From Kordia algicida OT-1 (GTDB lineage: Bacteria > Bacteroidota > Bacteroidia > Flavobacteriales > Flavobacteriaceae), in NCBI RefSeq assembly GCF_000154725.1, contig NZ_DS544873.1, positions 1,441,432 through 1,505,431 on the forward strand: 64,000 nucleotides of DNA, read 5' to 3'. Both the position numbers and the translations under genes were made by a program. Positions 1 to 64,000 of this stretch are shown here, piece after piece; position 1 is the stretch's first letter, and each line of letters starts with the position of its first letter. A model generated the notes under the pieces. It ran no database searches. It was given only the letters and a program-made list of their open reading frames with translations, and had not been told where the DNA came from.

Positions 1-2174
1 TTGCCGCAGGACAAAAAGTGCCTGTCGCTACAGTAGGAACGACTTTATATGATGCAGAAGGAAACGGTTTTAAAATCAAGAAAGGGAAAATTCGTGGAGA
101 AGTTTCTAACGGAATGATTTGCGCCGAAGACGAACTCGGATTAGGAGAAAGTCATGACGGAATTATGGTGTTGGACGAAACGTTAGTTCCTGGAACACCT
201 GCAAGTGAAGTATTTGATATTGAAAATGATACCGTTTTTGAAATTGGTTTAACGCCCAATAGAGCTGACGCCATGAGTCATTACGGAGTTGCGAGAGATT
301 TAAAAGCTGGTTTGCTTCAAAAAGATGTCAAACTGGAATTAATTACACCTTCTACAAGTAGTTTTAGAGTTGATAACAGAACGCTAAAAATTGATGTTGA
401 AGTTGAAGATAAAAACTTAGCGCCACGCTATTGCGGAGTGACAATTTCTGGAGTGCAAGTAAAACCTTCGCCAGAATGGTTGCAACATCGTTTGAAAGCA
501 ATAGGCTTAACGCCGAAAAATAATGTGGTTGATGTCACCAATTATGTACTACACGAATTGGGTCAGCCATTACACGCGTTTGATGCAAATTATATTACAG
601 GTAATAAAATCATTGTAAAAACTTTAGAAGCTGGTACAAAATTTACCACTTTAGATGAAGTTGAACGTGAATTACACGAAGATGATTTGATGATTTGTGA
701 TGCTGAAAAACCACTTTGCATTGCGGGTGTTTTTGGCGGAATTAAATCTGGTGTCACAGAAAACACTACTAATATTTTCTTAGAAAGTGCATATTTCAAT
801 CCAGTTTCTGTTCGTAAAACGGCAAAACGTCACGGTTTAAATACAGATGCTTCTTTCCGTTTTGAACGTGGAATTGATCCAAATATTACGGAATATGCGT
901 TGAAAAGAGCCGCTTTGTTGATTCAAGAGTTGGCTGGTGGAGAAATTACAAGTGATGCAACCGACAGTTATCCAACAAAAATAGAAGATTTTCAAGTACG
1001 TGTTTCTTTCGAAAATATTACCAAATTAATTGGGGAAGAATTGCCGCGAGAAACCATCAAGAATATTTTATCGTCTTTAGAGATTAAAATTAATTCGGTT
1101 ACTGATGGCGGATTGGGATTGACAATTCCTGCATACAGAGTTGATGTACAACGTGAAGCTGATGTGATTGAAGAAATTTTACGCGTATACGGATATAATA
1201 ATATTCAGTTTGATGAAAAATGGCATACGTCTATTTCAAACACTTCTCGTTATGAAGATTATAAATTACAAGATGTTGTTGCCAATCAATTAGTGTCGCA
1301 AGGTTTTTATGAAATCATGGCGAATTCATTGACGACAGCTACATATACAGAACTTTCTGAGCAATTAAAAACGGAACATAATATTACGATGTTGAATCCG
1401 TTGAGTAATGATTTGTCCGTAATGCGTCAATCGTTATTATTTTCTGGTTTGGAAGCAATTTCACATAACATCAACCGAAAACAAAGTGATTTAAAATTCT
1501 TTGAATTTGGAAAAACATATCATGCATACAGCGAAGAAAATCGTGAAGAACACAAACATTTATCGTTGTTAATTACAGGAAATTTACATGCAGAAACTTG
1601 GCGACAAAGCAAACCTGTAGCGACAGACTTTTTCTATGCAAAAGGAATTGTAACCGCAGTTTTATCACGTTTAGGATTGAATTCACTAAAAACGTCTCCT
1701 ATTAAAAATGATTTATTTTCTGAAGGATTGACCTTGAGTTTAGGAAAAACAAAATTGGTTGAATTTGGAATTGTGAAACGCAAAGTTTTAAAAGCGTTTG
1801 ACATTAAACAAGAAGTAATTTTCGCAGATTTTAATTGGGATAATGTGATTGAAGTTGCTAAAAACAGAAAAATCAAGTTTAAAGACATTCCGAAGTTTCC
1901 AAAAGTACGTAGAGATTTTGCCTTGTTGATTGACGAAGCGACTACGTTTGCGGAGATTCATTCAATTGCTAAACAAAGTGAACGTAATTTGCTAAAAGAA
2001 GTAAGTTTGTTTGATGTGTATCAAGGTGATAATTTACCGAAAGGAAAGAAAAGTTACGCCGTAAGCTTTACATTGCAAGACGAACACAAAACCCTGACAG
2101 ACAAACAGATTGATAAAATAATGAACAAGTTACAAAAGAGTTTTGAGAAGCAATTGGGTGCAGAATTACGATAA
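1..2174 (+). CDS. pheT: Phenylalanine--tRNA ligase beta subunit, 5'-truncated
   Basis: This is the large subunit of the cytoplasmic (alpha-beta)2 enzyme that charges tRNA-Phe. The frame is open to the left edge: residues AAGQKV precede the first possible internal start, so the true start lies upstream. About 724 of the roughly 800 residues usual for the family are present. Visible parts are the end of the EMAP-like tRNA-binding domain, the B3/B4 editing region, the B5 region, the catalytic-like core, and a C-terminal FDX-ACB anticodon-binding domain beginning near FPKVRRDFAL and ending QLGAELR. A strong terminator follows 50 bases after the stop. The assignment rests on length and domain order and is secure; only the N-terminus is missing. 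Confidence 0.97.
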   Translation, partial: AAGQKVPVATVGTTLYDAEGNGFKIKKGKIRGEVSNGMICAEDELGLGESHDGIMVLDETLVPGTPASEVFDIENDTVFEIGLTPNRADAMSHYGVARDLKAGLLQKDVKLELITPSTSSFRVDNRTLKIDVEVEDKNLAPRYCGVTISGVQVKPSPEWLQHRLKAIGLTPKNNVVDVTNYVLHELGQPLHAFDANYITGNKIIVKTLEAGTKFTTLDEVERELHEDDLMICDAEKPLCIAGVFGGIKSGVTENTTNIFLESAYFNPVSVRKTAKRHGLNTDASFRFERGIDPNITEYALKRAALLIQELAGGEITSDATDSYPTKIEDFQVRVSFENITKLIGEELPRETIKNILSSLEIKINSVTDGGLGLTIPAYRVDVQREADVIEEILRVYGYNNIQFDEKWHTSISNTSRYEDYKLQDVVANQLVSQGFYEIMANSLTTATYTELSEQLKTEHNITMLNPLSNDLSVMRQSLLFSGLEAISHNINRKQSDLKFFEFGKTYHAYSEENREEHKHLSLLITGNLHAETWRQSKPVATDFFYAKGIVTAVLSRLGLNSLKTSPIKNDLFSEGLTLSLGKTKLVEFGIVKRKVLKAFDIKQEVIFADFNWDNVIEVAKNRKIKFKDIPKFPKVRRDFALLIDEATTFAEIHSIAKQSERNLLKEVSLFDVYQGDNLPKGKKSYAVSFTLQDEHKTLTDKQIDKIMNKLQKSFEKQLGAELR

Positions 2175-2180
2175 TTTTCA

Positions 2181-2208
2181 TGTACACTTCGACTCGGCTC
2201 AGTGTACA
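2181..2208. repeat. Short palindromic repeat just after pheT
   Basis: TGTACACT and AGTGTACA form a perfect 8-bp stem around the loop TCGACTCGGCTC. The same core (CACTTCGACTC...CTCAGTG) recurs at 36421-36442 and, degraded, near 29130. It looks like a dispersed intergenic hairpin element of Flavobacteriia and may help transcript stability or termination. Confidence 0.6.
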
Positions 2209-2223
2209 ATTTTAAAATATAAG

Positions 2224-2258
2224 AACGCTTTTTACAATGGTAGAAAGCGTTTTTTATT
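2224..2258 (+). terminator. Rho-independent terminator of pheT
   Basis: AACGCTTT (2224-2231) pairs with AAAGCGTT (2244-2251), extended by two weaker pairs, and is followed by a T-rich run. It lies 50 bases after the pheT stop codon. Confidence 0.8.
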
Positions 2259-2265
2259 AGTTAAC

Positions 2266-2556
2266 GTCAGTTCGATATAAATCATTCAATTTATATGTAT
2301 AGTAATTTTAGCAATAATTCTGATATATAATTCATTTTTAGCGTTTTATTTTCGTTTTCTTTGCTTACCCAAAGAAAAGAAACAAAAGAAAGGGAACTTT
2401 TCCAGAGGTATTTTTAGTTTTTCTTTTTGGGGAAAACTAAAACCACATGAATTTTTCTAAATTTTCTCCAAGGCTTCGAAAATTTTTAACGAAAAACTCC
2501 TGCTATACTGCGGAAAAGAAAAGTTTCAAACTAAAATTCTTATGTCGAACTCACTT
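2266..2556 (+). mobile_element. 291-bp MITE-like element, copy 1
   Basis: This non-coding element is closely matched, in inverted orientation and at the same length, at 44594-44884. Its ends form an imperfect terminal inverted repeat, GTCAGTTCGATATAA against GTGAGTTCGACATAA (13 of 15). Flanking 8-mers TAGTTAAC (2258-2265) and TAGTTAGA (2557-2564) match at 6 of 8, as expected for an aged 8-bp target duplication. No ORF is visible inside, so it would have to be mobilised by a transposase encoded elsewhere. Confidence 0.75.
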
Positions 2557-2777
2557 TAGTTAGATTTCAAAGCACTTCTTGATACATTTTTCCTCTTGAA
2601 AAATACTCGATGTGACTTTTATGATTGAAGGTAATGTATTTATATAAGAAAAAAGCGATCTAGTAATCTAAAAAGCATTAGTAGTCTCATAATCAAGAAA
2701 AAAATAGTACGGTAAAACCGTAATCATTCATAAGATAATTTTTCGTACATTTAATCCTTCATGAAAAAAAGAAAACT

Positions 2778-2930
2778 ATGTTAGATAAAATTTCAAATCT
2801 CGACGGATTTAGTTTTATTAATAAAAACGGGCAACGAAACATTATTGGTGGAGCGCCACGTTTTTGTAATGATCGCAAGCCTTGTGATTATCCTTATGAT
2901 TGCTACAGCGGAATTTGCCGACTTCCGTAG
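2778..2930 (+). CDS. Small GG-leader, cysteine-rich peptide (50 aa), bacteriocin-like precursor candidate
   Basis: A 50-codon ORF starts at an ATG with an A-rich upstream stretch and encodes a peptide that begins MLDKISNLDGFSF. A double glycine at residues 24-25 (NIIGG) divides a polar leader from a 25-residue tail holding four cysteines (C30, C36, C42, C47) and ending GICRLP. Bacteroidota encode many short peptides of the same plan, a leader ending in GG followed by a Cys-rich core, which are exported and cleaved by peptidase-containing ABC transporters. No such transporter or modifying enzyme is next to it here, so this is an orphan candidate. The strong hairpin at 2979-3015 would end its transcript. 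The function is inferred from the layout only; it could be a signalling or antibacterial peptide. Confidence 0.6.
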   Translation: MLDKISNLDGFSFINKNGQRNIIGGAPRFCNDRKPCDYPYDCYSGICRLP

Positions 2931-2978
2931 CGTGTAAATAATTCTGAATTTATAGTATTGATACAATACTTCCGCATA

Positions 2979-3015
2979 AAAAAGTCCCTTGAAATAGTTT
3001 TTCAAGGGACTTTTT
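2979..3015. terminator. Bidirectional terminator between peptide gene and ABC-F gene
   Basis: A perfect 16-bp stem (2979-2994 with 3000-3015) carries GTCCCTTGAAA and its complement and is bounded by A and T runs on both sides. It can end both the plus-strand peptide transcript and the convergent minus-strand ABC-F transcript. Confidence 0.85.
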
Positions 3016-3055
3016 AGCTATTTATATTTTTAATAGTGATGACACTACACTGAGC

Positions 3056-4708
<1,653 letters not shown>

Positions 4709-4718
4709 TTATATTGCG

Positions 4719-4726
4719 CAAAAGTA
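4719..4726 (-). promoter_or_regulatory. Bacteroidota -7 box for the ABC-F gene
   Basis: TACTTTTG on the minus strand exactly matches TAnnTTTG and lies 35 bases before the ATG. A TTA triplet, not the preferred TTG, sits 20 bases upstream. Confidence 0.45.
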
Positions 4727-4838
4727 AGAATTACATTGAATATTACTAAGGATTACGGCAAATTTTACTATGCTGTTTCTTAACGTTTTTACCAATATTT
4801 TTAACAGCCTATTAACAGCGTATTGCATTTGTGATAGT

Positions 4839-4846
4839 TAGTTTTG
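4839..4846 (+). promoter_or_regulatory. Candidate -7 box for the thioredoxin-fold lipoprotein
   Basis: TAGTTTTG matches TAnnTTTG 31 bases before the chosen ATG. No good -33 TTG is seen at the usual distance. If real, it shows that the TTG codon at 4844 is promoter sequence and not a start codon. Confidence 0.35.
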
Positions 4847-4876
4847 TTAAAACTTGAAAAAGTTGACCAAGTTACT

Positions 4877-6295
4877 ATGAAGTATATTACCCCATTATTA
4901 CTTATATTTATTTGCTTTGGTTGTGATAACGCCACTAAAAATGCGACTAAAGATGTTGCTTATTTTGGTGGAGAAATTATCAATCCGCAGGATGATTATG
5001 TGTTGTTATATCACCAAGGAGCTTTTGTAGATTCCTTGCAGTTGGATGATAACAATCGTTTTTTAACAAAATTGAAAGATCATAAAAACGGATTGTATAA
5101 GTTTTATCACAACAGAGAGTATCAATATATCAATCTTGAAAAGGGTGATAGTTTATTGTTACGCTTAAATACTTTTGCTTTTGACGAATCTTTGTTTTTT
5201 ACAGGGAAAGGCGCTGAAAAGAACAATTTTTATATTGAATTGTTTTTGTTGAATGAAAGTCACGAAGAACCTGTGTATCAATATTCGCAATTGGATAGCG
5301 ATACTTTTTTGAAGAAGATTGATTCGCTACAAAATATCAAACTAAAGAAACAAGAAAAGTTTCTGGTAAACAATCCGAATGTTTCTGAAGAATTTAAAAA
5401 CTTTACGGACAAAGTTATCAAATATAGAAGCTTTCGCTATCGTGAAACGTATCAGAATATGTTTCATAACTTAAAGAAGAAAGATTCGACGCTTTCCATT
5501 AGTGATTCATTTTTCGATTACAAGAAAGATGTAGATATGAACGATTCTACAATGAGTTATTACCGTCCGTATGCACGTTATATTATGCAGTTTATCAACA
5601 ATTCTTCATATAGTGAATGTATGCGTAAATCGTGGAAAGGCAACCAAGCGGTAAATACTTCATTGACGTATAATAAGAACAAACTGGCTTTGATTGATAG
5701 TTTGGTAACGTATCCTTTTTTACGTAATGAATTGTTGCGTTTTACAGCATATTCGTATTATAGTCACAATACTTCCAACATTCCAAAGAATAATGAATTT
5801 TTTAAAATTTACCAACAAGTAGCAACGGATAAGGAATCGAAAGAAGAAATTTCAAACTTACATATTGGTGTTAAAAATTTACAGAAAGGCAATAGTTTTT
5901 CCAATCAAATTTACGTGTATGATAGTGCGTATAATAGAATTCCGCTAAATCGACTGAATTCGAAAAAAGGAAAGACTATTTTTTATTTTTGGACTTCCAA
6001 ACAAATGCGCCACAAACATTTGATTACTGAAAAGATCAAAGTCTTGGCAAAAGAATATCCTAATTTAAATATTATTGGAATTAGCTTAGATTCCGATCAT
6101 AAACGTTGGAAAAAAGCCGTGGCAGAACTGAAATTTCCTGGCAGCAGACAGTATCGAGTTGGTAGAAAAGATGATTTGTTGCGAGACTTCGCATTGATTA
6201 ATATCAATAAACTAATCATTACCGATCAAAGTGGAAATATTGTCAACGGTTTTGCTAGTATTTACAATACAGATTTACGAGATCAATTAAAGTAA
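4877..6295 (+). CDS. Thioredoxin-fold (TlpA-like) lipoprotein lacking CxxC
   Basis: The ATG at 4877 gives 472 aa with a classical lipoprotein signal (MKYITPLLLIFICFGC, Cys16). A longer reading from a TTG at 4844 would place extra charged residues before the signal and overlap a promoter-like box, so it is rejected. The N-terminal half is the variable region common to Bacteroidota TlpA-family lipoproteins. The C-terminal 130 residues resemble the TlpA/AhpC fold (KGKTIFYFWTS, then NIIGISLDSD). The redox CxxC motif expected after FYFW is absent (TSKQMRH), so a thiol-disulfide role is unlikely. It probably sits in the periplasm or outer membrane as a structural or binding protein. The gene stands alone. 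Confidence 0.7.
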   Translation: MKYITPLLLIFICFGCDNATKNATKDVAYFGGEIINPQDDYVLLYHQGAFVDSLQLDDNNRFLTKLKDHKNGLYKFYHNREYQYINLEKGDSLLLRLNTFAFDESLFFTGKGAEKNNFYIELFLLNESHEEPVYQYSQLDSDTFLKKIDSLQNIKLKKQEKFLVNNPNVSEEFKNFTDKVIKYRSFRYRETYQNMFHNLKKKDSTLSISDSFFDYKKDVDMNDSTMSYYRPYARYIMQFINNSSYSECMRKSWKGNQAVNTSLTYNKNKLALIDSLVTYPFLRNELLRFTAYSYYSHNTSNIPKNNEFFKIYQQVATDKESKEEISNLHIGVKNLQKGNSFSNQIYVYDSAYNRIPLNRLNSKKGKTIFYFWTSKQMRHKHLITEKIKVLAKEYPNLNIIGISLDSDHKRWKKAVAELKFPGSRQYRVGRKDDLLRDFALININKLIITDQSGNIVNGFASIYNTDLRDQLK

Positions 6296-6396
6296 ATTTA
6301 TATTTTCAATCTTATCATAAAATTTATTAAATCGAGTTCTGTGTTGAGATTCGTTTGAAACTTATACCAATTCTACTATACAAAATTGAACGCAAA

Positions 6397-6425
6397 AAAA
6401 CGTCTTAGAATTTCCAAGACGTTTT
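6397..6425 (-). terminator. Terminator between the lipoprotein gene and fsa
   Basis: AAAACGTCTT (6397-6406) pairs perfectly with AAGACGTTTT (6416-6425). On the minus strand it ends in a run of T, so it best serves the fsa transcript, but it can also act on the plus strand. Confidence 0.8.
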
Positions 6426-6492
6426 CATTTATAATATGAATCGAGCTTAAATTCGGTTTCACGAATAACTCGAAGTAATTTTTATAAAATGT

Positions 6493-7146
6493 TTAGTTTC
6501 CTTTCTTATAATCTGCTAAGAATTTTTCCAAACCAATGTCTGTTAACGGATGTTTTAATAAACCAACAATCGATTTCAATGGACCTGTCATTACATCAGC
6601 ACCAATTTTTGCACAATCAATCACGTGCATTGTATGACGTACTGAAGCAGCCAAAATTTCTGTTCCGAAACCGTAATTGTCATAAATCATTCTGATTTCC
6701 GCTATAAGGTTCAATCCATCTGTAGAAATATCATCCAAACGCCCAATAAATGGCGATACATACGTTGCACCTGCTTTTGCTGCCAATAGCGCTTGTCCCG
6801 CAGAAAATACTAAGGTTACATTTGTTTTAATTCCTTTATCCGAAAAATATTTACACGCTTTTACGCCATCCGCAATCATTGGAAGCTTTACCACAATTTG
6901 CGGATCTAGTGCTGCCAACTCCTCGCCTTCTTTTACCATTCCTTCAAAGTCTGTAGCAATTACTTCTGCAGAAACATCACCTTCTACAATCTCACAAATT
7001 GCTTTGTAATGGTTGATAATATTTTCTTTTCCAGTAATTCCTTCTTTTGCCATTAGTGATGGATTTGTTGTTACTCCATCCAAAATACCTAAAGCTTGTG
7101 CTTCACGAATTTGATCTAAGTTAGCCGTGTCAATAAAAAATTTCAT
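6493..7146 (-). CDS. fsa: Fructose-6-phosphate aldolase / small transaldolase
   Basis: This class I aldolase of 217 aa belongs to the TalB-like small transaldolase/FSA subfamily, acting in the cytosol on fructose-6-phosphate or in the non-oxidative pentose phosphate pathway. The start [13 protein letters not shown], the motif GVTTNPSL (24-31) and the Schiff-base lysine K87 in VVKLPM are all present, and the length is the usual 215-220 residues. Small members can be either fructose-6-phosphate aldolase or true transaldolase, and the sequence alone does not settle which. The gene is monocistronic. Its leader region upstream contains a structured element (7187-7256). Confidence 0.9.
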
Positions 7147-7186
7147 CTGTTATCTAATTTAATATAAAGTTGTGTTTTCTTTTTTA

Positions 7187-7256
7187 GGGCGTTTTTACAG
7201 GCTATTCACTATATCTCCCAATCAAGTTGGGAGGATGCCGTTACTATCCTTAACGC
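7187..7256 (-). ncRNA. Structured RNA element upstream of fsa (possibly Flavo-1-like)
   Basis: On the minus strand the element has three nested helices: GCGTT with AACGC outside, GGC with GCC inside, and a 7-bp apical hairpin CTCCCAA/TTGGGAG. Single-stranded parts include GATAGTAAC and GATATAGTGAA. I recall similar intergenic elements being common in Flavobacteriia genomes, and the Flavo-1 RNA motif is one candidate name, but I could not run a covariance search. It lies 40 bases before the fsa start, so it could act as a leader element or an independent repeat. Confidence 0.45.
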
Positions 7257-7415
7257 AATTTTGCGTAAAATTACAATATTAAAACATGTGAAAACAACCT
7301 CAACTTGTAGAATAGTTCGTGAGTTATTAACATTTTCATGAAACGAATTGTTTCTTTTTAGTTTTAAAAACTATAGAAAGCCGAAGTAAATAAATAATTG
7401 TGCAATGGTATCAAA

Positions 7416-7437
7416 AAAGCCTGCGTTAACAGGCTTT
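7416..7437 (-). terminator. Terminator of the 7.6-9.4 kb minus-strand operon
   Basis: AAAGCCTG and CAGGCTTT pair around the loop CGTTAA. On the minus strand the hairpin is followed by a run of T. It lies about 150 bases after the last stop codon of the operon. Confidence 0.7.
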
Positions 7438-7588
7438 CAATCCAAATTTCAAAGTATAGCTACTGTTCTACACTAAAGAAGCAGTAGTATATTTTCTTTT
7501 GTTTCTCACTTTCAAATTACGATAAAACTTACGGTATTTTTAGCAAAATATGTGTAGTTGTCACATTTGCATGTAATGTTGGTTCATT

Positions 7589-8221
7589 TTAAGCTTCTTT
7601 TGTCTGTTTGGGAAATCTTTCTGTAAGATTATCTATAAGATATACTTTGTGTTTTGGATCTGATTTTTCAATGAGTATATCTAGAAACTGTCGGAATTCT
7701 TCTTTTTTGTATTCCTTCATAGGAATGATGACATCTGATTTTTCGGTAAACCCTAATATTAAGTCAGTTGCAAGCTTAGAAGTTCCGATGTAGTTAAGCG
7801 TTTTTAAGTCTCGTTTCTTTTTCCAACGGTTGTTGTAATGCAACCAATCTCCAGTTATAAAAACGGTTACAGGCTTTTTCTTTTTATACATAAAATACAT
7901 TATAATATTTACCAAAGAACCAAACCAAAATAGGATTACAATTGGAAGTTTACTGTTCGTTATACCTTTCGTGTGTAAATCGATTACATACATGAGTGTC
8001 CATATTATTGCAATTGCAAAACCGAATGTTTCCAATGATTTTCGGTAGCTTCTCATTTGAAATTCTCCTGAAATTTTATAACGCAATACAGCATATTCCC
8101 AAAAAAATAAAATGAAAAAATACAATAGTAACAATACAATACTGATTAGCAAAGGAAGTTTCCATAAGTATCCATACAGAAGTATTATTAAAACCAATAT
8201 AATACCAATGAAGTATTTCAT
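7589..8221 (-). CDS. Membrane protein of unknown function, four TM helices
   Basis: This 210-aa protein was not assigned to a family. Hydrophobic segments at about 2-16, 23-44, 66-84 and 93-112 predict four transmembrane helices in its N-terminal half. The C-terminal 90 residues are soluble and rich in Lys, with alternating beta-like patches (VFITGDWLHYNNRW), perhaps a small PH-like or YcxB-like domain. Its ATG abuts the stop codon of the VF530 gene upstream with no gap, so it is the last gene of a four-gene operon that ends at the hairpin 7416-7437. It might be a stress or cell-envelope accessory protein, but nothing in the neighbours points to a specific role. Confidence 0.7.
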   Translation of the reverse strand: MKYFIGIILVLIILLYGYLWKLPLLISIVLLLLYFFILFFWEYAVLRYKISGEFQMRSYRKSLETFGFAIAIIWTLMYVIDLHTKGITNSKLPIVILFWFGSLVNIIMYFMYKKKKPVTVFITGDWLHYNNRWKKKRDLKTLNYIGTSKLATDLILGFTEKSDVIIPMKEYKKEEFRQFLDILIEKSDPKHKVYLIDNLTERFPKQTKEA

Positions 8222-8455
8222 TTAGTTATGTTTTGTTTCCGCAAGCACTCTGAGATACAATTGTTCTACTTTGGTTCGTGCCCAAGGAGTTCTACGCAAA
8301 AATTTTAAGCTCGATTTTACGGAAGGATCATTTTTAAAACAATTGATATTGATACGTTTTGCTAATTCTTCAAAACCATAATATTCCACAAGTGTTTCTA
8401 CAATTTCAGCAAGTTTTATTCCGTGCAACGGATTATTAGGTTGTTCATTACTCAT
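8222..8455 (-). CDS. VF530 family (DUF2132) small protein
   Basis: This 77-aa protein matches the VF530/DUF2132 family in length and in its characteristic blocks: [38 protein letters not shown] and the end [11 protein letters not shown]. Members are small cytosolic alpha-helical proteins, some proposed to bind DNA, with no known physiological role. The ATG at 8455 overlaps the end of the upstream gene by 8 bases, which suggests translational coupling. It is the third gene of the 9381-7589 operon, between two proteins of unknown function. Confidence 0.88.
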
Positions 8456-8813
8456 CTCTTGGCTTTCTTTTATACGTGTAACGAAGGCTTATTCCATCTG
8501 CATTATGTTCAAAAGACATGGTATCGTCTTCTATTTTTGTGATGATATATTGATTTTTCCCAATAATTAATAATGTATCGTCAAGTTCATACGTTACTAC
8601 CAAAGCAAAATCACCAACCTCCATAATTAGAGAATCATCTTCACGGAATGTTAGCAAAACATCAGTACTCATAAGTGTATCTTTTTCAGCATTTGAAATA
8701 TCTCCAACAACAGTATCAAATTGCCAAGTGCCAATAATTTTTTCGTTAAAATCTGTTTGTGAAATCGCACTATTGATAAAGAAAACTAGAAAAAGAAGAC
8801 TTACAATTCGCAT
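8448..8813 (-). CDS. Secreted lipocalin-like protein of unknown function
   Basis: The chosen ATG at 8813 gives 121 aa beginning with a signal peptide ([18 protein letters not shown]). A longer start at 8840 would run into the preceding gene and bury the signal. The mature part is a small beta-rich domain of the type seen in Bacteroidota lipocalin-like proteins: it opens with [13 protein letters not shown] and continues with alternating strands. There is no lipobox Cys, so it would be periplasmic or secreted. It follows the upstream gene by one base and overlaps VF530 by 8 bases, so it is co-transcribed. The specific ligand or role is unknown. Confidence 0.65.
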
Positions 8814-8814
8814 A

Positions 8815-9381
8815 CTATTTCTGTGTATTAAGTTGAACATGTGCTGAAAAATAATTGGAAAACCATTTCAAATCATCGATCAAATACTGCTCTGTTTCAG
8901 CATCAAAGCCCAAAATCAAATGTTTGTTTTGCTGTGTGTCTACTAAAAACAAATTTCCGGAATAAGTTTGTTCGTCTAATTTCTTAATGGTGTAATCAAA
9001 ATGTTTGATATTATTAGTATCAAAGCGTTTAGAAGCTTCTTTAGTATTGAGAATAATTTCTTTGTGACCTAAAACTTTAGTGAGCTTGTTTGCTTTCGAT
9101 TTTGATCGCATTCGAATAATATTCGTAATTCCGAAAGAAATAAAAAGAATGCTTGCTACAATTACTTTTCTACTGTGCGATTCTCTAATTACTGAATCAA
9201 TCGGAAATAGAAAACCCAAAATTGCAATCCCTGCTATAATTGGTAAAAAAATCAAGCCTAATAAAATAGTATAATCTGTGTTTGATTGTGCAATTATGAT
9301 TTTATCATTTTTCTTAGAAAAAGAAATCTTTAAGCGTTTTAATTTAGATTCTAAAAGTGTAGTATTTACGTTTTGCTGCAT
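8815..9381 (-). CDS. Membrane protein of unknown function, two TM helices
   Basis: This 188-aa protein has two hydrophobic segments (about 38-60 and 73-90), between a charged N-terminal part and a soluble C-terminal domain of about 95 residues (HKEIILNTKEASK...). No family was recognised. The layout, two helices followed by a small beta-containing domain, resembles PH-like membrane proteins of Bacteroidota and also the product of the last gene of this operon. It is the first gene of the four-gene minus-strand operon and lies 165 bases from the divergent 9547 gene; that gap probably contains both promoters, but no exact TAnnTTTG box was found. Confidence 0.65.
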   Translation of the reverse strand: MQQNVNTTLLESKLKRLKISFSKKNDKIIIAQSNTDYTILLGLIFLPIIAGIAILGFLFPIDSVIRESHSRKVIVASILFISFGITNIIRMRSKSKANKLTKVLGHKEIILNTKEASKRFDTNNIKHFDYTIKKLDEQTYSGNLFLVDTQQNKHLILGFDAETEQYLIDDLKWFSNYFSAHVQLNTQK

Positions 9382-9546
9382 GTATTATTACGAATTATGA
9401 TTCTAAAGTAGTTTATATTCCTGAATATCTGTGTAAGTTTACTATAAAAAGTTACACGCCTTCCATTTATAAACACACAATTAAAAATTTATGCTCCAAA
9501 CTGTAACGTATTTAATAAAACAATCACGAATATATTATAAAAAAAT

Positions 9547-10068
9547 ATGACTATGGATGATTTTTTGGAGCGAATAAAAGTATTAAAACGAAAACAGATC
9601 AAACTACCGATTTCAAAATCTGAGTTTATCAATAGATTCAGACAGAATGTTGACGAAGGAGATATTGGTATGTTTTCTGGAACTTTTGAAGCTTTTTCAT
9701 CAAGCAAAAACAAATACAAAGGCAGTATTTCCAGCAACTCATTCAAAATGAGAAAACGCAGAGAGTTATTTGACAGAGGACGAAATTTAGCAAAAATTAC
9801 AGCGCAATTTCGCCAACAAGAAGATCATACACTGATCGATTTAGAAATTAAAGGATTTCATTATTTCATCATCTTTTACTACGTCTTTATCACGATTTTT
9901 TATATCATATTCCTGTCCTTTTCAGGATTTCTAGCGTTTGAAACGTTTGCTATTTTCATCATTATTCACGCAGTATTAATGTATTGTCTTCCCTATTTTT
10001 TCATGCGAAAACAGACAAAAAACACTGCTGAAGATATTGAAAAAGAATTGTTTTTTATGACGAGGTAG
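9547..10068 (+). CDS. Membrane protein of unknown function, two TM helices
   Basis: This 173-aa protein has a basic soluble N-terminal region of about 100 residues (FLERIKVLKRKQIKLP, then an SSSKNKYKGSISSNSFKMR patch) followed by two adjacent hydrophobic helices (about 104-127 and 130-151) and a short charged tail. No family was recognised. The arrangement again suggests a small PH-like domain with a membrane hairpin, like its divergent neighbours, so the three genes may form a local family of related envelope proteins. It stands alone and converges with DUF2199 (14-base gap). Confidence 0.6.
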   Translation: MTMDDFLERIKVLKRKQIKLPISKSEFINRFRQNVDEGDIGMFSGTFEAFSSSKNKYKGSISSNSFKMRKRRELFDRGRNLAKITAQFRQQEDHTLIDLEIKGFHYFIIFYYVFITIFYIIFLSFSGFLAFETFAIFIIIHAVLMYCLPYFFMRKQTKNTAEDIEKELFFMTR

Positions 10069-10082
10069 TAAACTTTTTAAAA

Positions 10083-10616
10083 CTACTTTAAAGCATCATA
10101 CATAGCATGAATTCTATGTTCCGCTTCTGCATTAGTGATTCCGTTATAAAAATCTTTTACAAATGGATGCTCAAAATCGTCATGAGGGAAAATTTCTGGT
10201 CTTTTATTTCCTTTTTTTATCAGTACATTCATCGGAATATTTATCATGTTTTCATATGCAGGCAATTCATTACATAACCAACCAAAATATCCTGTTTCAT
10301 GTTGTTTATTCTTAAAATTATCTGAATAATCTCTAAAGCTTTTTTCACTTAAAGAAACCCAAAGTCCATATTCTAAAAATACATCGTAATCGATTATTTT
10401 TTGCTTTAACACAACTCTAATGAAATAATTTGTTTCTGTTTCGTATTGAATTATACAAAAATCGTCTGAAAGTGTTGCGATTTCTTTCTTTTGACTCTTT
10501 GAGAGATTATGATAATTTTCTGGCGAGACAAACGCTAATGCAGGCCATTGTTGATGAACTTCTCCACATTGGGAACATGAATATTGCTTTTTATTTTTCT
10601 TCTTACGCCAAAACAT
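10083..10616 (-). CDS. DUF2199 domain-containing protein
   Basis: This 177-aa cytosolic protein matches DUF2199. It opens with a CxxC pair (CSQCGEVHQQWP, residues 14-25), continues with a block predicting FIRVVL...YGLWVSLSE, and has the conserved GWLCNELPAY segment. Function is unknown; proteins of this family are often near stress or hydrolase genes. It is preceded by the SDR gene with a 14-base gap on the same strand, so the two are probably co-transcribed, SDR first. A basic N-terminal stretch (FWRKKKNKKQ) is unusual for the family and could assist nucleic acid or membrane contact. Confidence 0.8.
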   Translation of the reverse strand: MFWRKKKNKKQYSCSQCGEVHQQWPALAFVSPENYHNLSKSQKKEIATLSDDFCIIQYETETNYFIRVVLKQKIIDYDVFLEYGLWVSLSEKSFRDYSDNFKNKQHETGYFGWLCNELPAYENMINIPMNVLIKKGNKRPEIFPHDDFEHPFVKDFYNGITNAEAEHRIHAMYDALK

Positions 10617-10630
10617 TTTTGAAACGGTAT

Positions 10631-11437
10631 TTACAACTTATAATGATTCATCAGCATTTTTTCATACACTTTGTCTGGCAACGCACGTTTAAGCACAATT
10701 GAAAATTTCTGCATAAATGCGCCAACTTTGTAATGAATTTTTGGTTTTTTCGTTTGAATGATCTTTAAAACTGCTTCTGCCATAATTGTAGGATCAGAAC
10801 CTGCATCAACATGCGAATCCATTTCTTTTAACATCGTTCCATACACTTCTTTATACGGAGAGTTTTCATAAACTGGCGTATGATAACGTCCAGCAGCAAT
10901 ATTGGTAGCAAAATCGCCTGGCGCAACATTTGCAATTTCAATTCCAAACATTTTCACTTCCATGCGCATGGCTTCCGTAACCAACTCTAAAGCACCTTTA
11001 GTTGCTGAGTAAATTCCGCGATACGGCAATCCCATATAACCTGCAATAGAAGTTACATTGACAATATGACCACTTTTTTGTTTGCGCATTTGAGGTAAAA
11101 CGGCTTTCATCACTGCAATCGGACCGTATAAATTTGTCTGAAATGCCTTGTGAATTTCTTCTTCGGGCGTTTCTTCAATTGGACCTGTAATTCCAACGCC
11201 TGCATTATTAATCAAAACATCCAAACGACCTTCTGCTTCAATAATGGTAGTAACTGCTTTCTGGATTGTTGCGGTATCACGCACATCTAGTGCAATCAAT
11301 TTAAAAGCTGTAAAATCCTTAAACTTGTCAGGATTTCTACTTGTTCCGTACACGGTATAACCTTTTTCGGCTAGAAGAATTCCAATAGATTTTCCAATTC
11401 CTGATGAACCACCAGTAATTAATACAACTTTTGACAT
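10631..11437 (-). CDS. Short-chain dehydrogenase/reductase
   Basis: This 268-aa classical SDR has a Rossmann cofactor motif TGGSSGIG (8-15), NNAG (77-80) and the catalytic set S130, Y143, K147 (YSATK). An Arg after the second beta strand (GTSRNPDK) favours NADP(H). It should be a cytosolic oxidoreductase for an alcohol or ketone, substrate unknown; the C-terminal 80 residues (VHPVYENSPYKEVYG-like region) determine specificity and are not informative here. It heads a probable two-gene unit with DUF2199. The SRP RNA gene lies upstream on the same strand and ends in its own T-rich hairpin. Confidence 0.9.
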   Translation of the reverse strand: MSKVVLITGGSSGIGKSIGILLAEKGYTVYGTSRNPDKFKDFTAFKLIALDVRDTATIQKAVTTIIEAEGRLDVLINNAGVGITGPIEETPEEEIHKAFQTNLYGPIAVMKAVLPQMRKQKSGHIVNVTSIAGYMGLPYRGIYSATKGALELVTEAMRMEVKMFGIEIANVAPGDFATNIAAGRYHTPVYENSPYKEVYGTMLKEMDSHVDAGSDPTIMAEAVLKIIQTKKPKIHYKVGAFMQKFSIVLKRALPDKVYEKMLMNHYKL

Positions 11438-11523
11438 GCGCTTAGTTTTGATTGTTTTTTACAAATATAAACTCTTTATAAATGCATCGTGAAGTTTTTT
11501 TGAGGTCGTTGACTTTAGGGTAC

Positions 11524-11624
11524 AAAAAATGGCAAGCTACCTACATCACACCGCTACGACCGTATACCTTTGCTGCGTTCCCGCCCTGGAGGATTCAACA
11601 GGAGCTGGTTGTGTAGGACTTGCC
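11524..11624 (-). ncRNA. ffs: Bacterial small signal recognition particle RNA (4.5S)
   Basis: On the minus strand this is a long hairpin of about 100 bases. The ends pair (GGCAAG at the 5' side with CTTGCC at the 3' side), and the tip carries the conserved domain IV, seen as CAGGGCGGGAACGCAGCAAAGG split by short pairs. This is the Ffh-binding loop with the GGAA tetraloop-type region and the asymmetric AGCA loop. The 3' end is followed by ATTTTTTG, acting as the terminator. The 5' end lies five bases after an exact TAnnTTTG box, which fits transcription starting there. Confidence 0.9.
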
Positions 11625-11628
11625 GCTG

Positions 11629-11658
11629 CAAATATAAAATGTTTTTACATTATAACAA
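11629..11658 (-). promoter_or_regulatory. Promoter of the SRP RNA
   Basis: TTG (11656-11658), 19 bases, then TATATTTG (11629-11636) on the minus strand matches the Bacteroidota housekeeping consensus. The RNA begins about five bases downstream, which calibrates the start point for other promoters in this window. Confidence 0.7.
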
Positions 11659-11711
11659 TGATTTTTTAAACTGATTTTTATGAATTACCTTGCCAGAAAT
11701 AAAGAATTCCA

Positions 11712-12776
11712 ATGAAATTTTATAATATATTCATAATCACTTTTTTAAGCCTAACGGTTTTTTCATGCGGTGGCGAAAAAAAATCAACAACTCCTAAATT
11801 TTCTTTAAAAATTGATGGGAAAACAGAAAAATTTAAGTTGAATAGCGCAATTAAAGCAACATTAATCAACTCAGAAAACAAGACTATTTCGAATGTTGAT
11901 TATAAAATTAACGATGAAAAGTTATCAAATTCGAGTAAAAATCCGTTGATTTTAGAAACTACAATTCCTGAAACAACCTTATTAGGAAAGCAAAATTTAA
12001 AAGCTACCATTACGTATGATGATGGCAAAACGACAACTACTCGTAAAAATTTGACGATTCTATCCAACATGAAACCGAAAGTGTATACCTATAAAATTAT
12101 CAATACATTTCCGCACGATCAAAAAGCATATACACAAGGATTGGAGTTTTTTAGAGATACATTATTTGAAAGTACGGGACAGCGTGGACAATCTTCACTA
12201 CGAAAAGTAGATTATAAAACGGGGAAAATTTACCAAAAAATAGAATTAGACAATCGCTATTTCGGCGAAGGAATTACGGTTTTAAATGACAAATTATACA
12301 TGCTTACGTGGCGTTCAAATACAGGCTTTATATATAATCCTAATAATTTAGAACGAATTGACACCTTTACCTATCAAAATAGTAAAGAAGGTTGGGGATT
12401 GTGTAATGATGGCGAAAAATTATACAAGAGCGACGGAACAGAAAATATCTGGATTCTAGATCCTAAAACGTTAAAAGAACAATACGCGATTCAGGTTTGT
12501 GACAACAAACGAACGTATGTAAAAGCAAACGAATTGGAATACATTAACGGAAAGATTTTTGCGAATAGCTATCAAAATCCGAGCATGATGATTATAAATC
12601 CAAAAAATGGTGCTTTGGAAGGAATTATAGATTTTAGAGGTTTAAAGGAAAAAGTAACCAATCACTCGCAAATTGACGTTTTTAACGGAATTGCTTTCAA
12701 TACAAAAACCAACACATATTTTGTTACTGGAAAGTACTGGGACAAGCTTTTTGAAGTGGAGATTGTAGAGAAATAA
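11712..12776 (+). CDS. Glutaminyl-peptide cyclotransferase-like lipoprotein
   Basis: This 354-aa protein starts with a lipoprotein signal (SLTVFSCGG, Cys19). Residues about 30-120 form a linker and Ig-like region, and residues about 125-354 match the plant-type glutamine cyclotransferase beta-propeller: FPHDQKAYTQGLEF, LFESTGQRGQSSLRKVD, NRYFGEGIT, LYMLTW, GWGLCNDGE, NELEYINGKIFAN. The enzyme converts N-terminal glutamine of proteins to pyroglutamate, here probably in the periplasm or on the outer membrane, where many T9SS substrates carry N-terminal pyroglutamate. The gene is alone on its strand and divergent from SRP RNA. Confidence 0.88.
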   Translation: MKFYNIFIITFLSLTVFSCGGEKKSTTPKFSLKIDGKTEKFKLNSAIKATLINSENKTISNVDYKINDEKLSNSSKNPLILETTIPETTLLGKQNLKATITYDDGKTTTTRKNLTILSNMKPKVYTYKIINTFPHDQKAYTQGLEFFRDTLFESTGQRGQSSLRKVDYKTGKIYQKIELDNRYFGEGITVLNDKLYMLTWRSNTGFIYNPNNLERIDTFTYQNSKEGWGLCNDGEKLYKSDGTENIWILDPKTLKEQYAIQVCDNKRTYVKANELEYINGKIFANSYQNPSMMIINPKNGALEGIIDFRGLKEKVTNHSQIDVFNGIAFNTKTNTYFVTGKYWDKLFEVEIVEK

Positions 12777-12869
12777 GGTTCTTCCCATGAAGACAACAAC
12801 TCACAACTCATAACTCACAACAAACACCTAATTCCTCACCAACCACTAGCCTATTCCTCAAATTATCAT

Positions 12870-12877
12870 TATTTTTG
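12870..12877 (+). promoter_or_regulatory. Candidate -7 box for the YggS gene
   Basis: TATTTTTG matches TAnnTTTG and lies 19 bases before the ATG. No clear TTG at -33. Confidence 0.4.
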
Positions 12878-12895
12878 CATCAATAATTTCTTTAC

Positions 12896-13564
12896 ATGTC
12901 AATTACTTCAAAAATTCAAGAATACCAACAAAAATTACCAACTCACGTTACTCTTGTAGCAGTTTCAAAAACAAAACCTATAAGCGATTTACAAGAAGCA
13001 TATACTGCTGGACAACGTGTATTTGGGGAAAACAAAATTCAGGAAATGGCAGAAAAATGGGAAGCACTTCCCAAAGATATTTCTTGGCACATGATTGGAC
13101 ACGTACAGCGAAATAAGGTAAAATATATGGCTGAATTTGTGGATCTGATTCACGGAGTTGATAGTTACAAACTACTAAAAGAAATTAACAAACAAGCAAA
13201 AAAATACAATCGTGTCATTAATTGCTTGCTTCAAATAAAAATTGCGGAAGAAGATTCTAAGTTTGGAATGTCTGTCGAAGAAGCTACAACATTGCTCGCT
13301 TCTGAGGAGTTTCAACAATTAGAAAATGTTGCAATTGTCGGTTTAATGGGAATGGCAACTTTTACAGACGACACTTCACAAGTTCAACAAGAATTTAAAA
13401 ACTTAAAAACGACCTTCGACACTTTAAAAGCTATTCATAACTACTTAAAAATCATATCAATGGGAATGAGTGGCGATTACGAATTGGCAATTCAAGAAGG
13501 AAGTACGATGGTACGAATAGGCAGTAGCATCTTCGGTGCGCGAAATTATGCGTCAGTAAACTAA
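12896..13564 (+). CDS. YggS/PROSC family PLP-binding protein
   Basis: This 222-aa single-domain (beta/alpha)8 protein binds pyridoxal phosphate through K25 (AVSKTKP). Family motifs are present: FGENKIQEM, WHMIGHVQRNKVKY, and the C-terminal SMGMSGDYELAIQEGSTMVRIGSSIFG. Members maintain PLP and amino-acid homeostasis in the cytosol, apparently without a classical enzymatic reaction. The length is normal and the start ATG is preceded by a promoter-like box 19 bases upstream, so the leader is very short. The exonuclease gene follows after 58 bases. Confidence 0.93.
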   Translation: MSITSKIQEYQQKLPTHVTLVAVSKTKPISDLQEAYTAGQRVFGENKIQEMAEKWEALPKDISWHMIGHVQRNKVKYMAEFVDLIHGVDSYKLLKEINKQAKKYNRVINCLLQIKIAEEDSKFGMSVEEATTLLASEEFQQLENVAIVGLMGMATFTDDTSQVQQEFKNLKTTFDTLKAIHNYLKIISMGMSGDYELAIQEGSTMVRIGSSIFGARNYASVN

Positions 13565-13622
13565 GCAAATCCTTTAGTTATTTTTATATTTATACCCAAA
13601 TTATAAAAACAACGCATATCGT

Positions 13623-14987
13623 TTGTACGCAATAGTAGACATAGAAACCACTGGAGGAAAATATAATGAAGAAGGAATTACTGAAATAGCTATCTACAGA
13701 TTTGACGGTCATGAAGTTGTTGACCAATTTATTAGTTTGGTAAATCCTGAGCGAGAAATTCAACCGTTTGTGGTAAATTTGACAGGAATCAATTCAAGAA
13801 TGCTCCGCGATGCACCAAAATTCTACGAAGTAGCCAAGCGTATTGTCGAAATTACTGAAGATTGTATCATTGTAGCACACAACGCTAGTTTTGATTACCG
13901 CATTTTACAACTAGAATTCAAACGTTTAGGTTTCGAATATAAACGCAAAAGCCTCTGTACGGTTGAACTTTCAAAGAAACTAATTCCCGAAATGGAATCA
14001 TACAAGCTAGGAAAGCTGGTTCGTGCACTTGGAATTCCGATGAGTGACAGACATAGAGCTTCTGGCGATGCACTTGCAACAGTAAAACTTTTTCAATTAT
14101 TACTCGATAAAGATTCCGAAAAAAACATCATTCAACAAGCTGTAAAAACAGAAATCAAGAAAAAAGTTGCTACACGTTTGCTCGATATTCTTGAAAATTT
14201 ACCTTCTGCAACTGGTGTCTATTATATGCATAATGCCAAAGGTGAAATTATCTATATCGGGAAAAGTAAAAACATCAAAAAACGTGTCAATCAACATTTT
14301 ACAGGAAAAAACAACAAATCAAAAAAGATTCAAAAACAAGTCGCAGCCGTTACTTTTGAACGTACAGGAAGCGAATTGGTCGCTCTTTTAAAAGAAAGTG
14401 AAGAAATTAAACGTAAAAGACCAATCTACAATCGAGCGCAACGCAAAAACATCTTTCAATTTGCAATGGGTTCTTATGTCGATGAAAATGGTTATATAGG
14501 TTTGCGTATTGAAAAAGCTGATGGACGTAAAAAACACATCACTACGTTTACCAACATGTCACAGGCAAAACACGTGATGTTTAAGCTTACGGAAGATTTT
14601 AAATTGTGTCAAAAAATAAACGAATTACATTCCTCAAAATCACAATGTTTTCAATATACTATTAAGGAATGTGATGGCGCATGTATCAACCAAGAAGACG
14701 TGACTTCTTATAACAAACGCGTGCAAGAAGCTATTGATAGATATAGTTATGCAAACAAAAATATGCTGATTATTGACAAAGGTCGTCACCACGATGAACG
14801 CAGTGCAATATTGATTGAAAACGGTCAATACAAAGGTTTTGGTTTTTACAGTCTCAACTATCAAATTACCAAAAGAGAGGTTTTAGAAAAAATCATTACA
14901 CCTATGCAAAATAATAGAGATGTTCAACATATTATTCAAAGTCATCTTCGTCGTAAAAACAGATTTAAAATTATTCACTTACAATAG
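13623..14987 (+). CDS. DnaQ-type exonuclease fused to a GIY-YIG nuclease domain
   Basis: The 454-aa protein starts at a TTG codon (no in-frame ATG lies nearby upstream), reading MYAIVDIETTGG. Residues 1-165 are a DEDDh 3'-5' exonuclease: D6 and E8 (DIETT), D91 (ASFD), H144 and D149 (RHRASGDA). Residues about 194-275 form a GIY-YIG domain like the N-terminus of UvrC (GVYY at 198-201, IYIGKS at 210-215). The rest is a C-terminal part resembling the UvrC-like/Cho relatives. The combination is common in Bacteroidota and Actinobacteria (DinG/Cho-like repair nucleases) and suggests a role in DNA repair with a 3'-5' trimming and an incision activity. It is in line with yggS. Confidence 0.85.
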   Translation: MYAIVDIETTGGKYNEEGITEIAIYRFDGHEVVDQFISLVNPEREIQPFVVNLTGINSRMLRDAPKFYEVAKRIVEITEDCIIVAHNASFDYRILQLEFKRLGFEYKRKSLCTVELSKKLIPEMESYKLGKLVRALGIPMSDRHRASGDALATVKLFQLLLDKDSEKNIIQQAVKTEIKKKVATRLLDILENLPSATGVYYMHNAKGEIIYIGKSKNIKKRVNQHFTGKNNKSKKIQKQVAAVTFERTGSELVALLKESEEIKRKRPIYNRAQRKNIFQFAMGSYVDENGYIGLRIEKADGRKKHITTFTNMSQAKHVMFKLTEDFKLCQKINELHSSKSQCFQYTIKECDGACINQEDVTSYNKRVQEAIDRYSYANKNMLIIDKGRHHDERSAILIENGQYKGFGFYSLNYQITKREVLEKIITPMQNNRDVQHIIQSHLRRKNRFKIIHLQ

Positions 14988-15053
14988 GCAATTACGTTTA
15001 CATTGTAATCTTTAAAACCTAATTCACTCAGATCGAATTAATTAACCATACAC

Positions 15054-17021
15054 ATGAAACCGATTTATTTACTACTTACCATCTTATGTACCAGCTTTTG
15101 CTACGGACAAAACCCAATGAGTTCTAAATTTAACAGAGTTAGTCAAGACGAACTAAATATGAAAGTGTACGCAAAAGATACCACAGCGCATGCAGTCATT
15201 TTGGAAGAATATGGAGAAAACTTTTTTGACGTTGAAAATGATCGTATTTGGCTGATAAAACATTATTACGCTAAAATTAAAATTCTTGACAAGCAAGGTT
15301 TAGACGCTGCAAACATTGAAATTCCAGTCTACAAAAGTGAAAAATCTAGCGAATACATAAAAAACATAAAAGCAGTTACGCACAATCCTGGCGAAAAAAA
15401 TGAATTAGCAGAAGATCAAGTTTTTACGGTAGATTTAAATAGTTTTTATGCGGAAAAGCGCTTCACGTTTCCCAATGTAAAAGTAGGAAGCGTGATTGAA
15501 TACCAATACACATTACAATCGCCCTATATTTACAATTTTGAAGGTTGGGATTTTCAATCTGACATTCCAAAAATATACAGTGAATTTAATGCAAAAATTC
15601 CTGCAAACTATCGTTATAACAGAAGTTTAAAAGGTTTTCAGAAACTTGATGTAAATGAAGCTTCGGTAAAAAAAGGTTGTTTTAGAATCCCTGGAATTCC
15701 CGATAGAGCCGATTGTGAATTATTGCGTTATGCGATGAAAGATATTCCTGCGTTTAAGGAAGAATCGTACATGCTTTCCAAAAACAATTATATTTCAAGA
15801 ATTGCCTTTGAACTATCTGAATATGTTCGCTTAGATGGCAGAAAAGATGTCTATACAAAATCGTGGAAAGCGGTTGATAAAGACATGCGAAAAGACAAAG
15901 ATATTGGCGCGCAGGTTCGTAAAAACAAATTCTTTAAAAACAAACTTTCTGATGAAATACTGAATGAACCTTCCGAATTAAAAAAAGCCAAAAAAATATA
16001 TGCTTTTATCAAAGATCATTACACTTGGAACGGAAAATACGGCCTTTTTGGTGATGCAAACGTGCGTCAGGCATTTCAAAATCGTACAGGAAATGTTCCC
16101 GAAGTCAATTTATCTTTAGTAAACAGCCTGTTGGCTGCCGATATTAAAACGGAAACGGTACTATTGTCTACACGCGCCAAAGGTTTGCCAACACAAAAGC
16201 ATCCGGTAATGTCTGATTTTAATTACTTAGTGGCAAAAGTGACCATTGGAGAAGAAGTATTTTTGCTTGATGCGACTGAAAAATTACTTTCCTTCGGATT
16301 GTTACCAATTCGTGCATTAAACTACAACGGACGCGCTATGGATTTCAAAAATCCGAGCTATTGGTTTACGATCAATCCGTATCAAGAAAATCGTCAAAAT
16401 ACCATTGTTTCTATTACTGTTTCTGAAGATGGAACTGCCAAAGGAAAAATTTCGCAAGTAAATACAGGATATTTAGCTTACCAAAAACGACAAGAGCTTC
16501 TTGAAAATGATACTGAAACTTATTTGGATGATTTTGAATCTTCCCTACCCTTTTTGGAGGTTTCTGATTATGAAGTAAAAGATCGCACCAATGTAGAAAA
16601 ACCTATAAAAGAAATATTTACCTTAGATTTTGATGAAGATGGTTTTTCGAATTCGGAAACATTCTTAGATCCGTTTTTCTTAAAAGTTTTCTCTAAAAAT
16701 CCGTTTGCGCTAGAAAAACGAGAATATCCTGTAGATTTTGCTTTCTCAAGAGTGTACACCACTCGTTTTTTAATGTCAATTCCGCCAACACATGAATTTG
16801 CCAATCTTCCAGAAAATCAAGAATTTACTATTGGTAATGGAAAAGCAATTTGTGCTTTAAAAACTGTACAGCAAAACGGACAATTGAACATGTCTTTCAA
16901 ACTGATTATCAACAACTTCTATTTTGAACCACAAGAATATCAAGAATTGAAAGACTTTTTTAGTAAATTATCAATTCTACAGAAAAACACGCGATTAATC
17001 ATAAAAAAGAAAAATTCCTAA
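15054..17021 (+). CDS. Secreted DUF3857/transglutaminase-like protein without catalytic Cys and His
   Basis: This 655-aa protein has a signal peptide (MKPIYLLLTILCTSFCYGQ) and the three-part DUF3857 layout: DUF3857 domain (about 55-220), a transglutaminase-core domain (about 300-410) and a C-terminal beta domain. In the core the family motif with the catalytic Cys reads RTGNVPEVN, so Cys is replaced by V348; the His position in the NH motif reads N390-Y391; only D406 (LLDATE) of the triad remains. It is therefore a pseudoenzyme, probably a periplasmic binding or scaffold protein. The K+ channel gene begins 20 bases after its stop, so the two are likely co-transcribed. Confidence 0.85.
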   Translation: MKPIYLLLTILCTSFCYGQNPMSSKFNRVSQDELNMKVYAKDTTAHAVILEEYGENFFDVENDRIWLIKHYYAKIKILDKQGLDAANIEIPVYKSEKSSEYIKNIKAVTHNPGEKNELAEDQVFTVDLNSFYAEKRFTFPNVKVGSVIEYQYTLQSPYIYNFEGWDFQSDIPKIYSEFNAKIPANYRYNRSLKGFQKLDVNEASVKKGCFRIPGIPDRADCELLRYAMKDIPAFKEESYMLSKNNYISRIAFELSEYVRLDGRKDVYTKSWKAVDKDMRKDKDIGAQVRKNKFFKNKLSDEILNEPSELKKAKKIYAFIKDHYTWNGKYGLFGDANVRQAFQNRTGNVPEVNLSLVNSLLAADIKTETVLLSTRAKGLPTQKHPVMSDFNYLVAKVTIGEEVFLLDATEKLLSFGLLPIRALNYNGRAMDFKNPSYWFTINPYQENRQNTIVSITVSEDGTAKGKISQVNTGYLAYQKRQELLENDTETYLDDFESSLPFLEVSDYEVKDRTNVEKPIKEIFTLDFDEDGFSNSETFLDPFFLKVFSKNPFALEKREYPVDFAFSRVYTTRFLMSIPPTHEFANLPENQEFTIGNGKAICALKTVQQNGQLNMSFKLIINNFYFEPQEYQELKDFFSKLSILQKNTRLIIKKKNS

Positions 17022-17041
17022 ATAAGTAGTAAATTTACAAT

Positions 17042-17878
17042 ATGGCAAAAAATTGGAAAGCAACACTTCATGAGGTTATATACGAAGCAGATACACCTGC
17101 GGGAAAATTATTTGATGTAGTATTACTTTTTTTAATTCTAGCAAGTATTTTGCTGGTAATGCTTGAAAGTGTTAATGAATTTGCAGAAAAACACGGAACA
17201 TTATTGTATGTTTCCGAGTGGATTATTACAATTTTATTTACGTTTGAATATTTTGCCAGAATCATTTCCATAAAAAAACCATCACGATATATTTTTAGTT
17301 TCTACGGAATCATAGATTTTCTGTCTACCATTCCAATGTATTTATCATTTTTTATCGTTGGTTCGCAATCGCTCATTGCGTTACGTGCTTTACGTTTAAT
17401 GCGTATTTTTAGAGTTTTAAAATTAGCGAGATACATTGGCGAGTCTAACAATATCATGCGTGCTTTGAATGCGAGTAAGATTAAAATTGGCGTGTTTATC
17501 ATGTTTATTTTAATTTTGTGTACCATTTTAGGATCGGTCATGTATTTGATTGAAAGTGGTGAAGACAGCGGATTTACAAGCATTCCAAGAAGTATTTATT
17601 GGGCAATTGTCACACTTACTACTGTTGGCTACGGAGACATTGCGCCACATACTGCGTTGGGACAATTTATTGCGTCCATCATTATGATTCTTGGTTACGG
17701 AATTATTGCCGTTCCTACGGGAATTGTGACTGCCGAACTTGCCAATCAAGATAAAGAAGATGGTACGTTGCATTTAAATACGCAATCGTGCCCAAACTGT
17801 GCTGCGGAAAAACACAAGAATAAAGCAGAATATTGTTATAATTGTGGCGAAAGTCTTAATCCAGAAGAATCTGATTAA
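17042..17878 (+). CDS. Voltage-gated potassium channel with C-terminal zinc ribbon
   Basis: This 278-aa six-helix ion channel has S1-S6 across about 23-232, an S4 helix with spaced arginines (R115 to R130, LRALRLMRIFRVLKLAR), and a K+ selectivity filter TVGYGD (194-199). It would sit in the inner membrane and gate K+ by voltage. The C-terminal tail carries a CxxC...CxxC zinc ribbon (C250, C253, C265, C268), unusual but recurrent in Bacteroidota channel proteins, possibly a regulatory or assembly domain. It lies 20 bases after the DUF3857 gene and 12 bases before miaA, suggesting one transcript from 15054 to 18796. Confidence 0.9.
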   Translation: MAKNWKATLHEVIYEADTPAGKLFDVVLLFLILASILLVMLESVNEFAEKHGTLLYVSEWIITILFTFEYFARIISIKKPSRYIFSFYGIIDFLSTIPMYLSFFIVGSQSLIALRALRLMRIFRVLKLARYIGESNNIMRALNASKIKIGVFIMFILILCTILGSVMYLIESGEDSGFTSIPRSIYWAIVTLTTVGYGDIAPHTALGQFIASIIMILGYGIIAVPTGIVTAELANQDKEDGTLHLNTQSCPNCAAEKHKNKAEYCYNCGESLNPEESD

Positions 17879-17890
17879 CCTAACCTTTGT

Positions 17891-18796
17891 ATGTCCAAAT
17901 ATCTTATTTCAGTTGTTGGTGCAACCGCTATCGGAAAAACAGCGTTGAGTATTAAGCTTGCCAAACATTTCCAAACGGAGATTATTTCCTGCGATTCAAG
18001 ACAGTTTTTTAAGGAAATGACCATTGGTACGGCGGTTCCTTCTGAAGATGAATTGAATGCAGCGAAACATCATTTTATTCAACATATTAGCATTTTTGAC
18101 AATTATAATGTTGGACAATTTGAAAAAGATGCCATTACAAAGCTTGACGAGTTGTTTCAGCAATATAATATTGTTGTCATGGTTGGCGGAAGTGGTTTGT
18201 ATGCAGATGCAGTAATTAAAGGTTTAGATGAATTCCCAAAGGTAAATCCTCAAATACGAGAAGATTTAAATGAAGAATTGGCTACCAACGGAATTGTTTC
18301 GCTTCAAGAGAAACTAAAAACGCTTGATCCTGTATATTATGAAAAAGTGGCACTTGAAAACCCACATCGTTTAATACGCGCATTGGAAATTTGCATTGGA
18401 AGCGGAAAACCATATTCTAGCTTTTTGAAAGATAAAACAGCGAGTCGAAATTTTAAAACGATTAAAATTGGCTTGTCAGCAGATAGACCAATCATGTACG
18501 ATCGTATCAATCGTCGTGTAGATATCATGATGAACGAAGGATTGTTGGAAGAAGCAAAAGCGTTACATCCGCATAAAGCGTTGAATGCCTTGCAAACAGT
18601 TGGTTACCGTGAGCTTTTTAATTATTTTGATGGCGATTGGACGCTCGATTTCGCCGTAAGCGAGATTAAAAAAAACAGCAGACGTTTTGCCAAAAGACAA
18701 GGAACTTGGTTTCGAAAAGATGCACAAACAGTGTGGTTTGATTATCAAGAAGATGTAGCGAATATTATTGAGGAAATTGAGCGTAGACTTTGTTAG
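17891..18796 (+). CDS. miaA: tRNA dimethylallyltransferase
   Basis: This 301-aa enzyme adds a dimethylallyl group to N6 of A37 in tRNAs reading codons beginning with U. The P-loop GATAIGKT (10-17), the DSRQ block (SCDSRQFF), GGSGLYADAVIKG and the C-terminal QTVGYREL and KRQGTWFRKD segments are all present, and length is typical. It follows the K+ channel gene after 12 bases in the same transcript. The adjacent cupin gene is separated by about 120 bases with short repeats (see 18836-18905), so it may be a new unit. Confidence 0.96.
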   Translation: MSKYLISVVGATAIGKTALSIKLAKHFQTEIISCDSRQFFKEMTIGTAVPSEDELNAAKHHFIQHISIFDNYNVGQFEKDAITKLDELFQQYNIVVMVGGSGLYADAVIKGLDEFPKVNPQIREDLNEELATNGIVSLQEKLKTLDPVYYEKVALENPHRLIRALEICIGSGKPYSSFLKDKTASRNFKTIKIGLSADRPIMYDRINRRVDIMMNEGLLEEAKALHPHKALNALQTVGYRELFNYFDGDWTLDFAVSEIKKNSRRFAKRQGTWFRKDAQTVWFDYQEDVANIIEEIERRLC

Positions 18797-18917
18797 ATTT
18801 TTAGACTGTTTGTTGTTGATTTGTTCTTTGCTTATTAGCAAATATCAACATACCAAGAGCAAAGCGATACCAAAATACTAAAAGCAAAGCAATACCAACA
18901 TACTAAATACCCAAAAG

Positions 18918-19424
18918 ATGCTCCCAGAAATAAAAAAATTAGTTGAAAATTTACACCTATTGCCACATCCTGAAGGCGGATTTTACAAAGAAGTATATCG
19001 AAGTGAAAAAGTAATTCCGAAAAATGCGTTGCTTGATGATTTTTCAGGCGATCGCAGTTATTGTACAAGTATTTATTTTTTGCTTACTTCCAAGAATTTT
19101 TCTGCATTTCACAGAATTAAACAAGATGAAATTTGGCATTTTTATGGAGGAAGTGCTCTTAGCGTACATGTAATTGACAAAGAAGGAAAGTATACCGAAC
19201 ATAAAGTTGGAATGAATTTCTCTAAAGGAGAAGAACCGCAATTGGTTGTTCCTGCAGGTTGCTGGTTCGCGTCAAGCGTAGCAAAAGAAAATTCGTATGC
19301 ATTTGTCGGTTGTACCGTAGCGCCAGGATTTGATTTTGAAGATTTTGAATTGGCAAAAGGTGCCGATTTAGCTTCGGAATATCCTCAGTATTCGAGTATT
19401 ATCTATAGACTTACTAGAGAATAA
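18918..19424 (+). CDS. DUF985 (cupin_5) protein
   Basis: This 168-aa cytosolic protein matches the DUF985 cupin family: LPHPEGGFYKEVYRS, SIYFLLTSKNFSAFHRIKQDEIWHFYGG, LVVPAGCWFAS and the conserved end VAPGFDFEDFELA. The His and Glu residues around HRIKQDEIWHF are placed like cupin metal ligands. No enzymatic activity is established for the family. The gene is single, ends at a strong hairpin (19432-19461), and is convergent with the response regulator gene. Confidence 0.88.
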   Translation: MLPEIKKLVENLHLLPHPEGGFYKEVYRSEKVIPKNALLDDFSGDRSYCTSIYFLLTSKNFSAFHRIKQDEIWHFYGGSALSVHVIDKEGKYTEHKVGMNFSKGEEPQLVVPAGCWFASSVAKENSYAFVGCTVAPGFDFEDFELAKGADLASEYPQYSSIIYRLTRE

Positions 19425-19431
19425 TTGAAAA

Positions 19432-19461
19432 AGTCGACATTCGGGAAGTCGACTATTTTTT
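19432..19461 (+). terminator. Terminator of the cupin gene
   Basis: AGTCGAC (19432-19438) pairs with GTCGACT (19448-19454) and is followed by a T run on the plus strand. Confidence 0.8.
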
Positions 19462-19495
19462 TCAAGTGTTTAGGGGAAATACGAATAATACTTTA

Positions 19496-20209
19496 CTACT
19501 CTGCTTTATTTTTGATGACTAATCTAAATCCTTCACCATGAATATTTAAGATTTCCACGTCTTCGTCTCTTTTTAGATACTTACGTAGTTTTGCAATATA
19601 AACATCCATTGATCTAGAAGTGAAGTAGTTATCATCTCTCCATATCTTTGTTAATGCTAATTCTCTTGGCATTAAATCATTTTCATGTAGTGCTAACAAG
19701 CGTAGCAATTCGTTCTCCTTTGGCGATAATTTAATCGGTTCTTCATCATCGAATGTTAAAAAACGAAGTTTAGAGTTTAAACTAAATCTTCCAATGACAA
19801 ACTCAAATTGTTTGCTGTCTGCTACAGAATCTGATGTTTTACGTTGCATTATTGCTTTGATTTTCATCAATAATACTTCCGAATCAAAAGGTTTATTTAA
19901 GTAGTCGTCTGCTCCTACTTTGTAGCCTTTCATTACATCTTCTTTTAATGCTTTTGCGGTTAAGAAAATGATAGGAACTTCTGTATTTTTTTCACGAATT
20001 TCTTTCGCAAGTGTAAAACCATCCTTGTACGGCATCATTACGTCAAGTATGCAAAGGTCGTAATTGTCTTTTTTGAATTTTTCAAATCCTTCCATTCCGT
20101 TCTTTGCATGAACAACGTCATAATCGTTCATTGAGAGATAGTCTTTTAATACAGTTCCAAAATTCGGATCATCTTCTACTAATAAAATTTTTTTGTTTTG
20201 AATCTCCAT
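19496..20209 (-). CDS. OmpR-family response regulator (RprY-like)
   Basis: This 237-aa protein has a receiver domain (1-120) with the phosphoacceptor D56 (LCILDVMMP) and a switch lysine in NKPFDSE, followed by a winged-helix DNA-binding domain (about 135-232, ELLRLLALHENDLMPRELALTKIW). It is transcribed after its histidine kinase with a 5-base gap. The pair resembles the Bacteroides RprX/RprY system by layout and sequence, a conserved two-component pair in Bacteroidota, but target genes cannot be read from the window. Confidence 0.92.
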   Translation of the reverse strand: MEIQNKKILLVEDDPNFGTVLKDYLSMNDYDVVHAKNGMEGFEKFKKDNYDLCILDVMMPYKDGFTLAKEIREKNTEVPIIFLTAKALKEDVMKGYKVGADDYLNKPFDSEVLLMKIKAIMQRKTSDSVADSKQFEFVIGRFSLNSKLRFLTFDDEEPIKLSPKENELLRLLALHENDLMPRELALTKIWRDDNYFTSRSMDVYIAKLRKYLKRDEDVEILNIHGEGFRLVIKNKAE

Positions 20210-20214
20210 GTTAG

Positions 20215-21795
20215 TTACGATATTAATGGTAATTTAATAATGAATGTACTTCCTTTGCCCTTCTCACTTTCAACGCCTATTTGACCTTCGTGGTCATCAA
20301 CAATTCGTTTTACGTAAGCCAAGCCAAGTCCGTGCCCTTTTACATTATGAATATCACCTGTATGTTCTCTATAAAATTTTTCAAATATTCTCTTTTGTAC
20401 AGATTTGGACATTCCTTGTCCCTGATCTTTTACTTTAATCTGTATATAATTTTTCACCTTTTCGGTGTAAATGTCAATTTTTGGTTCGCCTTCCGTGTAT
20501 TTAATAGCATTGTCTAATACATTGACTAACACGTTGGTAAAGTGTGTATCATTTGCCATTACCATACTATCTTTGGCGTTTAAATGTGTTTTCACATAAC
20601 CATTTCTGTCTTCTACAATTAGCTCAATATGAGACATGGCATCTTCTATTAAGTCGTGCACATCTACTTCTTCCTTACTAATTTCCAATTGATTTTTCTC
20701 TAGTTTGGAAATTTGCAATACATTTTCAACTTGTGCATGCATTCGTTTGTTTTCTTCACGAATCATTCCCAAATAACGCTTTACTTTTTCTTTATCATCA
20801 ATTACTTTAGGGTTTCTTACCGCATCTAACGCCAAGTTTATTGTTGCAATTGGTGTTTTAAATTCGTGCGTCATATTGTTGATGAAATCAGTTTTAATTT
20901 CTGAAATCTGCTTTTGTTTTATCAACTGATACAAAGCACTTGAATACGCTATTATGATAATTAATGTAAACACAATCGACATGATTGCCATTCCCATGAT
21001 AGATGATAATACATACTTATTTTTCTTGGGAAAACTAACAAATAAGGTGTAATTTCTACTGTCTCCATCTTCAAATAGTGGAACATCATACATACCACCA
21101 TTTGTTATTTTGAACTGATCCGATTTTATCTTTGTGGCAAGTCCATCATCATACACGCCAAATTCATAATCTAAATTAAGTCCCAACTTATCTAAGTTGT
21201 TCTTTATCAAAAAATCTAGAATATCAACAGATACGCGCTTATGAATTGGAATCTGCTTAGTGAATTCATTAATATCGTCTTGATATTGAGCCATTTTTCT
21301 AGAAATATTATCTACTTCACGCATACGCTCAATAAAGGATAAACTACTCACATTTGGATCATCCAATAAGTCTTCTTTGTATACAGTACGCGTTTTTACA
21401 CGTGTGTAATTTTTTAAACTCGTACTATCATCTTCATTATTACTGTCAATGAACGTTGGAAAAATATTGTAATCTTCTTCTATGATTCCTCTTGAATAAA
21501 TACTTGTTTCATTGTTCTTTTCATTTCTACTTGTAATTTGTAGTATGCTAACAATTTGGGAACTTTCAGGTTCTTCAATACTATCTATTAACTGTTGAAA
21601 TTTTGTATAGTATTTAAGGTGTTCAGACTGAATAACACTTTCAGTAACATTCGTTAGAACTTGGTTTGCATTTAAGGAAAAAGATTCTTGCTTTTCTTTT
21701 ACAGCAGAAGCTATCCAATATCCTTGAACAAATATAATTCCCACGAGCGATAAACTCATTAAAATAACTAGAACAACAAATAATCGTTTACTCAT
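20215..21795 (-). CDS. Membrane sensor histidine kinase (RprX-like)
   Basis: This 526-aa kinase has an N-terminal helix (5-25), a long periplasmic sensor region (about 30-262), a second helix (263-287) and a cytoplasmic HisKA-HATPase core. The phosphoacceptor is H310 (NNMTHEFKTP). The N box (NVLDNAIKY), the D-box DQGQG and GHGLGLAYVK complete the ATP-binding domain, with G and F boxes normal. It lies directly upstream of the response regulator and 81 bases downstream of coaE, so it may read through from the GT2-YbbR-CoaE unit or have its own promoter. The signal sensed is unknown. Confidence 0.93.
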   Translation of the reverse strand: MSKRLFVVLVILMSLSLVGIIFVQGYWIASAVKEKQESFSLNANQVLTNVTESVIQSEHLKYYTKFQQLIDSIEEPESSQIVSILQITSRNEKNNETSIYSRGIIEEDYNIFPTFIDSNNEDDSTSLKNYTRVKTRTVYKEDLLDDPNVSSLSFIERMREVDNISRKMAQYQDDINEFTKQIPIHKRVSVDILDFLIKNNLDKLGLNLDYEFGVYDDGLATKIKSDQFKITNGGMYDVPLFEDGDSRNYTLFVSFPKKNKYVLSSIMGMAIMSIVFTLIIIIAYSSALYQLIKQKQISEIKTDFINNMTHEFKTPIATINLALDAVRNPKVIDDKEKVKRYLGMIREENKRMHAQVENVLQISKLEKNQLEISKEEVDVHDLIEDAMSHIELIVEDRNGYVKTHLNAKDSMVMANDTHFTNVLVNVLDNAIKYTEGEPKIDIYTEKVKNYIQIKVKDQGQGMSKSVQKRIFEKFYREHTGDIHNVKGHGLGLAYVKRIVDDHEGQIGVESEKGKGSTFIIKLPLIS

Positions 21796-21876
21796 TCGAT
21801 CAAAATTAACGTATAATATCGGTTATAATAACTTTTTAACCAAACCTTAACAAATATGTTAATTTTATCAGATTAT

Positions 21877-22461
21877 CTAGCGTATCAGCGATATTTCCTG
21901 ATGTATTTTGACTACTTGTGCTTTTGCCTTTTCGAGATCTTCATTATGAATTACATAATCGGAAAGTGCTATTTTTCGTTCGTCACTCCACTGATTGTCC
22001 ATGCGATCTTGAATAGCTTCTCTTGAGGTTTGATCTCTTAGCAATAATCGGCGAAAACGCTCTTCTATCGGAGCTACCACGGTAATAATCTTGTCGCATT
22101 GTTTATAGGAATCGTTTTCAAATAAAATAGCAACTTCTTTTATCACATAGGTTTCTTCGCTTCGTTCCGCATACCAATCTTTAAAATGTTGTCCAACTTT
22201 TGGATGCACAATAGCATTTATCTTTTTTAATGCTGCTGGCTTGTTAAAAACTATGTTAGATAGATATTTTCTGTTCAACTCACCATTAATATAAGTTTTT
22301 TCGCCAAAAGCAGCAATTAATTCACTTTTTAATGTTTCTGATGAATGCATAAGCTTCTTTGCTTCTACGTCTGCAATGTAGATAGATACACCTAATTCCT
22401 GAAACATTTTTGCAATGGTCGTTTTTCCGCTTCCAATGCCACCTGTAAGTCCTACAATCAT
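21877..22461 (-). CDS. coaE: Dephospho-CoA kinase
   Basis: This 194-aa enzyme makes the last step of coenzyme A synthesis, phosphorylating the ribose 3'-OH. The P-loop GGIGSGKTT (7-15), the D in IYIADVEAKKL (substrate binding) and the lid region RFRRLLLRDQTSREA are present. The ATG overlaps the YbbR gene by 4 bases, so it is translationally coupled to it. The YbbR-CoaE pair is a common arrangement in Bacteroidota. Confidence 0.95.
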   Translation of the reverse strand: MIVGLTGGIGSGKTTIAKMFQELGVSIYIADVEAKKLMHSSETLKSELIAAFGEKTYINGELNRKYLSNIVFNKPAALKKINAIVHPKVGQHFKDWYAERSEETYVIKEVAILFENDSYKQCDKIITVVAPIEERFRRLLLRDQTSREAIQDRMDNQWSDERKIALSDYVIHNEDLEKAKAQVVKIHQEISLIR

Positions 22462-23420
22462 TTCTTTATTAAAAAGTTTATTTTTGTGTTTTCGATTCGA
22501 TATGTCTTTGCCGTTTTTGGAAATTTCACCAATTTCGGAATCAAAAAAGAAGCTTCTGTTTTTTCAATATCCTTGTAATCGCAGTAAATTGCAAAGTCGC
22601 TTGCCGTAATTTTATTAAAATCTGTAACGTTTGCCGTATACGTAATCGTGACTTCTTTTGGGAATAATTTGATCGAATATCCTTGCGGAAGATTTTGCAC
22701 ACGTATAGGAATATCTAATTTTCCTTCGGTGAATTTATCAACTTTTGCAACAGCTTTTACGGTTGGTTGTGAAAATTTGAGCCGTTTTAACGAATCGTTT
22801 TTTAAAAGTTTTAATTCGAGATTAATATCCTTGCTAATGTCTTCAACTTGCCTGATTTCCGTATAAACGACCTTTAAACTATCAATGACATCTTCTGGTC
22901 CTGAAACTTCAATGGTCTTTGGTTGAACCTGCAAAGAATCATACAAATTATATCCTTTTTCAAATGCTAATTCCAATTGAGGAATTACAGGAACTGCTTT
23001 CGTTTTGTTCTTTCCTAGTTTTAAAAATAAAGTATCTGGCGCAACTTTTAATATTTCAATTCCTTGATATATATGTCTATTTACTGCTGTATTTGAAAGT
23101 ACATAAAATATATTTTCGCCTTTTGTCTTTTTAACTTTCTCTAAATCGACTTCAATTTCTTTTTTAAATACCTTCTGACTCAACATACGAAAACCCGAAG
23201 TTCTTACGCGTGCTTCTATGTTGCTTTCTTGATTTCCTAGCAAAATTTTATCGTCTGACAAATTCGTGTAAACGACTTTCATTTTTATCGTGTCTGTATA
23301 CGTATTTGATAATTTTACTAAAGTCCATACAATAAAAGAAATGACAAAAAAGATGAGAAATACGTTAATTTTCTTCCCTTTAAAAGTTGCTTTAAATAAA
23401 CTTTGAATTCCTTTAATCAT
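22458..23420 (-). CDS. YbbR-like domain protein
   Basis: This 320-aa protein has one N-terminal transmembrane helix (about 17-38) followed by repeated YbbR-type beta domains (blocks VEVSGPEDVIDSL, LKLLKNDSLKRLKF, PIRVQNLPQGYSIKLFPKEV). In other phyla YbbR (CdaR) controls the c-di-AMP synthase; in Bacteroidota the link to CoaE and GT2 is what recurs, and its role is unsettled. It overlaps coaE by 4 bases and is preceded by GT2 with a 2-base gap, so it is the middle gene of a tightly coupled operon. The bulk of the protein would lie outside the cytoplasm. Confidence 0.85.
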   Translation of the reverse strand: MIKGIQSLFKATFKGKKINVFLIFFVISFIVWTLVKLSNTYTDTIKMKVVYTNLSDDKILLGNQESNIEARVRTSGFRMLSQKVFKKEIEVDLEKVKKTKGENIFYVLSNTAVNRHIYQGIEILKVAPDTLFLKLGKNKTKAVPVIPQLELAFEKGYNLYDSLQVQPKTIEVSGPEDVIDSLKVVYTEIRQVEDISKDINLELKLLKNDSLKRLKFSQPTVKAVAKVDKFTEGKLDIPIRVQNLPQGYSIKLFPKEVTITYTANVTDFNKITASDFAIYCDYKDIEKTEASFLIPKLVKFPKTAKTYRIENTKINFLIKK

Positions 23421-23422
23421 TG

Positions 23423-24430
23423 TTATTTTTTAAAAAATAGTTTTGGAAATCTTTTTTGTGGTTGTTGTTTAAAAATTTTGAGTGCAATTGTCGATTTTAA
23501 AAACCCAATTCCATATCCATAAAATTGAATACAGACAGCAACAAGCGACAAAAATGCTATTTTGATACTTTTTGTGGTACGCAAAGCATCTAATAGTATG
23601 GCAACAAAATATACGCCATAAGCAATTAAAAACCAATGAAAAGTGAAAAATATACTCAAAAATACAGCAATTAGTAATCCTATGCAGAATACTGTTGGAA
23701 ACCAATACGTGATTTTTGCCGTTTCGGGATGCCACAAATTTAGAATTGGACGTACCATTCCGAATTTGTTGACTTGAATATGGAACTTTTCCCAAGAAAT
23801 TCTACGTTTATGATACACAAAAGCTTCAGGAATTAAAACAGTTTCGTAACCTGCATTCCAAATACGAATGGTCAAATCAGGATCTTCTCCAGGATGAATT
23901 TGTCCAAAACCTTGTGTTTTTTCAAAAGCTTCTTTCGAAATTCCCATATTAAAACTTCTCGGTTGAAACTTGTTGACAGCTTTTTTTCCACCACGAATTC
24001 CGCCAGTTGTCAAAAATGCAGTCATGGCATAACTAATTGCTTTTTGTATGTCAGTAAACGAACTGTGTGCTGCGTCTGGTCCGCCAAAACAAGCTACATA
24101 TTTTTTTTGCAATGCTTTGGAAACTTCTGATAAATATTGTGGTGGCAGAATACAATCTGAATCAAAAATCAAATAATAATTCCCTTTGGCGCGTTGCATT
24201 CCATAGTTTCTGGAATCTCCCGGACCTGAATTTGGCTTGAAGTAATAACTAATATCCAACCGATCTTGGTAAGCATTCACTATATCTTCTGCTGGAATTG
24301 AAGAACCATCTTCCACAATAACTACTTCAAAATCATCTTGAAACGTTTGTTTTGAGATACTTTCTAGCAATTCCGCTACCTCATCGGGTCTGTTGAATAC
24401 AGGAACAATAATGGAGAATTTTATTTGCAT
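23423..24430 (-). CDS. Family 2 glycosyltransferase
   Basis: Residues 1-230 are a GT-A fold with MQIKFSIIVPVFNRPDEV at the N-terminus, the DxD-like FDSDC, and GPGDSRNYG as the nucleotide-sugar pocket. The C-terminal part has two to three membrane helices (about 235-300). The ATG at 24430 is chosen over 24451: the longer start would run through a promoter whose TATATTTG box ends five bases before this ATG, and the transcript would begin at or next to the A of the ATG. The product would transfer a sugar to a lipid or surface glycan. It leads the GT2-YbbR-coaE operon. Confidence 0.88.
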   Translation of the reverse strand: MQIKFSIIVPVFNRPDEVAELLESISKQTFQDDFEVVIVEDGSSIPAEDIVNAYQDRLDISYYFKPNSGPGDSRNYGMQRAKGNYYLIFDSDCILPPQYLSEVSKALQKKYVACFGGPDAAHSSFTDIQKAISYAMTAFLTTGGIRGGKKAVNKFQPRSFNMGISKEAFEKTQGFGQIHPGEDPDLTIRIWNAGYETVLIPEAFVYHKRRISWEKFHIQVNKFGMVRPILNLWHPETAKITYWFPTVFCIGLLIAVFLSIFFTFHWFLIAYGVYFVAILLDALRTTKSIKIAFLSLVAVCIQFYGYGIGFLKSTIALKIFKQQPQKRFPKLFFKK

Positions 24431-24434
24431 GTCG

Positions 24435-24465
24435 CAAATATAGGCAAACAAAAAAAGCTGTTCAA
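24435..24465 (-). promoter_or_regulatory. Promoter of the GT2-YbbR-coaE operon
   Basis: TTG (24463-24465), 20 bases, then TATATTTG (24435-24442) on the minus strand exactly fits the Bacteroidota consensus. By analogy with the SRP RNA promoter, the start point is about 24430, so the mRNA would have essentially no 5' leader. Confidence 0.65.
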
Positions 24466-24540
24466 TGAAGAATGATGATTAATCTTAAATATATGCTTGA
24501 TATTAGATTTATAAATTATGTTGCGAAAAAGCAACTATTA

Positions 24541-25689
24541 TCAAGGAGCTACAATAACATTTGTTCCAATAATATTTTCAATAGTTACATTATTTTTAAT
24601 TTCTTGAGTAAACACATACTTTACATCTGTAAAATCAAAAATATAATCTACAGAACCATTTCCTGCCGCATCTTTAGTTCGTGTAGATTCATCAAATCCT
24701 TCAGTAAGAAATTTTACGGTCTTTGTCGGGTACATTTCTTTTAAAAATTTTTCCTGTATTTCATGTCCTTTTGTATGTGCTGCTATAAACTCTGGACTTG
24801 CTGCTGTTAAGCCAGACTTGCTAGTTTCATAATTTGTAATGGCAAAGCGTTCTATCACAAAGTGTAATAACCAACTTTTAAATACATTAGTTGACATTGC
24901 AAGCATATCATCTAAATCTACTTCTCCTGATTGTACACTGTCAATAAAAATCCTATCAGAACTATCAATCAACTGTAAAACAACAGATTGACTTGCATTA
25001 ATGGCACTCAACATCGCTTTGTCATATACATTTTTTGGTATCAATTGCATATACTTTTGGTACAATTCGCCAGCACCATCCATAGCATATATAATTTTTG
25101 AACTGTCGTTTATCTTAGCCAAGAATTTAGCTCTTTTTGTAGCTGTGGTACCTTTAATACTCAGTTTTCGTTGCATCGTAGCAGAAGTAGAAGCCTTCGC
25201 GCCACGGTATTTAGAAACCGCTTCTCCTCTAGCCGCTTTTGCCCCAAAAGTATCTGCTTCACTTTCCAAATTCTTATCGTCATTAATATTGACACCTTTT
25301 TGTAAAACTTTAGTAGGTTTTACAACACCTGCACGTTGTTGTGCTACGTGTGTAAACTCATGACCGATTAAATTTTTTCCTTTGTCAGAATTCGGATTAA
25401 ACTCACCTAGTGCAAAATGCACTTGTTCTCCTTGTGTATATGCACGTGCATTCATTTGTACGGCTTTTTGTGAATTTGTATGAATAGAAACATTTGAAAA
25501 ATCTTGCCCAAAAGACGTTTCCATATTGGATTGCACGGCTTTTGGCAAAGCACTATTTTGCTTTTTTGAAAAACTTGAAGACGTAAAATTATTAGTACTT
25601 GCTTTTGGCTTTACAAATGAATTCCCGTCTTTTCTCTGTATAATATTATTTGTTTTTTCTTGATTGTCTTGTTTCTTCTTTGCTTTCAT
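24541..25689 (-). CDS. DUF4157 (eCIS-core) protein with HExxH motif
   Basis: This 382-aa protein carries a DUF4157 domain at about 44-118, matching the family almost completely: LPKAVQSNMETSFGQDFSNV, SIHTNSQKAVQMNARAYTQG, and HEFTHVAQQ (H110, E111, H114), a zinc-metallopeptidase-like motif. DUF4157 proteins are often linked to extracellular contractile injection systems as cargo or cargo-associated proteins. The N-terminal 43 residues are polar, Gln/Asn/Lys-rich, with no signal peptide, as expected for loaded cargo. The C-terminal 220 residues (after about 165) are unassigned and could be an effector domain. No injection-system genes are in this window, so it is an orphan. It is divergent from the HNH cassette (174-base gap). 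Confidence 0.8.
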   Translation of the reverse strand: MKAKKKQDNQEKTNNIIQRKDGNSFVKPKASTNNFTSSSFSKKQNSALPKAVQSNMETSFGQDFSNVSIHTNSQKAVQMNARAYTQGEQVHFALGEFNPNSDKGKNLIGHEFTHVAQQRAGVVKPTKVLQKGVNINDDKNLESEADTFGAKAARGEAVSKYRGAKASTSATMQRKLSIKGTTATKRAKFLAKINDSSKIIYAMDGAGELYQKYMQLIPKNVYDKAMLSAINASQSVVLQLIDSSDRIFIDSVQSGEVDLDDMLAMSTNVFKSWLLHFVIERFAITNYETSKSGLTAASPEFIAAHTKGHEIQEKFLKEMYPTKTVKFLTEGFDESTRTKDAAGNGSVDYIFDFTDVKYVFTQEIKNNVTIENIIGTNVIVAP

Positions 25690-25863
25690 ACACTGACTTT
25701 AAAGAGCTTTTCTTAAGAATTTAATAAAAAAACAAGATATTATTTTGCATAAAATCATCATAGGGGAAAAACACGGTATTTCCTGTCTTTGCTTTAAAGT
25801 TTATGAAATATTCACGTACTTTATGTAAGTAAAATAATTTACTACCATAAAAAAAGAACCGTT

Positions 25864-28236
25864 GTGATAAAAATTGACAGATATAAAATTCAAAAACCCA
25901 AATTTTTTCATTCCAAAGAATATGAACGCTTGCAACAAGAAATACGTGATTTTTACGGATTGCATAGAAATTCTCGTTCGCAACGTTCTTATGCTGTTCA
26001 ATATATGCCTGAGGAAGTCATCAGCGAATTGATGGAATTGTTTGATTATAAATGTGCCTATTGCGAATCGCACTTATTAGGTTTAAAATCTGGATATGAA
26101 TCGTATTTAGAACGCTTTAGACCTAGCAACAACGCACAAGGTTTTGATAGCAAAGAAATTGACGCCGATCATTATTGGTGGCTTACCTATGACTGGCAAA
26201 ATTTGTATGCAAGTTGTCACAGTTGCCAACGATTTAAATCGAATGTATTCCCTGTTGAAGGAAAAAGAGCTGCTCTACAAACAAATTATGACGAAATTGC
26301 CAAAAAAGAAGATGCTTATTTAATTGATCCATGTGTAGATTTTCCTGAAGAATTTTTTACGTTTAACTTAAAAACATATGAAATTATTCCAAATGAAAAA
26401 TCAAGTCCGTTAGCGTTCTCAAAAATAAAATTTACGCCTGTGGTTGGCGAAGTCATCAAGCAAAAAGCAGAAGCGACGATTCAAGTTTTAGGTTTGAACC
26501 GAAAAGACCTAATTTACGAACGCCAAAACATTGCAGAAGAAACCAAACGTGAAGTTGAAGGCTTACGAAAAGGGATTAAAAACTCACACGCCATTGCCAC
26601 AGAATGGAATGAAATTTTAGATGGGAAGTCTAAAAAAAATCATTTGGCATTTCGAAAAACACTTCTCAATTATTATATAACGGAAGACAAGGAAATTTAT
26701 AGTATCCTATATAATCTGTCCGATCAAATACAATCGTATTTAGATCAGCAACAAAACATGCAACAGGAAATTCAGAAACTACAAATACCACCGAATTTTC
26801 AGGCACAGGAACAAACAAAAGGCTTTAATGAAAGTCTTCCTGATGATCTTCTAGAAAACTTTATGAATGTTGATGATGAAAAGCCGCGATCATCCAAACA
26901 GAAAGAAAAAAAGAAAAAATATAGTAAGTATTTTGCTGATATTCTCAAAAATGTATACCTCGACAAAATTGAGTTGAAAAACTTTAAATGCTTTTCACAT
27001 CTTGTGTTAGAATTGCCAGGGTATGCCGAAGATACAAGTGCCGAACCTTGGTTGGTATTTTTAGGTGAAAACGGTGTTGGAAAAAGTTCTGTTCTCAAAG
27101 CCATTGCCATTGCGCTTATGGGAAAAGAATATTTAGATGTGCTTAAAATTAAAGTTGACGACATCCTAAAATACGGGAAACAAAGCGGTTATATAAAAGT
27201 GTATGGTAAAGGAAATGACGAAGTTTTTGAAGTCACTTTTAACAGAAAAACTCAGGAAATTACCGCAAGTGTTGAAACGCCTCCAGCATTTATCATTGGA
27301 TACGGTTCTACACGTTTGTTGCCTAACGGAAGAAATTTAGAACCCGAAACGGATCACCCAAGTTATTTAAAAGTAAAGAATTTATTTGACGCTTCTGTTT
27401 CACTGTCAAATGCAAAAGATTGGTTTTTAAATAGTGACCGAAAAACGTTCGATCAAGTGTCTAAAACCCTGAAAAATTTGTTATTGTTAGACGATTTAGA
27501 TTCTATCGGAAGAAGTAAAAAAAATAATCAAATATTTATCAAATATCATCACTCTGGCGACAATATTAATATTGACCATTTAAGTGATGGTTACAAATCT
27601 ATTTTTGCTGTTGCGATTGACATGATTTATACACTGTCGCAGAAAAACGTTGTGTACGAATTGGCAGAAGGAATTGTGCTGATTGATGAAATTGGCACAC
27701 ATTTACATCCACGATGGAAAATGGAAATTGTAGAACGTTTACGTAACACATTTCCAAAAATTCAATTTCTCATCACAACGCATGAACCTTTGTGTTTACG
27801 AGGTTTAAAAGAAAATGAAGTTGTGGTTTTAAAGCGTGATTCAGAAAATGCAATTATTGTTTTGAGCGAATTACCAGACCCAAGTAGCTTACGCATCGAT
27901 CAATTATTAACTTCAGAATATTTTGGATTGAATAGTACGATGGATGTCAAAACCGAGTTGCTCTTTAAAGAATATTATGAGCTGTTGGCTATTGATGAAT
28001 CTGAACGAAATGACGAACAGAAAGTAAGGCTTGAACAACTCCAAAAAGAAGTAAAAGAATTGAAATACATGCGTTTTGGAAACGACAAGCGCGAAGAAAT
28101 TATTTATCAAGTTGTAGACGAATTGTTAGCTAAAAACATGCGTAACAAAGACTTGAAAATTGATGTGAAAGATATTAAACAAGAAGCAATTGACAGAGTA
28201 CGTAATCTTTGGAAAAAATTAGATCAAAAAAAGTAG
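25864..28236 (+). CDS. Fusion of degenerate HNH domain and AAA (PtuA/SMC-like) ATPase
   Basis: This 790-aa protein begins at a GTG codon (MIKIDRYKIQ); no in-frame ATG was found just upstream. Residues about 55-160 follow the zinc-bound HNH layout of TIGR02646/PtuB-like nucleases (CAYC 64-67, SCHSC 117-121), but the catalytic motif xEHFRP reads LERFRP (His to Arg at 84) and the Asn after the last Cys is Gln122, so it looks catalytically dead. Residues about 365-665 are an ATPase: Walker A GENGVGKSS (401-409), signature LSDGYKS (573-579), Walker B VLIDEIG (605-611), switch H640 (TTHEP). A coiled, Lys-rich linker (about 340-355) joins them, and a C-terminal helical part is charged. It is the first gene of a two-gene cassette, two bases before the next ATG. 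Confidence 0.85.
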   Translation: MIKIDRYKIQKPKFFHSKEYERLQQEIRDFYGLHRNSRSQRSYAVQYMPEEVISELMELFDYKCAYCESHLLGLKSGYESYLERFRPSNNAQGFDSKEIDADHYWWLTYDWQNLYASCHSCQRFKSNVFPVEGKRAALQTNYDEIAKKEDAYLIDPCVDFPEEFFTFNLKTYEIIPNEKSSPLAFSKIKFTPVVGEVIKQKAEATIQVLGLNRKDLIYERQNIAEETKREVEGLRKGIKNSHAIATEWNEILDGKSKKNHLAFRKTLLNYYITEDKEIYSILYNLSDQIQSYLDQQQNMQQEIQKLQIPPNFQAQEQTKGFNESLPDDLLENFMNVDDEKPRSSKQKEKKKKYSKYFADILKNVYLDKIELKNFKCFSHLVLELPGYAEDTSAEPWLVFLGENGVGKSSVLKAIAIALMGKEYLDVLKIKVDDILKYGKQSGYIKVYGKGNDEVFEVTFNRKTQEITASVETPPAFIIGYGSTRLLPNGRNLEPETDHPSYLKVKNLFDASVSLSNAKDWFLNSDRKTFDQVSKTLKNLLLLDDLDSIGRSKKNNQIFIKYHHSGDNINIDHLSDGYKSIFAVAIDMIYTLSQKNVVYELAEGIVLIDEIGTHLHPRWKMEIVERLRNTFPKIQFLITTHEPLCLRGLKENEVVVLKRDSENAIIVLSELPDPSSLRIDQLLTSEYFGLNSTMDVKTELLFKEYYELLAIDESERNDEQKVRLEQLQKEVKELKYMRFGNDKREEIIYQVVDELLAKNMRNKDLKIDVKDIKQEAIDRVRNLWKKLDQKK

Positions 28237-28238
28237 TT

Positions 28239-29129
28239 ATGATTGCAATTGACCGAAATTCCGTTGAAATTCCAGACATTCTCAAAGATGGAAGCGAAAA
28301 GTTGAAAAAAGAACTTGAAGAAGCGATTGCGTACTATTCAGATCCTGCAAATACAAAAGCATTCAAGTTTAAAGTATACAGCAATCCAACAGTGAAAGAA
28401 GCACTTATAAAAATGAGCATTGGAAAATGCGCGTATTGTGAAAGTGATATTTTGGTAACGTATGTTGGTGATATTGAGCATTTTCGTCCAAAAGGTGAAA
28501 TTGAAGAACTAAAAGCCACAGGAAACTCCAAACCAGGTTACTATTGGCTTGCTGCCAATTGGGACAATTTATTATTATCGTGTCGAAATTGCAATCAGAA
28601 GTCCAAACAACGAACGGCAAGTGATGATCGATTGAACAGTCTTGGAAAAATGAATCAATTTCCTTTATTTGATGAAACAAAAAGAGCACGGTCTCCAGAA
28701 GATAATTTTCAAGAAGAAGAAAAAGTGCGTTTACTGTTAAATCCGTGTATTGAAGATCCAGAAGAATATTTTAAATACAATATCAATTCTGGTGTGATTC
28801 AACCAAAAAAACAAGAAGAATTTCCAAAACAACGTGCGTTAGCCTCTGTAAAAGTATTTGGTTTGCAACGTGTTCCTTTGGTACATGCGCGTGCAAAAAA
28901 AGCAGTTCAAATTTTAAAACAAATGACACGAGTAGAAAGACGTTACAAAGATTTACTACGTGCTATTGATGATGAAGCGGATGACATTCCTGATCGTCAA
29001 GAAGAATTGGATTGGGAAATTGAAGAACTACACAGTTTTTTAAATCCTACAGAAGAATATTTAGGCATGGCGCGACAAATGATTGGCGAATTTATGCAAA
29101 AGAATTTTCAATTAGATATTTCTGCTTGA
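28239..29129 (+). CDS. Standalone HNH endonuclease (PtuB-like), partner of the HNH-ATPase fusion
   Basis: The ATG at 28239 (two bases after the upstream stop) gives 296 aa; a TTG at 28209 would overlap the previous gene and is not needed. The HNH core is intact: C64 and C67 (CAYC), E80-H81 (DIEHFRPKG), W108 and N110 (NWDNLL), C115, C118 and N119 (CRNCNQ). The N-terminus (MIAIDRNSVEIP) and the spacing of both zinc pairs mirror the upstream fusion, so the two HNH domains are paralogous, one active and one degenerate. Residues about 165-215 repeat the LLNPCIEDPEEYF block that also occurs in the fusion (LIDPCVDFPEEFF). Family knowledge (Septu PtuB) suggests a DNA- or RNA-cutting effector gated by the ATPase. 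Confidence 0.85.
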   Translation: MIAIDRNSVEIPDILKDGSEKLKKELEEAIAYYSDPANTKAFKFKVYSNPTVKEALIKMSIGKCAYCESDILVTYVGDIEHFRPKGEIEELKATGNSKPGYYWLAANWDNLLLSCRNCNQKSKQRTASDDRLNSLGKMNQFPLFDETKRARSPEDNFQEEEKVRLLLNPCIEDPEEYFKYNINSGVIQPKKQEEFPKQRALASVKVFGLQRVPLVHARAKKAVQILKQMTRVERRYKDLLRAIDDEADDIPDRQEELDWEIEELHSFLNPTEEYLGMARQMIGEFMQKNFQLDISA

Positions 29130-29738
29130 CTTCGACTCCACTGAGTCTGTATTTTTTTTTGAATTTACTTCAAACAAAAATTTGGTTTCTCTACTTACAG
29201 ATTGCTACAGTTTTTAATGTAACAATTTGAAAATTTGAAAATGTATCAATTAGCTTCAAACAATACTCAACTTCTTCTTGGAAAAGCATTTAACAATCAA
29301 AACGTAGCATTTTATATAAAATCAAATAATGCTATCAGAAACAACCTTGAATCATTAAATTTTTAAATCCTTGAATTAAGCAAAGCGAAAAAAAGGCATT
29401 AGCTTTTGGGAATTAGGTATTAGTCAAGTTCTAAGAGTAATTAGAAATTCAAACTAAAATACGAATATACTTTGAACGACAGCGATACTTAAATTTTAAT
29501 GTAACAATTTGTTTCAAATAACACTTAATTTCTTCTCAGAAACAACCTTTAATCATTGAATTTTTGAATTGATGAGCGAAGCGATTCCAAAAGCAAAGCG
29601 TTTCTAACAGCGAAGCGTGTCCAAAAGCGATAGCGATCTAACAGGCGAAGCCGATCGTATCTAAAAGCAATAACTTTATTCATAAAAGAACATTCTTCTT
29701 TATGTATCACAACTTAAAATCGAAACAACCTTAAATCA
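29130..29738. repeat. Intergenic region with three copies of a dispersed 90-175 bp repeat
   Basis: Three direct copies of one AT-rich repeat lie at about 29214-29390, 29496-29586 (internally shortened) and 29700-29772. All share CAGAAACAACCTT..AATCATT, AATTTTTAAAT and a final GAGC(A/G)AAGCG. Inverted copies lie at 44490-45145. Short GCGAAGCG/GCAAAGCG units continue at 29573-29660. The last copy runs into the 3' coding end of the D-amino-acid dehydrogenase gene. No real gene is seen; a 41-codon ORF inside the first copy appears spurious. Confidence 0.7.
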
Positions 29739-31013
29739 TTAAATTTTTAAATCCTTGAATTGAGCGAAGCGAAATCGTTCCACCTCAAAACCTTCCAATT
29801 TCATCGAAGTTGGCTTCACTCCTATCAATTCACTGACCAATTTTCCTGTAGCCGGACCCAAACTCCAACCCATCATGGCGTGACCTGTCGCAACTGTCAA
29901 GTTTTGATAATATTGCGTTTTTCCGATATACGGCAAACCATCTGGCGAACACGGACGCAATCCGCAGGCAGCATTTGCAATCGAATTTTCTGGAATTTTC
30001 AATCCGTTATAAAAAGTTTCTGCAGCATTTGCAATAGCTTTCACGCGTTTCGGATTGATCTTGTGGTTAATTCCGCCAAGCTCCATCGTTCCTGCAAAGC
30101 GTGTAAATCCTTGCATCGGCGTTACGGCAACTTTGGCTTCAGCTAAAATTGTGGGCATCGTAATTCCTGTACTTTCTGTAACATCTATTCGGTAGCCTTT
30201 TCCCGCTTGAAGCGGAAGTTGTATGCGTAACTTTTTTGCCAAAATGGAACTCCATGTACCTGCCGAAAGTACAAATTCGTCTGCTTTTAGTGTTCGTTTC
30301 GAAGTCTGTACAGCAACAATTTTTTCCTTTTCATACTGTAGATCGGAAATGGGTTCGTTCGTATAAAACTGAACTCCTTTTTGCTTTAAAAAAGCGATCA
30401 TCTGTGGCATAAAATTCGTTGGTGTCATGTGCGCATCCGAATCAAAATAAATAGCACCTTTAATATTAAAATCTATATTTGGTTCTAGTTTTTTGACTGC
30501 TGATTTTGTTAAGTTTTCAACATGCAAACCTTCTTCGATAGCAAGTTTTCCCATGTTCCACTCTGCTTCGCCTTCTTTATCTGTTTGATAACACATCAAC
30601 AAACCTTTCCGTTCCAAGTGAAAATCGAAATCGCCAGAATTTTGCATGTCTACATACAATTCTCGACTCAACAAATTAATTTCTTTTATCTTCGGAATCG
30701 AGCGTGCTACATTTTTTGCTGTCGCCGATTTTTTAAACAACCAAGACCATTTTAAAAAATCGGCTTCCAAGCGTGGTTTTATATAAAACGGACTTGACGA
30801 ATTTAGCATCCATTTCAAACCTTTGGTAATCATTCCTGGCGCAGCCAACGGAATAATGTGACTTGGTGTGATATAACCTGCATTTACAAAAGAAGCTCCG
30901 CTAGAAATATCGCTTTTATCTACAATAGTAACTTGGTGTCCGTCTTGCTGCAAATAATACGCGCAACACAGTCCAATAATTCCGCCACCGATAATGATAA
31001 TTTCTTTTTTCAA
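29739..31013 (-). CDS. FAD-dependent D-amino-acid dehydrogenase (hydroxyproline pathway)
   Basis: This 424-aa DAO/DadA-type flavoenzyme starts at TTG (an in-frame TAG lies six bases upstream, so no earlier start is possible). FAD is bound at GGGIIGLCCAYYL and SGASFVNAGYI; the C-terminal part carries GLRPCSPDGLPYIGKT and TGHAMMGWSLGPATG. In context it would oxidise cis-4-hydroxy-D-proline to 1-pyrroline-4-hydroxy-2-carboxylate, passing electrons to the respiratory chain. The last residues (RFAQFKDLKI) are encoded by a dispersed repeat that overlaps the gene end. It is separated from the epimerase gene by a 453-bp repeat-rich spacer, so it may have its own promoter. Confidence 0.85.
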   Translation of the reverse strand: MKKEIIIIGGGIIGLCCAYYLQQDGHQVTIVDKSDISSGASFVNAGYITPSHIIPLAAPGMITKGLKWMLNSSSPFYIKPRLEADFLKWSWLFKKSATAKNVARSIPKIKEINLLSRELYVDMQNSGDFDFHLERKGLLMCYQTDKEGEAEWNMGKLAIEEGLHVENLTKSAVKKLEPNIDFNIKGAIYFDSDAHMTPTNFMPQMIAFLKQKGVQFYTNEPISDLQYEKEKIVAVQTSKRTLKADEFVLSAGTWSSILAKKLRIQLPLQAGKGYRIDVTESTGITMPTILAEAKVAVTPMQGFTRFAGTMELGGINHKINPKRVKAIANAAETFYNGLKIPENSIANAACGLRPCSPDGLPYIGKTQYYQNLTVATGHAMMGWSLGPATGKLVSELIGVKPTSMKLEGFEVERFRFAQFKDLKI

Positions 31014-31215
31014 ACTCTATATTCTAATTTTTATGTGAAACTGAATCAAGTTCAGTTTGACGCATTTTCTATTTTAAATATCACTTCGAGTAATTCCCAA
31101 ACACTAATAATCTAAACATTTAACAGCTTCTTTGAAAACGTCTTTGCGAGAATTTGATAAAATTCGTGACAATCTGCAAGTTTCATACTCAATATTGAAC
31201 TTTCATTTCAGCAAA

Positions 31216-31243
31216 TTACTTCGTCATTCTTCCTCGTAAAGAC
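31216..31243 (+). repeat. 28-bp direct repeat, copy 1
   Basis: The 28-mer starts TTACTTCGTCATTC and ends CTCGTAAAGAC. An identical copy is at 31385-31412, 169 bases further on. Confidence 0.85.
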
Positions 31244-31384
31244 ATTTTATAACTACTTTTACTTCAAAATTAAATATTTAGTATTCGATATTCATTGTGA
31301 CAAAACATATTGAAGAAAACCAATTGCACTTTGAAATAAATTCAACATTCAAAACTTAACATTCAACATTTCAAAAGAAACAGG

Positions 31385-31412
31385 TTACTTCGTCATTCTT
31401 CCTCGTAAAGAC
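31385..31412 (+). repeat. 28-bp direct repeat, copy 2
   Basis: Identical to 31216-31243. Only two copies and an irregular spacer rule out a CRISPR array; it looks like part of a duplicated intergenic element. Confidence 0.85.
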
Positions 31413-31466
31413 GTTTAAAAGAACTCTCAATACTCAATACTCAATACTAATATCTCAACACTAATA

Positions 31467-32474
31467 TCAAATTACCTGAAAACCAAACGCATACGGATCG
31501 TCTTCGTCATCTATAATAATTGTGTTGTAGCCATACACTTTTGCCCAACCTTGAATACTAGGAATAATGGCAGGTTTCCCATCTAATATTGTTTCTTCTT
31601 CCACACGACCCACAAATTTTGAACCTATATAACTTTCATGGATAAACTCCTCGCCTAGTTTCAATTTTCCTTTGGCGTGTAACTGTGCCAATCGTGCGGA
31701 AGTTCCTGTACCACAAGGACTTCTATCGATGGCTTTATCGCCGTAAAACACGGCATTTCTTCCCGAAGATGTTTCGTCTAGCGGATTTCCAGTCCATAAC
31801 ATATGCGAAACATCACGAATAGTTTCATTTTCTGGATGAATAAATAGGTTTGGATATTTACTGTTAATTCGTTCACGAACCACTTGTGAATATTGAATGA
31901 TTTTACTCGCTGTAAAGTCATGAATTCCTGAGAAATTTTCCTGCGGATCTACAATTGCATAGTAATTTCCGCCATAAGCGACATCAAAACGAATTTCGCC
32001 CAATTCAGGACAATCTACGGTTAGGTTTTCTGCGGCTAAGTAGCTTTTTACATTCGTCAACCGAACCCAATCTACCTTTTTTCCTGTTTGTTGGTATTCA
32101 ATTTCAACCAAACCTGCTGGCGCTTCCATCCTGATTTTTCCTGCTGTTTTTGGTGTAATCAATCCTTCTTCAATGGCAATAGTGATCGTTCCAATCGTTC
32201 CGTGTCCGCACATGGGCAAACATCCTGAGGTTTCTATAAACAGAATTCCAAAGTCATTTTCTGGATGGCTTGGTGGAAAGAGAATGCTTCCACTCATCAT
32301 GTCGTGCCCGCGTGGTTCAAACATGAGTCCTTTGCGAATCCAATCATATTCATTGAGAAAATGCTGTCGTTTTTCGCTCATATTGGCACCAATTAAGTTT
32401 GGGCCGCCACCAGCGACAACTCTGACAGGGTTTCCGCAGGTATGCGCATCAATACAGAAAAAAGTTTTTCTCAT
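31467..32474 (-). CDS. 4-hydroxyproline 2-epimerase
   Basis: This 335-aa proline racemase-family protein has both catalytic cysteines, C89 (PMCGHGT) and C254 (DRSPCGTGTSA), which distinguishes epimerases from the related trans-3-hydroxyproline dehydratases, where one is Thr. It converts trans-4-hydroxy-L-proline into cis-4-hydroxy-D-proline in the cytosol, the first step of the pathway. The remaining steps are all encoded nearby on the same strand: D-amino-acid dehydrogenase, deaminase and ketoglutarate semialdehyde dehydrogenase. The upstream gap of 109 bases contains a dispersed palindrome (CTCGACTGCGCTCG) and no recognised promoter. Confidence 0.92.
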   Translation of the reverse strand: MRKTFFCIDAHTCGNPVRVVAGGGPNLIGANMSEKRQHFLNEYDWIRKGLMFEPRGHDMMSGSILFPPSHPENDFGILFIETSGCLPMCGHGTIGTITIAIEEGLITPKTAGKIRMEAPAGLVEIEYQQTGKKVDWVRLTNVKSYLAAENLTVDCPELGEIRFDVAYGGNYYAIVDPQENFSGIHDFTASKIIQYSQVVRERINSKYPNLFIHPENETIRDVSHMLWTGNPLDETSSGRNAVFYGDKAIDRSPCGTGTSARLAQLHAKGKLKLGEEFIHESYIGSKFVGRVEEETILDGKPAIIPSIQGWAKVYGYNTIIIDDEDDPYAFGFQVI

Positions 32475-32583
32475 AGTAGCTAGCTTTTGGCTGTTAGCTG
32501 TTGGTATTTAGCTGTTTGTTGTTTGTTATTTGTTGTTTCATCTCGACTGCGCTCGTTGTGACAGTTGTTTGTAAAAATAATTT

Positions 32584-34167
32584 TTATAAAGCATCTTTCG
32601 TTTCTTGATTGTTTACCAAGCGAAGAATGTTCAATGGATTTTCGTTTTTTAATTCGTTAGGTAATAGTTCATTTGGCCAATCTTGATAACTAAACGGACG
32701 TACCCAACGTTTGATAGCATCTCTACCAACTGCCGTAAATCGACTGTCTGTTGATGCAGGATATGGTCCGCCATGTAACATAGCAGGCGCGACTTCCACA
32801 CCTGTAGGAACTCCGTTAAAAATGATACGTCCTACTCGATTTGATAGCGCATTTATAATATTTGGATGATCGGAAACTTCATTTTCTTCCGAAATGATTG
32901 TTCCTGTTAATTGTCCTTCTAAATTTGCGATGATTTCTGCTAATTCTGTTGCATTTTCACATTGAACTATTAATGAAAATGGTCCAAAAACTTCTTCGTG
33001 AAGTGTATTGTTTTCCAGAAACGTTTTTCCATCAACCGTGACAACTGCTTGTTGTGCAAAGTTTTCAGTTTCAGGTTTCTCAATAGTTGCAACAGTTTCT
33101 ACGTGCGTTTGTTGCTGTGCTTCCGTTTTGTTTTTATTGTATGCTTTGTGAATGTTAGGATGCAACATGCATTGCGGCTGTATTTTAACGATTTCTTCTG
33201 ATAAAGTATTTACAAAATTCGTGAAACCTTCACTTTTTATTCCTAGAATCAATCCCGGATTGGTACAAAATTGCCCTGTTCCAAGTGTGATAGAATTGGC
33301 ATAGGTTTTTGCCCAAGATGCTGCTTTTGTTTCGAGTGCTTTTGGCAGTAAAACTACAGGATTAATGCTTCCCATTTCAGCAAATACGGGAATTGGTTCT
33401 TTTCGTTTTGCAGCTAAGTCAAATAAAGCGCGTCCACCACGAATACTTCCTGTAAAACCTACTCCTTTTATTTTTGGGTGTTTTACCAATGCTTGTCCGA
33501 CTTCAATTCCACTACTATTTAGATTTGAAAATACGCCATTTGGCATTCCTGTTTTTTCTGCGGCTTTTATAATGGCAGAAGCGACTAATTCGCCTGTTCC
33601 TGCGTGCATAGGATGCGATTTTACAATGACAGGACAACCCGAAGCCAATGCCGAAGCCGTATCGCCACCAGCCGTGGAGAATGCTAATGGAAAATTGCTT
33701 GCACCAAAAACGACTATTGGACCAATAGGAACCGACATTTTTCGTAAATCGACTCTTGGATTTGGTGTTCGATCTGGTTGCGCAGGATCAATGCGTGCTT
33801 CTACCCAAGAACCTTCTTCAACCAATTTGGCAAAGGTTTGCAATTGTCCAATCGTTCTGCCGCGTTCGCCTTTTGCTCTGCCTTCTGGCAATCCTGATTC
33901 AGACATGTATGTTTGAATCAATTCATCATCTAAGACTAAAATTTCGTCAGCAATCGTATTTAAAAATGCTGCTTTTTTTGTGCCAGAAATCGTTCTGTAG
34001 GTTTTGAAAGCTTCCGAAGCTAAGTGTACGGCTTCTTCAATTTCTTCTGAAGTTGCTTCTGTAAAAACCGTTTCGTTTTCTGAGTTGGTTTTCGGATTGA
34101 AGGTTTTGTAAGTTGTAGTTCCTTTGGCGGAAAGTGTGTTTCCTATATAGTTTTTTCCTGTAGTCAT
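32584..34167 (-). CDS. Aldehyde dehydrogenase, probable alpha-ketoglutarate semialdehyde dehydrogenase
   Basis: The ATG at 34167 gives 527 aa starting MTTGKNYIG; a longer reading from 34236 adds an unlikely Lys/Asn-rich extension and is rejected. The NAD(P) site, the general base Glu (FAEMGSINPV) and the nucleophile Cys (LGTGQFCTNPG) of the ALDH superfamily are present. It belongs to the NADP-dependent KGSA/2,5-dioxovalerate branch by its FGPFSLIVQ and GGPYPASTDSRFTAVG segments. In this cluster it would oxidise alpha-ketoglutarate semialdehyde to 2-oxoglutarate, the final step of hydroxyproline use. It is followed, 109 bases on, by the epimerase gene. Confidence 0.9.
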   Translation of the reverse strand: MTTGKNYIGNTLSAKGTTTYKTFNPKTNSENETVFTEATSEEIEEAVHLASEAFKTYRTISGTKKAAFLNTIADEILVLDDELIQTYMSESGLPEGRAKGERGRTIGQLQTFAKLVEEGSWVEARIDPAQPDRTPNPRVDLRKMSVPIGPIVVFGASNFPLAFSTAGGDTASALASGCPVIVKSHPMHAGTGELVASAIIKAAEKTGMPNGVFSNLNSSGIEVGQALVKHPKIKGVGFTGSIRGGRALFDLAAKRKEPIPVFAEMGSINPVVLLPKALETKAASWAKTYANSITLGTGQFCTNPGLILGIKSEGFTNFVNTLSEEIVKIQPQCMLHPNIHKAYNKNKTEAQQQTHVETVATIEKPETENFAQQAVVTVDGKTFLENNTLHEEVFGPFSLIVQCENATELAEIIANLEGQLTGTIISEENEVSDHPNIINALSNRVGRIIFNGVPTGVEVAPAMLHGGPYPASTDSRFTAVGRDAIKRWVRPFSYQDWPNELLPNELKNENPLNILRLVNNQETKDAL

Positions 34168-34521
34168 ATGTTTTGTGTTGTTCACTTTTTGTTGTTTGTT
34201 GTTCTTTTCTTTGCTTGTCCAAAGAAAATGAACCAAAAGAAATGGCTCTTTTATAAGGAGTTTTTATTCCTTTTTTAGAAAAGTAATAAAACCGTGACTT
34301 AAATCCTAAATCCACTACTCTGCATAAGAGATTTTACTTCAAAATGCATTTCAATTATTTTGAAAAAGTAATGAAATCATAGTTAAAAATTTATTATTCT
34401 TATAATTTTTATTACGTCTTTGCGAGCATTTGCAAAAACTCGTGGTAATCAGTTTCTTAAAAAGTAAGATATCATGGTTTTGAACCTCAGTTCTCAATTC
34501 TAATATCTCAATACTAATTAC
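34168..34521. other. Spacer between ALDH and DHDPS-like genes
   Basis: This 354-bp AT-rich spacer contains a degraded piece resembling the MITE interior (34195-34230, CTTTGCTTGTCCAAAGAAA), a second ACGTCTTTGCGAG element (near 34411) and CTCAATTCTAAT-type runs like those at 31420-31455. No gene or confident promoter is seen. Confidence 0.5.
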
Positions 34522-35442
34522 TTATAAATACTGTTTGTAATTTGGTAATTTTGGACGTGTTTTTATTCCTTCTTGAAGGATTGATAACACATGTTCTCTT
34601 TCTGTTCCTATGAGTGGTAATCTTGGTTCACGCACGTTTTCTGTTCCGATTCCTGTTGCAACTTCTGCTAGTTTGATGTTTTGTACCAATTTCGTATTGA
34701 TATCTAATTCTAATATTGGTAAAAACCATCTGTAAATTGCGATTGCTTCTTCGGTTTTTCCAGCTTTGGCTAATGCATAAATGGCTACCGTTTCTGCGGG
34801 AAATGCACATACTAAACCAGCAACCCAACCTTCTGCACCAATGAGCATACTTTCGAGTGCTAATGTATCAACTCCGCATAGAATTGCCAATCGGTCGCCA
34901 AAACGATTTTTGATTCGTGTAATGTTCGAAATGTCTCGTGTAGATTCTTTTACTGCTTGAATGTTTGGACAATCGTTTAGTAGTTCTTCAAACATGTCGA
35001 GCGTAACTTCAATTCCATAATCTACAGGATTGTTGTAAATCATAATTGGCAAATCGGTACTATTTGCAACCGATCTGAAATAAGTAACCGTTTCCCTTCC
35101 ATCTGCTTTGTAACGCATTGGCGGCAACATCATTAATCCGCTAGCACCATCTTCTTTGGCATGTTTGGCAGCTTCTATTGCGGCAACAGTAGATTGTTCT
35201 GCAATATTTATAATAACGGGCACTTTTCCAGCAACAATTTTTACGGTTTCACGCACCAACGTGCGTTTTTCGTCTTTGGTTAGTGTACTTGCTTCTCCGA
35301 GCGTTCCCCCAAGAATAATTCCATGTACACCAGCTTCAATTTGCGCTTGAATATTTACGGTAAACATTTCTAAATCGAGTTTATCGTCGTCTGTAAATTT
35401 TGTCGTTACGGCTGGCATTACGCCTTTCCAATTGATTGTCAT
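34522..35442 (-). CDS. DHDPS-family lyase, probable 1-pyrroline-4-hydroxy-2-carboxylate deaminase
   Basis: This 306-aa (beta/alpha)8 class I aldolase-fold enzyme has the DHDPS-type GGTLGE (45-50), the Tyr in IYNNP (136) and the Schiff-base lysine K165 (AVKEST). True dihydrodipicolinate synthase is unlikely because of its place in a hydroxyproline cluster with epimerase, D-amino-acid dehydrogenase and semialdehyde dehydrogenase. There it deaminates and dehydrates pyrroline-4-hydroxy-2-carboxylate to alpha-ketoglutarate semialdehyde. It is the first gene downstream of the divergent AraC regulator, 142 bases away, and likely regulated by it. Confidence 0.85.
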   Translation of the reverse strand: MTINWKGVMPAVTTKFTDDDKLDLEMFTVNIQAQIEAGVHGIILGGTLGEASTLTKDEKRTLVRETVKIVAGKVPVIINIAEQSTVAAIEAAKHAKEDGASGLMMLPPMRYKADGRETVTYFRSVANSTDLPIMIYNNPVDYGIEVTLDMFEELLNDCPNIQAVKESTRDISNITRIKNRFGDRLAILCGVDTLALESMLIGAEGWVAGLVCAFPAETVAIYALAKAGKTEEAIAIYRWFLPILELDINTKLVQNIKLAEVATGIGTENVREPRLPLIGTEREHVLSILQEGIKTRPKLPNYKQYL

Positions 35443-35584
35443 GTGTATTGTTTTTTGATATGGTAAAAGTAGTTGACAGTTTTAATTTGAAAATTGTAGA
35501 AATTATCCAATTTTAATACTATTTTATCCTAATTATTATTTTTAGTGTAATTTTAGATTAATTTTAGCATATTATTTTGATAGA

Positions 35585-36451
35585 ATGAAAGTTTTACCAT
35601 TTAAAATACCAAAAGCGGAAAGCGATATTTTGATCGTTCAAGAAGATCGTGGACGTACATTTTATGAGCAATTGCATCAACATGAGGAAATTCAGCTTTC
35701 ATATATTGTTTCTGGCAAAGGCACATTTATCATTGGTGATACAATTCGTGATTTTCAACCAAATGATGTGTTGTTATTTGGAAGTAATGTGCCGCATGTG
35801 TTGAAAAGTGATGTTACTACAGATGAAGATTCGTATATGATTTCGCTGTTTTTTACACATGATAGTTTTGGTGAACATTTTTTTATGCTACCCAAGTTGC
35901 AACAGTTACAGAAATTGCTAAATGATGCACGTTTTGGAGTGAAGTTTACTAAACATTCAACCATTGTAAAGTCTTTGTTTGAAGGTGTTCTGCATCAAAA
36001 TTCGCTACAACAATTCGCTACTTTTTTTGAGATTCTTTCTGTGTTGACACCATCAGACTACGAAACAGTTTCTTCATTTATCAACACAAAAAACTACACA
36101 GATGACGAAGGAAAACGCATGAGTGCTGTTTTTGAATTTGTGATGAATCATTTTGACCAAAAGATTATTTTGGAAGATATTGCAACCGTTGCCAATATGA
36201 CGCCGAATGCTTTTTGTAAGTATTTTAAACAACGAACGAACAAGACTTTTTTTAGGTTTTTGACCGAAGTCCGAATTGAAAATGCTTGCAAGTTTTTGAC
36301 CAATTCCTCACAGTTATCGATTGCTGAAATTGCGTATTCTTGCGGTTTTTTTAATGTTTCTAATTTTAATCGGAAGTTTAAGGAAATTAAAGGTTTGACG
36401 CCTACGAAGTTTCGGAAAAGCTACACTTCGACTCCTCTCAGTGTGCTTTGA
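35585..36451 (+). CDS. AraC-family regulator of the hydroxyproline cluster
   Basis: This 288-aa protein has an N-terminal cupin-like effector domain (EQLHQHEEIQLSYIVSGKGTFIIGD, then HVLKSD) and a C-terminal AraC DNA-binding domain with two helix-turn-helix motifs (LEDIATVANMTPNAFCKYFKQ and IAEIAYSCGFFNVSNFNRKFK). Divergent from the deaminase gene, it is the natural candidate activator, probably sensing hydroxyproline or an intermediate. The last residues (YTSTPLSVL) come from a dispersed palindromic repeat at 36421-36442. A TTATTTTG box (one mismatch to TAnnTTTG) ends six bases before the ATG, so the mRNA could be nearly leaderless. Confidence 0.88.
   Translation: MKVLPFKIPKAESDILIVQEDRGRTFYEQLHQHEEIQLSYIVSGKGTFIIGDTIRDFQPNDVLLFGSNVPHVLKSDVTTDEDSYMISLFFTHDSFGEHFFMLPKLQQLQKLLNDARFGVKFTKHSTIVKSLFEGVLHQNSLQQFATFFEILSVLTPSDYETVSSFINTKNYTDDEGKRMSAVFEFVMNHFDQKIILEDIATVANMTPNAFCKYFKQRTNKTFFRFLTEVRIENACKFLTNSSQLSIAEIAYSCGFFNVSNFNRKFKEIKGLTPTKFRKSYTSTPLSVL
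36421..36442 (+). repeat. Palindromic repeat at the end of the AraC gene
   Basis: ACACTTCGACTCCTCTCAGTGT folds into a short hairpin of the same family as 2181-2208. It overlaps the coding end of the AraC gene and provides its last residues and stop codon context. Confidence 0.55.
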
Positions 36452-36534
36452 GGGTTTTTATGTTTTAATATTATTTTTTTTGCAAAACTTCCATATTTTC
36501 TTGAACTTTAAAATCTAAATAGACATGATTCGCT

Positions 36535-36969
36535 ATGACTGTTATTGATGCATTGTATGGAAGTCAGTATTATGATCTGAAAAGCAAAGGGTATGATGTC
36601 CAAAAAGGACGTTTGTACGGAAATTTACTATTTGCCGCAACGATTATGATCTACCTTTTTGTGATTGTTATTTTTTGGAGTTTCTTTTCAGAGGATTTTA
36701 CAAAAGATTTGACACGATTTTTACGAAGTATTTTTGGGAGAAGCACAGGAAAGATGATTGGAAAAGTGATCGCAATTCCTCTGATTGCAATTATTTATTT
36801 GATGATTGCACTTTTTTTCGGATCTAAGAAGCAATATGAAAAAAGGTATGAAACGTATGTAAATGCAACTAAAGAAGAAAAAGATAATGCTGTTGGGAAA
36901 ATGGTAGTGATTTTCGCTGGCGGATTGCTTTTGTTGGTTGTTTTGTCCATTACGAGTTTGTTTTTGTAG
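36535..36969 (+). CDS. Membrane protein of unknown function, three TM helices
   Basis: This 144-aa protein has three predicted transmembrane helices (about 30-52, 75-95 and 120-143) with a short soluble N-terminus and a charged loop rich in Lys, Glu and Tyr (KKQYEKRYETYVNATKEEKD). No family was recognised. It starts 83 bases after the AraC stop, and no terminator separates them, so co-transcription is possible but not demanded. It has no obvious link to hydroxyproline use, apart from a possible transport accessory role, which cannot be shown. Confidence 0.65.
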   Translation: MTVIDALYGSQYYDLKSKGYDVQKGRLYGNLLFAATIMIYLFVIVIFWSFFSEDFTKDLTRFLRSIFGRSTGKMIGKVIAIPLIAIIYLMIALFFGSKKQYEKRYETYVNATKEEKDNAVGKMVVIFAGGLLLLVVLSITSLFL

Positions 36970-37139
36970 AGACAACGAGTGTTACCGATTATTTCTCGAT
37001 ACATCAAATCAAAGATTTGGCACTCGAAGTGACGTCTGGTTTATGATAAAAATTAGATTTATTTAGTGGCAGACTACCGCGTCGCGCACTCCTAGTAGTG
37101 ACGTTTCAAAGAGTTTCAGAATCATTTTCTAACATAAAA
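36970..37139. other. Short intergenic region with dispersed repeat fragments
   Basis: Contains repeat-like pieces (TTTCTCGATACATC, GGCACTCGAAGTGAC, CTAGTAGTGACG) that look like degraded flavobacterial dispersed elements between two convergent genes. Nothing else is seen. Confidence 0.4.
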
Positions 37140-37165
37140 AAACCACCTAATTTCTTAGATGGTTT
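37140..37165 (-). terminator. Terminator of the EF-G paralog gene
   Basis: AAACCACCTAA (37140-37150) pairs with TTAGATGGTTT (37155-37165) with one mismatch and is followed by T residues on the minus strand, eight bases after the stop codon. Confidence 0.75.
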
Positions 37166-37172
37166 CTATTGT

Positions 37173-39245
37173 TTAACAAACTAGCTGTTGTAAGATGTCT
37201 TCAGGTACGCGTTTGTAATTTTTCAATTTTAACGTAACTGAACCTTTTCCGCTAGTTAAAGTTCTTAATGACGAAATGTATCCGAAGGTTTGTAGTAACG
37301 GAATTTCTGCGGTTACTTTTCTTCGGTTTCCGTTTTCTTTAATCGAAATAATCATTCCACGACGTTTGTTGATGTCCGAAGTGACGTTTCCTAAGTAATC
37401 TTCTGGACAGTTGATTTCTGCATCCATAATCGGTTCCAACAATACAGGATTTGCTTGTTTCGCCGCATTTCTGAACGCTGATTTTGCCACTGTTTCAAAG
37501 TCTACAGCATTGGAATCTTCATCATGCATTTTTCCATCCAACAAGGTGACTTTCATCGCTTCTATTGGATAGTCTAGCAACACACCCGATTTCATTGCTT
37601 CCCGGAATCCTTTTTCAACCGCATTGATGTATTCTTTTGTCAACACGCCGCCTTTTATTTCGTTTTCGAATAGCAAGCCTTTTTCGTCATCAGTTCGCGG
37701 TGCTATTGTAAACGTAATTTGAGCAAAGTGTCCGCTTCCACCGGTTTGCTTTTTTAGTAATTCGGTATGTGTTGCCGAACTCGTTAATTGCTCACGGTAG
37801 GAAACTTTTGGATTTCCTTTGTTTACGTCAATTTTGTATTCGCTTTTTAGCTTTTCAATACGAACTTCCAAATGCAACTCGCCCATTCCATGGAGTAAGG
37901 TTTGTCCTGTTTGGTTGTCGTATGAAGCACGTAACGAAGGATCTTCGTCTAATAATTTCGCCAAAGCGTCCCCAAAATTCTTTTCATCATTTTTAGAAAC
38001 AGGTTCTATTGCCAAACTGATGACAGCTTCTGAAATTGCTATCGATTCTAATGCAAATGGTTTTTCGAGTTCACATAAAGTATCGCCCGTTTTCACATCT
38101 TTTAAACCAATTAACGCCACAATATCACCTGCATTTGCCTGCGTTAATTCTGTGAATTTGTCAGCCTGAATGCTTAGTATTCGACTAACTCTGTTTTTCG
38201 CATCCGTTCGTGAGTTTACTACTTGTTCACCAACATTGATGCTTCCAGAATACAACCGAACCATTGCCAATTTTCCAACGTATTTGTCAACGATTACTTT
38301 AAAGACAAACGCTGATAATTGTTCGTCTGTCGTACACTGTAACGTTGCCGTTTTATCAGTGATTAAATCAACACCTTCAACCGTTTTTATATCTTGCGGT
38401 TTTGGTAAATAATTCGCGACAGCATCCAATAGAGGTTGTACACCAATGTATTTGTATGCTGATCCACATAACATCGGAACGGCTTTTCGCTCCAGCGTAA
38501 TCGTTCTTATGGAATCATGTAATTCATCCACACCAATAGCTTTATCGTCTAGATATTTTTCCATAATCGCATCATCAAAATTAGCAATTCGTTCTATGAG
38601 AATGTTTCGCCATTTTTTAGCCAATTCGATTAGGTTTTCAGGAATTTCCGTTTGTGTAGACGTTTTCCCGAAATCATCTGCATTCCAATACATAGCTTTC
38701 ATTTCTAGTAAATTAATGATTCCTTTAAAATCATCTGCATCACCAATAGGAATTTGAATTGGTAACGTTGTCGCGCCGAATTCTTCTTCTATTTGCGACA
38801 ATACTTTGAAATAATCAGCTCCAATTCTGTCCATTTTATTGATGAATCCGATTTTTGGAATTCCGTAACGTTCTGATTGACTCCAAACCGTTTCTGATTG
38901 TGATTCTACTCCTGAAGATGCACAAAATAATGCAACTGCACCATCAAGAATACGTAATGAACGTTCTACTTCTATGGCAAAATCAATGTGTCCTGGTGTA
39001 TCAATAATATTGATTTGATACATTTTTTCATTGTATTTCCAGTTTGCAGAAATTGCCGAAGACGAAATGGTGATTCCGCGTGAAGCTTCTTGCACATCAC
39101 TATCGGTTACCGTATTTCCATCATCAATATTTCCTGGTTTGTGAATGGTTCCTGTGTAATACAGAATTCGCTCGGTTGTAGTTGTTTTTCCTGCATCAAC
39201 GTGCGCTATGATTCCTATGTTTCGTATGTCTTTTATTTGTTTCAT
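37173..39245 (-). CDS. Elongation factor G paralog (EF-G2-like)
   Basis: This 690-aa translational GTPase has G1 AHVDAGKT (14-21), G2 RGITI (56-60), G3 DTPGH (82-86), G4 NKMD (136-139) and EF-G domains II-V (GGSGHFAQI, LLEPIMDAEI, RRGMIISI). It is shorter than the canonical flavobacterial EF-G (about 715 aa), lacks the usual WMEQEQE block before RGITI (here DVQEAS), and is monocistronic, away from any rpsL-rpsG-tuf cluster. These point to a paralog; Bacteroides has such an EF-G2 used during starvation. Its GTPase residues are intact. A possible small leader ORF with a terminator lies upstream (39538-39706). Confidence 0.8.
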   Translation of the reverse strand: MKQIKDIRNIGIIAHVDAGKTTTTERILYYTGTIHKPGNIDDGNTVTDSDVQEASRGITISSSAISANWKYNEKMYQINIIDTPGHIDFAIEVERSLRILDGAVALFCASSGVESQSETVWSQSERYGIPKIGFINKMDRIGADYFKVLSQIEEEFGATTLPIQIPIGDADDFKGIINLLEMKAMYWNADDFGKTSTQTEIPENLIELAKKWRNILIERIANFDDAIMEKYLDDKAIGVDELHDSIRTITLERKAVPMLCGSAYKYIGVQPLLDAVANYLPKPQDIKTVEGVDLITDKTATLQCTTDEQLSAFVFKVIVDKYVGKLAMVRLYSGSINVGEQVVNSRTDAKNRVSRILSIQADKFTELTQANAGDIVALIGLKDVKTGDTLCELEKPFALESIAISEAVISLAIEPVSKNDEKNFGDALAKLLDEDPSLRASYDNQTGQTLLHGMGELHLEVRIEKLKSEYKIDVNKGNPKVSYREQLTSSATHTELLKKQTGGSGHFAQITFTIAPRTDDEKGLLFENEIKGGVLTKEYINAVEKGFREAMKSGVLLDYPIEAMKVTLLDGKMHDEDSNAVDFETVAKSAFRNAAKQANPVLLEPIMDAEINCPEDYLGNVTSDINKRRGMIISIKENGNRRKVTAEIPLLQTFGYISSLRTLTSGKGSVTLKLKNYKRVPEDILQQLVC

Positions 39246-39275
39246 TTTGTTCTAATTTAATATTTTAAAAAGAGA

Positions 39276-39299
39276 AAGCCTCCCAAAATTGAGAGGCTT
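39276..39299 (-). promoter_or_regulatory. Hairpin in the leader of the EF-G paralog gene
   Basis: AAGCCTC (39276-39282) pairs with GAGGCTT (39293-39299), 31 bases before the start codon, followed on the minus strand by TTTCTCTTTTT. It could be a terminator-like control hairpin or a translation control element. Confidence 0.5.
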
Positions 39300-39537
39300 C
39301 TTATTAAGTTTATACAATAGCAATCCTCTCCTACGTTTGTAGCATCATTTTTGTTTCTATGATTTTTAATGTAAACATGATGTTTCGGATTTGTTTTTTA
39401 AGTTTGATATTGTATCTCGACTGCGCTCGATATGACACACAGTATATAATTTTGATACGTTTTAACAATGCAATTATAATTTGAATTACAAACTTTTATT
39501 TAAATACTATTGCTTTTGCCGATTGAAATTGGGTAGA

Positions 39538-39567
39538 ACAAAAAAGACTTTCTAAAAAGAAAGTCTT
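39538..39567 (-). terminator. Strong terminator after the 21-codon leader ORF
   Basis: A perfect 10-bp stem AAGACTTTCT/AGAAAGTCTT with an AAAA loop (39544-39567) is followed on the minus strand by a T run. It lies 47 bases after the small ORF stop and about 290 bases before the EF-G paralog start. Confidence 0.75.
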
Positions 39568-39614
39568 GCATATATTTTATAGTAAGATTTACTTTTTAGA
39601 ATACCAATGATGCT

Positions 39615-39680
39615 CTACCAAAAAACACAGTTCTGATAGCGCCATTTAATGCGATGATGTTAACGTTTGTTGTTCTCATT
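39615..39680 (-). CDS. 21-codon ORF, possible leader peptide
   Basis: This ATG-initiated ORF encodes MRTTNVKHHRIKWRYQNC followed by VFW. It starts 19 bases after a TAnnTTTG box and is followed by a strong terminator, so it could be a translated leader in an attenuation system for the EF-G paralog, or belong to a separate short transcript. The basic, Trp-ended composition is consistent with a ribosome-stalling leader, but this is inference; such a short ORF may also be chance. Confidence 0.35.
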
Positions 39681-39698
39681 TTTGTAAAATTCTGTCGC

Positions 39699-39706
39699 AA
39701 ACTTAT
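39699..39706 (-). promoter_or_regulatory. -7 box upstream of the 21-codon ORF
   Basis: TAAGTTTG on the minus strand exactly matches TAnnTTTG, 19 bases before the small ORF. The -33 site reads TTT, not TTG. Confidence 0.45.
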
Positions 39707-39742
39707 ATTTTTATTTTGGAATAAAAAAATGGAAGCGTTTAT

Positions 39743-40201
39743 TTAGTCAAAGAAACTAAAGCCATAATAGAAGGTTACCCACACGATTACTGATGAGAAA
39801 AAGATGCCGATAGTGTTTGCAGCAAAGGCTCTTTTTCGCTCAATATTAAACAGATAGGTTGCAATGGTTCCTGCGTACACTCCAGTTCCTGGAATAGGAA
39901 TCATTACGAATAACATGAGTCCCCAAAAGCCATATTTTTGAATTTTATCTTTTGCTCCTCTTTTGGCTTTTCGAGCAACAAATAATGCGCCTTTTTTATA
40001 AAAATGCCAGCGTAGTAAGTATCGATTGATATGATCTAGAAAGAAAATCATGATAGGAAATACCAACACATTTGCCACAAATGCTACCACGAAAATTAGG
40101 TAAGGATTTGTATCAGATTTTAGTCCGATTGGAATTCCAACTTTGGCTTCTCCAAAAGGTGAAATACTCCACAACATTGTTATTATAATATCTTCAATCA
40201 C
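39743..40201 (-). CDS. Small multi-drug export family membrane protein
   Basis: This 152-aa protein matches the small multi-drug export family (PF06695-like): ISPFGEAKVGIPIGL, then helices at about 33-55, 92-113 and 125-148, with IPIPGTGVYAGTIATYLF as the conserved glycine-rich loop. It would be an inner-membrane protein; the family name comes from weak historical evidence, and true transport activity is not shown. The gene is single, and its start is divergent from the DUF1801 gene (186-base gap). Confidence 0.82.
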   Translation of the reverse strand: MIEDIIITMLWSISPFGEAKVGIPIGLKSDTNPYLIFVVAFVANVLVFPIMIFFLDHINRYLLRWHFYKKGALFVARKAKRGAKDKIQKYGFWGLMLFVMIPIPGTGVYAGTIATYLFNIERKRAFAANTIGIFFSSVIVWVTFYYGFSFFD

Positions 40202-40387
40202 AGCTTGCTTTTAAAAGAAATGCAAAGCTACATGAATTTGCACTGCGAACAAACTTTCCCTTTGTAAAGTTTTGATAAAATTCACTTAAAAAAACAGGAC
40301 ATAGCTTGTCTATTTTTAAGTTTTTATGTTTTTACTGATTTTGTTTGTAATTCTTTTATCTTTGAGAAGTTTGTAACAGCTTTTTTC

Positions 40388-40825
40388 ATGAAATCAATAC
40401 GACCGATTCACCCAGATTTTGAACAGTTTTTATTTTTAAAACCACAAAGCTGTATTGATTTGTTTATCGATTTACGAAATTACGTACTAGAATTATATCC
40501 AGAGGCAAATGAACTTTTGTATCACACACATGCGCTTACAGCCGTTTTTTCGATTTCAGAAAAGCTTTCGGATGCGTTTTGCATGATTCCGATCTACACT
40601 AAACATTTGAATTTAGGTTTTAATAAGGGAACATTGTTGTACGATCCGAAAGAATTATTGGAAGGTACAGGAAAGTTGATTCGGCATATTCCAGTTTCTG
40701 ATGTTTCAGATTATAGAAATCCTGAGGTAAAAAGTTTATTGAAAGCTGCTATCGATTTGGCTATTTCCGAAGTAAAGAAACCTTCAAACAAAGTAGCGCA
40801 GACAATTTCTAAGATTAAAAAGTAA
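40388..40825 (+). CDS. DUF1801 domain protein
   Basis: This 145-aa protein matches the DUF1801/YdhG-like fold: VLELYPEANELLYH, MIPIYTKHLNLGFNKGTLL, LLEGTGKLIRHIPV. Members are small cytosolic proteins of unknown role, often found beside stress genes. The length is normal, and the start ATG is the first in frame. A 30-base gap leads into the next gene on the same strand, so the two probably share a transcript. Confidence 0.85.
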   Translation: MKSIRPIHPDFEQFLFLKPQSCIDLFIDLRNYVLELYPEANELLYHTHALTAVFSISEKLSDAFCMIPIYTKHLNLGFNKGTLLYDPKELLEGTGKLIRHIPVSDVSDYRNPEVKSLLKAAIDLAISEVKKPSNKVAQTISKIKK

Positions 40826-40854
40826 TTTTTTACAGTAATAGATATTTATTAAAT

Positions 40855-41469
40855 ATGACAGATGATTTTTTCGATTTTTTAGAAGAACCGACTTTAGAGA
40901 ATTTTTCAAAGGCACGGAAGTGTGTTATTGAAAATGAAAACTACAGTCCATATTCTGACGATATTAAGAATTTAGAACGCTTTTTACAGGAAGAAGCGTA
41001 TGAAGAAGCGTTGGCTACCAATAATATCAACTTAATTTTGAGTCCGAGAGCACATATGATAAAGAAGTATGCTGCAAAACAGTTAGGAAATGAAGAAGCT
41101 GAACAAGCTGAGTATTTTTTAGCACATCGTATTCTGGAAGGTATTCAGTCTACTGGAGACGGTTCAAAAGCGCAACCTTACAAAGTATTGCGTGTGGAAG
41201 ACGAACGCGATTTTCTTGGGTTTATTGGTGAAACGTTAAAGATGCAATCGCTCGTAAAGGAAGAAAAAACCTATGATTTGATTACAACAGAAAGTGGAAA
41301 GTCCATTTACTTTGATATTACAGAATGTTATTTGAAAGTAGCTTCTTTTTCTTTTGAAGATATGATGGATTCTTTGGGAATTGAAGAAGAACTTAAAGAT
41401 GATTCTAATGAAAATAGTGTTTCTATTCCACCAAAAGTTGAAAAGAAAAAATGGTGGAAGTTTTGGTAG
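40855..41469 (+). CDS. Acidic protein of unknown function with WWKFW tail
   Basis: This 204-aa protein is not recognised. It is strongly acidic at the N-terminus (MTDDFFDFLEEP) and around residues 165-190 (MMDSLGIEEELKDD), mostly helical by composition, and ends in a basic aromatic tail KVEKKKWWKFW that could act as a membrane-surface anchor. No signal peptide or TM helix is present. It follows the DUF1801 gene by 30 bases and precedes the GspG-like pseudogene. Function cannot be inferred from neighbours. Confidence 0.6.
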   Translation: MTDDFFDFLEEPTLENFSKARKCVIENENYSPYSDDIKNLERFLQEEAYEEALATNNINLILSPRAHMIKKYAAKQLGNEEAEQAEYFLAHRILEGIQSTGDGSKAQPYKVLRVEDERDFLGFIGETLKMQSLVKEEKTYDLITTESGKSIYFDITECYLKVASFSFEDMMDSLGIEEELKDDSNENSVSIPPKVEKKKWWKFW

Positions 41470-41715
41470 TTTTCTCTTTTATGACTAATTAAAATTAAAA
41501 AAAATTGCAAGTCTCCGCCGGAAAAGTTGGAAAATTAAATACTGATGACGACATCATTGAAGATAATTTCAAATAAAATGTCAATTTTTCTTACAAATTT
41601 TTCTATATTTACAATTGTATGAAAAGTATTGCATCCTTTCAGAGAGTTGTTTCTTATGTCAGTATTGGCGTATTCTTTTTGGTGACTATTGTTTTTATGA
41701 CTTCCTATACTTCTA

Positions 41716-42728
41716 ACCTGAGTTCGATTAATATTCAGGATAGTTTTACTACCAAAAAAAGATAGATTTTTAGTAAATTAAAGTGTTGAAATTCAATTTA
41801 TTAATCTAAAAATCTATCTATGGTTTCTTTTTCTAAAATTACGGAAATATTTTGTATTGTTGATGAATTCTGCAAAGAATATGATCAAATAGTTGATAAA
41901 TCGCTACTTGGTAATGCTCCCAAACGACCTCCAATAATGTCAAAAAGTGAAATTATTACCATTACAATACTTTTTCATTTAAGTGGTTTTAGAACTTTTA
42001 AGCACTTCTATATATTTTATATTCAGAAGCACATGCAGGAAGAATTCCCTAAAACTATATCTTACAACAGATTTGTCGAACAAATGCAAAGTAATTTAAT
42101 GGCTATGACTTTATTTTTGAAGACTTGTTGTCTTGGTGATTGTACTGGGATTTCTTTTGTGGATTCCACACCTATTAGAGTCTGTAAAAACAAGCGTATC
42201 AAACGCAATAAGGTATTTAAAGGAATAGCCAACACTGGAAAGTCTACTATGGGATGGTTTTATGGATTTAAACTTCACATCGTCATAAATGATAAAGGCG
42301 AAATCCTAACCTTTACAATTACACAAGCCAGTGAAGATGATAGAACACCACTAAAACAAGAACGATTTTTAGACAAAATATTTGGAAAACTATTTGCTGA
42401 CAAAGGATATATAGGCAAAGAACTAGCCAAATTACTATTCATTGATGGCGTACAACTGATCACCAATATTAAAAATAATATGAAAAACGCGCTGTTGACA
42501 ATATCAGATAAAATACTGCTTAGAAAAAGATCCGTAATAGAAACGGTCAACGATGAACTTAAAAATATTTGTCAAGTAGAGCATTCAAGACATAGAAGTT
42601 TTGAAAACTTTCTTAGCAATCTAATTGCAGGATTGATAGCTTACAGCTTTTTACCTAAAAAACCACAAATTAGATTTCAGTCAAATAATAGTAATCAAAT
42701 TTACTTGTTTTAATAATCGAACTCAGGT
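41716..42728 (+). mobile_element. IS982-family insertion sequence
   Basis: The element is 1013 bp, with perfect terminal inverted repeats ACCTGAGTTCGATTA at each end (41716-41730 and 42714-42728), one transposase gene, and flanking direct repeats TTCTA (41711-41715 and 42729-42733). IS982 elements are usually reported with target duplications of around 7-9 bp, so 5 bp is short for the family, though the in-frame restoration supports it. Confidence 0.92.
41820..42713 (+). CDS. IS982-family transposase
   Basis: This 297-aa DDE transposase matches IS982: an N-terminal helical part with PPIMSKSEIITITILFHLSG, then the catalytic region with VDSTPIRVCKN (first Asp), FADKGYIGKEL (second Asp) and RKRSVIETVNDELK (Glu). 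It is complete, with start and stop inside the element and the stop codon directly before the right inverted repeat, so it may still be active. Confidence 0.95.
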   Translation: MVSFSKITEIFCIVDEFCKEYDQIVDKSLLGNAPKRPPIMSKSEIITITILFHLSGFRTFKHFYIFYIQKHMQEEFPKTISYNRFVEQMQSNLMAMTLFLKTCCLGDCTGISFVDSTPIRVCKNKRIKRNKVFKGIANTGKSTMGWFYGFKLHIVINDKGEILTFTITQASEDDRTPLKQERFLDKIFGKLFADKGYIGKELAKLLFIDGVQLITNIKNNMKNALLTISDKILLRKRSVIETVNDELKNICQVEHSRHRSFENFLSNLIAGLIAYSFLPKKPQIRFQSNNSNQIYLF

Positions 42729-43026
42729 TTCTATGAAACGAGATCGTGCTACGAATGGTAGATTGTATTGGATTGCAAATTTTTTAGCAGCAGAAAAAGC
42801 AGCTACAAACGAATATCCATATGATTTGGAATGTTATGAATATCGTACCGTAGATGGTTGGAAAAATCAGTTGATTTATGAGTGCATTGATGATGGAAAG
42901 GATTATGCTTTATTTTCTGTGGGAAAAGATGGAATTCCATATACCGAAGATGATATTCATGCAGAAAAGTATGATTTTTCTAAAGGATATTAGTTTTTTC
43001 TTTACTTACGCACAGAATAACAGTCA

Positions 43027-43692
43027 CTATTTCCTTTTAAATACTTCCTGAATTTTATCATACTGAATTTCCGTAAAGTCAGAAATAACCATGTTTGCAA
43101 TGCTATAATCTTGGTTTTTGGAATGCACACTGTCATAACCGACACAGAAGATTCCTGCGGCATTTGCGGCTTTGATTCCGTTGGTTGAATCTTCAATGAC
43201 CATACAATTTTCACGCTTGTAACCTGTAGCTTGTGCCGCTTTTTCAAAGATTTCTGGATGTGGTTTGGATTGTTTTAAATCGGCACCACTAAATTTTGCA
43301 ATGAAGTATTGATTCAAATTAAAACGTTCAAAAACATTATCAATCGTCATCATCGAAGCCGAAGAAGCTAAGACAAGTTTTAAGTCGTTTTCGTAATATT
43401 CTTTGATGATGTCCAACACGCCATCAATTAAAGTTAAACTCGGATCGTTGGCAAATAGGTGTTTGAAGTTGTTTCGTTTCAACTGCATCAAGGTTTCTGG
43501 AGCTTCCGAAAGGTTGAAATGATCGCACAAACGTTTGCAAATATTGATGGTGGATTGTCCTGTAAAAGATTGATATAACTGTGGAGAAACTTCAATTCCT
43601 ACCTCATCAAACATTGTATTGTATGCTTTGTGATGTAGCGGTTCTGTATCTACAATTACGCCATCCATATCAAATAAAACTCCTTGTAACAT
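43027..43692 (-). CDS. HAD-superfamily phosphatase (beta-phosphoglucomutase-like)
   Basis: This 221-aa subfamily IA HAD protein has motif I FDMDGVIVDTEP (D8 and D10), a C1 cap (about 15-85), motif II ASSAS, motif III Lys in SKPHPEIF, and motif IV IEDSTNGI. It would dephosphorylate or isomerise a small sugar phosphate in the cytosol; the substrate cannot be fixed by sequence. It converges with the IS-split gene (33-base gap) and is divergent from upp. Confidence 0.9.
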   Translation of the reverse strand: MLQGVLFDMDGVIVDTEPLHHKAYNTMFDEVGIEVSPQLYQSFTGQSTINICKRLCDHFNLSEAPETLMQLKRNNFKHLFANDPSLTLIDGVLDIIKEYYENDLKLVLASSASMMTIDNVFERFNLNQYFIAKFSGADLKQSKPHPEIFEKAAQATGYKRENCMVIEDSTNGIKAANAAGIFCVGYDSVHSKNQDYSIANMVISDFTEIQYDKIQEVFKRK

Positions 43693-43754
43693 TGTTGTAA
43701 TTTTTGGCGAATATACTAAAAGTGTGTTGATTTTTCCCTGCTGAAATATTATCG

Positions 43755-43787
43755 CAAAGTTATGATTATGCTACGGTAAATTTTCAA
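43755..43787 (-). promoter_or_regulatory. Promoter of the HAD phosphatase gene
   Basis: TTG (43785-43787), 22 bases, then TAACTTTG (43755-43762) on the minus strand, 63 bases before the ATG. Confidence 0.5.
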
Positions 43788-43832
43788 TGTCCACAAAAAA
43801 ATTAGTACTATTGTACTCTTAATTTTCTTTTT

Positions 43833-44489
43833 ATGACTATTCACGATTTTACTTCACAATCTTCTTTATTAAATCAATTTATTACAGAAATGCGCGATGT
43901 TTCTATTCAAAAAGATGCTATGCGCTTCCGCAGAAATATTGAGCGTGTTGGTGAAGTTTTGAGTTATGAATGTAGCAAAGTGCTCGAAAACACCAACGAA
44001 ACCGTTACAACTCCTTTGGGAACTAAAGACACGATTTTACCTGTAAAAGATGTTGTGATTTGCTCTATTTTACGTGCAGGTTTGCCATTGCATCAAGGAA
44101 TTTTGAATTATTTCGATCAGGCAGAAAATGCGTTTGTTTCCGCGTATCGCGATCATATTGATGATGGAGACGAGTTTGAGATTGTGGTAAATTATATGGC
44201 AACACCTTCGTTAGAAGGAAAAACCTTGTTATTGGTCGATCCGATGTTGGCAACAGGTCGTACGATGAAAAGTGTGTACGATGTGTTGTTGCGACAAGGA
44301 ACGCCAAAAAATATACATATTATTTCTGTGTTAGGTTCTACAGAAGGTTTGAATTATGTAAAAAAGCACTTTCCAGAAGATACGCATTTGTGGATTGCTG
44401 CTGTGGACGATCAGTTGAATTCGCGCGGTTATATTGTTCCTGGCTTGGGCGATGCTGGCGATTTGGCGTATGGAACAAAACGTTCTTAG
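43833..44489 (+). CDS. upp: Uracil phosphoribosyltransferase
   Basis: This 218-aa enzyme salvages uracil to UMP using PRPP. The PRPP-binding loop (LLVDPMLATGRT) and the C-terminal uracil-binding region (GYIVPGLGDAGDLAYGTK) are intact. The start ATG is preceded by an AT-rich stretch with a near-promoter TACTATTG. Beyond its stop lies a dispersed repeat cluster. Length is typical. Confidence 0.96.
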   Translation: MTIHDFTSQSSLLNQFITEMRDVSIQKDAMRFRRNIERVGEVLSYECSKVLENTNETVTTPLGTKDTILPVKDVVICSILRAGLPLHQGILNYFDQAENAFVSAYRDHIDDGDEFEIVVNYMATPSLEGKTLLLVDPMLATGRTMKSVYDVLLRQGTPKNIHIISVLGSTEGLNYVKKHFPEDTHLWIAAVDDQLNSRGYIVPGLGDAGDLAYGTKRS

Positions 44490-45204
44490 ATTCGCTTTGC
44501 TCAATTCAAAGATTTAAAAAATTAAAGATTCAAGGTTGTTTCTCAGAACATTATTTGGTTTTATATTAAATGGTAAGTTTTGATAGTTAAATAATGTGAG
44601 TTCGACGTAAGAATTTTAGTTTGAAACCTTTCTTTTCCGCAGTATAGCAGGAGTTTTTCGTTAAAAATTTTCGAAACCTTGGAGAAAATTTAGAAAAACT
44701 CATGCGGTTTTAGTTTTTCCCTAAAAGAAAAACTAAAAATACCTCTGGAAAAGTTCCCTTTCTTTTGTTTCTTTTCTTTGGGTAAGCAAAGAAAACGAAA
44801 ATAAAACCCTGAAAATGAATTATATAGCAGAATTATTTCTAAAATTACTATAAATATAAATTGAATGATTTATATCGAACTGACGTTAAATATGTTTCTA
44901 AGATAAATTTTGAGTGTTCTTTGAAACTAATTGATACATTTTCAAATTGCTACATTAATTAAGTTCGCTTTGCTCAATTCAATGATTTAAAAATTTAAAG
45001 ATTCAAGGTTGTTTCTGAGAACATTATTGAGTTTTATATAAAATGTGAAGTTTTGAATGTTAAATGCATTTCTAAGATAAATTTGAGTACTGTTAGAAAC
45101 TAATTGATACATTTTCAAATTTTCAAATTGCTACATTAATTAAGTTCGCTTTGCTCAATTCAATGATTCAAAGTTACTACTGTAAATTTGTTTTCATTTT
45201 GTAG
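44490..45204. repeat. Dispersed repeat cluster with a nested MITE
   Basis: This 715-bp region contains inverted (minus-orientation) copies of the repeat seen at 29214-29772. One copy is split into 44490-44593 and 44885-44962 by the MITE at 44594-44884; another unbroken copy lies at about 44963-45143; a partial third begins at 45144. The order shows that the repeat was there first and the MITE jumped into it. No gene is seen. Confidence 0.75.
44594..44884 (-). mobile_element. 291-bp MITE-like element, copy 2
   Basis: Inverted counterpart of 2266-2556 at the same length. Flanked by perfect 8-bp direct repeats GTTAAATA (44586-44593 and 44885-44892). Its ends carry imperfect inverted repeats (GTGAGTTCGACGTAA against GTCAGTTCGATATAA). 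The element interrupts a dispersed repeat whose unbroken version is seen next to it. Confidence 0.85.
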
Positions 45205-47160
45205 TTATTCTATCACGATTTTTTTGGTAATTGTTTTTCCGTTGGAAGTAATTTTTGACAGATAGATTCCGCTTTGTAAGTTTAGTGGAATTTGTGCCGT
45301 TCCCGAGAATTGACTTGTGAGTAGCTTTCGTCCATCTAAGGAAATGATTTCAAAAGTAGCTTCATCCCGTATGCCAACAATGTTGATGTGTTTTTTTGCT
45401 GGATTTGGATATATTTTTATACTATCTGAAGTAAAATCTGCCGTAGATAAAGGTTGTGCCCAAGCAACTCCAGTTTGATTTCCCCAAATATGTTCTACCA
45501 ATTCTGGATGATCTATGAATGGATTTCTGTTGAACTGCCATGTGTATACTACATTATTGCGATTCATTTCAAAGTCATCTGGCGGATCGTTTCTGTGCCA
45601 ATCTAATAGAGTAGCCAAATCGCCTAATTGTCCTTGAACTGCAGGAAAACCGTTTTCTATAGACAATCCGTTGTAACGAATAGCCAAGAAAAATACGCTT
45701 CGTGCTACGTCTCCGCGAAAGCTTCCCGCTGTTCCTGCTGGTCCTGTGTATTGTCCGTAATGCTGATTTCCTCTTGAACTGTTTTCTGGTCCGTCACTAG
45801 CGCGTAACGCGTGTGCGTCTGAGTTTCCGTGGCGTAAAGAGTCTGCTCTTGTTATCCAAAATACATCTCTCCCATCGGCAATATCATCGCCTTCAATACT
45901 TCCATATCCAGCTAATGATCTTGGAAATGTATGTTCTCTGTTCCAAGTTCCTGTACTGTTAGAACCTGCTTGTTGATCTAGTTTTGCACGTCCTTGCTCA
46001 GTATATACCAACCAAACTTCATTGCTGTTTGCTGGATTTTGGTCTGCTTCTCTCAAAATGTCATATACATCTGCATAGGTTTGTGCGCGCACCGTGTTTA
46101 CATCTGCAATGATTGCTTGCATTGCATCACGCAACGCATTGTCTGCCAAACCATCCATGGTGTCATAGTAACCTGTTGGTGCAGTACTTGCTACTACGCC
46201 AAATGTAGGGTTTAAAGGAGTTCCAAATGGAGCTACCGTAAAGTCATTATCTACTGCACGAATGAGTACGTTGTTATTTAAAATAATATATTCATCCGAG
46301 AAATTATCTTGTAGATTGATAATGAGTTCTTCATCACCTTCATCCAACGTATCATCTACTAAAGAAATGGTAGTACTTACTGAAGTTTGTCCCATAGGAA
46401 TGGTTACCGTTGTGCTTCCTGTAAAATCGGCAGTATTAAAAGTTCCGTTATCGAGCGTAATGGTAAGGTCTAAATCTGAACTTACGGGAGATTCTGTCGT
46501 AAAATTAATTGTAAACATTTCGCCTTCGTTGTATTGGTCGTCTGCGACATCAATAGCTATTCCGTTGAGAACAATTCCACTTCCATCATTGAGTTGGCGT
46601 GGCGTTGGTGTTCCTGTAAAGTATGTTCCATCAGTTTCGTTACGTTGAATAGAGTTTGTATTGTTGTTTCCGCCTTCGCTGATTTGTTCTGTTAATCCTA
46701 GCAAGTTGAGTAATCCAACATCATCTGCTTCTCCAGTATCGTATACAATGGCATCTACTAAGTTTGTTGTGGTTGCTTGTGTTCCTTGCGGAAAATCGAA
46801 TCCGTTTGCTTGATAGATAGCGACTGCATCTGCCCCATTTTGTATGACATTTGCGCCGATGAGTAATTGCGGTACAGGTGAAACAGTGTTGCTTCCGATG
46901 AGTAATAAACCATTGACATCTGTGGTTTGTCCGTCTAAATCTAACGAGAAGTAACTACTATCATTTCCAGAGGTAGAACCATTGAATAGTACTAAAACGT
47001 AACCATCTAGAGGAAAATTTGGTGTTTCAGATTTTAATTCGATGAATTCGCCAGTGTCAGTTCCTGGCGTGTCACAATCAATTTCGTTTATTACTACAAC
47101 TTGACTCAGTGCTATTTGGCTTAAAAACAGCATTAATAGCGTGGGAAATACGTACTTCAT
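45205..47160 (-). CDS. Secreted endonuclease I family protein with T9SS tail
   Basis: This 651-aa protein has a signal peptide (1-19), a lamin-tail-type domain (about 20-190), a Calx-beta-like domain (about 205-305), an endonuclease I/NucM catalytic domain (about 330-560) with the WNREHTFPRS motif (406-415, H410) and NRNPFIDHPEL, and a type IX secretion sorting domain at the C-terminus (IYPNPAKKH, 583-651). It would be exported to the surface or medium and digest extracellular DNA, for example from phytoplankton or biofilm. It is downstream of the LacI gene on the same strand but lies 104 bases away. Confidence 0.9.
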   Translation of the reverse strand: MKYVFPTLLMLFLSQIALSQVVVINEIDCDTPGTDTGEFIELKSETPNFPLDGYVLVLFNGSTSGNDSSYFSLDLDGQTTDVNGLLLIGSNTVSPVPQLLIGANVIQNGADAVAIYQANGFDFPQGTQATTTNLVDAIVYDTGEADDVGLLNLLGLTEQISEGGNNNTNSIQRNETDGTYFTGTPTPRQLNDGSGIVLNGIAIDVADDQYNEGEMFTINFTTESPVSSDLDLTITLDNGTFNTADFTGSTTVTIPMGQTSVSTTISLVDDTLDEGDEELIINLQDNFSDEYIILNNNVLIRAVDNDFTVAPFGTPLNPTFGVVASTAPTGYYDTMDGLADNALRDAMQAIIADVNTVRAQTYADVYDILREADQNPANSNEVWLVYTEQGRAKLDQQAGSNSTGTWNREHTFPRSLAGYGSIEGDDIADGRDVFWITRADSLRHGNSDAHALRASDGPENSSRGNQHYGQYTGPAGTAGSFRGDVARSVFFLAIRYNGLSIENGFPAVQGQLGDLATLLDWHRNDPPDDFEMNRNNVVYTWQFNRNPFIDHPELVEHIWGNQTGVAWAQPLSTADFTSDSIKIYPNPAKKHINIVGIRDEATFEIISLDGRKLLTSQFSGTAQIPLNLQSGIYLSKITSNGKTITKKIVIE

Positions 47161-47264
47161 TATTCTACTTTTGTCAAAAGTACAATATTAACAGCTTCTA
47201 GCGTATTTTTTTGATAGAATTAACAGCAATGAGAAGTTATGATAACATTCTAGTCATACGAATA

Positions 47265-48263
47265 TTAGTTGCTAGTTTCTCCTATAGTGATGGTGGTATT
47301 GAGAATAATATCGCTTGCAGCAATATTTTCAAGTTTAGATTCTAAACGTAACAAAAGCATTTTTGCAGTTTGTTTGCCAATTTCTTTTGGATGTTGATCT
47401 ATGTAAGAGATTTTTGGATAGGATAAGTCATTTTGAGCGGCGTTCACATATCCGATTAATGATATTTGTTTGGCAAATGTTAAACCTCTTTTTTGAATAG
47501 CGCTACTACAAATGAGTGTTGCTTCAATGTCAGCAGCAATGAGTCCATCAATGTTGCCTTCTGCCAAAGCTTCTTGCACTTTTAGTTGTAATTCATTTAG
47601 TTTTTCAAAGGCAATTACCGTTGGTTTTGTAGTTTTTGACAGGTATCCATCTTCGCGCAAGCGTCCGACAATTAGTGTTGGAATGGAAGATACAAAAGCG
47701 ATGTTTTTACATTTTTTTTCTTCTAGATAGTCGTATGCACTGATGATACTATCGTAATCGTTTACATGAACTGTATCAAAACCTAATGGTTGCATTGGAA
47801 TGCGATCAAATAATACGAGCGGAATTCCTTTTTGCCTGATCTGTATGATGTGATCGAAGGTTTTCTTTTTATTGGTTTCTTCCGCGATACATATTAGGAT
47901 TCCATCTACATTTCCTTTCGAGAAATAATCTAAACATTCTTTTTCTCTTTCAAGACTTTCATTGCTAAAAAAGGTAATGATATTGTATTTTGAAGCACTT
48001 ATAAATTCATCAATTCCTTTTAAAACAGAAGCAAAAAATGGATTTTCAATATTTGGTAATACGACTCCTATTTGCATGGTTTCTTGCTTTTGCAAGCGAA
48101 CTGCGATAGGATTGGGAGAGTAACCTCGTAGTTTTGCCAAGTTTTTTACACGTTCTTTGGTTTGTTCGCTTATTTCTTCACTGTCGTTCAAAGATTTTGA
48201 TACGGTTGATACAGATATATTCAATTCTTTAGCAAGTGATTTTAAGGAAACTACGTTTTTCAT
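47265..48263 (-). CDS. LacI-family regulator at the end of the glucan locus
   Basis: This 332-aa repressor has an N-terminal helix-turn-helix with hinge helix (LKSLAKELNISVSTVSKSLN, about 6-25) and a periplasmic-binding-type effector domain (VGVVLPNIENPFFASVLKG, GLIAADIEATLICSSAIQ). Placed at the end of the beta-glucan locus it may sense a glucan breakdown product and control the locus; the direction of control is not readable from the sequence. Its start lies 106 bases beyond the stop of the next CBM gene, which ends at a terminator (48321-48354), so it may have its own promoter. Confidence 0.88.
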   Translation of the reverse strand: MKNVVSLKSLAKELNISVSTVSKSLNDSEEISEQTKERVKNLAKLRGYSPNPIAVRLQKQETMQIGVVLPNIENPFFASVLKGIDEFISASKYNIITFFSNESLEREKECLDYFSKGNVDGILICIAEETNKKKTFDHIIQIRQKGIPLVLFDRIPMQPLGFDTVHVNDYDSIISAYDYLEEKKCKNIAFVSSIPTLIVGRLREDGYLSKTTKPTVIAFEKLNELQLKVQEALAEGNIDGLIAADIEATLICSSAIQKRGLTFAKQISLIGYVNAAQNDLSYPKISYIDQHPKEIGKQTAKMLLLRLESKLENIAASDIILNTTITIGETSN

Positions 48264-48320
48264 GTATTGTTTTTTTATCTGAATAAGAGCTGATAATCGT
48301 TACGGAACGTGCTTGATGTA

Positions 48321-48354
48321 AAAAAGTGTGCTTATTTTCATAAACACACTTTTT
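48321..48354 (-). terminator. Terminator after the small CBM gene
   Basis: AAAAAGTGTG (48321-48330) pairs with CACACTTTTT (48345-48354) and is followed by T residues on the minus strand, 15 bases after the stop codon at 48370. Confidence 0.8.
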
Positions 48355-48369
48355 ATTAATTTAGTACTA

Positions 48370-49335
48370 TTAGTTTTTTACTAATTTGATACTACTTTGA
48401 CCTTTGTCTGTACTAATTTTAGCAAAGTAGATTCCTTTTTGTAAGGTTGAACCATTAATGGCATGTGCTACTGCATTTGGTGTTTCCGATAGTACTAACC
48501 TACCAGAGATGTCAAATACTTGCACCGCATTTATTGTTTGGTTGTTAGTAGCGATATTCCATGAATCACTTGTTGGATTTGGATATGCTTTGAATGTTAC
48601 TGCTTGTGAGAATTCTTCTGTACTTAATGTACTTCCTTCAGTTCCCCAAACATAGTCTCTCGATTGTGGCTCAGTAACATTGATGTATCTGTTGGTAAAA
48701 CCTCCATTGGTTACAGTTCCAGCGTCGTCTGGCATAAAGTTTTCTTGATCTGTCCAAGCATCAACTTGAAACTTAAATTCTGTGTACATTTCAGATAGCG
48801 GAAGTGTTACAGACCAGATTCCGCCACCCATATCTGTTAATGGGTTAGATGTTCCGTCCCAACCGTTGAATTGTCCACTGATGTAAACCGTAGTAAAACT
48901 ACCTCCGTATCCACTCATGTCAACATTGAATGTCGTATTGTGTGGTCCTGGATTTCCATCATCATAACATGCGCTAAATGGAGCTGTATCTAATACTTTA
49001 TCTGATCCCGCAACTTCTACTATTCTGTTTACGAATCCGCCGTCAGTTACGGTACAAGCATCACCAGCGTTCATGTTATCTTGTCCAGCCCAATCGTCAT
49101 GTGAAAACTTGTATTGGTATTCTCCATCAGCAAGACTCACAGTGGTTTGCCAAATTCCGCCACCCATGTCTGTCATTGGATTTGCAGTACCAGACCATCC
49201 ATTTAGTTCTCCACTAAGGTATACTGTAGTGAATGAACCTCCATATCCATTCATATCTACACTGAATGTAACATCATTTTGAGCAGTGCTAAAGAATCCT
49301 GTCAATAATGCAATAAAAAAGTAAATTTTCTTCAT
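48370..49335 (-). CDS. Secreted protein with two glycan-binding-like repeats and T9SS tail
   Basis: This 321-aa protein has a signal peptide (1-18), then two tandem copies of an 85-residue beta domain (about 20-110 and 130-230), each with VDM(N/S)GYGGSFTTVY, NGW, and GGGIW blocks. They resemble starch/glycogen-binding E-set or CBM20/48-type folds. A T9SS sorting domain follows (AYPNPTSDSW... to KLVKN). It would be a surface or secreted glucan-binding accessory. The last 60 bases of coding sequence are nearly identical to those of the 49450 gene, suggesting recent duplication or conversion. Confidence 0.8.
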   Translation of the reverse strand: MKKIYFFIALLTGFFSTAQNDVTFSVDMNGYGGSFTTVYLSGELNGWSGTANPMTDMGGGIWQTTVSLADGEYQYKFSHDDWAGQDNMNAGDACTVTDGGFVNRIVEVAGSDKVLDTAPFSACYDDGNPGPHNTTFNVDMSGYGGSFTTVYISGQFNGWDGTSNPLTDMGGGIWSVTLPLSEMYTEFKFQVDAWTDQENFMPDDAGTVTNGGFTNRYINVTEPQSRDYVWGTEGSTLSTEEFSQAVTFKAYPNPTSDSWNIATNNQTINAVQVFDISGRLVLSETPNAVAHAINGSTLQKGIYFAKISTDKGQSSIKLVKN

Positions 49336-49397
49336 ACTTTATAGGGTTTTAGTTAAAAAATTTAAAGTTATCAAATATATTAATTTATTTTCAGAAA

Positions 49398-49426
49398 AGG
49401 TGTGTTCATATTTCATAAACACACCT
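49398..49426 (-). terminator. Hairpin after the larger CBM gene
   Basis: AGGTGTGTT (49398-49406) pairs with AACACACCT (49418-49426). On the minus strand it is followed by TTTTCTG, a weak T run, so read-through into the next gene is possible. Confidence 0.55.
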
Positions 49427-49449
49427 GTAACTTTTTTAAAAATTATCTT

Positions 49450-51051
49450 TTAGTTTTTCACTAATTTGACACTACTTTGACCTTTGTCTGTACTAATTTT
49501 AGCAAAGTATACTCCGCTTTGTAGTGCTGTACCATCAATTGTTGCCTGAGTTGCTTTTGGCTCAATTGCCATTACTTGTCTTCCTGCAATATCAAATACT
49601 TGTATGATGTTGATTACAGTATCATCAGTTACAACATTCCAAGAATTGTTTGTTGGGTTTGGATATGCTCTGAAGGATGATGTATTAAATTCATCTACAC
49701 TTAATACCGTATTTTTGTGCAAGTAAATGTTATCGTACCATACATTTGTTAGGTTTGCTGTTGTAATTCCGATTTGAGCAACGTCTCCTCTTTCAAGGTT
49801 TCCTGCGACAACTCCACCTAATGAAGTGATATCAATATCAACTGAAACCCACGTTCCTGCTACGATAGCTGGCATTGTTCCTGTATTGATGTTTACTTCT
49901 AATGCTGAAGCTTCTCCGCCTCCACCAGCAAAGTCAACCAATTTTACATTGAATACATCTCCTGTTAAGTCGGTATCATCTGTGTAAAAGTCAAAGTGAA
50001 TGTGTGTAAAGTCTGTTAAGTTTTGTCTGTTAGTTACAAAATCAATTCCTTGACATGGAATTCCTGTATTCTTTTTAAATGTATTGTCTCCATCAATTTG
50101 CACTTCGGTTACAGCTGCTCCACACCAACCTGCATCATACGTACTTACTGCAATACTTGGATACCAATCGGTATAGATTCCTACTACATCTGCAGCTGGT
50201 CTGTTTGGAGCAGATGGTGCTGCTGTTGCTGGTCCGCTAATTACAAAAGATACTGTGTATGTTTCGGTTACGGTACCATTTTGAGAAGTTACTTCTACTG
50301 TTGCGTCTCCAGGAACTGCTGGTGCTTGTGTAATGGTTACCATTGCAGCTGGATCTGATGGGGTTGCTGTCGTAATTTGTGGAACCACTGTTGTTCCTGG
50401 AGCTAAACCTACGGTGTAGTTGAATACTCCAGAACCAAATCCGTCTAAAGGAGCTGAATCAATTTCTAAGGCAGTTAGGGTAGCATCTGAACCTGCTGCT
50501 GTTGGTGTTTTCCAAAAGTATACATTGTCTAGATAGATGTCTACTGGTACTGTACTTCCTGGTCCGTTTGCTGCAAATTTCATCTGAAATACACTATCCC
50601 AAGTCATTCCCGTAAAGGCAGATTTTGGAATATCGACACTTGTCCATGTTCCAGACGTGTATGCGATTGATACTAAGGTTTCTCCTGCGCCTGATCCGTT
50701 GTTAATTGGACTTACTTGAATGTCTGTTGCGCTTGGGTTTGCTGATGTCCAGATGTCAATGTGCAAAAATTCCATTTGAGAAGCGTCAGCTGTTGTAAGT
50801 GAAGTTCCTTGATAGTTAAAGTTTGGATATGCTAATATCAATTCGCCTGTTCCAGGATCAAAACTAGGATTTACCTGCATATGACCAGATTGTCCCCAAT
50901 TTGGATCATAATCCGTTGCGATATTTGTATAGGTATCACCATATACAGAAATTACATCTACGGCAGCATTTGTTGGAGCTGCTGGATTTGTAGTTGGTTG
51001 CGCATATGCAATGCATGCAAACAACAAAAATAAATACGTAATTTTTTTCAT
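49450..51051 (-). CDS. Secreted multi-domain glycan-binding protein with T9SS tail
   Basis: This 533-aa protein has a signal peptide (1-17), an N-terminal CBM-like domain (about 30-185, VISVYGDTYTNIATDY), a cadherin-like/Ig beta-sandwich (about 190-270, TALEIDSAPLDGFGSGVFNYTV), a second CBM-like domain (about 285-455, opening VVGIYTDWYPSIAVSTYD) and a T9SS sorting domain at the end. The paired CBM-like domains resemble the C-terminal domain of the 62497 lipoprotein of this locus (ISIFSDVFANVAVDNYNG). It would bind laminarin or a related glucan outside the cell. It starts 10 bases beyond the GH17 stop and is followed by the second CBM gene. Confidence 0.8.
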   Translation of the reverse strand: MKKITYLFLLFACIAYAQPTTNPAAPTNAAVDVISVYGDTYTNIATDYDPNWGQSGHMQVNPSFDPGTGELILAYPNFNYQGTSLTTADASQMEFLHIDIWTSANPSATDIQVSPINNGSGAGETLVSIAYTSGTWTSVDIPKSAFTGMTWDSVFQMKFAANGPGSTVPVDIYLDNVYFWKTPTAAGSDATLTALEIDSAPLDGFGSGVFNYTVGLAPGTTVVPQITTATPSDPAAMVTITQAPAVPGDATVEVTSQNGTVTETYTVSFVISGPATAAPSAPNRPAADVVGIYTDWYPSIAVSTYDAGWCGAAVTEVQIDGDNTFKKNTGIPCQGIDFVTNRQNLTDFTHIHFDFYTDDTDLTGDVFNVKLVDFAGGGGEASALEVNINTGTMPAIVAGTWVSVDIDITSLGGVVAGNLERGDVAQIGITTANLTNVWYDNIYLHKNTVLSVDEFNTSSFRAYPNPTNNSWNVVTDDTVINIIQVFDIAGRQVMAIEPKATQATIDGTALQSGVYFAKISTDKGQSSVKLVKN

Positions 51052-51061
51052 AATAATTTAT

Positions 51062-51946
51062 TTAAAATTTGAATTGTTCATACTTGTCCCAAAGTCCCCA
51101 ATACGCACCAACATCGCCTTCGCTTCCTACTTTCCATGATTCATCAAAGGATGAGAAGTAAAAGATTTCAATGTCTTCTTCTTTGGACCACTTTTGAGTG
51201 TTTATAAAATACTTAATTGCGTTTTTGTCTGATGGATAAGCTCCTTCTAAGCTTGTTCCTTTGTTGGGCCATCCTGTCTCTGTGATGATGACTTTTTTTC
51301 CGTTTCCAGCTCTCAGTGCTCTGTTATGCATGTCTTTCATGTATAATAGTGAGTAATCTTGATCGCAGCCTTCCCAAAAAGGATAACAGTTTGCTAAGAT
51401 GACATCACATGCTTCTGTAATTGCTGGACGTTCTGTGAATTCGTAGTAAGCGTCTACATATCCTACCGGAATTCCATCTAATCGTTTTTTGGTATCGTAA
51501 ATAAATTTTAGCAGTTCTTCTTCTGTTAAGTCTCCACGATACATCACTTCGTTTCCCACTGCAGCGATATCTACATAACCACTGTTTGCGAGATTGACCA
51601 AATTTTCAATTTCGGCTTCATTTGTTTCTGGATTGCTTCCCAACCATGCTCCAACTAAAGTTTTTAAGCCTAGTTCTTTTGCTATGATTGGTATTAATTC
51701 GTTACCTTCTGTACATGAAAATGATCGAACCCAATTGGTATAAGGTTTGATGATTTCTAGTCGGCGTCTTATTTGTGCTTCTGACAGCATGTCGCCTGGT
51801 TCTTGTCCTTCTTCGTAGGGACTAAAGCATAGTCCATGCATTCCAGCATCAAGTGTTTTCCACCATTGCGCTTTTAAATCATCTAAAGATTGTCCTTCAA
51901 AATCTAAGGCAGCAAGCGCAAAAAATTTTTCTTTACGTAAAGACAT
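51062..51946 (-). CDS. Cytoplasmic GH17 glucanase (A)
   Basis: This 294-aa protein has no signal peptide and matches GH17 by its (beta/alpha)8 layout with the acid/base E133 (GNEVMYRG) and nucleophile E224 (TETGWPNKG). It would cleave beta-1,3-glucan oligosaccharides in the cytosol. It is very similar to the next gene (51960) and to the GH17 domain of the fused transporter (EGDVGAYWGLWDK block), indicating tandem duplication. It ends 10 bases before the CBM gene and starts 13 bases beyond the GH17-B stop. Confidence 0.9.
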   Translation of the reverse strand: MSLRKEKFFALAALDFEGQSLDDLKAQWWKTLDAGMHGLCFSPYEEGQEPGDMLSEAQIRRRLEIIKPYTNWVRSFSCTEGNELIPIIAKELGLKTLVGAWLGSNPETNEAEIENLVNLANSGYVDIAAVGNEVMYRGDLTEEELLKFIYDTKKRLDGIPVGYVDAYYEFTERPAITEACDVILANCYPFWEGCDQDYSLLYMKDMHNRALRAGNGKKVIITETGWPNKGTSLEGAYPSDKNAIKYFINTQKWSKEEDIEIFYFSSFDESWKVGSEGDVGAYWGLWDKYEQFKF

Positions 51947-51959
51947 TTTTCTTTGTGGT

Positions 51960-52868
51960 TTAAAATTTTAATTGTTCGTGTTTATCCCATAATCCCCAAT
52001 AGGCGCCAACATCTCCTTCGTCACCAGTTTTCCACGATTCGTCAAATGATGAAAAGTAAAACACTTCAACGTTGTCTTTTTCTGCCCAAACTTGCGTATT
52101 GATGAAATATTTCATAGCGTTTATCTCGTTAGATTCCGCACCTCTCAGACTGCTTCCTTCGCTCGGCCAACCAGTTTCTGTGATGATTACTTTTTTTCCA
52201 TGTGCTGCATGCGATGCTTGTCCGAACATTTGTTGCATGTGTGCTAAAGAACCATCAATATGGCAACCTTCCCAATAAGGATAACAGTTACTTAGAATGA
52301 CATCGCTGATTTCAACGAGTTGCGGATGCACCGAAAATTCATAGTATGCATCTACATAACCTACTTGAACGTCTGGCAATGCTTCTTTTACTCTTTTTAT
52401 GTATGCTAGCAATTCTTCTAGCGTTAGGTCGTTTCTGTACAGCACTTCGTTTCCTACGGCTGCAATGTCTACGACTCCTTCTTTTCCTAATTCAATTAGC
52501 GCTTCAATTTCTTTTTCGTTGTCTTCTTTGTCATCACCCAACCAAGCACCGACCATCGTTTTCATACCGTGTTTTTTAGCAATACGTGGAATGTGTTCGT
52601 TTCCTTCAATGCATGAGAAAGAACGCACCCATTTTGAGTACGATTTTAGAATTTTTATCCTTCTTTCTACTTGTGCAATACTTATTACATCACCTGGTTC
52701 TTGTCCATCTTCATACATGCTAAAACAGATTCCGTGCATTCCTTTTTTGAGTGTTGCACGCCAAAGTTTTTTTAAGTCTTCTTCAGCATATTTTCCAAAA
52801 TCTATTCCTGAGTGTTCGGTGAAATTGATTCCGCCATATATGTGATATTCTTCGTCTCTGTATGACAT
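51960..52868 (-). CDS. Cytoplasmic GH17 glucanase (B)
   Basis: This 302-aa GH17 protein also lacks a signal peptide, with acid/base E141 (GNEVLYRN) and nucleophile E231 (TETGWPSEG). Its N-terminus (MSYRDEEYHIYGGINFTEHS) is longer than that of GH17-A. It acts with GH17-A and the fused GH17 on imported laminari-oligosaccharides. It follows the MFS-GH17 fusion gene by 73 bases, a gap containing an imperfect palindrome (TGTATA...TATACA, 52912-52930). Confidence 0.9.
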   Translation of the reverse strand: MSYRDEEYHIYGGINFTEHSGIDFGKYAEEDLKKLWRATLKKGMHGICFSMYEDGQEPGDVISIAQVERRIKILKSYSKWVRSFSCIEGNEHIPRIAKKHGMKTMVGAWLGDDKEDNEKEIEALIELGKEGVVDIAAVGNEVLYRNDLTLEELLAYIKRVKEALPDVQVGYVDAYYEFSVHPQLVEISDVILSNCYPYWEGCHIDGSLAHMQQMFGQASHAAHGKKVIITETGWPSEGSSLRGAESNEINAMKYFINTQVWAEKDNVEVFYFSSFDESWKTGDEGDVGAYWGLWDKHEQLKF

Positions 52869-52941
52869 TTGTTTGTTTTACTAGTTATTAATTTCCCTTT
52901 GTTAATTTGTTTGTATACTGTTATTATACAGATTGCCAATG

Positions 52942-55293
52942 TTAGCTAAACTTTTGTTTTTCATTTTTATCCCAAATTCCCCAACGTGCGCCAACATCAC
53001 CTTCATGGCGTATTTTCCATGATTCATCAAATGACGAGAAGTAGAAAATTTCAATATTTTTATCTCTAGACCATTTTTGTGTGTTTAGGAAATATTTCAT
53101 TGCATTTTCTTGTGAAGGAATTGCGCCACCATTGTTTGTTCCTCTGTCTGGCCAACCCGTTTCTGTGATGATTATTTTTTTACCTTTTGCAATTTTCTCT
53201 GTGACCAAGTACATTCTTTTTAGATATGTAGAAGCTTCTTCAATAGTAGTTCCTTCCCAAAAAGGATAACAGTTTACGAGGATTAAATCGCAAGCATCTA
53301 CCATAGCAGAATGTTCTATGTATTCGTAATATGCATCTACATAACCTACAGGAATGTTTGGCAGTTCAGCTTTTACTCTATTGATATACGCAATGATTTC
53401 TTGTTCTTTTAGTTCGTTACGCATTAAGACTTCATTTCCAATGACAGCTACATCTACAAAACCATTTTTCGCCAAGTTTATTAGCGATTTGATTTCTTCT
53501 TCGTTACGTTCTTTATCTGTTCCAATCCAAGCACCAACCATGGTTTTTAGCCCTCTAGCACGCGCTGCTTTTGGAATGAATTCGTTTCCATCTGTACATG
53601 AAAAAGAACGAATCCACGTAGTGTATGAAGCAATAATATTGATTCTTTCTACTATTTGAGTTTCTGTTAATTGATCTCCAATATCTTGACCATCTCGGTA
53701 TGGACTGAAACATAAACCGTGTACTCCTTTGTTAAGTGATTCTCTGAATAGTGCGGTAATTTCTCTTTTACTTTTTGAATCGAAATTGAGATCGTTGGAT
53801 GTATCTATTTTAAAATCAAACCCGCCAAGCGATGATAGTTTTTCTCCTTGAGAATATGAGGTAGCTATTGACGGAACAAGATTATTTTTTCTTTTGTTTA
53901 ATTCGGCACGTATTTCGTTAGAACGTTGTTCTGTGATGTCATAGTTACGCATGATATACATGGCTGCTATTGTTCCTAAAGCAGGGAAAAAACAAAAGAA
54001 TGCATGTAATCCATCTACGGCAGATTGTTGCTCTGTGGTGGCTAAATCTGAATCAAATCCGACAATGGCAATAATTAAACCACTGAGCGCTCCTGCAATG
54101 GCATATCCAACCTTTACCATCCACCAATAAATTGCACCAAAGATACCTTCTCTACGTTTTCCAGTGTTGAGTTCATCAATATCAATAACATCGGCTGTCA
54201 TTGACATCATTATCGTAAATAAGCTTCCTATTCCAAATGAGAAAAATGGCAACGCAATGATGTACATCCACGGTTTTCCTGGAATGAATAAAAAGTAAAG
54301 CATAATATATCCGACAAGAGAAATTGTTTGAGATAGCATAAATGCTTTTTTCTTTCCAATTTTTTTAGACATGTAAGCTACGATAGGTATGACGAGAAAA
54401 GTAGTTCCAAGCGCGCCTAAACAACCAAATAGTGAAACCCAAATGCCTGACGCTCCTGCATCTCCATTAAATAGTTTGTAGACAATGACAAAGAACGTAA
54501 GCGCTGCAACCGTGTTAAATGCGTTAAATATGAAGAAGGTTGAGATACATAATTTTTTGAATTCTCTGATTTTAAATGCTTCTTTAAAACTGCCGAATAT
54601 TTTTTTTAAGCTTCCGCCAACATTTGAAAAGTTTAGAGGTTCATAATCTTTACCTAGTGTAGATTCACTTTTGATAAATAATGCTGGAACTATAGCACAT
54701 ATGGCACAAGGAATGGCAACCCATATGGCGAGTTCTCTTGCGGCAACATCTGCGGAAGGAAACCAATCAGGATCATACATAATTAGCCAAAACCAAGGTG
54801 CAATAACCCAAGCCCATTGACCAATCCATTGTGCGATTGCCATAATGTTTGTACGTTCATGGAAATCATCACTCATTTCATATCCCATAGCTACGTAAGG
54901 AACACTAAAAAATGTAAGTCCTAAATAAAATATAACAGACCAAAAGAAGAAGTACCAAAAGTTATATTGTACCGTATTTTCTTTAAAAAGTTGCCACATG
55001 AAGATGTAAGAAATCCCCATGATGATTCCTCCAATCAGCACATACTGTCTTCTTCTTCCCCATTTAGATTTTGTATTGTCTGAAATGAATCCCATGATAG
55101 GATCTGTAATCGCATCAAATAGTCTTGGAAATAGATATATTAATCCCCACATCAATCCCGTGAACTTTAAATCTTCCACCAAGACTACCATAAATATTCC
55201 TAGTATTGCAGGAAACATCTGATTAGCAAACATTCCTACTCCGAATGCAACTTTTTGTCCAAATGGTACTTTTTTAGAAACTGTATTGCTCAT
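52942..55293 (-). CDS. GPH/MFS sugar transporter fused to a cytoplasmic GH17 domain
   Basis: This 783-aa protein is a single open frame. Residues about 10-450 form a 12-helix GPH-family (glycoside-pentoside-hexuronide:cation symporter) transporter (FDAITDPIMGFISDNTKSKWGRRR, 59-82; TADVIDIDEL, 366-375). A short polar linker (about 455-490) leads to a complete GH17 domain (490-783) with E621 (GNEVLMRN) and E711 (TETGWPDRG). Because GPH transporters have their C-terminus inside, the hydrolase would work in the cytoplasm right at the exit of the permease, coupling uptake of laminari-oligosaccharide to cleavage. It is followed by GH17-B and preceded by GH30, 6 bases away. Confidence 0.92.
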   Translation of the reverse strand: MSNTVSKKVPFGQKVAFGVGMFANQMFPAILGIFMVVLVEDLKFTGLMWGLIYLFPRLFDAITDPIMGFISDNTKSKWGRRRQYVLIGGIIMGISYIFMWQLFKENTVQYNFWYFFFWSVIFYLGLTFFSVPYVAMGYEMSDDFHERTNIMAIAQWIGQWAWVIAPWFWLIMYDPDWFPSADVAARELAIWVAIPCAICAIVPALFIKSESTLGKDYEPLNFSNVGGSLKKIFGSFKEAFKIREFKKLCISTFFIFNAFNTVAALTFFVIVYKLFNGDAGASGIWVSLFGCLGALGTTFLVIPIVAYMSKKIGKKKAFMLSQTISLVGYIMLYFLFIPGKPWMYIIALPFFSFGIGSLFTIMMSMTADVIDIDELNTGKRREGIFGAIYWWMVKVGYAIAGALSGLIIAIVGFDSDLATTEQQSAVDGLHAFFCFFPALGTIAAMYIMRNYDITEQRSNEIRAELNKRKNNLVPSIATSYSQGEKLSSLGGFDFKIDTSNDLNFDSKSKREITALFRESLNKGVHGLCFSPYRDGQDIGDQLTETQIVERINIIASYTTWIRSFSCTDGNEFIPKAARARGLKTMVGAWIGTDKERNEEEIKSLINLAKNGFVDVAVIGNEVLMRNELKEQEIIAYINRVKAELPNIPVGYVDAYYEYIEHSAMVDACDLILVNCYPFWEGTTIEEASTYLKRMYLVTEKIAKGKKIIITETGWPDRGTNNGGAIPSQENAMKYFLNTQKWSRDKNIEIFYFSSFDESWKIRHEGDVGARWGIWDKNEKQKFS

Positions 55294-55299
55294 AGATGT

Positions 55300-56808
55300 T
55301 TAGTTTTGGTTGGTTAGTACAATTGTTTGAATTGCTTGTGGGTTGATTGAGATATTTTTTATTTTATCTCCAAGTGTCAACGTGAAATATTTTTCAGTTT
55401 TTCCTTCATTGAAAACCACGACAGCAATGCTTCCATCTGGATTTTTAGCCGCAGTTACCATTAAGTCTTTGTCTGTTTTTTGTACGTCAATGATTTTTGC
55501 GCCGGGGCGAATGTATTTGCTAAAGTGTACCATTGTATAGTATAATGGCGTCATGTAAACCTCATCGGTTTCAGGATCGACAATTACAGGTGCAATACAC
55601 CAGTTTTTAAACCAGTTTGGTCCACCTTGTTTGTCTAACACCATGTTCCAGTCTACCCAACCATCAACCCAATTGTTGAGACACCCAATAATATCTCGTG
55701 CATAACGATTGACAGGCGCGTATTTTGGATGTAAATACTTGTCTTCTTCTTTTGCCCATTTCCAGCCCCAATCGGTTGCTTCTTTTTTCCAATACCAAGC
55801 ATCGTCTTTCCATACAGGCACTTCATCATCAATACAACCTTCAGTTTCTATGAGATATTTGTTTGGCGCTTTGTTGTGTGCGTATTGTAAATCTTCTGCA
55901 AATATTTCATAAGTACTTTCATACCAATGAATTGCAGTTCCGTCATAGTATTTGGAAGAAGCTTTATCTTTGTACATGACATCTACCCATTCTTTGAGTC
56001 CTGCTCTGTTTTGATCGTATCCAAGAATGATTAAATCGCCTTTTCCATCTTTTTCAAGTTTTGGACCTAAGTGATTTTGCACAAAATTGGTCATTTCTTC
56101 AGGAGTAAAGTGCATGCTTTCCCAGTTGTTTCCGTTTCCGTGTGGTTCGTTTTCAACGGTGAATCCCCAAATATCAATTCCTTCTGCTTTGTAAGCATCT
56201 GCATATTTTGAGAAGAATAATGCCCACGTATCGTAGTATTTTGGCAATAGTTTTCCGCCAACCCAATGATTATTGTCTTTCATCCACGGAGCGGCGGTCC
56301 ATGGAGAAGCAAATATTTTGAAACCATCTTGTGATGCTGCCATCGCATCTTTTATCATTGGAATGAGATCATCACGATCTTCTTCAATGGTAAAATGGTC
56401 AAGGTTTACATCATCTGCCACAGGCGTATACGAATAGTTTGTGAGTGAGAAATCACAAGAATTCATGTGTGTACGCGTCAGTGAGTAGTTTGCGCCATCT
56501 TTGTCAAAGTATGCTTTGATAATTTTGTCTCTATTTTCTTTGCTTAACTTGTTTAGTAAGTATGCTGAAGACTCCGTAAATGCGCCACCAAAGCCTGTGA
56601 TAGTTTGGTATTGTTTTTCTGGCGTAATTACAATCGAAGTCGTTTTTGTAGCATCTTCTGGAGCATTAAAATCTGATCGTTTTGTAAGTTTGTTTCCGCT
56701 TTCAGATGTTTCAAATACGTCTGCTTCAAGTTTAGTTACTGATTTTTCTTCTTGACAAGCTGTTGCCATGATGAGTAATATTAGACTATATGTTTTTATT
56801 TTTTTCAT
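55300..56808 (-). CDS. GH30 beta-glucanase lipoprotein, probable beta-1,6-glucanase
   Basis: The ATG at 56808 gives 502 aa beginning with a lipoprotein signal (MKKIKTYSLILLIMATAC, Cys18); an ATG two codons earlier is also possible. The GH30 acid/base lies in VENEPHGN (E221) and the nucleophile in LIETEGC (E323), with ITGFGGAFTESSA and WTAAPWMKDN blocks. Subgroup features suggest beta-1,6-glucanase (as in laminarin debranching), but glucosylceramidase-type cannot be excluded by motif alone. The protein would be anchored to the outer membrane or periplasm. The gene is packed between the GH17 lipoprotein (overlapping or 5-base gap) and the MFS fusion. Confidence 0.9.
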   Translation of the reverse strand: MKKIKTYSLILLIMATACQEEKSVTKLEADVFETSESGNKLTKRSDFNAPEDATKTTSIVITPEKQYQTITGFGGAFTESSAYLLNKLSKENRDKIIKAYFDKDGANYSLTRTHMNSCDFSLTNYSYTPVADDVNLDHFTIEEDRDDLIPMIKDAMAASQDGFKIFASPWTAAPWMKDNNHWVGGKLLPKYYDTWALFFSKYADAYKAEGIDIWGFTVENEPHGNGNNWESMHFTPEEMTNFVQNHLGPKLEKDGKGDLIILGYDQNRAGLKEWVDVMYKDKASSKYYDGTAIHWYESTYEIFAEDLQYAHNKAPNKYLIETEGCIDDEVPVWKDDAWYWKKEATDWGWKWAKEEDKYLHPKYAPVNRYARDIIGCLNNWVDGWVDWNMVLDKQGGPNWFKNWCIAPVIVDPETDEVYMTPLYYTMVHFSKYIRPGAKIIDVQKTDKDLMVTAAKNPDGSIAVVVFNEGKTEKYFTLTLGDKIKNISINPQAIQTIVLTNQN

Positions 56809-56813
56809 ATGCA

Positions 56814-58103
56814 TTAATGCGTTACCAACAAGTTTCCATTTACAGGTGGAAGTTGTACTTCTAGCAGTAATGAATCTTTGTTTCCATTGTAAGTTTTTGT
56901 GATTGGATTTCCGTTTCTAGATAGTCCTTTAAATGTGCCTTTGTCTACTAAATCCCAAAGTGCATATTTGGCTTTTCCGTCAATCGTAAATAACCCGAAG
57001 TGATTTTCTGAACCACCAGGATTACGTGCGTCTTTCCATATTTCATCAAATGCTTCAAAGTAGAAACAAGACATTCCTGCGTTGTTTGTCCATTCGCGCA
57101 TGTGATGGTAATAGATTGCTTCTTTGTATTCGTCTGTTGCTTTGCTACCAGTATTTCCGTAATGTCCGTTAGAGAATGATGCCCAGCCTGTTTCACCAAT
57201 ATGAATTGGTTTGTTTACGCCCAAGCTTTTCATGTACTTGTATACACTATCGTATTGCGAAATGGCATATTCTTTCGCTTTTTGCATTGCAAAGTCAATT
57301 TTTTCTAAACTTGATTTTGAGTTATCGCCATCCGTTCCCCAAAATACAGGATGGTAGTGTGTATCGTGCATTGGATAGGTATGCATTGAAATGAAATCGA
57401 CCGCTTTGATGAGTTTTTGTAAGTCTTCAACATGGTATATGCTGTCTCCGCCGCCCCAAGAAGCAAAGTTGTCTGAACTCGTAATCCACACGTCTTTTGC
57501 TAGTTTTCCTAGTTTTTTCAGGTTTTGTAAATGTGTTACCCATTTTAAGATAACACCAGGTTGTACATAGTAACTTGCTGCCCATTTTACCATGGCTTCA
57601 TTTCCTACAGCGATTATTTTTACGATATCTGGATATTGATTCGTCAATGCTACAGCTCTTGCGATTTCACCTTCGTTTTGTTCACTTTCCTGATTGTGAT
57701 CGGGTACTTGATCTGTCCAAGCATTTTTACAATCAATCCACGCGCCCAACATGACATACATCTCAAAATTTGTGTCTTCGTTTTTCAGTTCCCTGATTGC
57801 TTTTAAAACGTTGGCTGCGTGTGGTAGTTGTACATTGTATGTACGCAAAACTCGAATGCCCATCGCATGGAGAATCTTCATATCTTCTTTTAACTCATTT
57901 AGTGTTGGTTGTATATCACGTGTTTTGGCACGATAGCCACCATATGAGATTGCCTGATAGTTTTTGTTTCCTAGTATATCTTTCGCTGTCACTTCTTTTT
58001 GTATTTGAGGTTTTGAAGACGCTTTGTTTTTTTGCGAATTTTCACAAGAAAGCACCAATAACATTCCCAATATGATTTTTGATATGTGTTTTGCTATTCT
58101 CAT
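56814..58103 (-). CDS. GH17 lipoprotein glucanase
   Basis: This 429-aa protein has a lipoprotein signal (LGMLLVLSC, Cys20), a 30-residue linker and a GH17 domain more divergent than the cytoplasmic ones, with acid/base E169 (AVGNEAMVK) and nucleophile E304 (GETGWASF). It would be attached to the outer membrane or periplasm and cut glucans before uptake. It overlaps or abuts GH30 downstream and follows the phosphorylase by 14 bases, so it lies in the middle of the operon. Confidence 0.88.
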   Translation of the reverse strand: MRIAKHISKIILGMLLVLSCENSQKNKASSKPQIQKEVTAKDILGNKNYQAISYGGYRAKTRDIQPTLNELKEDMKILHAMGIRVLRTYNVQLPHAANVLKAIRELKNEDTNFEMYVMLGAWIDCKNAWTDQVPDHNQESEQNEGEIARAVALTNQYPDIVKIIAVGNEAMVKWAASYYVQPGVILKWVTHLQNLKKLGKLAKDVWITSSDNFASWGGGDSIYHVEDLQKLIKAVDFISMHTYPMHDTHYHPVFWGTDGDNSKSSLEKIDFAMQKAKEYAISQYDSVYKYMKSLGVNKPIHIGETGWASFSNGHYGNTGSKATDEYKEAIYYHHMREWTNNAGMSCFYFEAFDEIWKDARNPGGSENHFGLFTIDGKAKYALWDLVDKGTFKGLSRNGNPITKTYNGNKDSLLLEVQLPPVNGNLLVTH

Positions 58104-58117
58104 GATTGTACTTGTTA

Positions 58118-61100
58118 TTATTTTAAGTGTTGTTTTGTAACGTGTACGTTTATTTGAGTTACTTCGCCTGTACGTTTGAATATTTTTTGACTCGTAGCTG
58201 CATCTAAACTTAAGTTGCTGAACGCTTTTGTACTTCCATCCGTGAATTGCACCGTTAACGCTTCTGCAGAAGCGACACTATAAATAATTGGCACTTGACA
58301 ATAGGTAAAACACAACGATCCTTTTTGTACAGCGAGTTTTTTTGCTTGTTTGGCAATGTTGATGTAATTGAACGTACTATCATTTTGCAAAAATTCGTCC
58401 TGACGTAACATACAAGGATCAAAGAATAGTTTTCCATTTTCTACAAAGACGCCCAATTCGCCAAAGCGACTTAAGATGTCTTCTTTTACTTGTCCTGTCA
58501 TTCCAGGTTGCTGTGCGCCTTTTCCTGCGGGCGTATGCGAATATGGATCGGTTGGAAATGCGCCATATAGCGAAGGCGATTTGTGCACGCCAATTCCTTC
58601 GTTGATTTCGTAATAATGCTCTAGTAATCGACCAATGATTTCATCGCTTTGGTGTTCGCGAATTGCTTTGAGACAGCATTCTAATACTGCTAGTTGCAAT
58701 TTTGAAACCATATGCCAATAGATGGATCCTAAACCTTCATAACCGTAGAAAGTTCCTGAACGACCTGTAAATTCTTTGTGATTGAATACGTTTTCAAACG
58801 TGTCTAAAATGTGTTCTTCTTCCGATTGAACCAACTCGCTGTATGCCGTTTCTTTTAATTTGTTTAATGCTTCTGAAAGATCTCCTGCATTTTTAAAGTT
58901 TCCGTTGAAGTGATAGTCTCCATTTATATCTTTTGAGAGTATACTTTGATTTCCTTCATTAAGCAGTTTTTGCAATAGTTTTGATTGGGCAACAGCTTCT
59001 TGCGGAATGTTATTGCGTTGTATGAATCCTTTTAATTCTTTGTTTGGATAGAGTAAGTAACTGTATTGATCTGGTCGGAATAGTTTGCTCGCTTTGAGTC
59101 CATCTAATACTGCTAATGCTTCCGCAGATGCGACATATCCTGAACTTAATACGGCAACTTGTCCTTCTAGCATTTCGTTGAGGTACGAGATAGAAACATC
59201 GCCGTTGTCTTCCACCGTCATTAGATTGTATGCGTGGTATAGATTGTCTTCCCGCTTATTGGCTTCTATTGAATGTTCTAAATAGGCTAAACTTGTGGTT
59301 ACAAATGCTTTGATGTCGCTGATGGCAATGTTTGTTTTGTTACCTGAAAATGCATTGTCATAGATTTGTTCTCTGTATGCGCTTCCTGCTTCGCCCAAAC
59401 CATCTAGTATTTTTCTACGGTCTTGATCGTTTATTTTTCCTTGTAATAGGTTTTTGTTTTCGCTGAACGTGCTCGAGATTTTATTGAAAAACGTTGCTAA
59501 TTCATTCGAAATTTCAACTGTTTCAATGTTTGTTTTATCAAAAACAGTTTCAAAAAATTTCAAGAAACGGCGCAAGTAGTAAAGCGTTACCATTGACACT
59601 CCGTTACCTACAAGTGCGTTGTTGGCATCATTCCATTCTGGACGTTGCGTGTTCATCCAAATTCCACCTTCGGGAATAAAGTTTGAGAGTTTTGCTAGTG
59701 TTGTTGCCAGTATTTTTTCGATGAAGTTTACTTTTACAATGAATTTGTTTTCATCGCGAAGTAATGCGCCATCTGCTCCGAGTTCTTCACGTTGTTGGCG
59801 AATTTTATGATCTAATGCTTCGTCAAATTCAATGGTATCTTTTGGATTTTTGAGCAAGTCTGCATATTGTTTTATTCTGTAAGGAACATTTGCATATACA
59901 AATAAGTCTTTGTCAAAGAAGCTTTCGAGCTTTCCAGGTTTGTGATTTTCTATGATTTCCAAGAATTTTTGTAGATAGATGATTTGGTGATCGCCCCAAT
60001 AACCAATGTACGACCAAGGATCGTCTGGCTCAATTGTTTCCCAGTCAAAACCATCTTTGGTGACACGATATGGATTGTATCCATCAAACGTAGTAGCGTT
60101 GAGAAATTTGTGAATCATGCTTTCAATGAATTCAGGATATGAATGTGCCAGCGCTTCCCAATTTTGGAAGATATCGCGCCAGTTTCCTTCATAATCTAAT
60201 ATTTTAGATCCATCGATTTCGCTTCGTGTGTTGATGGAGAATTTGTTCCAAGGACGACTTGGATCTCCGTGACGACGACTAAATTTTAGTGGCATGTATT
60301 CTATGCAGAGACGTCTGAAATTTTTATCGTCACTTTTGTACGCAATTTTTTGTATGTCTGCCAGCGTAAATTGTTCTGGCAATGCCTTGATAATGTCTTC
60401 TGAAGTTTTTGCGACTTTTTTGTTCGCTTTTGCGAGATAGTTTTTAAAATCCCACTTTTCTATTTGATAGTTGTTATCGAAGATTCCGCCACGCATAATG
60501 TTAAATAGCGTGTTGGAGAAGTGACGTGTATCACGAAATTTGTCTGCCGATAACTGAATTCCATCAGAAGCAGCATTTAATTGAATGAGTTTTTCTGTTC
60601 CTTCCTGAATACTGTTTTGAATTCTTGTGACAAGATTTAATTCATTTTTAATACGATAAGATAAGGCTGCAATATCACTATGATCTTGATTTACGTTTGC
60701 AATGGTATACCATTCTTTGCTTTTTGAAGCTTCAAGGTGTAGTGCTGCATTGATGAAATATGCTCCTTTTTCTGCTTTTACGTCTACTTCTTGTTGAATA
60801 GGAAGCTGTTTGCGAAACGCTTTTAGTTGTAATGATGATAGTAAGTATTTTGCATTGTCAAATCCTAACGACCAAGCTACATTGGCTTTTAGCGCTTCAC
60901 TTGGTTCGGCTTTGTCTACAATAATCGCACTTAGTGCAAAGATTCCTAAACCTGTACGTCCTTCGAGTTCTGAACGTTTGTACGCATCTACTAGGTTACT
61001 ACTAGCGTTTTGTAAATCTGAACCTACGCCGTAAGGCAAGATATTTTGAAGTCCATCGAGTAAGTTAATGTATACTCTTTCTGTTGAATTGTTAGTGATG

Positions 61101-61579
61101 TTTGCTTTTTTTACAAAACCAAATTCATCACTTGAATTCCACTGATAACGAAACGTAAGTTCTAAATCGTGATTGATTTCTTCAAACATTACTTTGTTAC
61201 CGTAATTGTTTTTATAGAGATTACGCGTTACTTGATATTTTCCTTCATATCGTTCTGAGAATGGTTCCCACAGATGATTTTTATCATTTTTTGTGATTTG
61301 AAAGATCGATTTACTTCCTGTAATTTCAGCAGACTCCGTTATTTTATCGTCTGTGTAATATGGAAATAATGAAAATTCTGAATTTTTACGTCCTGCTGTC
61401 AATCCGCCATTGCTTGCTATAAACATCCAATGGTTAGAATCACTTACGATACTCATAAAAAATGGTCGTAAGTGATCGCTGTTGGAAATTTTGTAAAAAA
61501 GTTCGTTATCTATATGTGTAGTTTCTATTTGAGACATGATTGATAAAATATCTTGATCTAGGATTGGTTCTTTAATCAT
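58118..61579 (-). CDS. GH149/GH161-type beta-1,3-glucan phosphorylase
   Basis: This 1153-aa protein has no signal peptide and the layout of a GH94-related disaccharide/oligosaccharide phosphorylase: N-terminal beta-sandwich region (about 20-300) followed by an (alpha/alpha)6 barrel, with the general acid in RPEWNDANN (D651), PWSYIGYWGDHQ near 521-531 and HKSPSLYGAFPTDPYSHTPAGKG near the end. Length and blocks fit the beta-1,3-glucan phosphorylases of families GH149 or GH161; which of the two cannot be settled by eye. It would release glucose-1-phosphate from laminari-oligosaccharides inside the cell, saving ATP. An ATG at 61537 is a second possible start. Confidence 0.7.
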   Translation of the reverse strand: MIKEPILDQDILSIMSQIETTHIDNELFYKISNSDHLRPFFMSIVSDSNHWMFIASNGGLTAGRKNSEFSLFPYYTDDKITESAEITGSKSIFQITKNDKNHLWEPFSERYEGKYQVTRNLYKNNYGNKVMFEEINHDLELTFRYQWNSSDEFGFVKKANITNNSTERVYINLLDGLQNILPYGVGSDLQNASSNLVDAYKRSELEGRTGLGIFALSAIIVDKAEPSEALKANVAWSLGFDNAKYLLSSLQLKAFRKQLPIQQEVDVKAEKGAYFINAALHLEASKSKEWYTIANVNQDHSDIAALSYRIKNELNLVTRIQNSIQEGTEKLIQLNAASDGIQLSADKFRDTRHFSNTLFNIMRGGIFDNNYQIEKWDFKNYLAKANKKVAKTSEDIIKALPEQFTLADIQKIAYKSDDKNFRRLCIEYMPLKFSRRHGDPSRPWNKFSINTRSEIDGSKILDYEGNWRDIFQNWEALAHSYPEFIESMIHKFLNATTFDGYNPYRVTKDGFDWETIEPDDPWSYIGYWGDHQIIYLQKFLEIIENHKPGKLESFFDKDLFVYANVPYRIKQYADLLKNPKDTIEFDEALDHKIRQQREELGADGALLRDENKFIVKVNFIEKILATTLAKLSNFIPEGGIWMNTQRPEWNDANNALVGNGVSMVTLYYLRRFLKFFETVFDKTNIETVEISNELATFFNKISSTFSENKNLLQGKINDQDRRKILDGLGEAGSAYREQIYDNAFSGNKTNIAISDIKAFVTTSLAYLEHSIEANKREDNLYHAYNLMTVEDNGDVSISYLNEMLEGQVAVLSSGYVASAEALAVLDGLKASKLFRPDQYSYLLYPNKELKGFIQRNNIPQEAVAQSKLLQKLLNEGNQSILSKDINGDYHFNGNFKNAGDLSEALNKLKETAYSELVQSEEEHILDTFENVFNHKEFTGRSGTFYGYEGLGSIYWHMVSKLQLAVLECCLKAIREHQSDEIIGRLLEHYYEINEGIGVHKSPSLYGAFPTDPYSHTPAGKGAQQPGMTGQVKEDILSRFGELGVFVENGKLFFDPCMLRQDEFLQNDSTFNYINIAKQAKKLAVQKGSLCFTYCQVPIIYSVASAEALTVQFTDGSTKAFSNLSLDAATSQKIFKRTGEVTQINVHVTKQHLK

Positions 61580-61646
61580 TAATGGTCTTTTGCTCCTCTG
61601 TTTATTTTTTAGGAGTGTATTTATTTAGTTTTGAGTGTGATAGTTG

Positions 61647-62483
61647 TTATTGATATACGCGTACGTAATCGACTAACATGGTTTGTGGAAATACTGTGTC
61701 TGCGTTTGGTGAACCAACATATGAACCGCCAACGGCAAGATTCATGATGATGAAAAATTCATGGTCAAAAACCCATTCACCTGTTACATCTTCTGGTGTG
61801 ATTTGGTTGTATAACACATCGTCCACATAATAGTTGATGTAGTTTGGTCCCCATTCTATTCCGAAAACGTGGAATCCTGTGTCAAATCTGTCATCAATCA
61901 ATTCGTATTCTTTAGAGATTGCATTTCCAGCAAAGTATCCAGGTCCGTGAACCGATCCTGTTGTAATTGTCGGCAATTGTCCTCTATACTCCATGATGTC
62001 TATTTCTCCACATTGTGGCCAAGAAACAGTATCTATGTTATTACCTAGCAACCAGAAAGCTGGCCAAAGACCTTGTCCCCAAGGTAATTTGATACGTGCT
62101 TCAAATCGTCCGTATTTTTTAGCGTACAATCCTTTGGTATTGATTCTTGCAGATGTATAACCAGATCCTTCAAAGCTTTCTTGCAATGCTGTTATTTTTA
62201 GCATTCCGTTTTCTACAACTACATTTTCTGGTCTGTCAGTATAGTATTGTAGTTCATTGTTTCCCCAACCATTGTTTCCAGTTCCAATGTCATACGTCCA
62301 TATTGCTGAGTTGGGAGCGCCATCAACATCAAAATCGTCTCGTAAGACAATGTTTGTCAGCGTTGTTACTTCCTGTGTTTCATCAGGATTACAACTTACT
62401 GCCATTCCGCCTATGACAATTAAGAGGATGAGTGCAGCAAATGATTGCATGTATGTTGTCTTGATTTTAGATATAAAATTCAT
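61647..62483 (-). CDS. GH16 laminarinase lipoprotein
   Basis: The ATG at 62483 gives 278 aa with a lipoprotein signal (GGMAVSC, Cys31); an upstream ATG at 62510 would overlap the preceding gene. The jelly-roll GH16 active site GEIDIMEY has nucleophile E160, D162 and acid/base E165, and the glucan-binding strands carry GRFEARIKLP and GLWPAFWLLG. It would endo-cleave beta-1,3-glucans such as laminarin at the cell surface. It comes directly after the glycan-binding lipoprotein, the first step of the pathway. Confidence 0.94.
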   Translation of the reverse strand: MNFISKIKTTYMQSFAALILLIVIGGMAVSCNPDETQEVTTLTNIVLRDDFDVDGAPNSAIWTYDIGTGNNGWGNNELQYYTDRPENVVVENGMLKITALQESFEGSGYTSARINTKGLYAKKYGRFEARIKLPWGQGLWPAFWLLGNNIDTVSWPQCGEIDIMEYRGQLPTITTGSVHGPGYFAGNAISKEYELIDDRFDTGFHVFGIEWGPNYINYYVDDVLYNQITPEDVTGEWVFDHEFFIIMNLAVGGSYVGSPNADTVFPQTMLVDYVRVYQ

Positions 62484-62496
62484 ATTCTTTGTTTTT

Positions 62497-63930
62497 TTAA
62501 TTTTCAGCATAGAAATAGATATTGTCTAGAGATACATTAGCAATTGTACCATCTGACACAAATAACATCATACCAATGGCATCTCTTGCGGTGAGTCCTG
62601 CAAAACTGGATAATGGAATGTCAAATTCTACCCATTCGTTGCTTGCTAATTGAGTTCCAGAGATTGGAAATGTACCTGATACTTCAGAAGCTTGCGTGAA
62701 GTTGTTGTGCAATGATATGTTGATATAATCTGATGCATCAACTATTTCGTTTACTCTTATGTCTATGTGTAAGTGTGTCATTTCTGTCGCGTCTACAGGT
62801 GGTACATCGCTTCCGTCTCTACCGTAGAATTCAATGGCTACAAAGTTGAAATTTGTGTACGTTATCACATTGTTTCCTCCTTCGTCTACCGCACCACCAA
62901 GTGTGGTTTGAAAAGGTTCGTAGAATCCGTTGTAATTGTCTACCGCAACATTGGCAAATACATCACTAAAGATAGAGATGACATCAATGTTTACCGCTTC
63001 AATGGTTAGTGAACCTTCTGCTAGTTGCCCCGCGACACTTGCTGTGATTACCGAAGTATTGTCTACCATTCCTGTCACAGGATCAATTTCTCCTGGTCCT
63101 ACAACGGTTACCAAACCTTGTTCATTTACAGAAGCTACAAAAGGATTGGAACTTTCAAAATCGAAGTATGCTGATGCTGCCGTCACAGTTACATCTTGTC
63201 CGTTAGATAGGTTTGCTGTGTATTTTAAACCTATGATTGGAACAGTTGTATCTACGTTAGATTGTGCTGTTTGATCTTGTCCGCCTAATATTTCTGGTCT
63301 TGGTTGTCCAATTGTTCCAAGTCTTTCAAAACGAATTTCATCTATCCAAAAAGTATATCCTGCTCCACCAGTACTTTCTGTTCCTGCGGAGAAGATGAAC
63401 ATTCCTTTTTCTTGTACAAGTTTTGAAGGATCAGGAATTGGAATGATATATTTTTTCCAATCTGTTGATAGTTGAGTGTCTGCTAATGCTACTGCGTGCT
63501 TGTCTTCTATAAAATCTGTTCCAAAACCAAATAGTCCTATAGTTGCCGTTGTAGAACCTTTTGCCCAAAAAGTTAGCGCATCGTAACCTGTTAAGTCTCT
63601 ACCTTCGCCACGATCTCTAAAAATTCCGCCGATAAATCCTCCATCTGGATCGTTTGGTGCGGGTACATCAATTCGGATAGATGTCGTTCCTTCATAGGCT
63701 TCGTTATTGTCTGTTCCGAAACCGTTTGTGTTTGCACCTCCAGCAGGATCAAAGGAAATGAAAAATTCATCCGTAAGTCCTACAGGTGTATCTGTAAATA
63801 TTTCAGCGGTATTTGGAAAAGTGGCCAATTCTACATCATCAGAGAAGCCTCTTTCACAACTTACTATCACTAAAAACATCAACCCTAAAAGTGGAAGAAC
63901 AATAGTGTATTTTAAGTTTATTTTTTTCAT
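62497..63930 (-). CDS. Surface glycan-binding lipoprotein of the glucan locus
   Basis: The ATG at 63930 gives 477 aa with a lipoprotein signal (FLVIVSC, Cys25). Domains in order: CBM-like jelly roll (about 55-205), Big2-like Ig domain (about 230-318, ASVNEQGLVTVVGPG), and a second CBM-like domain (about 325-477, ISIFSDVFANVAVDNYNGF) homologous to the repeats in the 49450 protein. Such proteins sit beside SusD and bind the target glucan at the surface. It lies 13 bases upstream of GH16 and would be the first gene after SusC/SusD, which should lie just beyond the right edge. Confidence 0.82.
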   Translation of the reverse strand: MKKINLKYTIVLPLLGLMFLVIVSCERGFSDDVELATFPNTAEIFTDTPVGLTDEFFISFDPAGGANTNGFGTDNNEAYEGTTSIRIDVPAPNDPDGGFIGGIFRDRGEGRDLTGYDALTFWAKGSTTATIGLFGFGTDFIEDKHAVALADTQLSTDWKKYIIPIPDPSKLVQEKGMFIFSAGTESTGGAGYTFWIDEIRFERLGTIGQPRPEILGGQDQTAQSNVDTTVPIIGLKYTANLSNGQDVTVTAASAYFDFESSNPFVASVNEQGLVTVVGPGEIDPVTGMVDNTSVITASVAGQLAEGSLTIEAVNIDVISIFSDVFANVAVDNYNGFYEPFQTTLGGAVDEGGNNVITYTNFNFVAIEFYGRDGSDVPPVDATEMTHLHIDIRVNEIVDASDYINISLHNNFTQASEVSGTFPISGTQLASNEWVEFDIPLSSFAGLTARDAIGMMLFVSDGTIANVSLDNIYFYAEN

Positions 63931-63973
63931 AATCATAGTTTTTATTTGCCGATGTTAATGTGTATGTATGTTC

Positions 63974-64000
63974 TTATCTCCCATTCTCTACCGTTTGGAA
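63974..64000 (-). other. Possible 3' end of an upstream gene (SusD-like expected)
   Basis: On the minus strand the last 27 bases read an open frame ending FQTVENGR and TAA. By position it could be the end of a SusD-like gene, but another frame is also open to 63937, so this is weak. Confidence 0.25.

What the first reader, a model, noticed from the sequence alone, without database searches (positions are those of the whole stretch)
25864..29129. Two-gene HNH/ATPase cassette with one degenerate and one intact HNH domain
The first protein fuses an HNH-like domain to an AAA ATPase, and the second is a separate HNH protein whose zinc pairs fall at the same residue numbers (64/67). In the fusion the catalytic His is Arg (LERFRP) and the following Asn is Gln, while the second protein keeps both (DIEHFRP, CRNCNQ). 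The genes are two bases apart. In established Septu systems PtuA (ATPase) and PtuB (HNH) are separate; here a dead HNH copy appears built into the ATPase, possibly as a docking, DNA-sensing or inhibitory module for the active one. This is the best candidate for an undescribed defence-type system in the window.
Basis: partly seen in the sequence, partly recalled or inferred. Interest (0 to 1): 0.8.

Follow-up and report, generated by a model that had tools for sequence, protein, structure and literature searches.

The report
Septu defence with built-in dead nuclease
This two-gene cassette belongs to a known family of bacterial anti-phage systems, but its motor protein carries a second, usually inactivated copy of the nuclease beside the active one, a recurring design which suggests that the dead copy holds or controls the live one.

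Summary
Gene 1 (25864-28236) joins a PtuB-like HNH domain to a PtuA-type ATPase; gene 2 (28239-29129) is a free PtuB. The HNH site reads E-R..Q in the fusion and E-H..N in the free protein. It is not an undescribed system type: PADLOC PtuA and PtuB models match both proteins nearly end to end, so it is a Septu variant. What looks new is the pattern over 55 such systems. Each has a free PtuB next to it. The free PtuB keeps E80/H81/N119 in 55 of 55; the fused copy keeps an acidic-His-Asn triad in 14 of 55, with at least 12 changes of the His state by parsimony, while its four zinc cysteines stay in 55 of 55. In Kordia none of 11 orthologues has the triad, yet the fused domain is under purifying selection like PtuB (median dN/dS 0.156 against 0.141). 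So this is neither local loss nor decay, but a maintained pseudo-nuclease. Most likely it is a tethered seat or pseudo-partner for the active PtuB on the ATPase assembly. All 11 Kordia genomes searched carry it, 10 of them beside a DUF4157 gene.

The parts
25864..28236 (+). Fusion gene: PtuB-like HNH domain plus PtuA-type ATPase, 790 aa, GTG start
   Evidence: PADLOC PtuA PDLC00292, 809 bits, residues 1-789 against profile 1-721 of 726.
25864..26538 (+). Pseudo-HNH domain (residues about 1-225), homologous to PtuB
   Evidence: E 2e-23 to the free PtuB; PtuB models; 13-row profile of fused domains matches solved PtuB chains, best 9.8e-10.
26053..26064 (+). First zinc cysteine pair C64, C67 of the fused domain
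   Evidence: Kept in 55 of 55 fused copies.
26110..26115 (+). E83-R84: catalytic His position of the HNH motif, here Arg
   Evidence: H81-equivalent kept in 27 of 55 fused copies, in 55 of 55 partners.
26215..26229 (+). Second zinc pair C118, C121 and Q122 (catalytic Asn position, here Gln)
   Evidence: Asn kept in 25 of 55 fused copies, 55 of 55 partners.
26539..26943 (+). Variable linker (residues about 226-360), Gln-rich in most Kordia orthologues
   Evidence: mean identity 0.44, median dN/dS 0.363; 157 consecutive Gln in locus L105.
26944..28143 (+). AAA/ABC-type ATPase domain (residues about 361-760)
27064..27087 (+). Walker A (G401-S408)
   Evidence: G401 N403 G404 G406 K407 S408 invariant in 28 of 28.
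27673..27690 (+). Walker B (I604-E609)
   Evidence: D608 E609 invariant in 28 of 28.
28239..29129 (+). Free PtuB, HNH endonuclease, 296 aa
   Evidence: PADLOC PtuB PDLC00319, 376 bits, residues 1-289; NCBIfam PtuB 74.2 bits, under its cut-off of 150.
28479..28481 (+). H81 of the free PtuB (general base by analogy)
   Evidence: Kept in 55 of 55 partners; the matching His is needed for defence in two published Septu systems (passages).
28593..28595 (+). N119 of the free PtuB
   Evidence: Kept in 55 of 55 partners.
24541..25689 (-). Divergent DUF4157 (eCIS_core) protein, 382 aa; linked gene, not shown to be part of the system
   Evidence: PF13699, 2.2e-25; an eCIS_core gene lies beside the cassette in 10 of 11 Kordia genomes.

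Best explanation
A Septu-family anti-phage cassette in which PtuB was duplicated: one copy became fused to the N-terminus of the PtuA ATPase, the other stayed a free gene downstream. The free PtuB does the cutting. The fused copy is kept as a folded zinc-bearing pseudo-nuclease, on a flexible linker, and most likely offers the active PtuB a permanent seat on the ATPase assembly (as pseudo-partner or docking site), so that catalysis runs through one active subunit under ATPase control. Shown here: homology, co-occurrence, repeated loss of the active site only in the fused copy, purifying selection on it. Inferred: that PtuB cuts in these systems, that the fused copy binds it, and that the ATPase gates it.
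For: Full-length PADLOC PtuA and PtuB matches. A free PtuB next to the fusion in 55 of 55 systems. Partner triad 55 of 55, canonical PtuB 27 of 28, fused triad 14 of 55. Of 29 columns at least 95% conserved in partners, the five least kept in fused copies are G100, E80, K85, N119, H81, while C64, C67, C115, C118, N110, P84 and others are 55 of 55. At least 12 His-state and 7 Asn-state changes by parsimony on the ATPase tree. Kordia median dN/dS 0.156 fused domain, 0.141 PtuB, 0.095 ATPase (34, 51 and 46 of 55 pairs measurable, the rest saturated). Changing the His of PtuB abolished defence in E. coli and Providencia Septu (PMC13096335 and PMC12935923, passages). PtuB is sub-stoichiometric in known complexes: 6:2 in a review table (PMC12948488, passage); for one retron, 28 PtuA chains in 7 PDB entries and 10 PtuB chains in 5, which leaves room for a second PtuB-like seat.
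Against: 14 of 55 fused copies keep the triad, so a dead copy is not required everywhere; treated as one trait the triad changes only 4 times on the tree. One Kordia (L017/L096) has His but neither acidic residue nor Asn. The largest drop, G100, is not known to be catalytic. No phage test exists for any of these fusions in the papers found. The tree has long branches and uncertain forks.
Confidence: 0.55

Rival explanations
1. The fused domain is a second nuclease in its own right: in the 14 intact systems two active HNH copies cut two strands or two targets, and lineages with one-cut targets (for example tRNA) let the second go.
For: 14 of 55 keep acidic-His-Asn, nearly all of one Bacteroidota branch; 6 of 7 systems in the MTase-HerA-NurA operon are intact. 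Published PtuAB targets vary: DNA for some Septu, tRNA-Tyr for retron-Eco7 and one E. coli Septu (PMC11555353, PMC13096335, passages).
Against: It does not explain why the copy is kept under strong purifying selection where it is dead, as in all 11 Kordia orthologues.
Confidence: 0.2
2. The fused domain is an inhibitor or sensor: it competes for the PtuB-binding or substrate site and holds the system off until infection.
For: The fold and most partner-conserved residues are kept while catalysis is lost; in one retron-Septu the effector is reported to be held inactive until release (PMC12948488, passage).
Against: No direct evidence; the fused domain is less positively charged than PtuB (median net charge -2 against +3), which does not favour nucleic-acid sensing.
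Confidence: 0.15
3. Local decay of a redundant domain in this genome.
For: It lacks His and Asn here.
Against: Loss recurs across phyla; cysteines and fold residues 55 of 55; dN/dS 0.156 in Kordia.
Confidence: 0.04
4. Not a phage defence system in Kordia but a domesticated genus-core function, perhaps tied to the neighbouring DUF4157 effector-like genes.
For: Present in 11 of 11 Kordia genomes, mostly at one locus, beside eCIS_core genes in 10 of 11, no sheath gene found (0 of 11).
Against: Outside Kordia the cassette lies near PADLOC-type genes and on plasmids; no DUF4157 match was found at the non-Kordia loci searched (flanks unequal).
Confidence: 0.1

Closest known systems
Septu type I (PtuA + PtuB), PADLOC PDLC00292/00288/00291 and PDLC00319
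   Same: ATPase gene followed by HNH gene; nearly full-length model matches.
   Different: Canonical PtuA (about 430-510 aa in L010-L013) has no HNH domain; here a PtuB-like domain is fused in front. PADLOC describes the fused models only as AAA ATPase domain.
Retron type I-A effectors PtuA/PtuB (Ec78/Eco7, Ec83/Eco4)
   Same: Same two families; solved PtuA and PtuB chains are the nearest structures by sequence.
   Different: Under NCBIfam equivalog cut-offs (142 of 500; 74 of 150); no reverse transcriptase recognised beside the window cassette (by reading ORFs only); no Rfam match.
PtuXYZ (DUF262, PtuA-like ATPase, BECR RNase; PMC11980606, passages)
   Same: A PtuA-like ATPase in a multi-gene defence operon.
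   Different: No HNH partner and no fused HNH described in the passages seen.
MADS (mad2, mad8, MAD3 models)
   Same: Weak likeness of the ATPase to MAD3 (34.5 bits, cut-off 420); related loci with MTase and HerA match mad2/mad8 models.
   Different: Only NurA-HerA-MTase plus fused Septu genes were seen; the window has none of these beside it.

Membership tests
Septu type I (PADLOC sense) | PtuA-type AAA ATPase with Walker A and B | tested here: met
Septu type I (PADLOC sense) | Adjacent PtuB-type HNH protein with intact His and Asn | tested here: met
Septu type I (PADLOC sense) | Protection against phage | not testable with these tools
   No experiment possible; no paper on these fusions found.
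Septu as solved (PtuA6:PtuB2) | ATPase and HNH on separate proteins | tested here: not met
   The ATPase carries its own PtuB-like domain; so this is filed as a variant, not as the canonical architecture.
Septu as solved (PtuA6:PtuB2) | 6:2 assembly | not testable with these tools
   No complex prediction; structure prediction unavailable.
Retron Ec78 PtuA/PtuB (NCBIfam equivalogs NF041760, NF041761) | Score over curated cut-off | tested here: not met
   142.3 of 500 and 74.2 of 150 bits.
Retron type I-A / Septu type II | Reverse transcriptase gene preceding ptuA | tested here: inconclusive
   The gene before the fusion is a divergent DUF4157 gene; no RT family search of the whole window was run.
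TIGR02646 HNH family | Score over cut-off 52.15 bits | tested here: not met
   Free PtuB 51.7, fusion 46.3 bits; just under.

The most novel reading that the evidence does not exclude
An asymmetric branch of Septu, spread over Bacteroidota, Pseudomonadota, Actinomycetota, Bacillota and Gemmatimonadota, whose ATPase carries an evolved pseudo-nuclease that scaffolds or gates a single active PtuB; catalytic asymmetry arose many times after one ancient duplication, and some members are built into a five-gene MTase-HerA-NurA-PtuA-PtuB system.
Probability: 0.4. Interest if true: 0.75.

Novelty: new variant of a known kind. Interest (0 to 1): 0.55.

Why it matters
Pseudo-enzymes that control an active sister are well known in eukaryotes (recalled). 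Here a bacterial immune nuclease shows the same arrangement with natural replicates: dozens of systems, a matched active control beside each, and both dead and intact fused copies. That makes it directly testable why known PtuA assemblies carry fewer PtuB than PtuA subunits and what the empty seats do. Annotation pipelines label these proteins only as PtuA ATPase, so the second HNH domain and its state are overlooked.

Tried and rejected
Local decay: rejected. Undescribed system type: rejected. Chance likeness: rejected. Retron: no sign beside the window cassette, but no RT family search was made. RNA element: no Rfam match in 24400-29800. Promoter and terminator scans at chance level (15 found, mean 15.6 in shuffles; 1 found, mean 2.4). 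Mobile-element ends around the moved trio: no tRNA in the window, no convincing flanking repeats, no GC step at the cassette. Structure model: not obtained. Literature: ten searches of the open library showed no description of a PtuA with a fused or dead HNH domain; the main Septu and retron-Septu structure papers are not held, so they may mention it.

Rows dropped before counts: near-identical or same-genome repeats (L002, L016, L064, L068, L096=L017, L100=L018, L104=L003, L109=L063, L115-L120, L122, L123 and others); L133, a plasmid PtuA whose ORF has no fused domain (an IS630 transposase lies just upstream). L113 was counted although a frame break splits its fused domain from the ATPase. 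Of 106 plasmid records with a match 16 were fetched; 15 have the fused domain. Fisher tests ignore kinship.

Full report
What is there. The window lies in a 5.03-Mb single-contig genome of the genus Kordia: the nearest named matches are K. aestuariivivens and K. jejudonensis. Gene 1 (25864-28236) encodes 790 residues: a PtuB-like HNH domain (about 1-225), a variable linker, and an AAA/ABC-type ATPase. Gene 2 (28239-29129) encodes a free PtuB of 296 residues. The HNH site of the fused domain reads E-R..Q, that of the free protein E-H..N. The genome holds no second fusion (the only other match is the free PtuB).

It is a Septu variant. PADLOC's PtuA model PDLC00292 covers residues 1-789 of the fusion (809 bits) and PtuB model PDLC00319 covers residues 1-289 of the partner (376 bits). 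Five fusions from different branches all match the three fusion-length PtuA models. So the architecture is already inside a public model library, though described only as AAA ATPase. NCBI's stricter retron Ec78 PtuA and PtuB models are not reached.

How general it is. I assembled 55 distinct fusion systems: 28 from the family search and the genome scan, 10 from further Kordia cassettes and one Flavobacteriaceae genome, 15 from plasmids and 2 from the order search. They come from Bacteroidota, Pseudomonadota, Actinomycetota (Tessaracoccus), Bacillota (Priestia) and a Gemmatimonadota assembly. In 55 of 55 a free PtuB gene lies next to the fusion, in the same direction. The fusion is uncommon outside Kordia: 8 of 299 family genomes, 3 of 395 phylum genomes, 7 of 395 order genomes and 3 of 395 class genomes, at the thresholds used; the window's own genome and several others recur in these samples.

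The key contrast. In free partners E80, H81 and N119 are kept in 55 of 55; in 28 free PtuB of other loci the triad is kept in 27. In fused copies H81 is kept in 27 of 55 (otherwise 18 Arg, 7 Gln, 1 Tyr, 1 Asn, 1 Leu), N119 in 25, an acidic residue at 80 in 36, and all three in 14. The four zinc cysteines, N110 and P84 are kept in 55 of 55 fused copies. Taking all 29 columns that are at least 95% conserved in partners, without choosing by function, the five least kept in the fused copies are G100 (11 of 55), E80 (14), K85 (22), N119 (25) and H81 (27). G100 has no catalytic role that I know. On the ATPase tree of the 55 the His state changes at least 12 times, the Asn state 7 and the acidic state 7, but the all-or-none triad only 4. 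Earlier trees with 28 and 43 systems gave 7 and 9 His changes. Parsimony does not give direction; loss is inferred because all partners and nearly all other PtuB have the triad. Several branches are long and several forks weak.

Origin. In a tree of HNH copies 25 of 28 fused domains group together, and 3 (L008, L028, L029) stand at the base of the partners (quick method). The ATPases of 28 fusions are separated from 5 canonical PtuA with 100/99 support. One old duplication and fusion is the simplest reading; two are not excluded.

Not decay. All 11 Kordia genomes carry the cassette. None of the 11 orthologous fused domains has the triad: 10 have Arg at the His position, and one has His with Asn and Ser at the other two places. 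Median dN/dS (Nei-Gojobori) is 0.156 for the fused domain (34 of 55 pairs measurable), 0.141 for PtuB (51), 0.095 for the ATPase (46) and 0.363 for the linker (51). Two of these genomes carry a second, distant fusion cassette whose fused copy is intact (L106, L107). Over all 1485 pairs of systems, fused domains are less alike than partners in 1164.

Mechanism. Shown: two PtuB homologues per system, one tied to the ATPase, with catalysis protected only in the free one. Known from passages read: the PtuB His is needed for Septu defence (PMC13096335; PMC12935923), and so are the PtuA Walker motifs. Known complexes have fewer PtuB than PtuA: 6:2 in a review table (PMC12948488); for one retron effector, 28 PtuA chains in 7 PDB entries and 10 PtuB chains in 5. 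I therefore think that the fused pseudo-HNH is a built-in seat or pseudo-partner for the single active PtuB. The target (DNA or tRNA) cannot be told. The inhibitor reading and the second-nuclease reading remain open.

Surroundings. In the other 10 Kordia genomes the cassette lies at a shared locus, with at least one common flank (a holA-like gene on one side in 8, a second common gene on the other side in 8; gene names recalled). In the window genome the holA-like flank lies about 336 kb away without the cassette, and beyond the cassette and its DUF4157 neighbour no gene within the 20 kb compared is shared, so these three genes stayed together. Outside Kordia I scanned 83 of 157 neighbouring ORFs: PADLOC families found include methyltransferases, HerA, LmuB, a CBASS cyclase and effector (best 25 of 100 families shown; no control set was run). 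In seven genomes the order is MTase-HerA-NurA-fusion-PtuB.

Novelty. Ten searches of an open-licence library found no account of the fused or dead HNH domain; the main structure papers are not held. I rate it a new variant of a known kind.

Noticed in passing
window 24541-25689 (-) and Kordia loci L096-L105: A DUF4157 (eCIS_core) gene sits divergently beside the cassette in 10 of 11 Kordia genomes: 14 of the 36 such genes in these genomes lie within 5 kb of it. Their C-terminal parts differ (weak NlpC/P60 and SH3 matches under cut-off), like polymorphic effectors, yet no contractile-sheath gene was found in 0 of 11 genomes.
   Followed up: partly
L020, L022, L034, L109, L115, L116, L117: Conserved five-gene operon N6/N4 DNA methyltransferase - HerA - NurA - fused PtuA - PtuB in seven Bacteroidota genomes; 6 of 7 have an intact fused HNH triad. 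Possibly a composite defence system. Flanks were unequal, so seven is a lower bound.
   Followed up: partly
L105:9312-9779: A run of 157 glutamines (156 CAA and 1 CAG codons) in the linker between pseudo-HNH domain and ATPase of one Kordia; other Kordia have shorter or no Gln runs. An in-frame repeat that could vary in length; draft assembly.
   Followed up: partly
L106 and L107 (G685, G682): Two Kordia genomes carry two fusion cassettes, one with a dead and one with an intact fused HNH copy.
   Followed up: no
window 24541-29129: Cassette and DUF4157 gene lie about 336 kb from the ancestral holA-like flank, which persists without them; the three genes appear to have moved or been kept as a unit.
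   Followed up: partly
window 29338-29774: Three 53-base direct repeats (75-94% alike) and short 17-base repeats just downstream of the cassette, unexplained.
   Followed up: no
L114 (Priestia megaterium plasmid): A fused PtuA plus PtuB lies next to a retron-type reverse transcriptase on the opposite strand.
   Followed up: no
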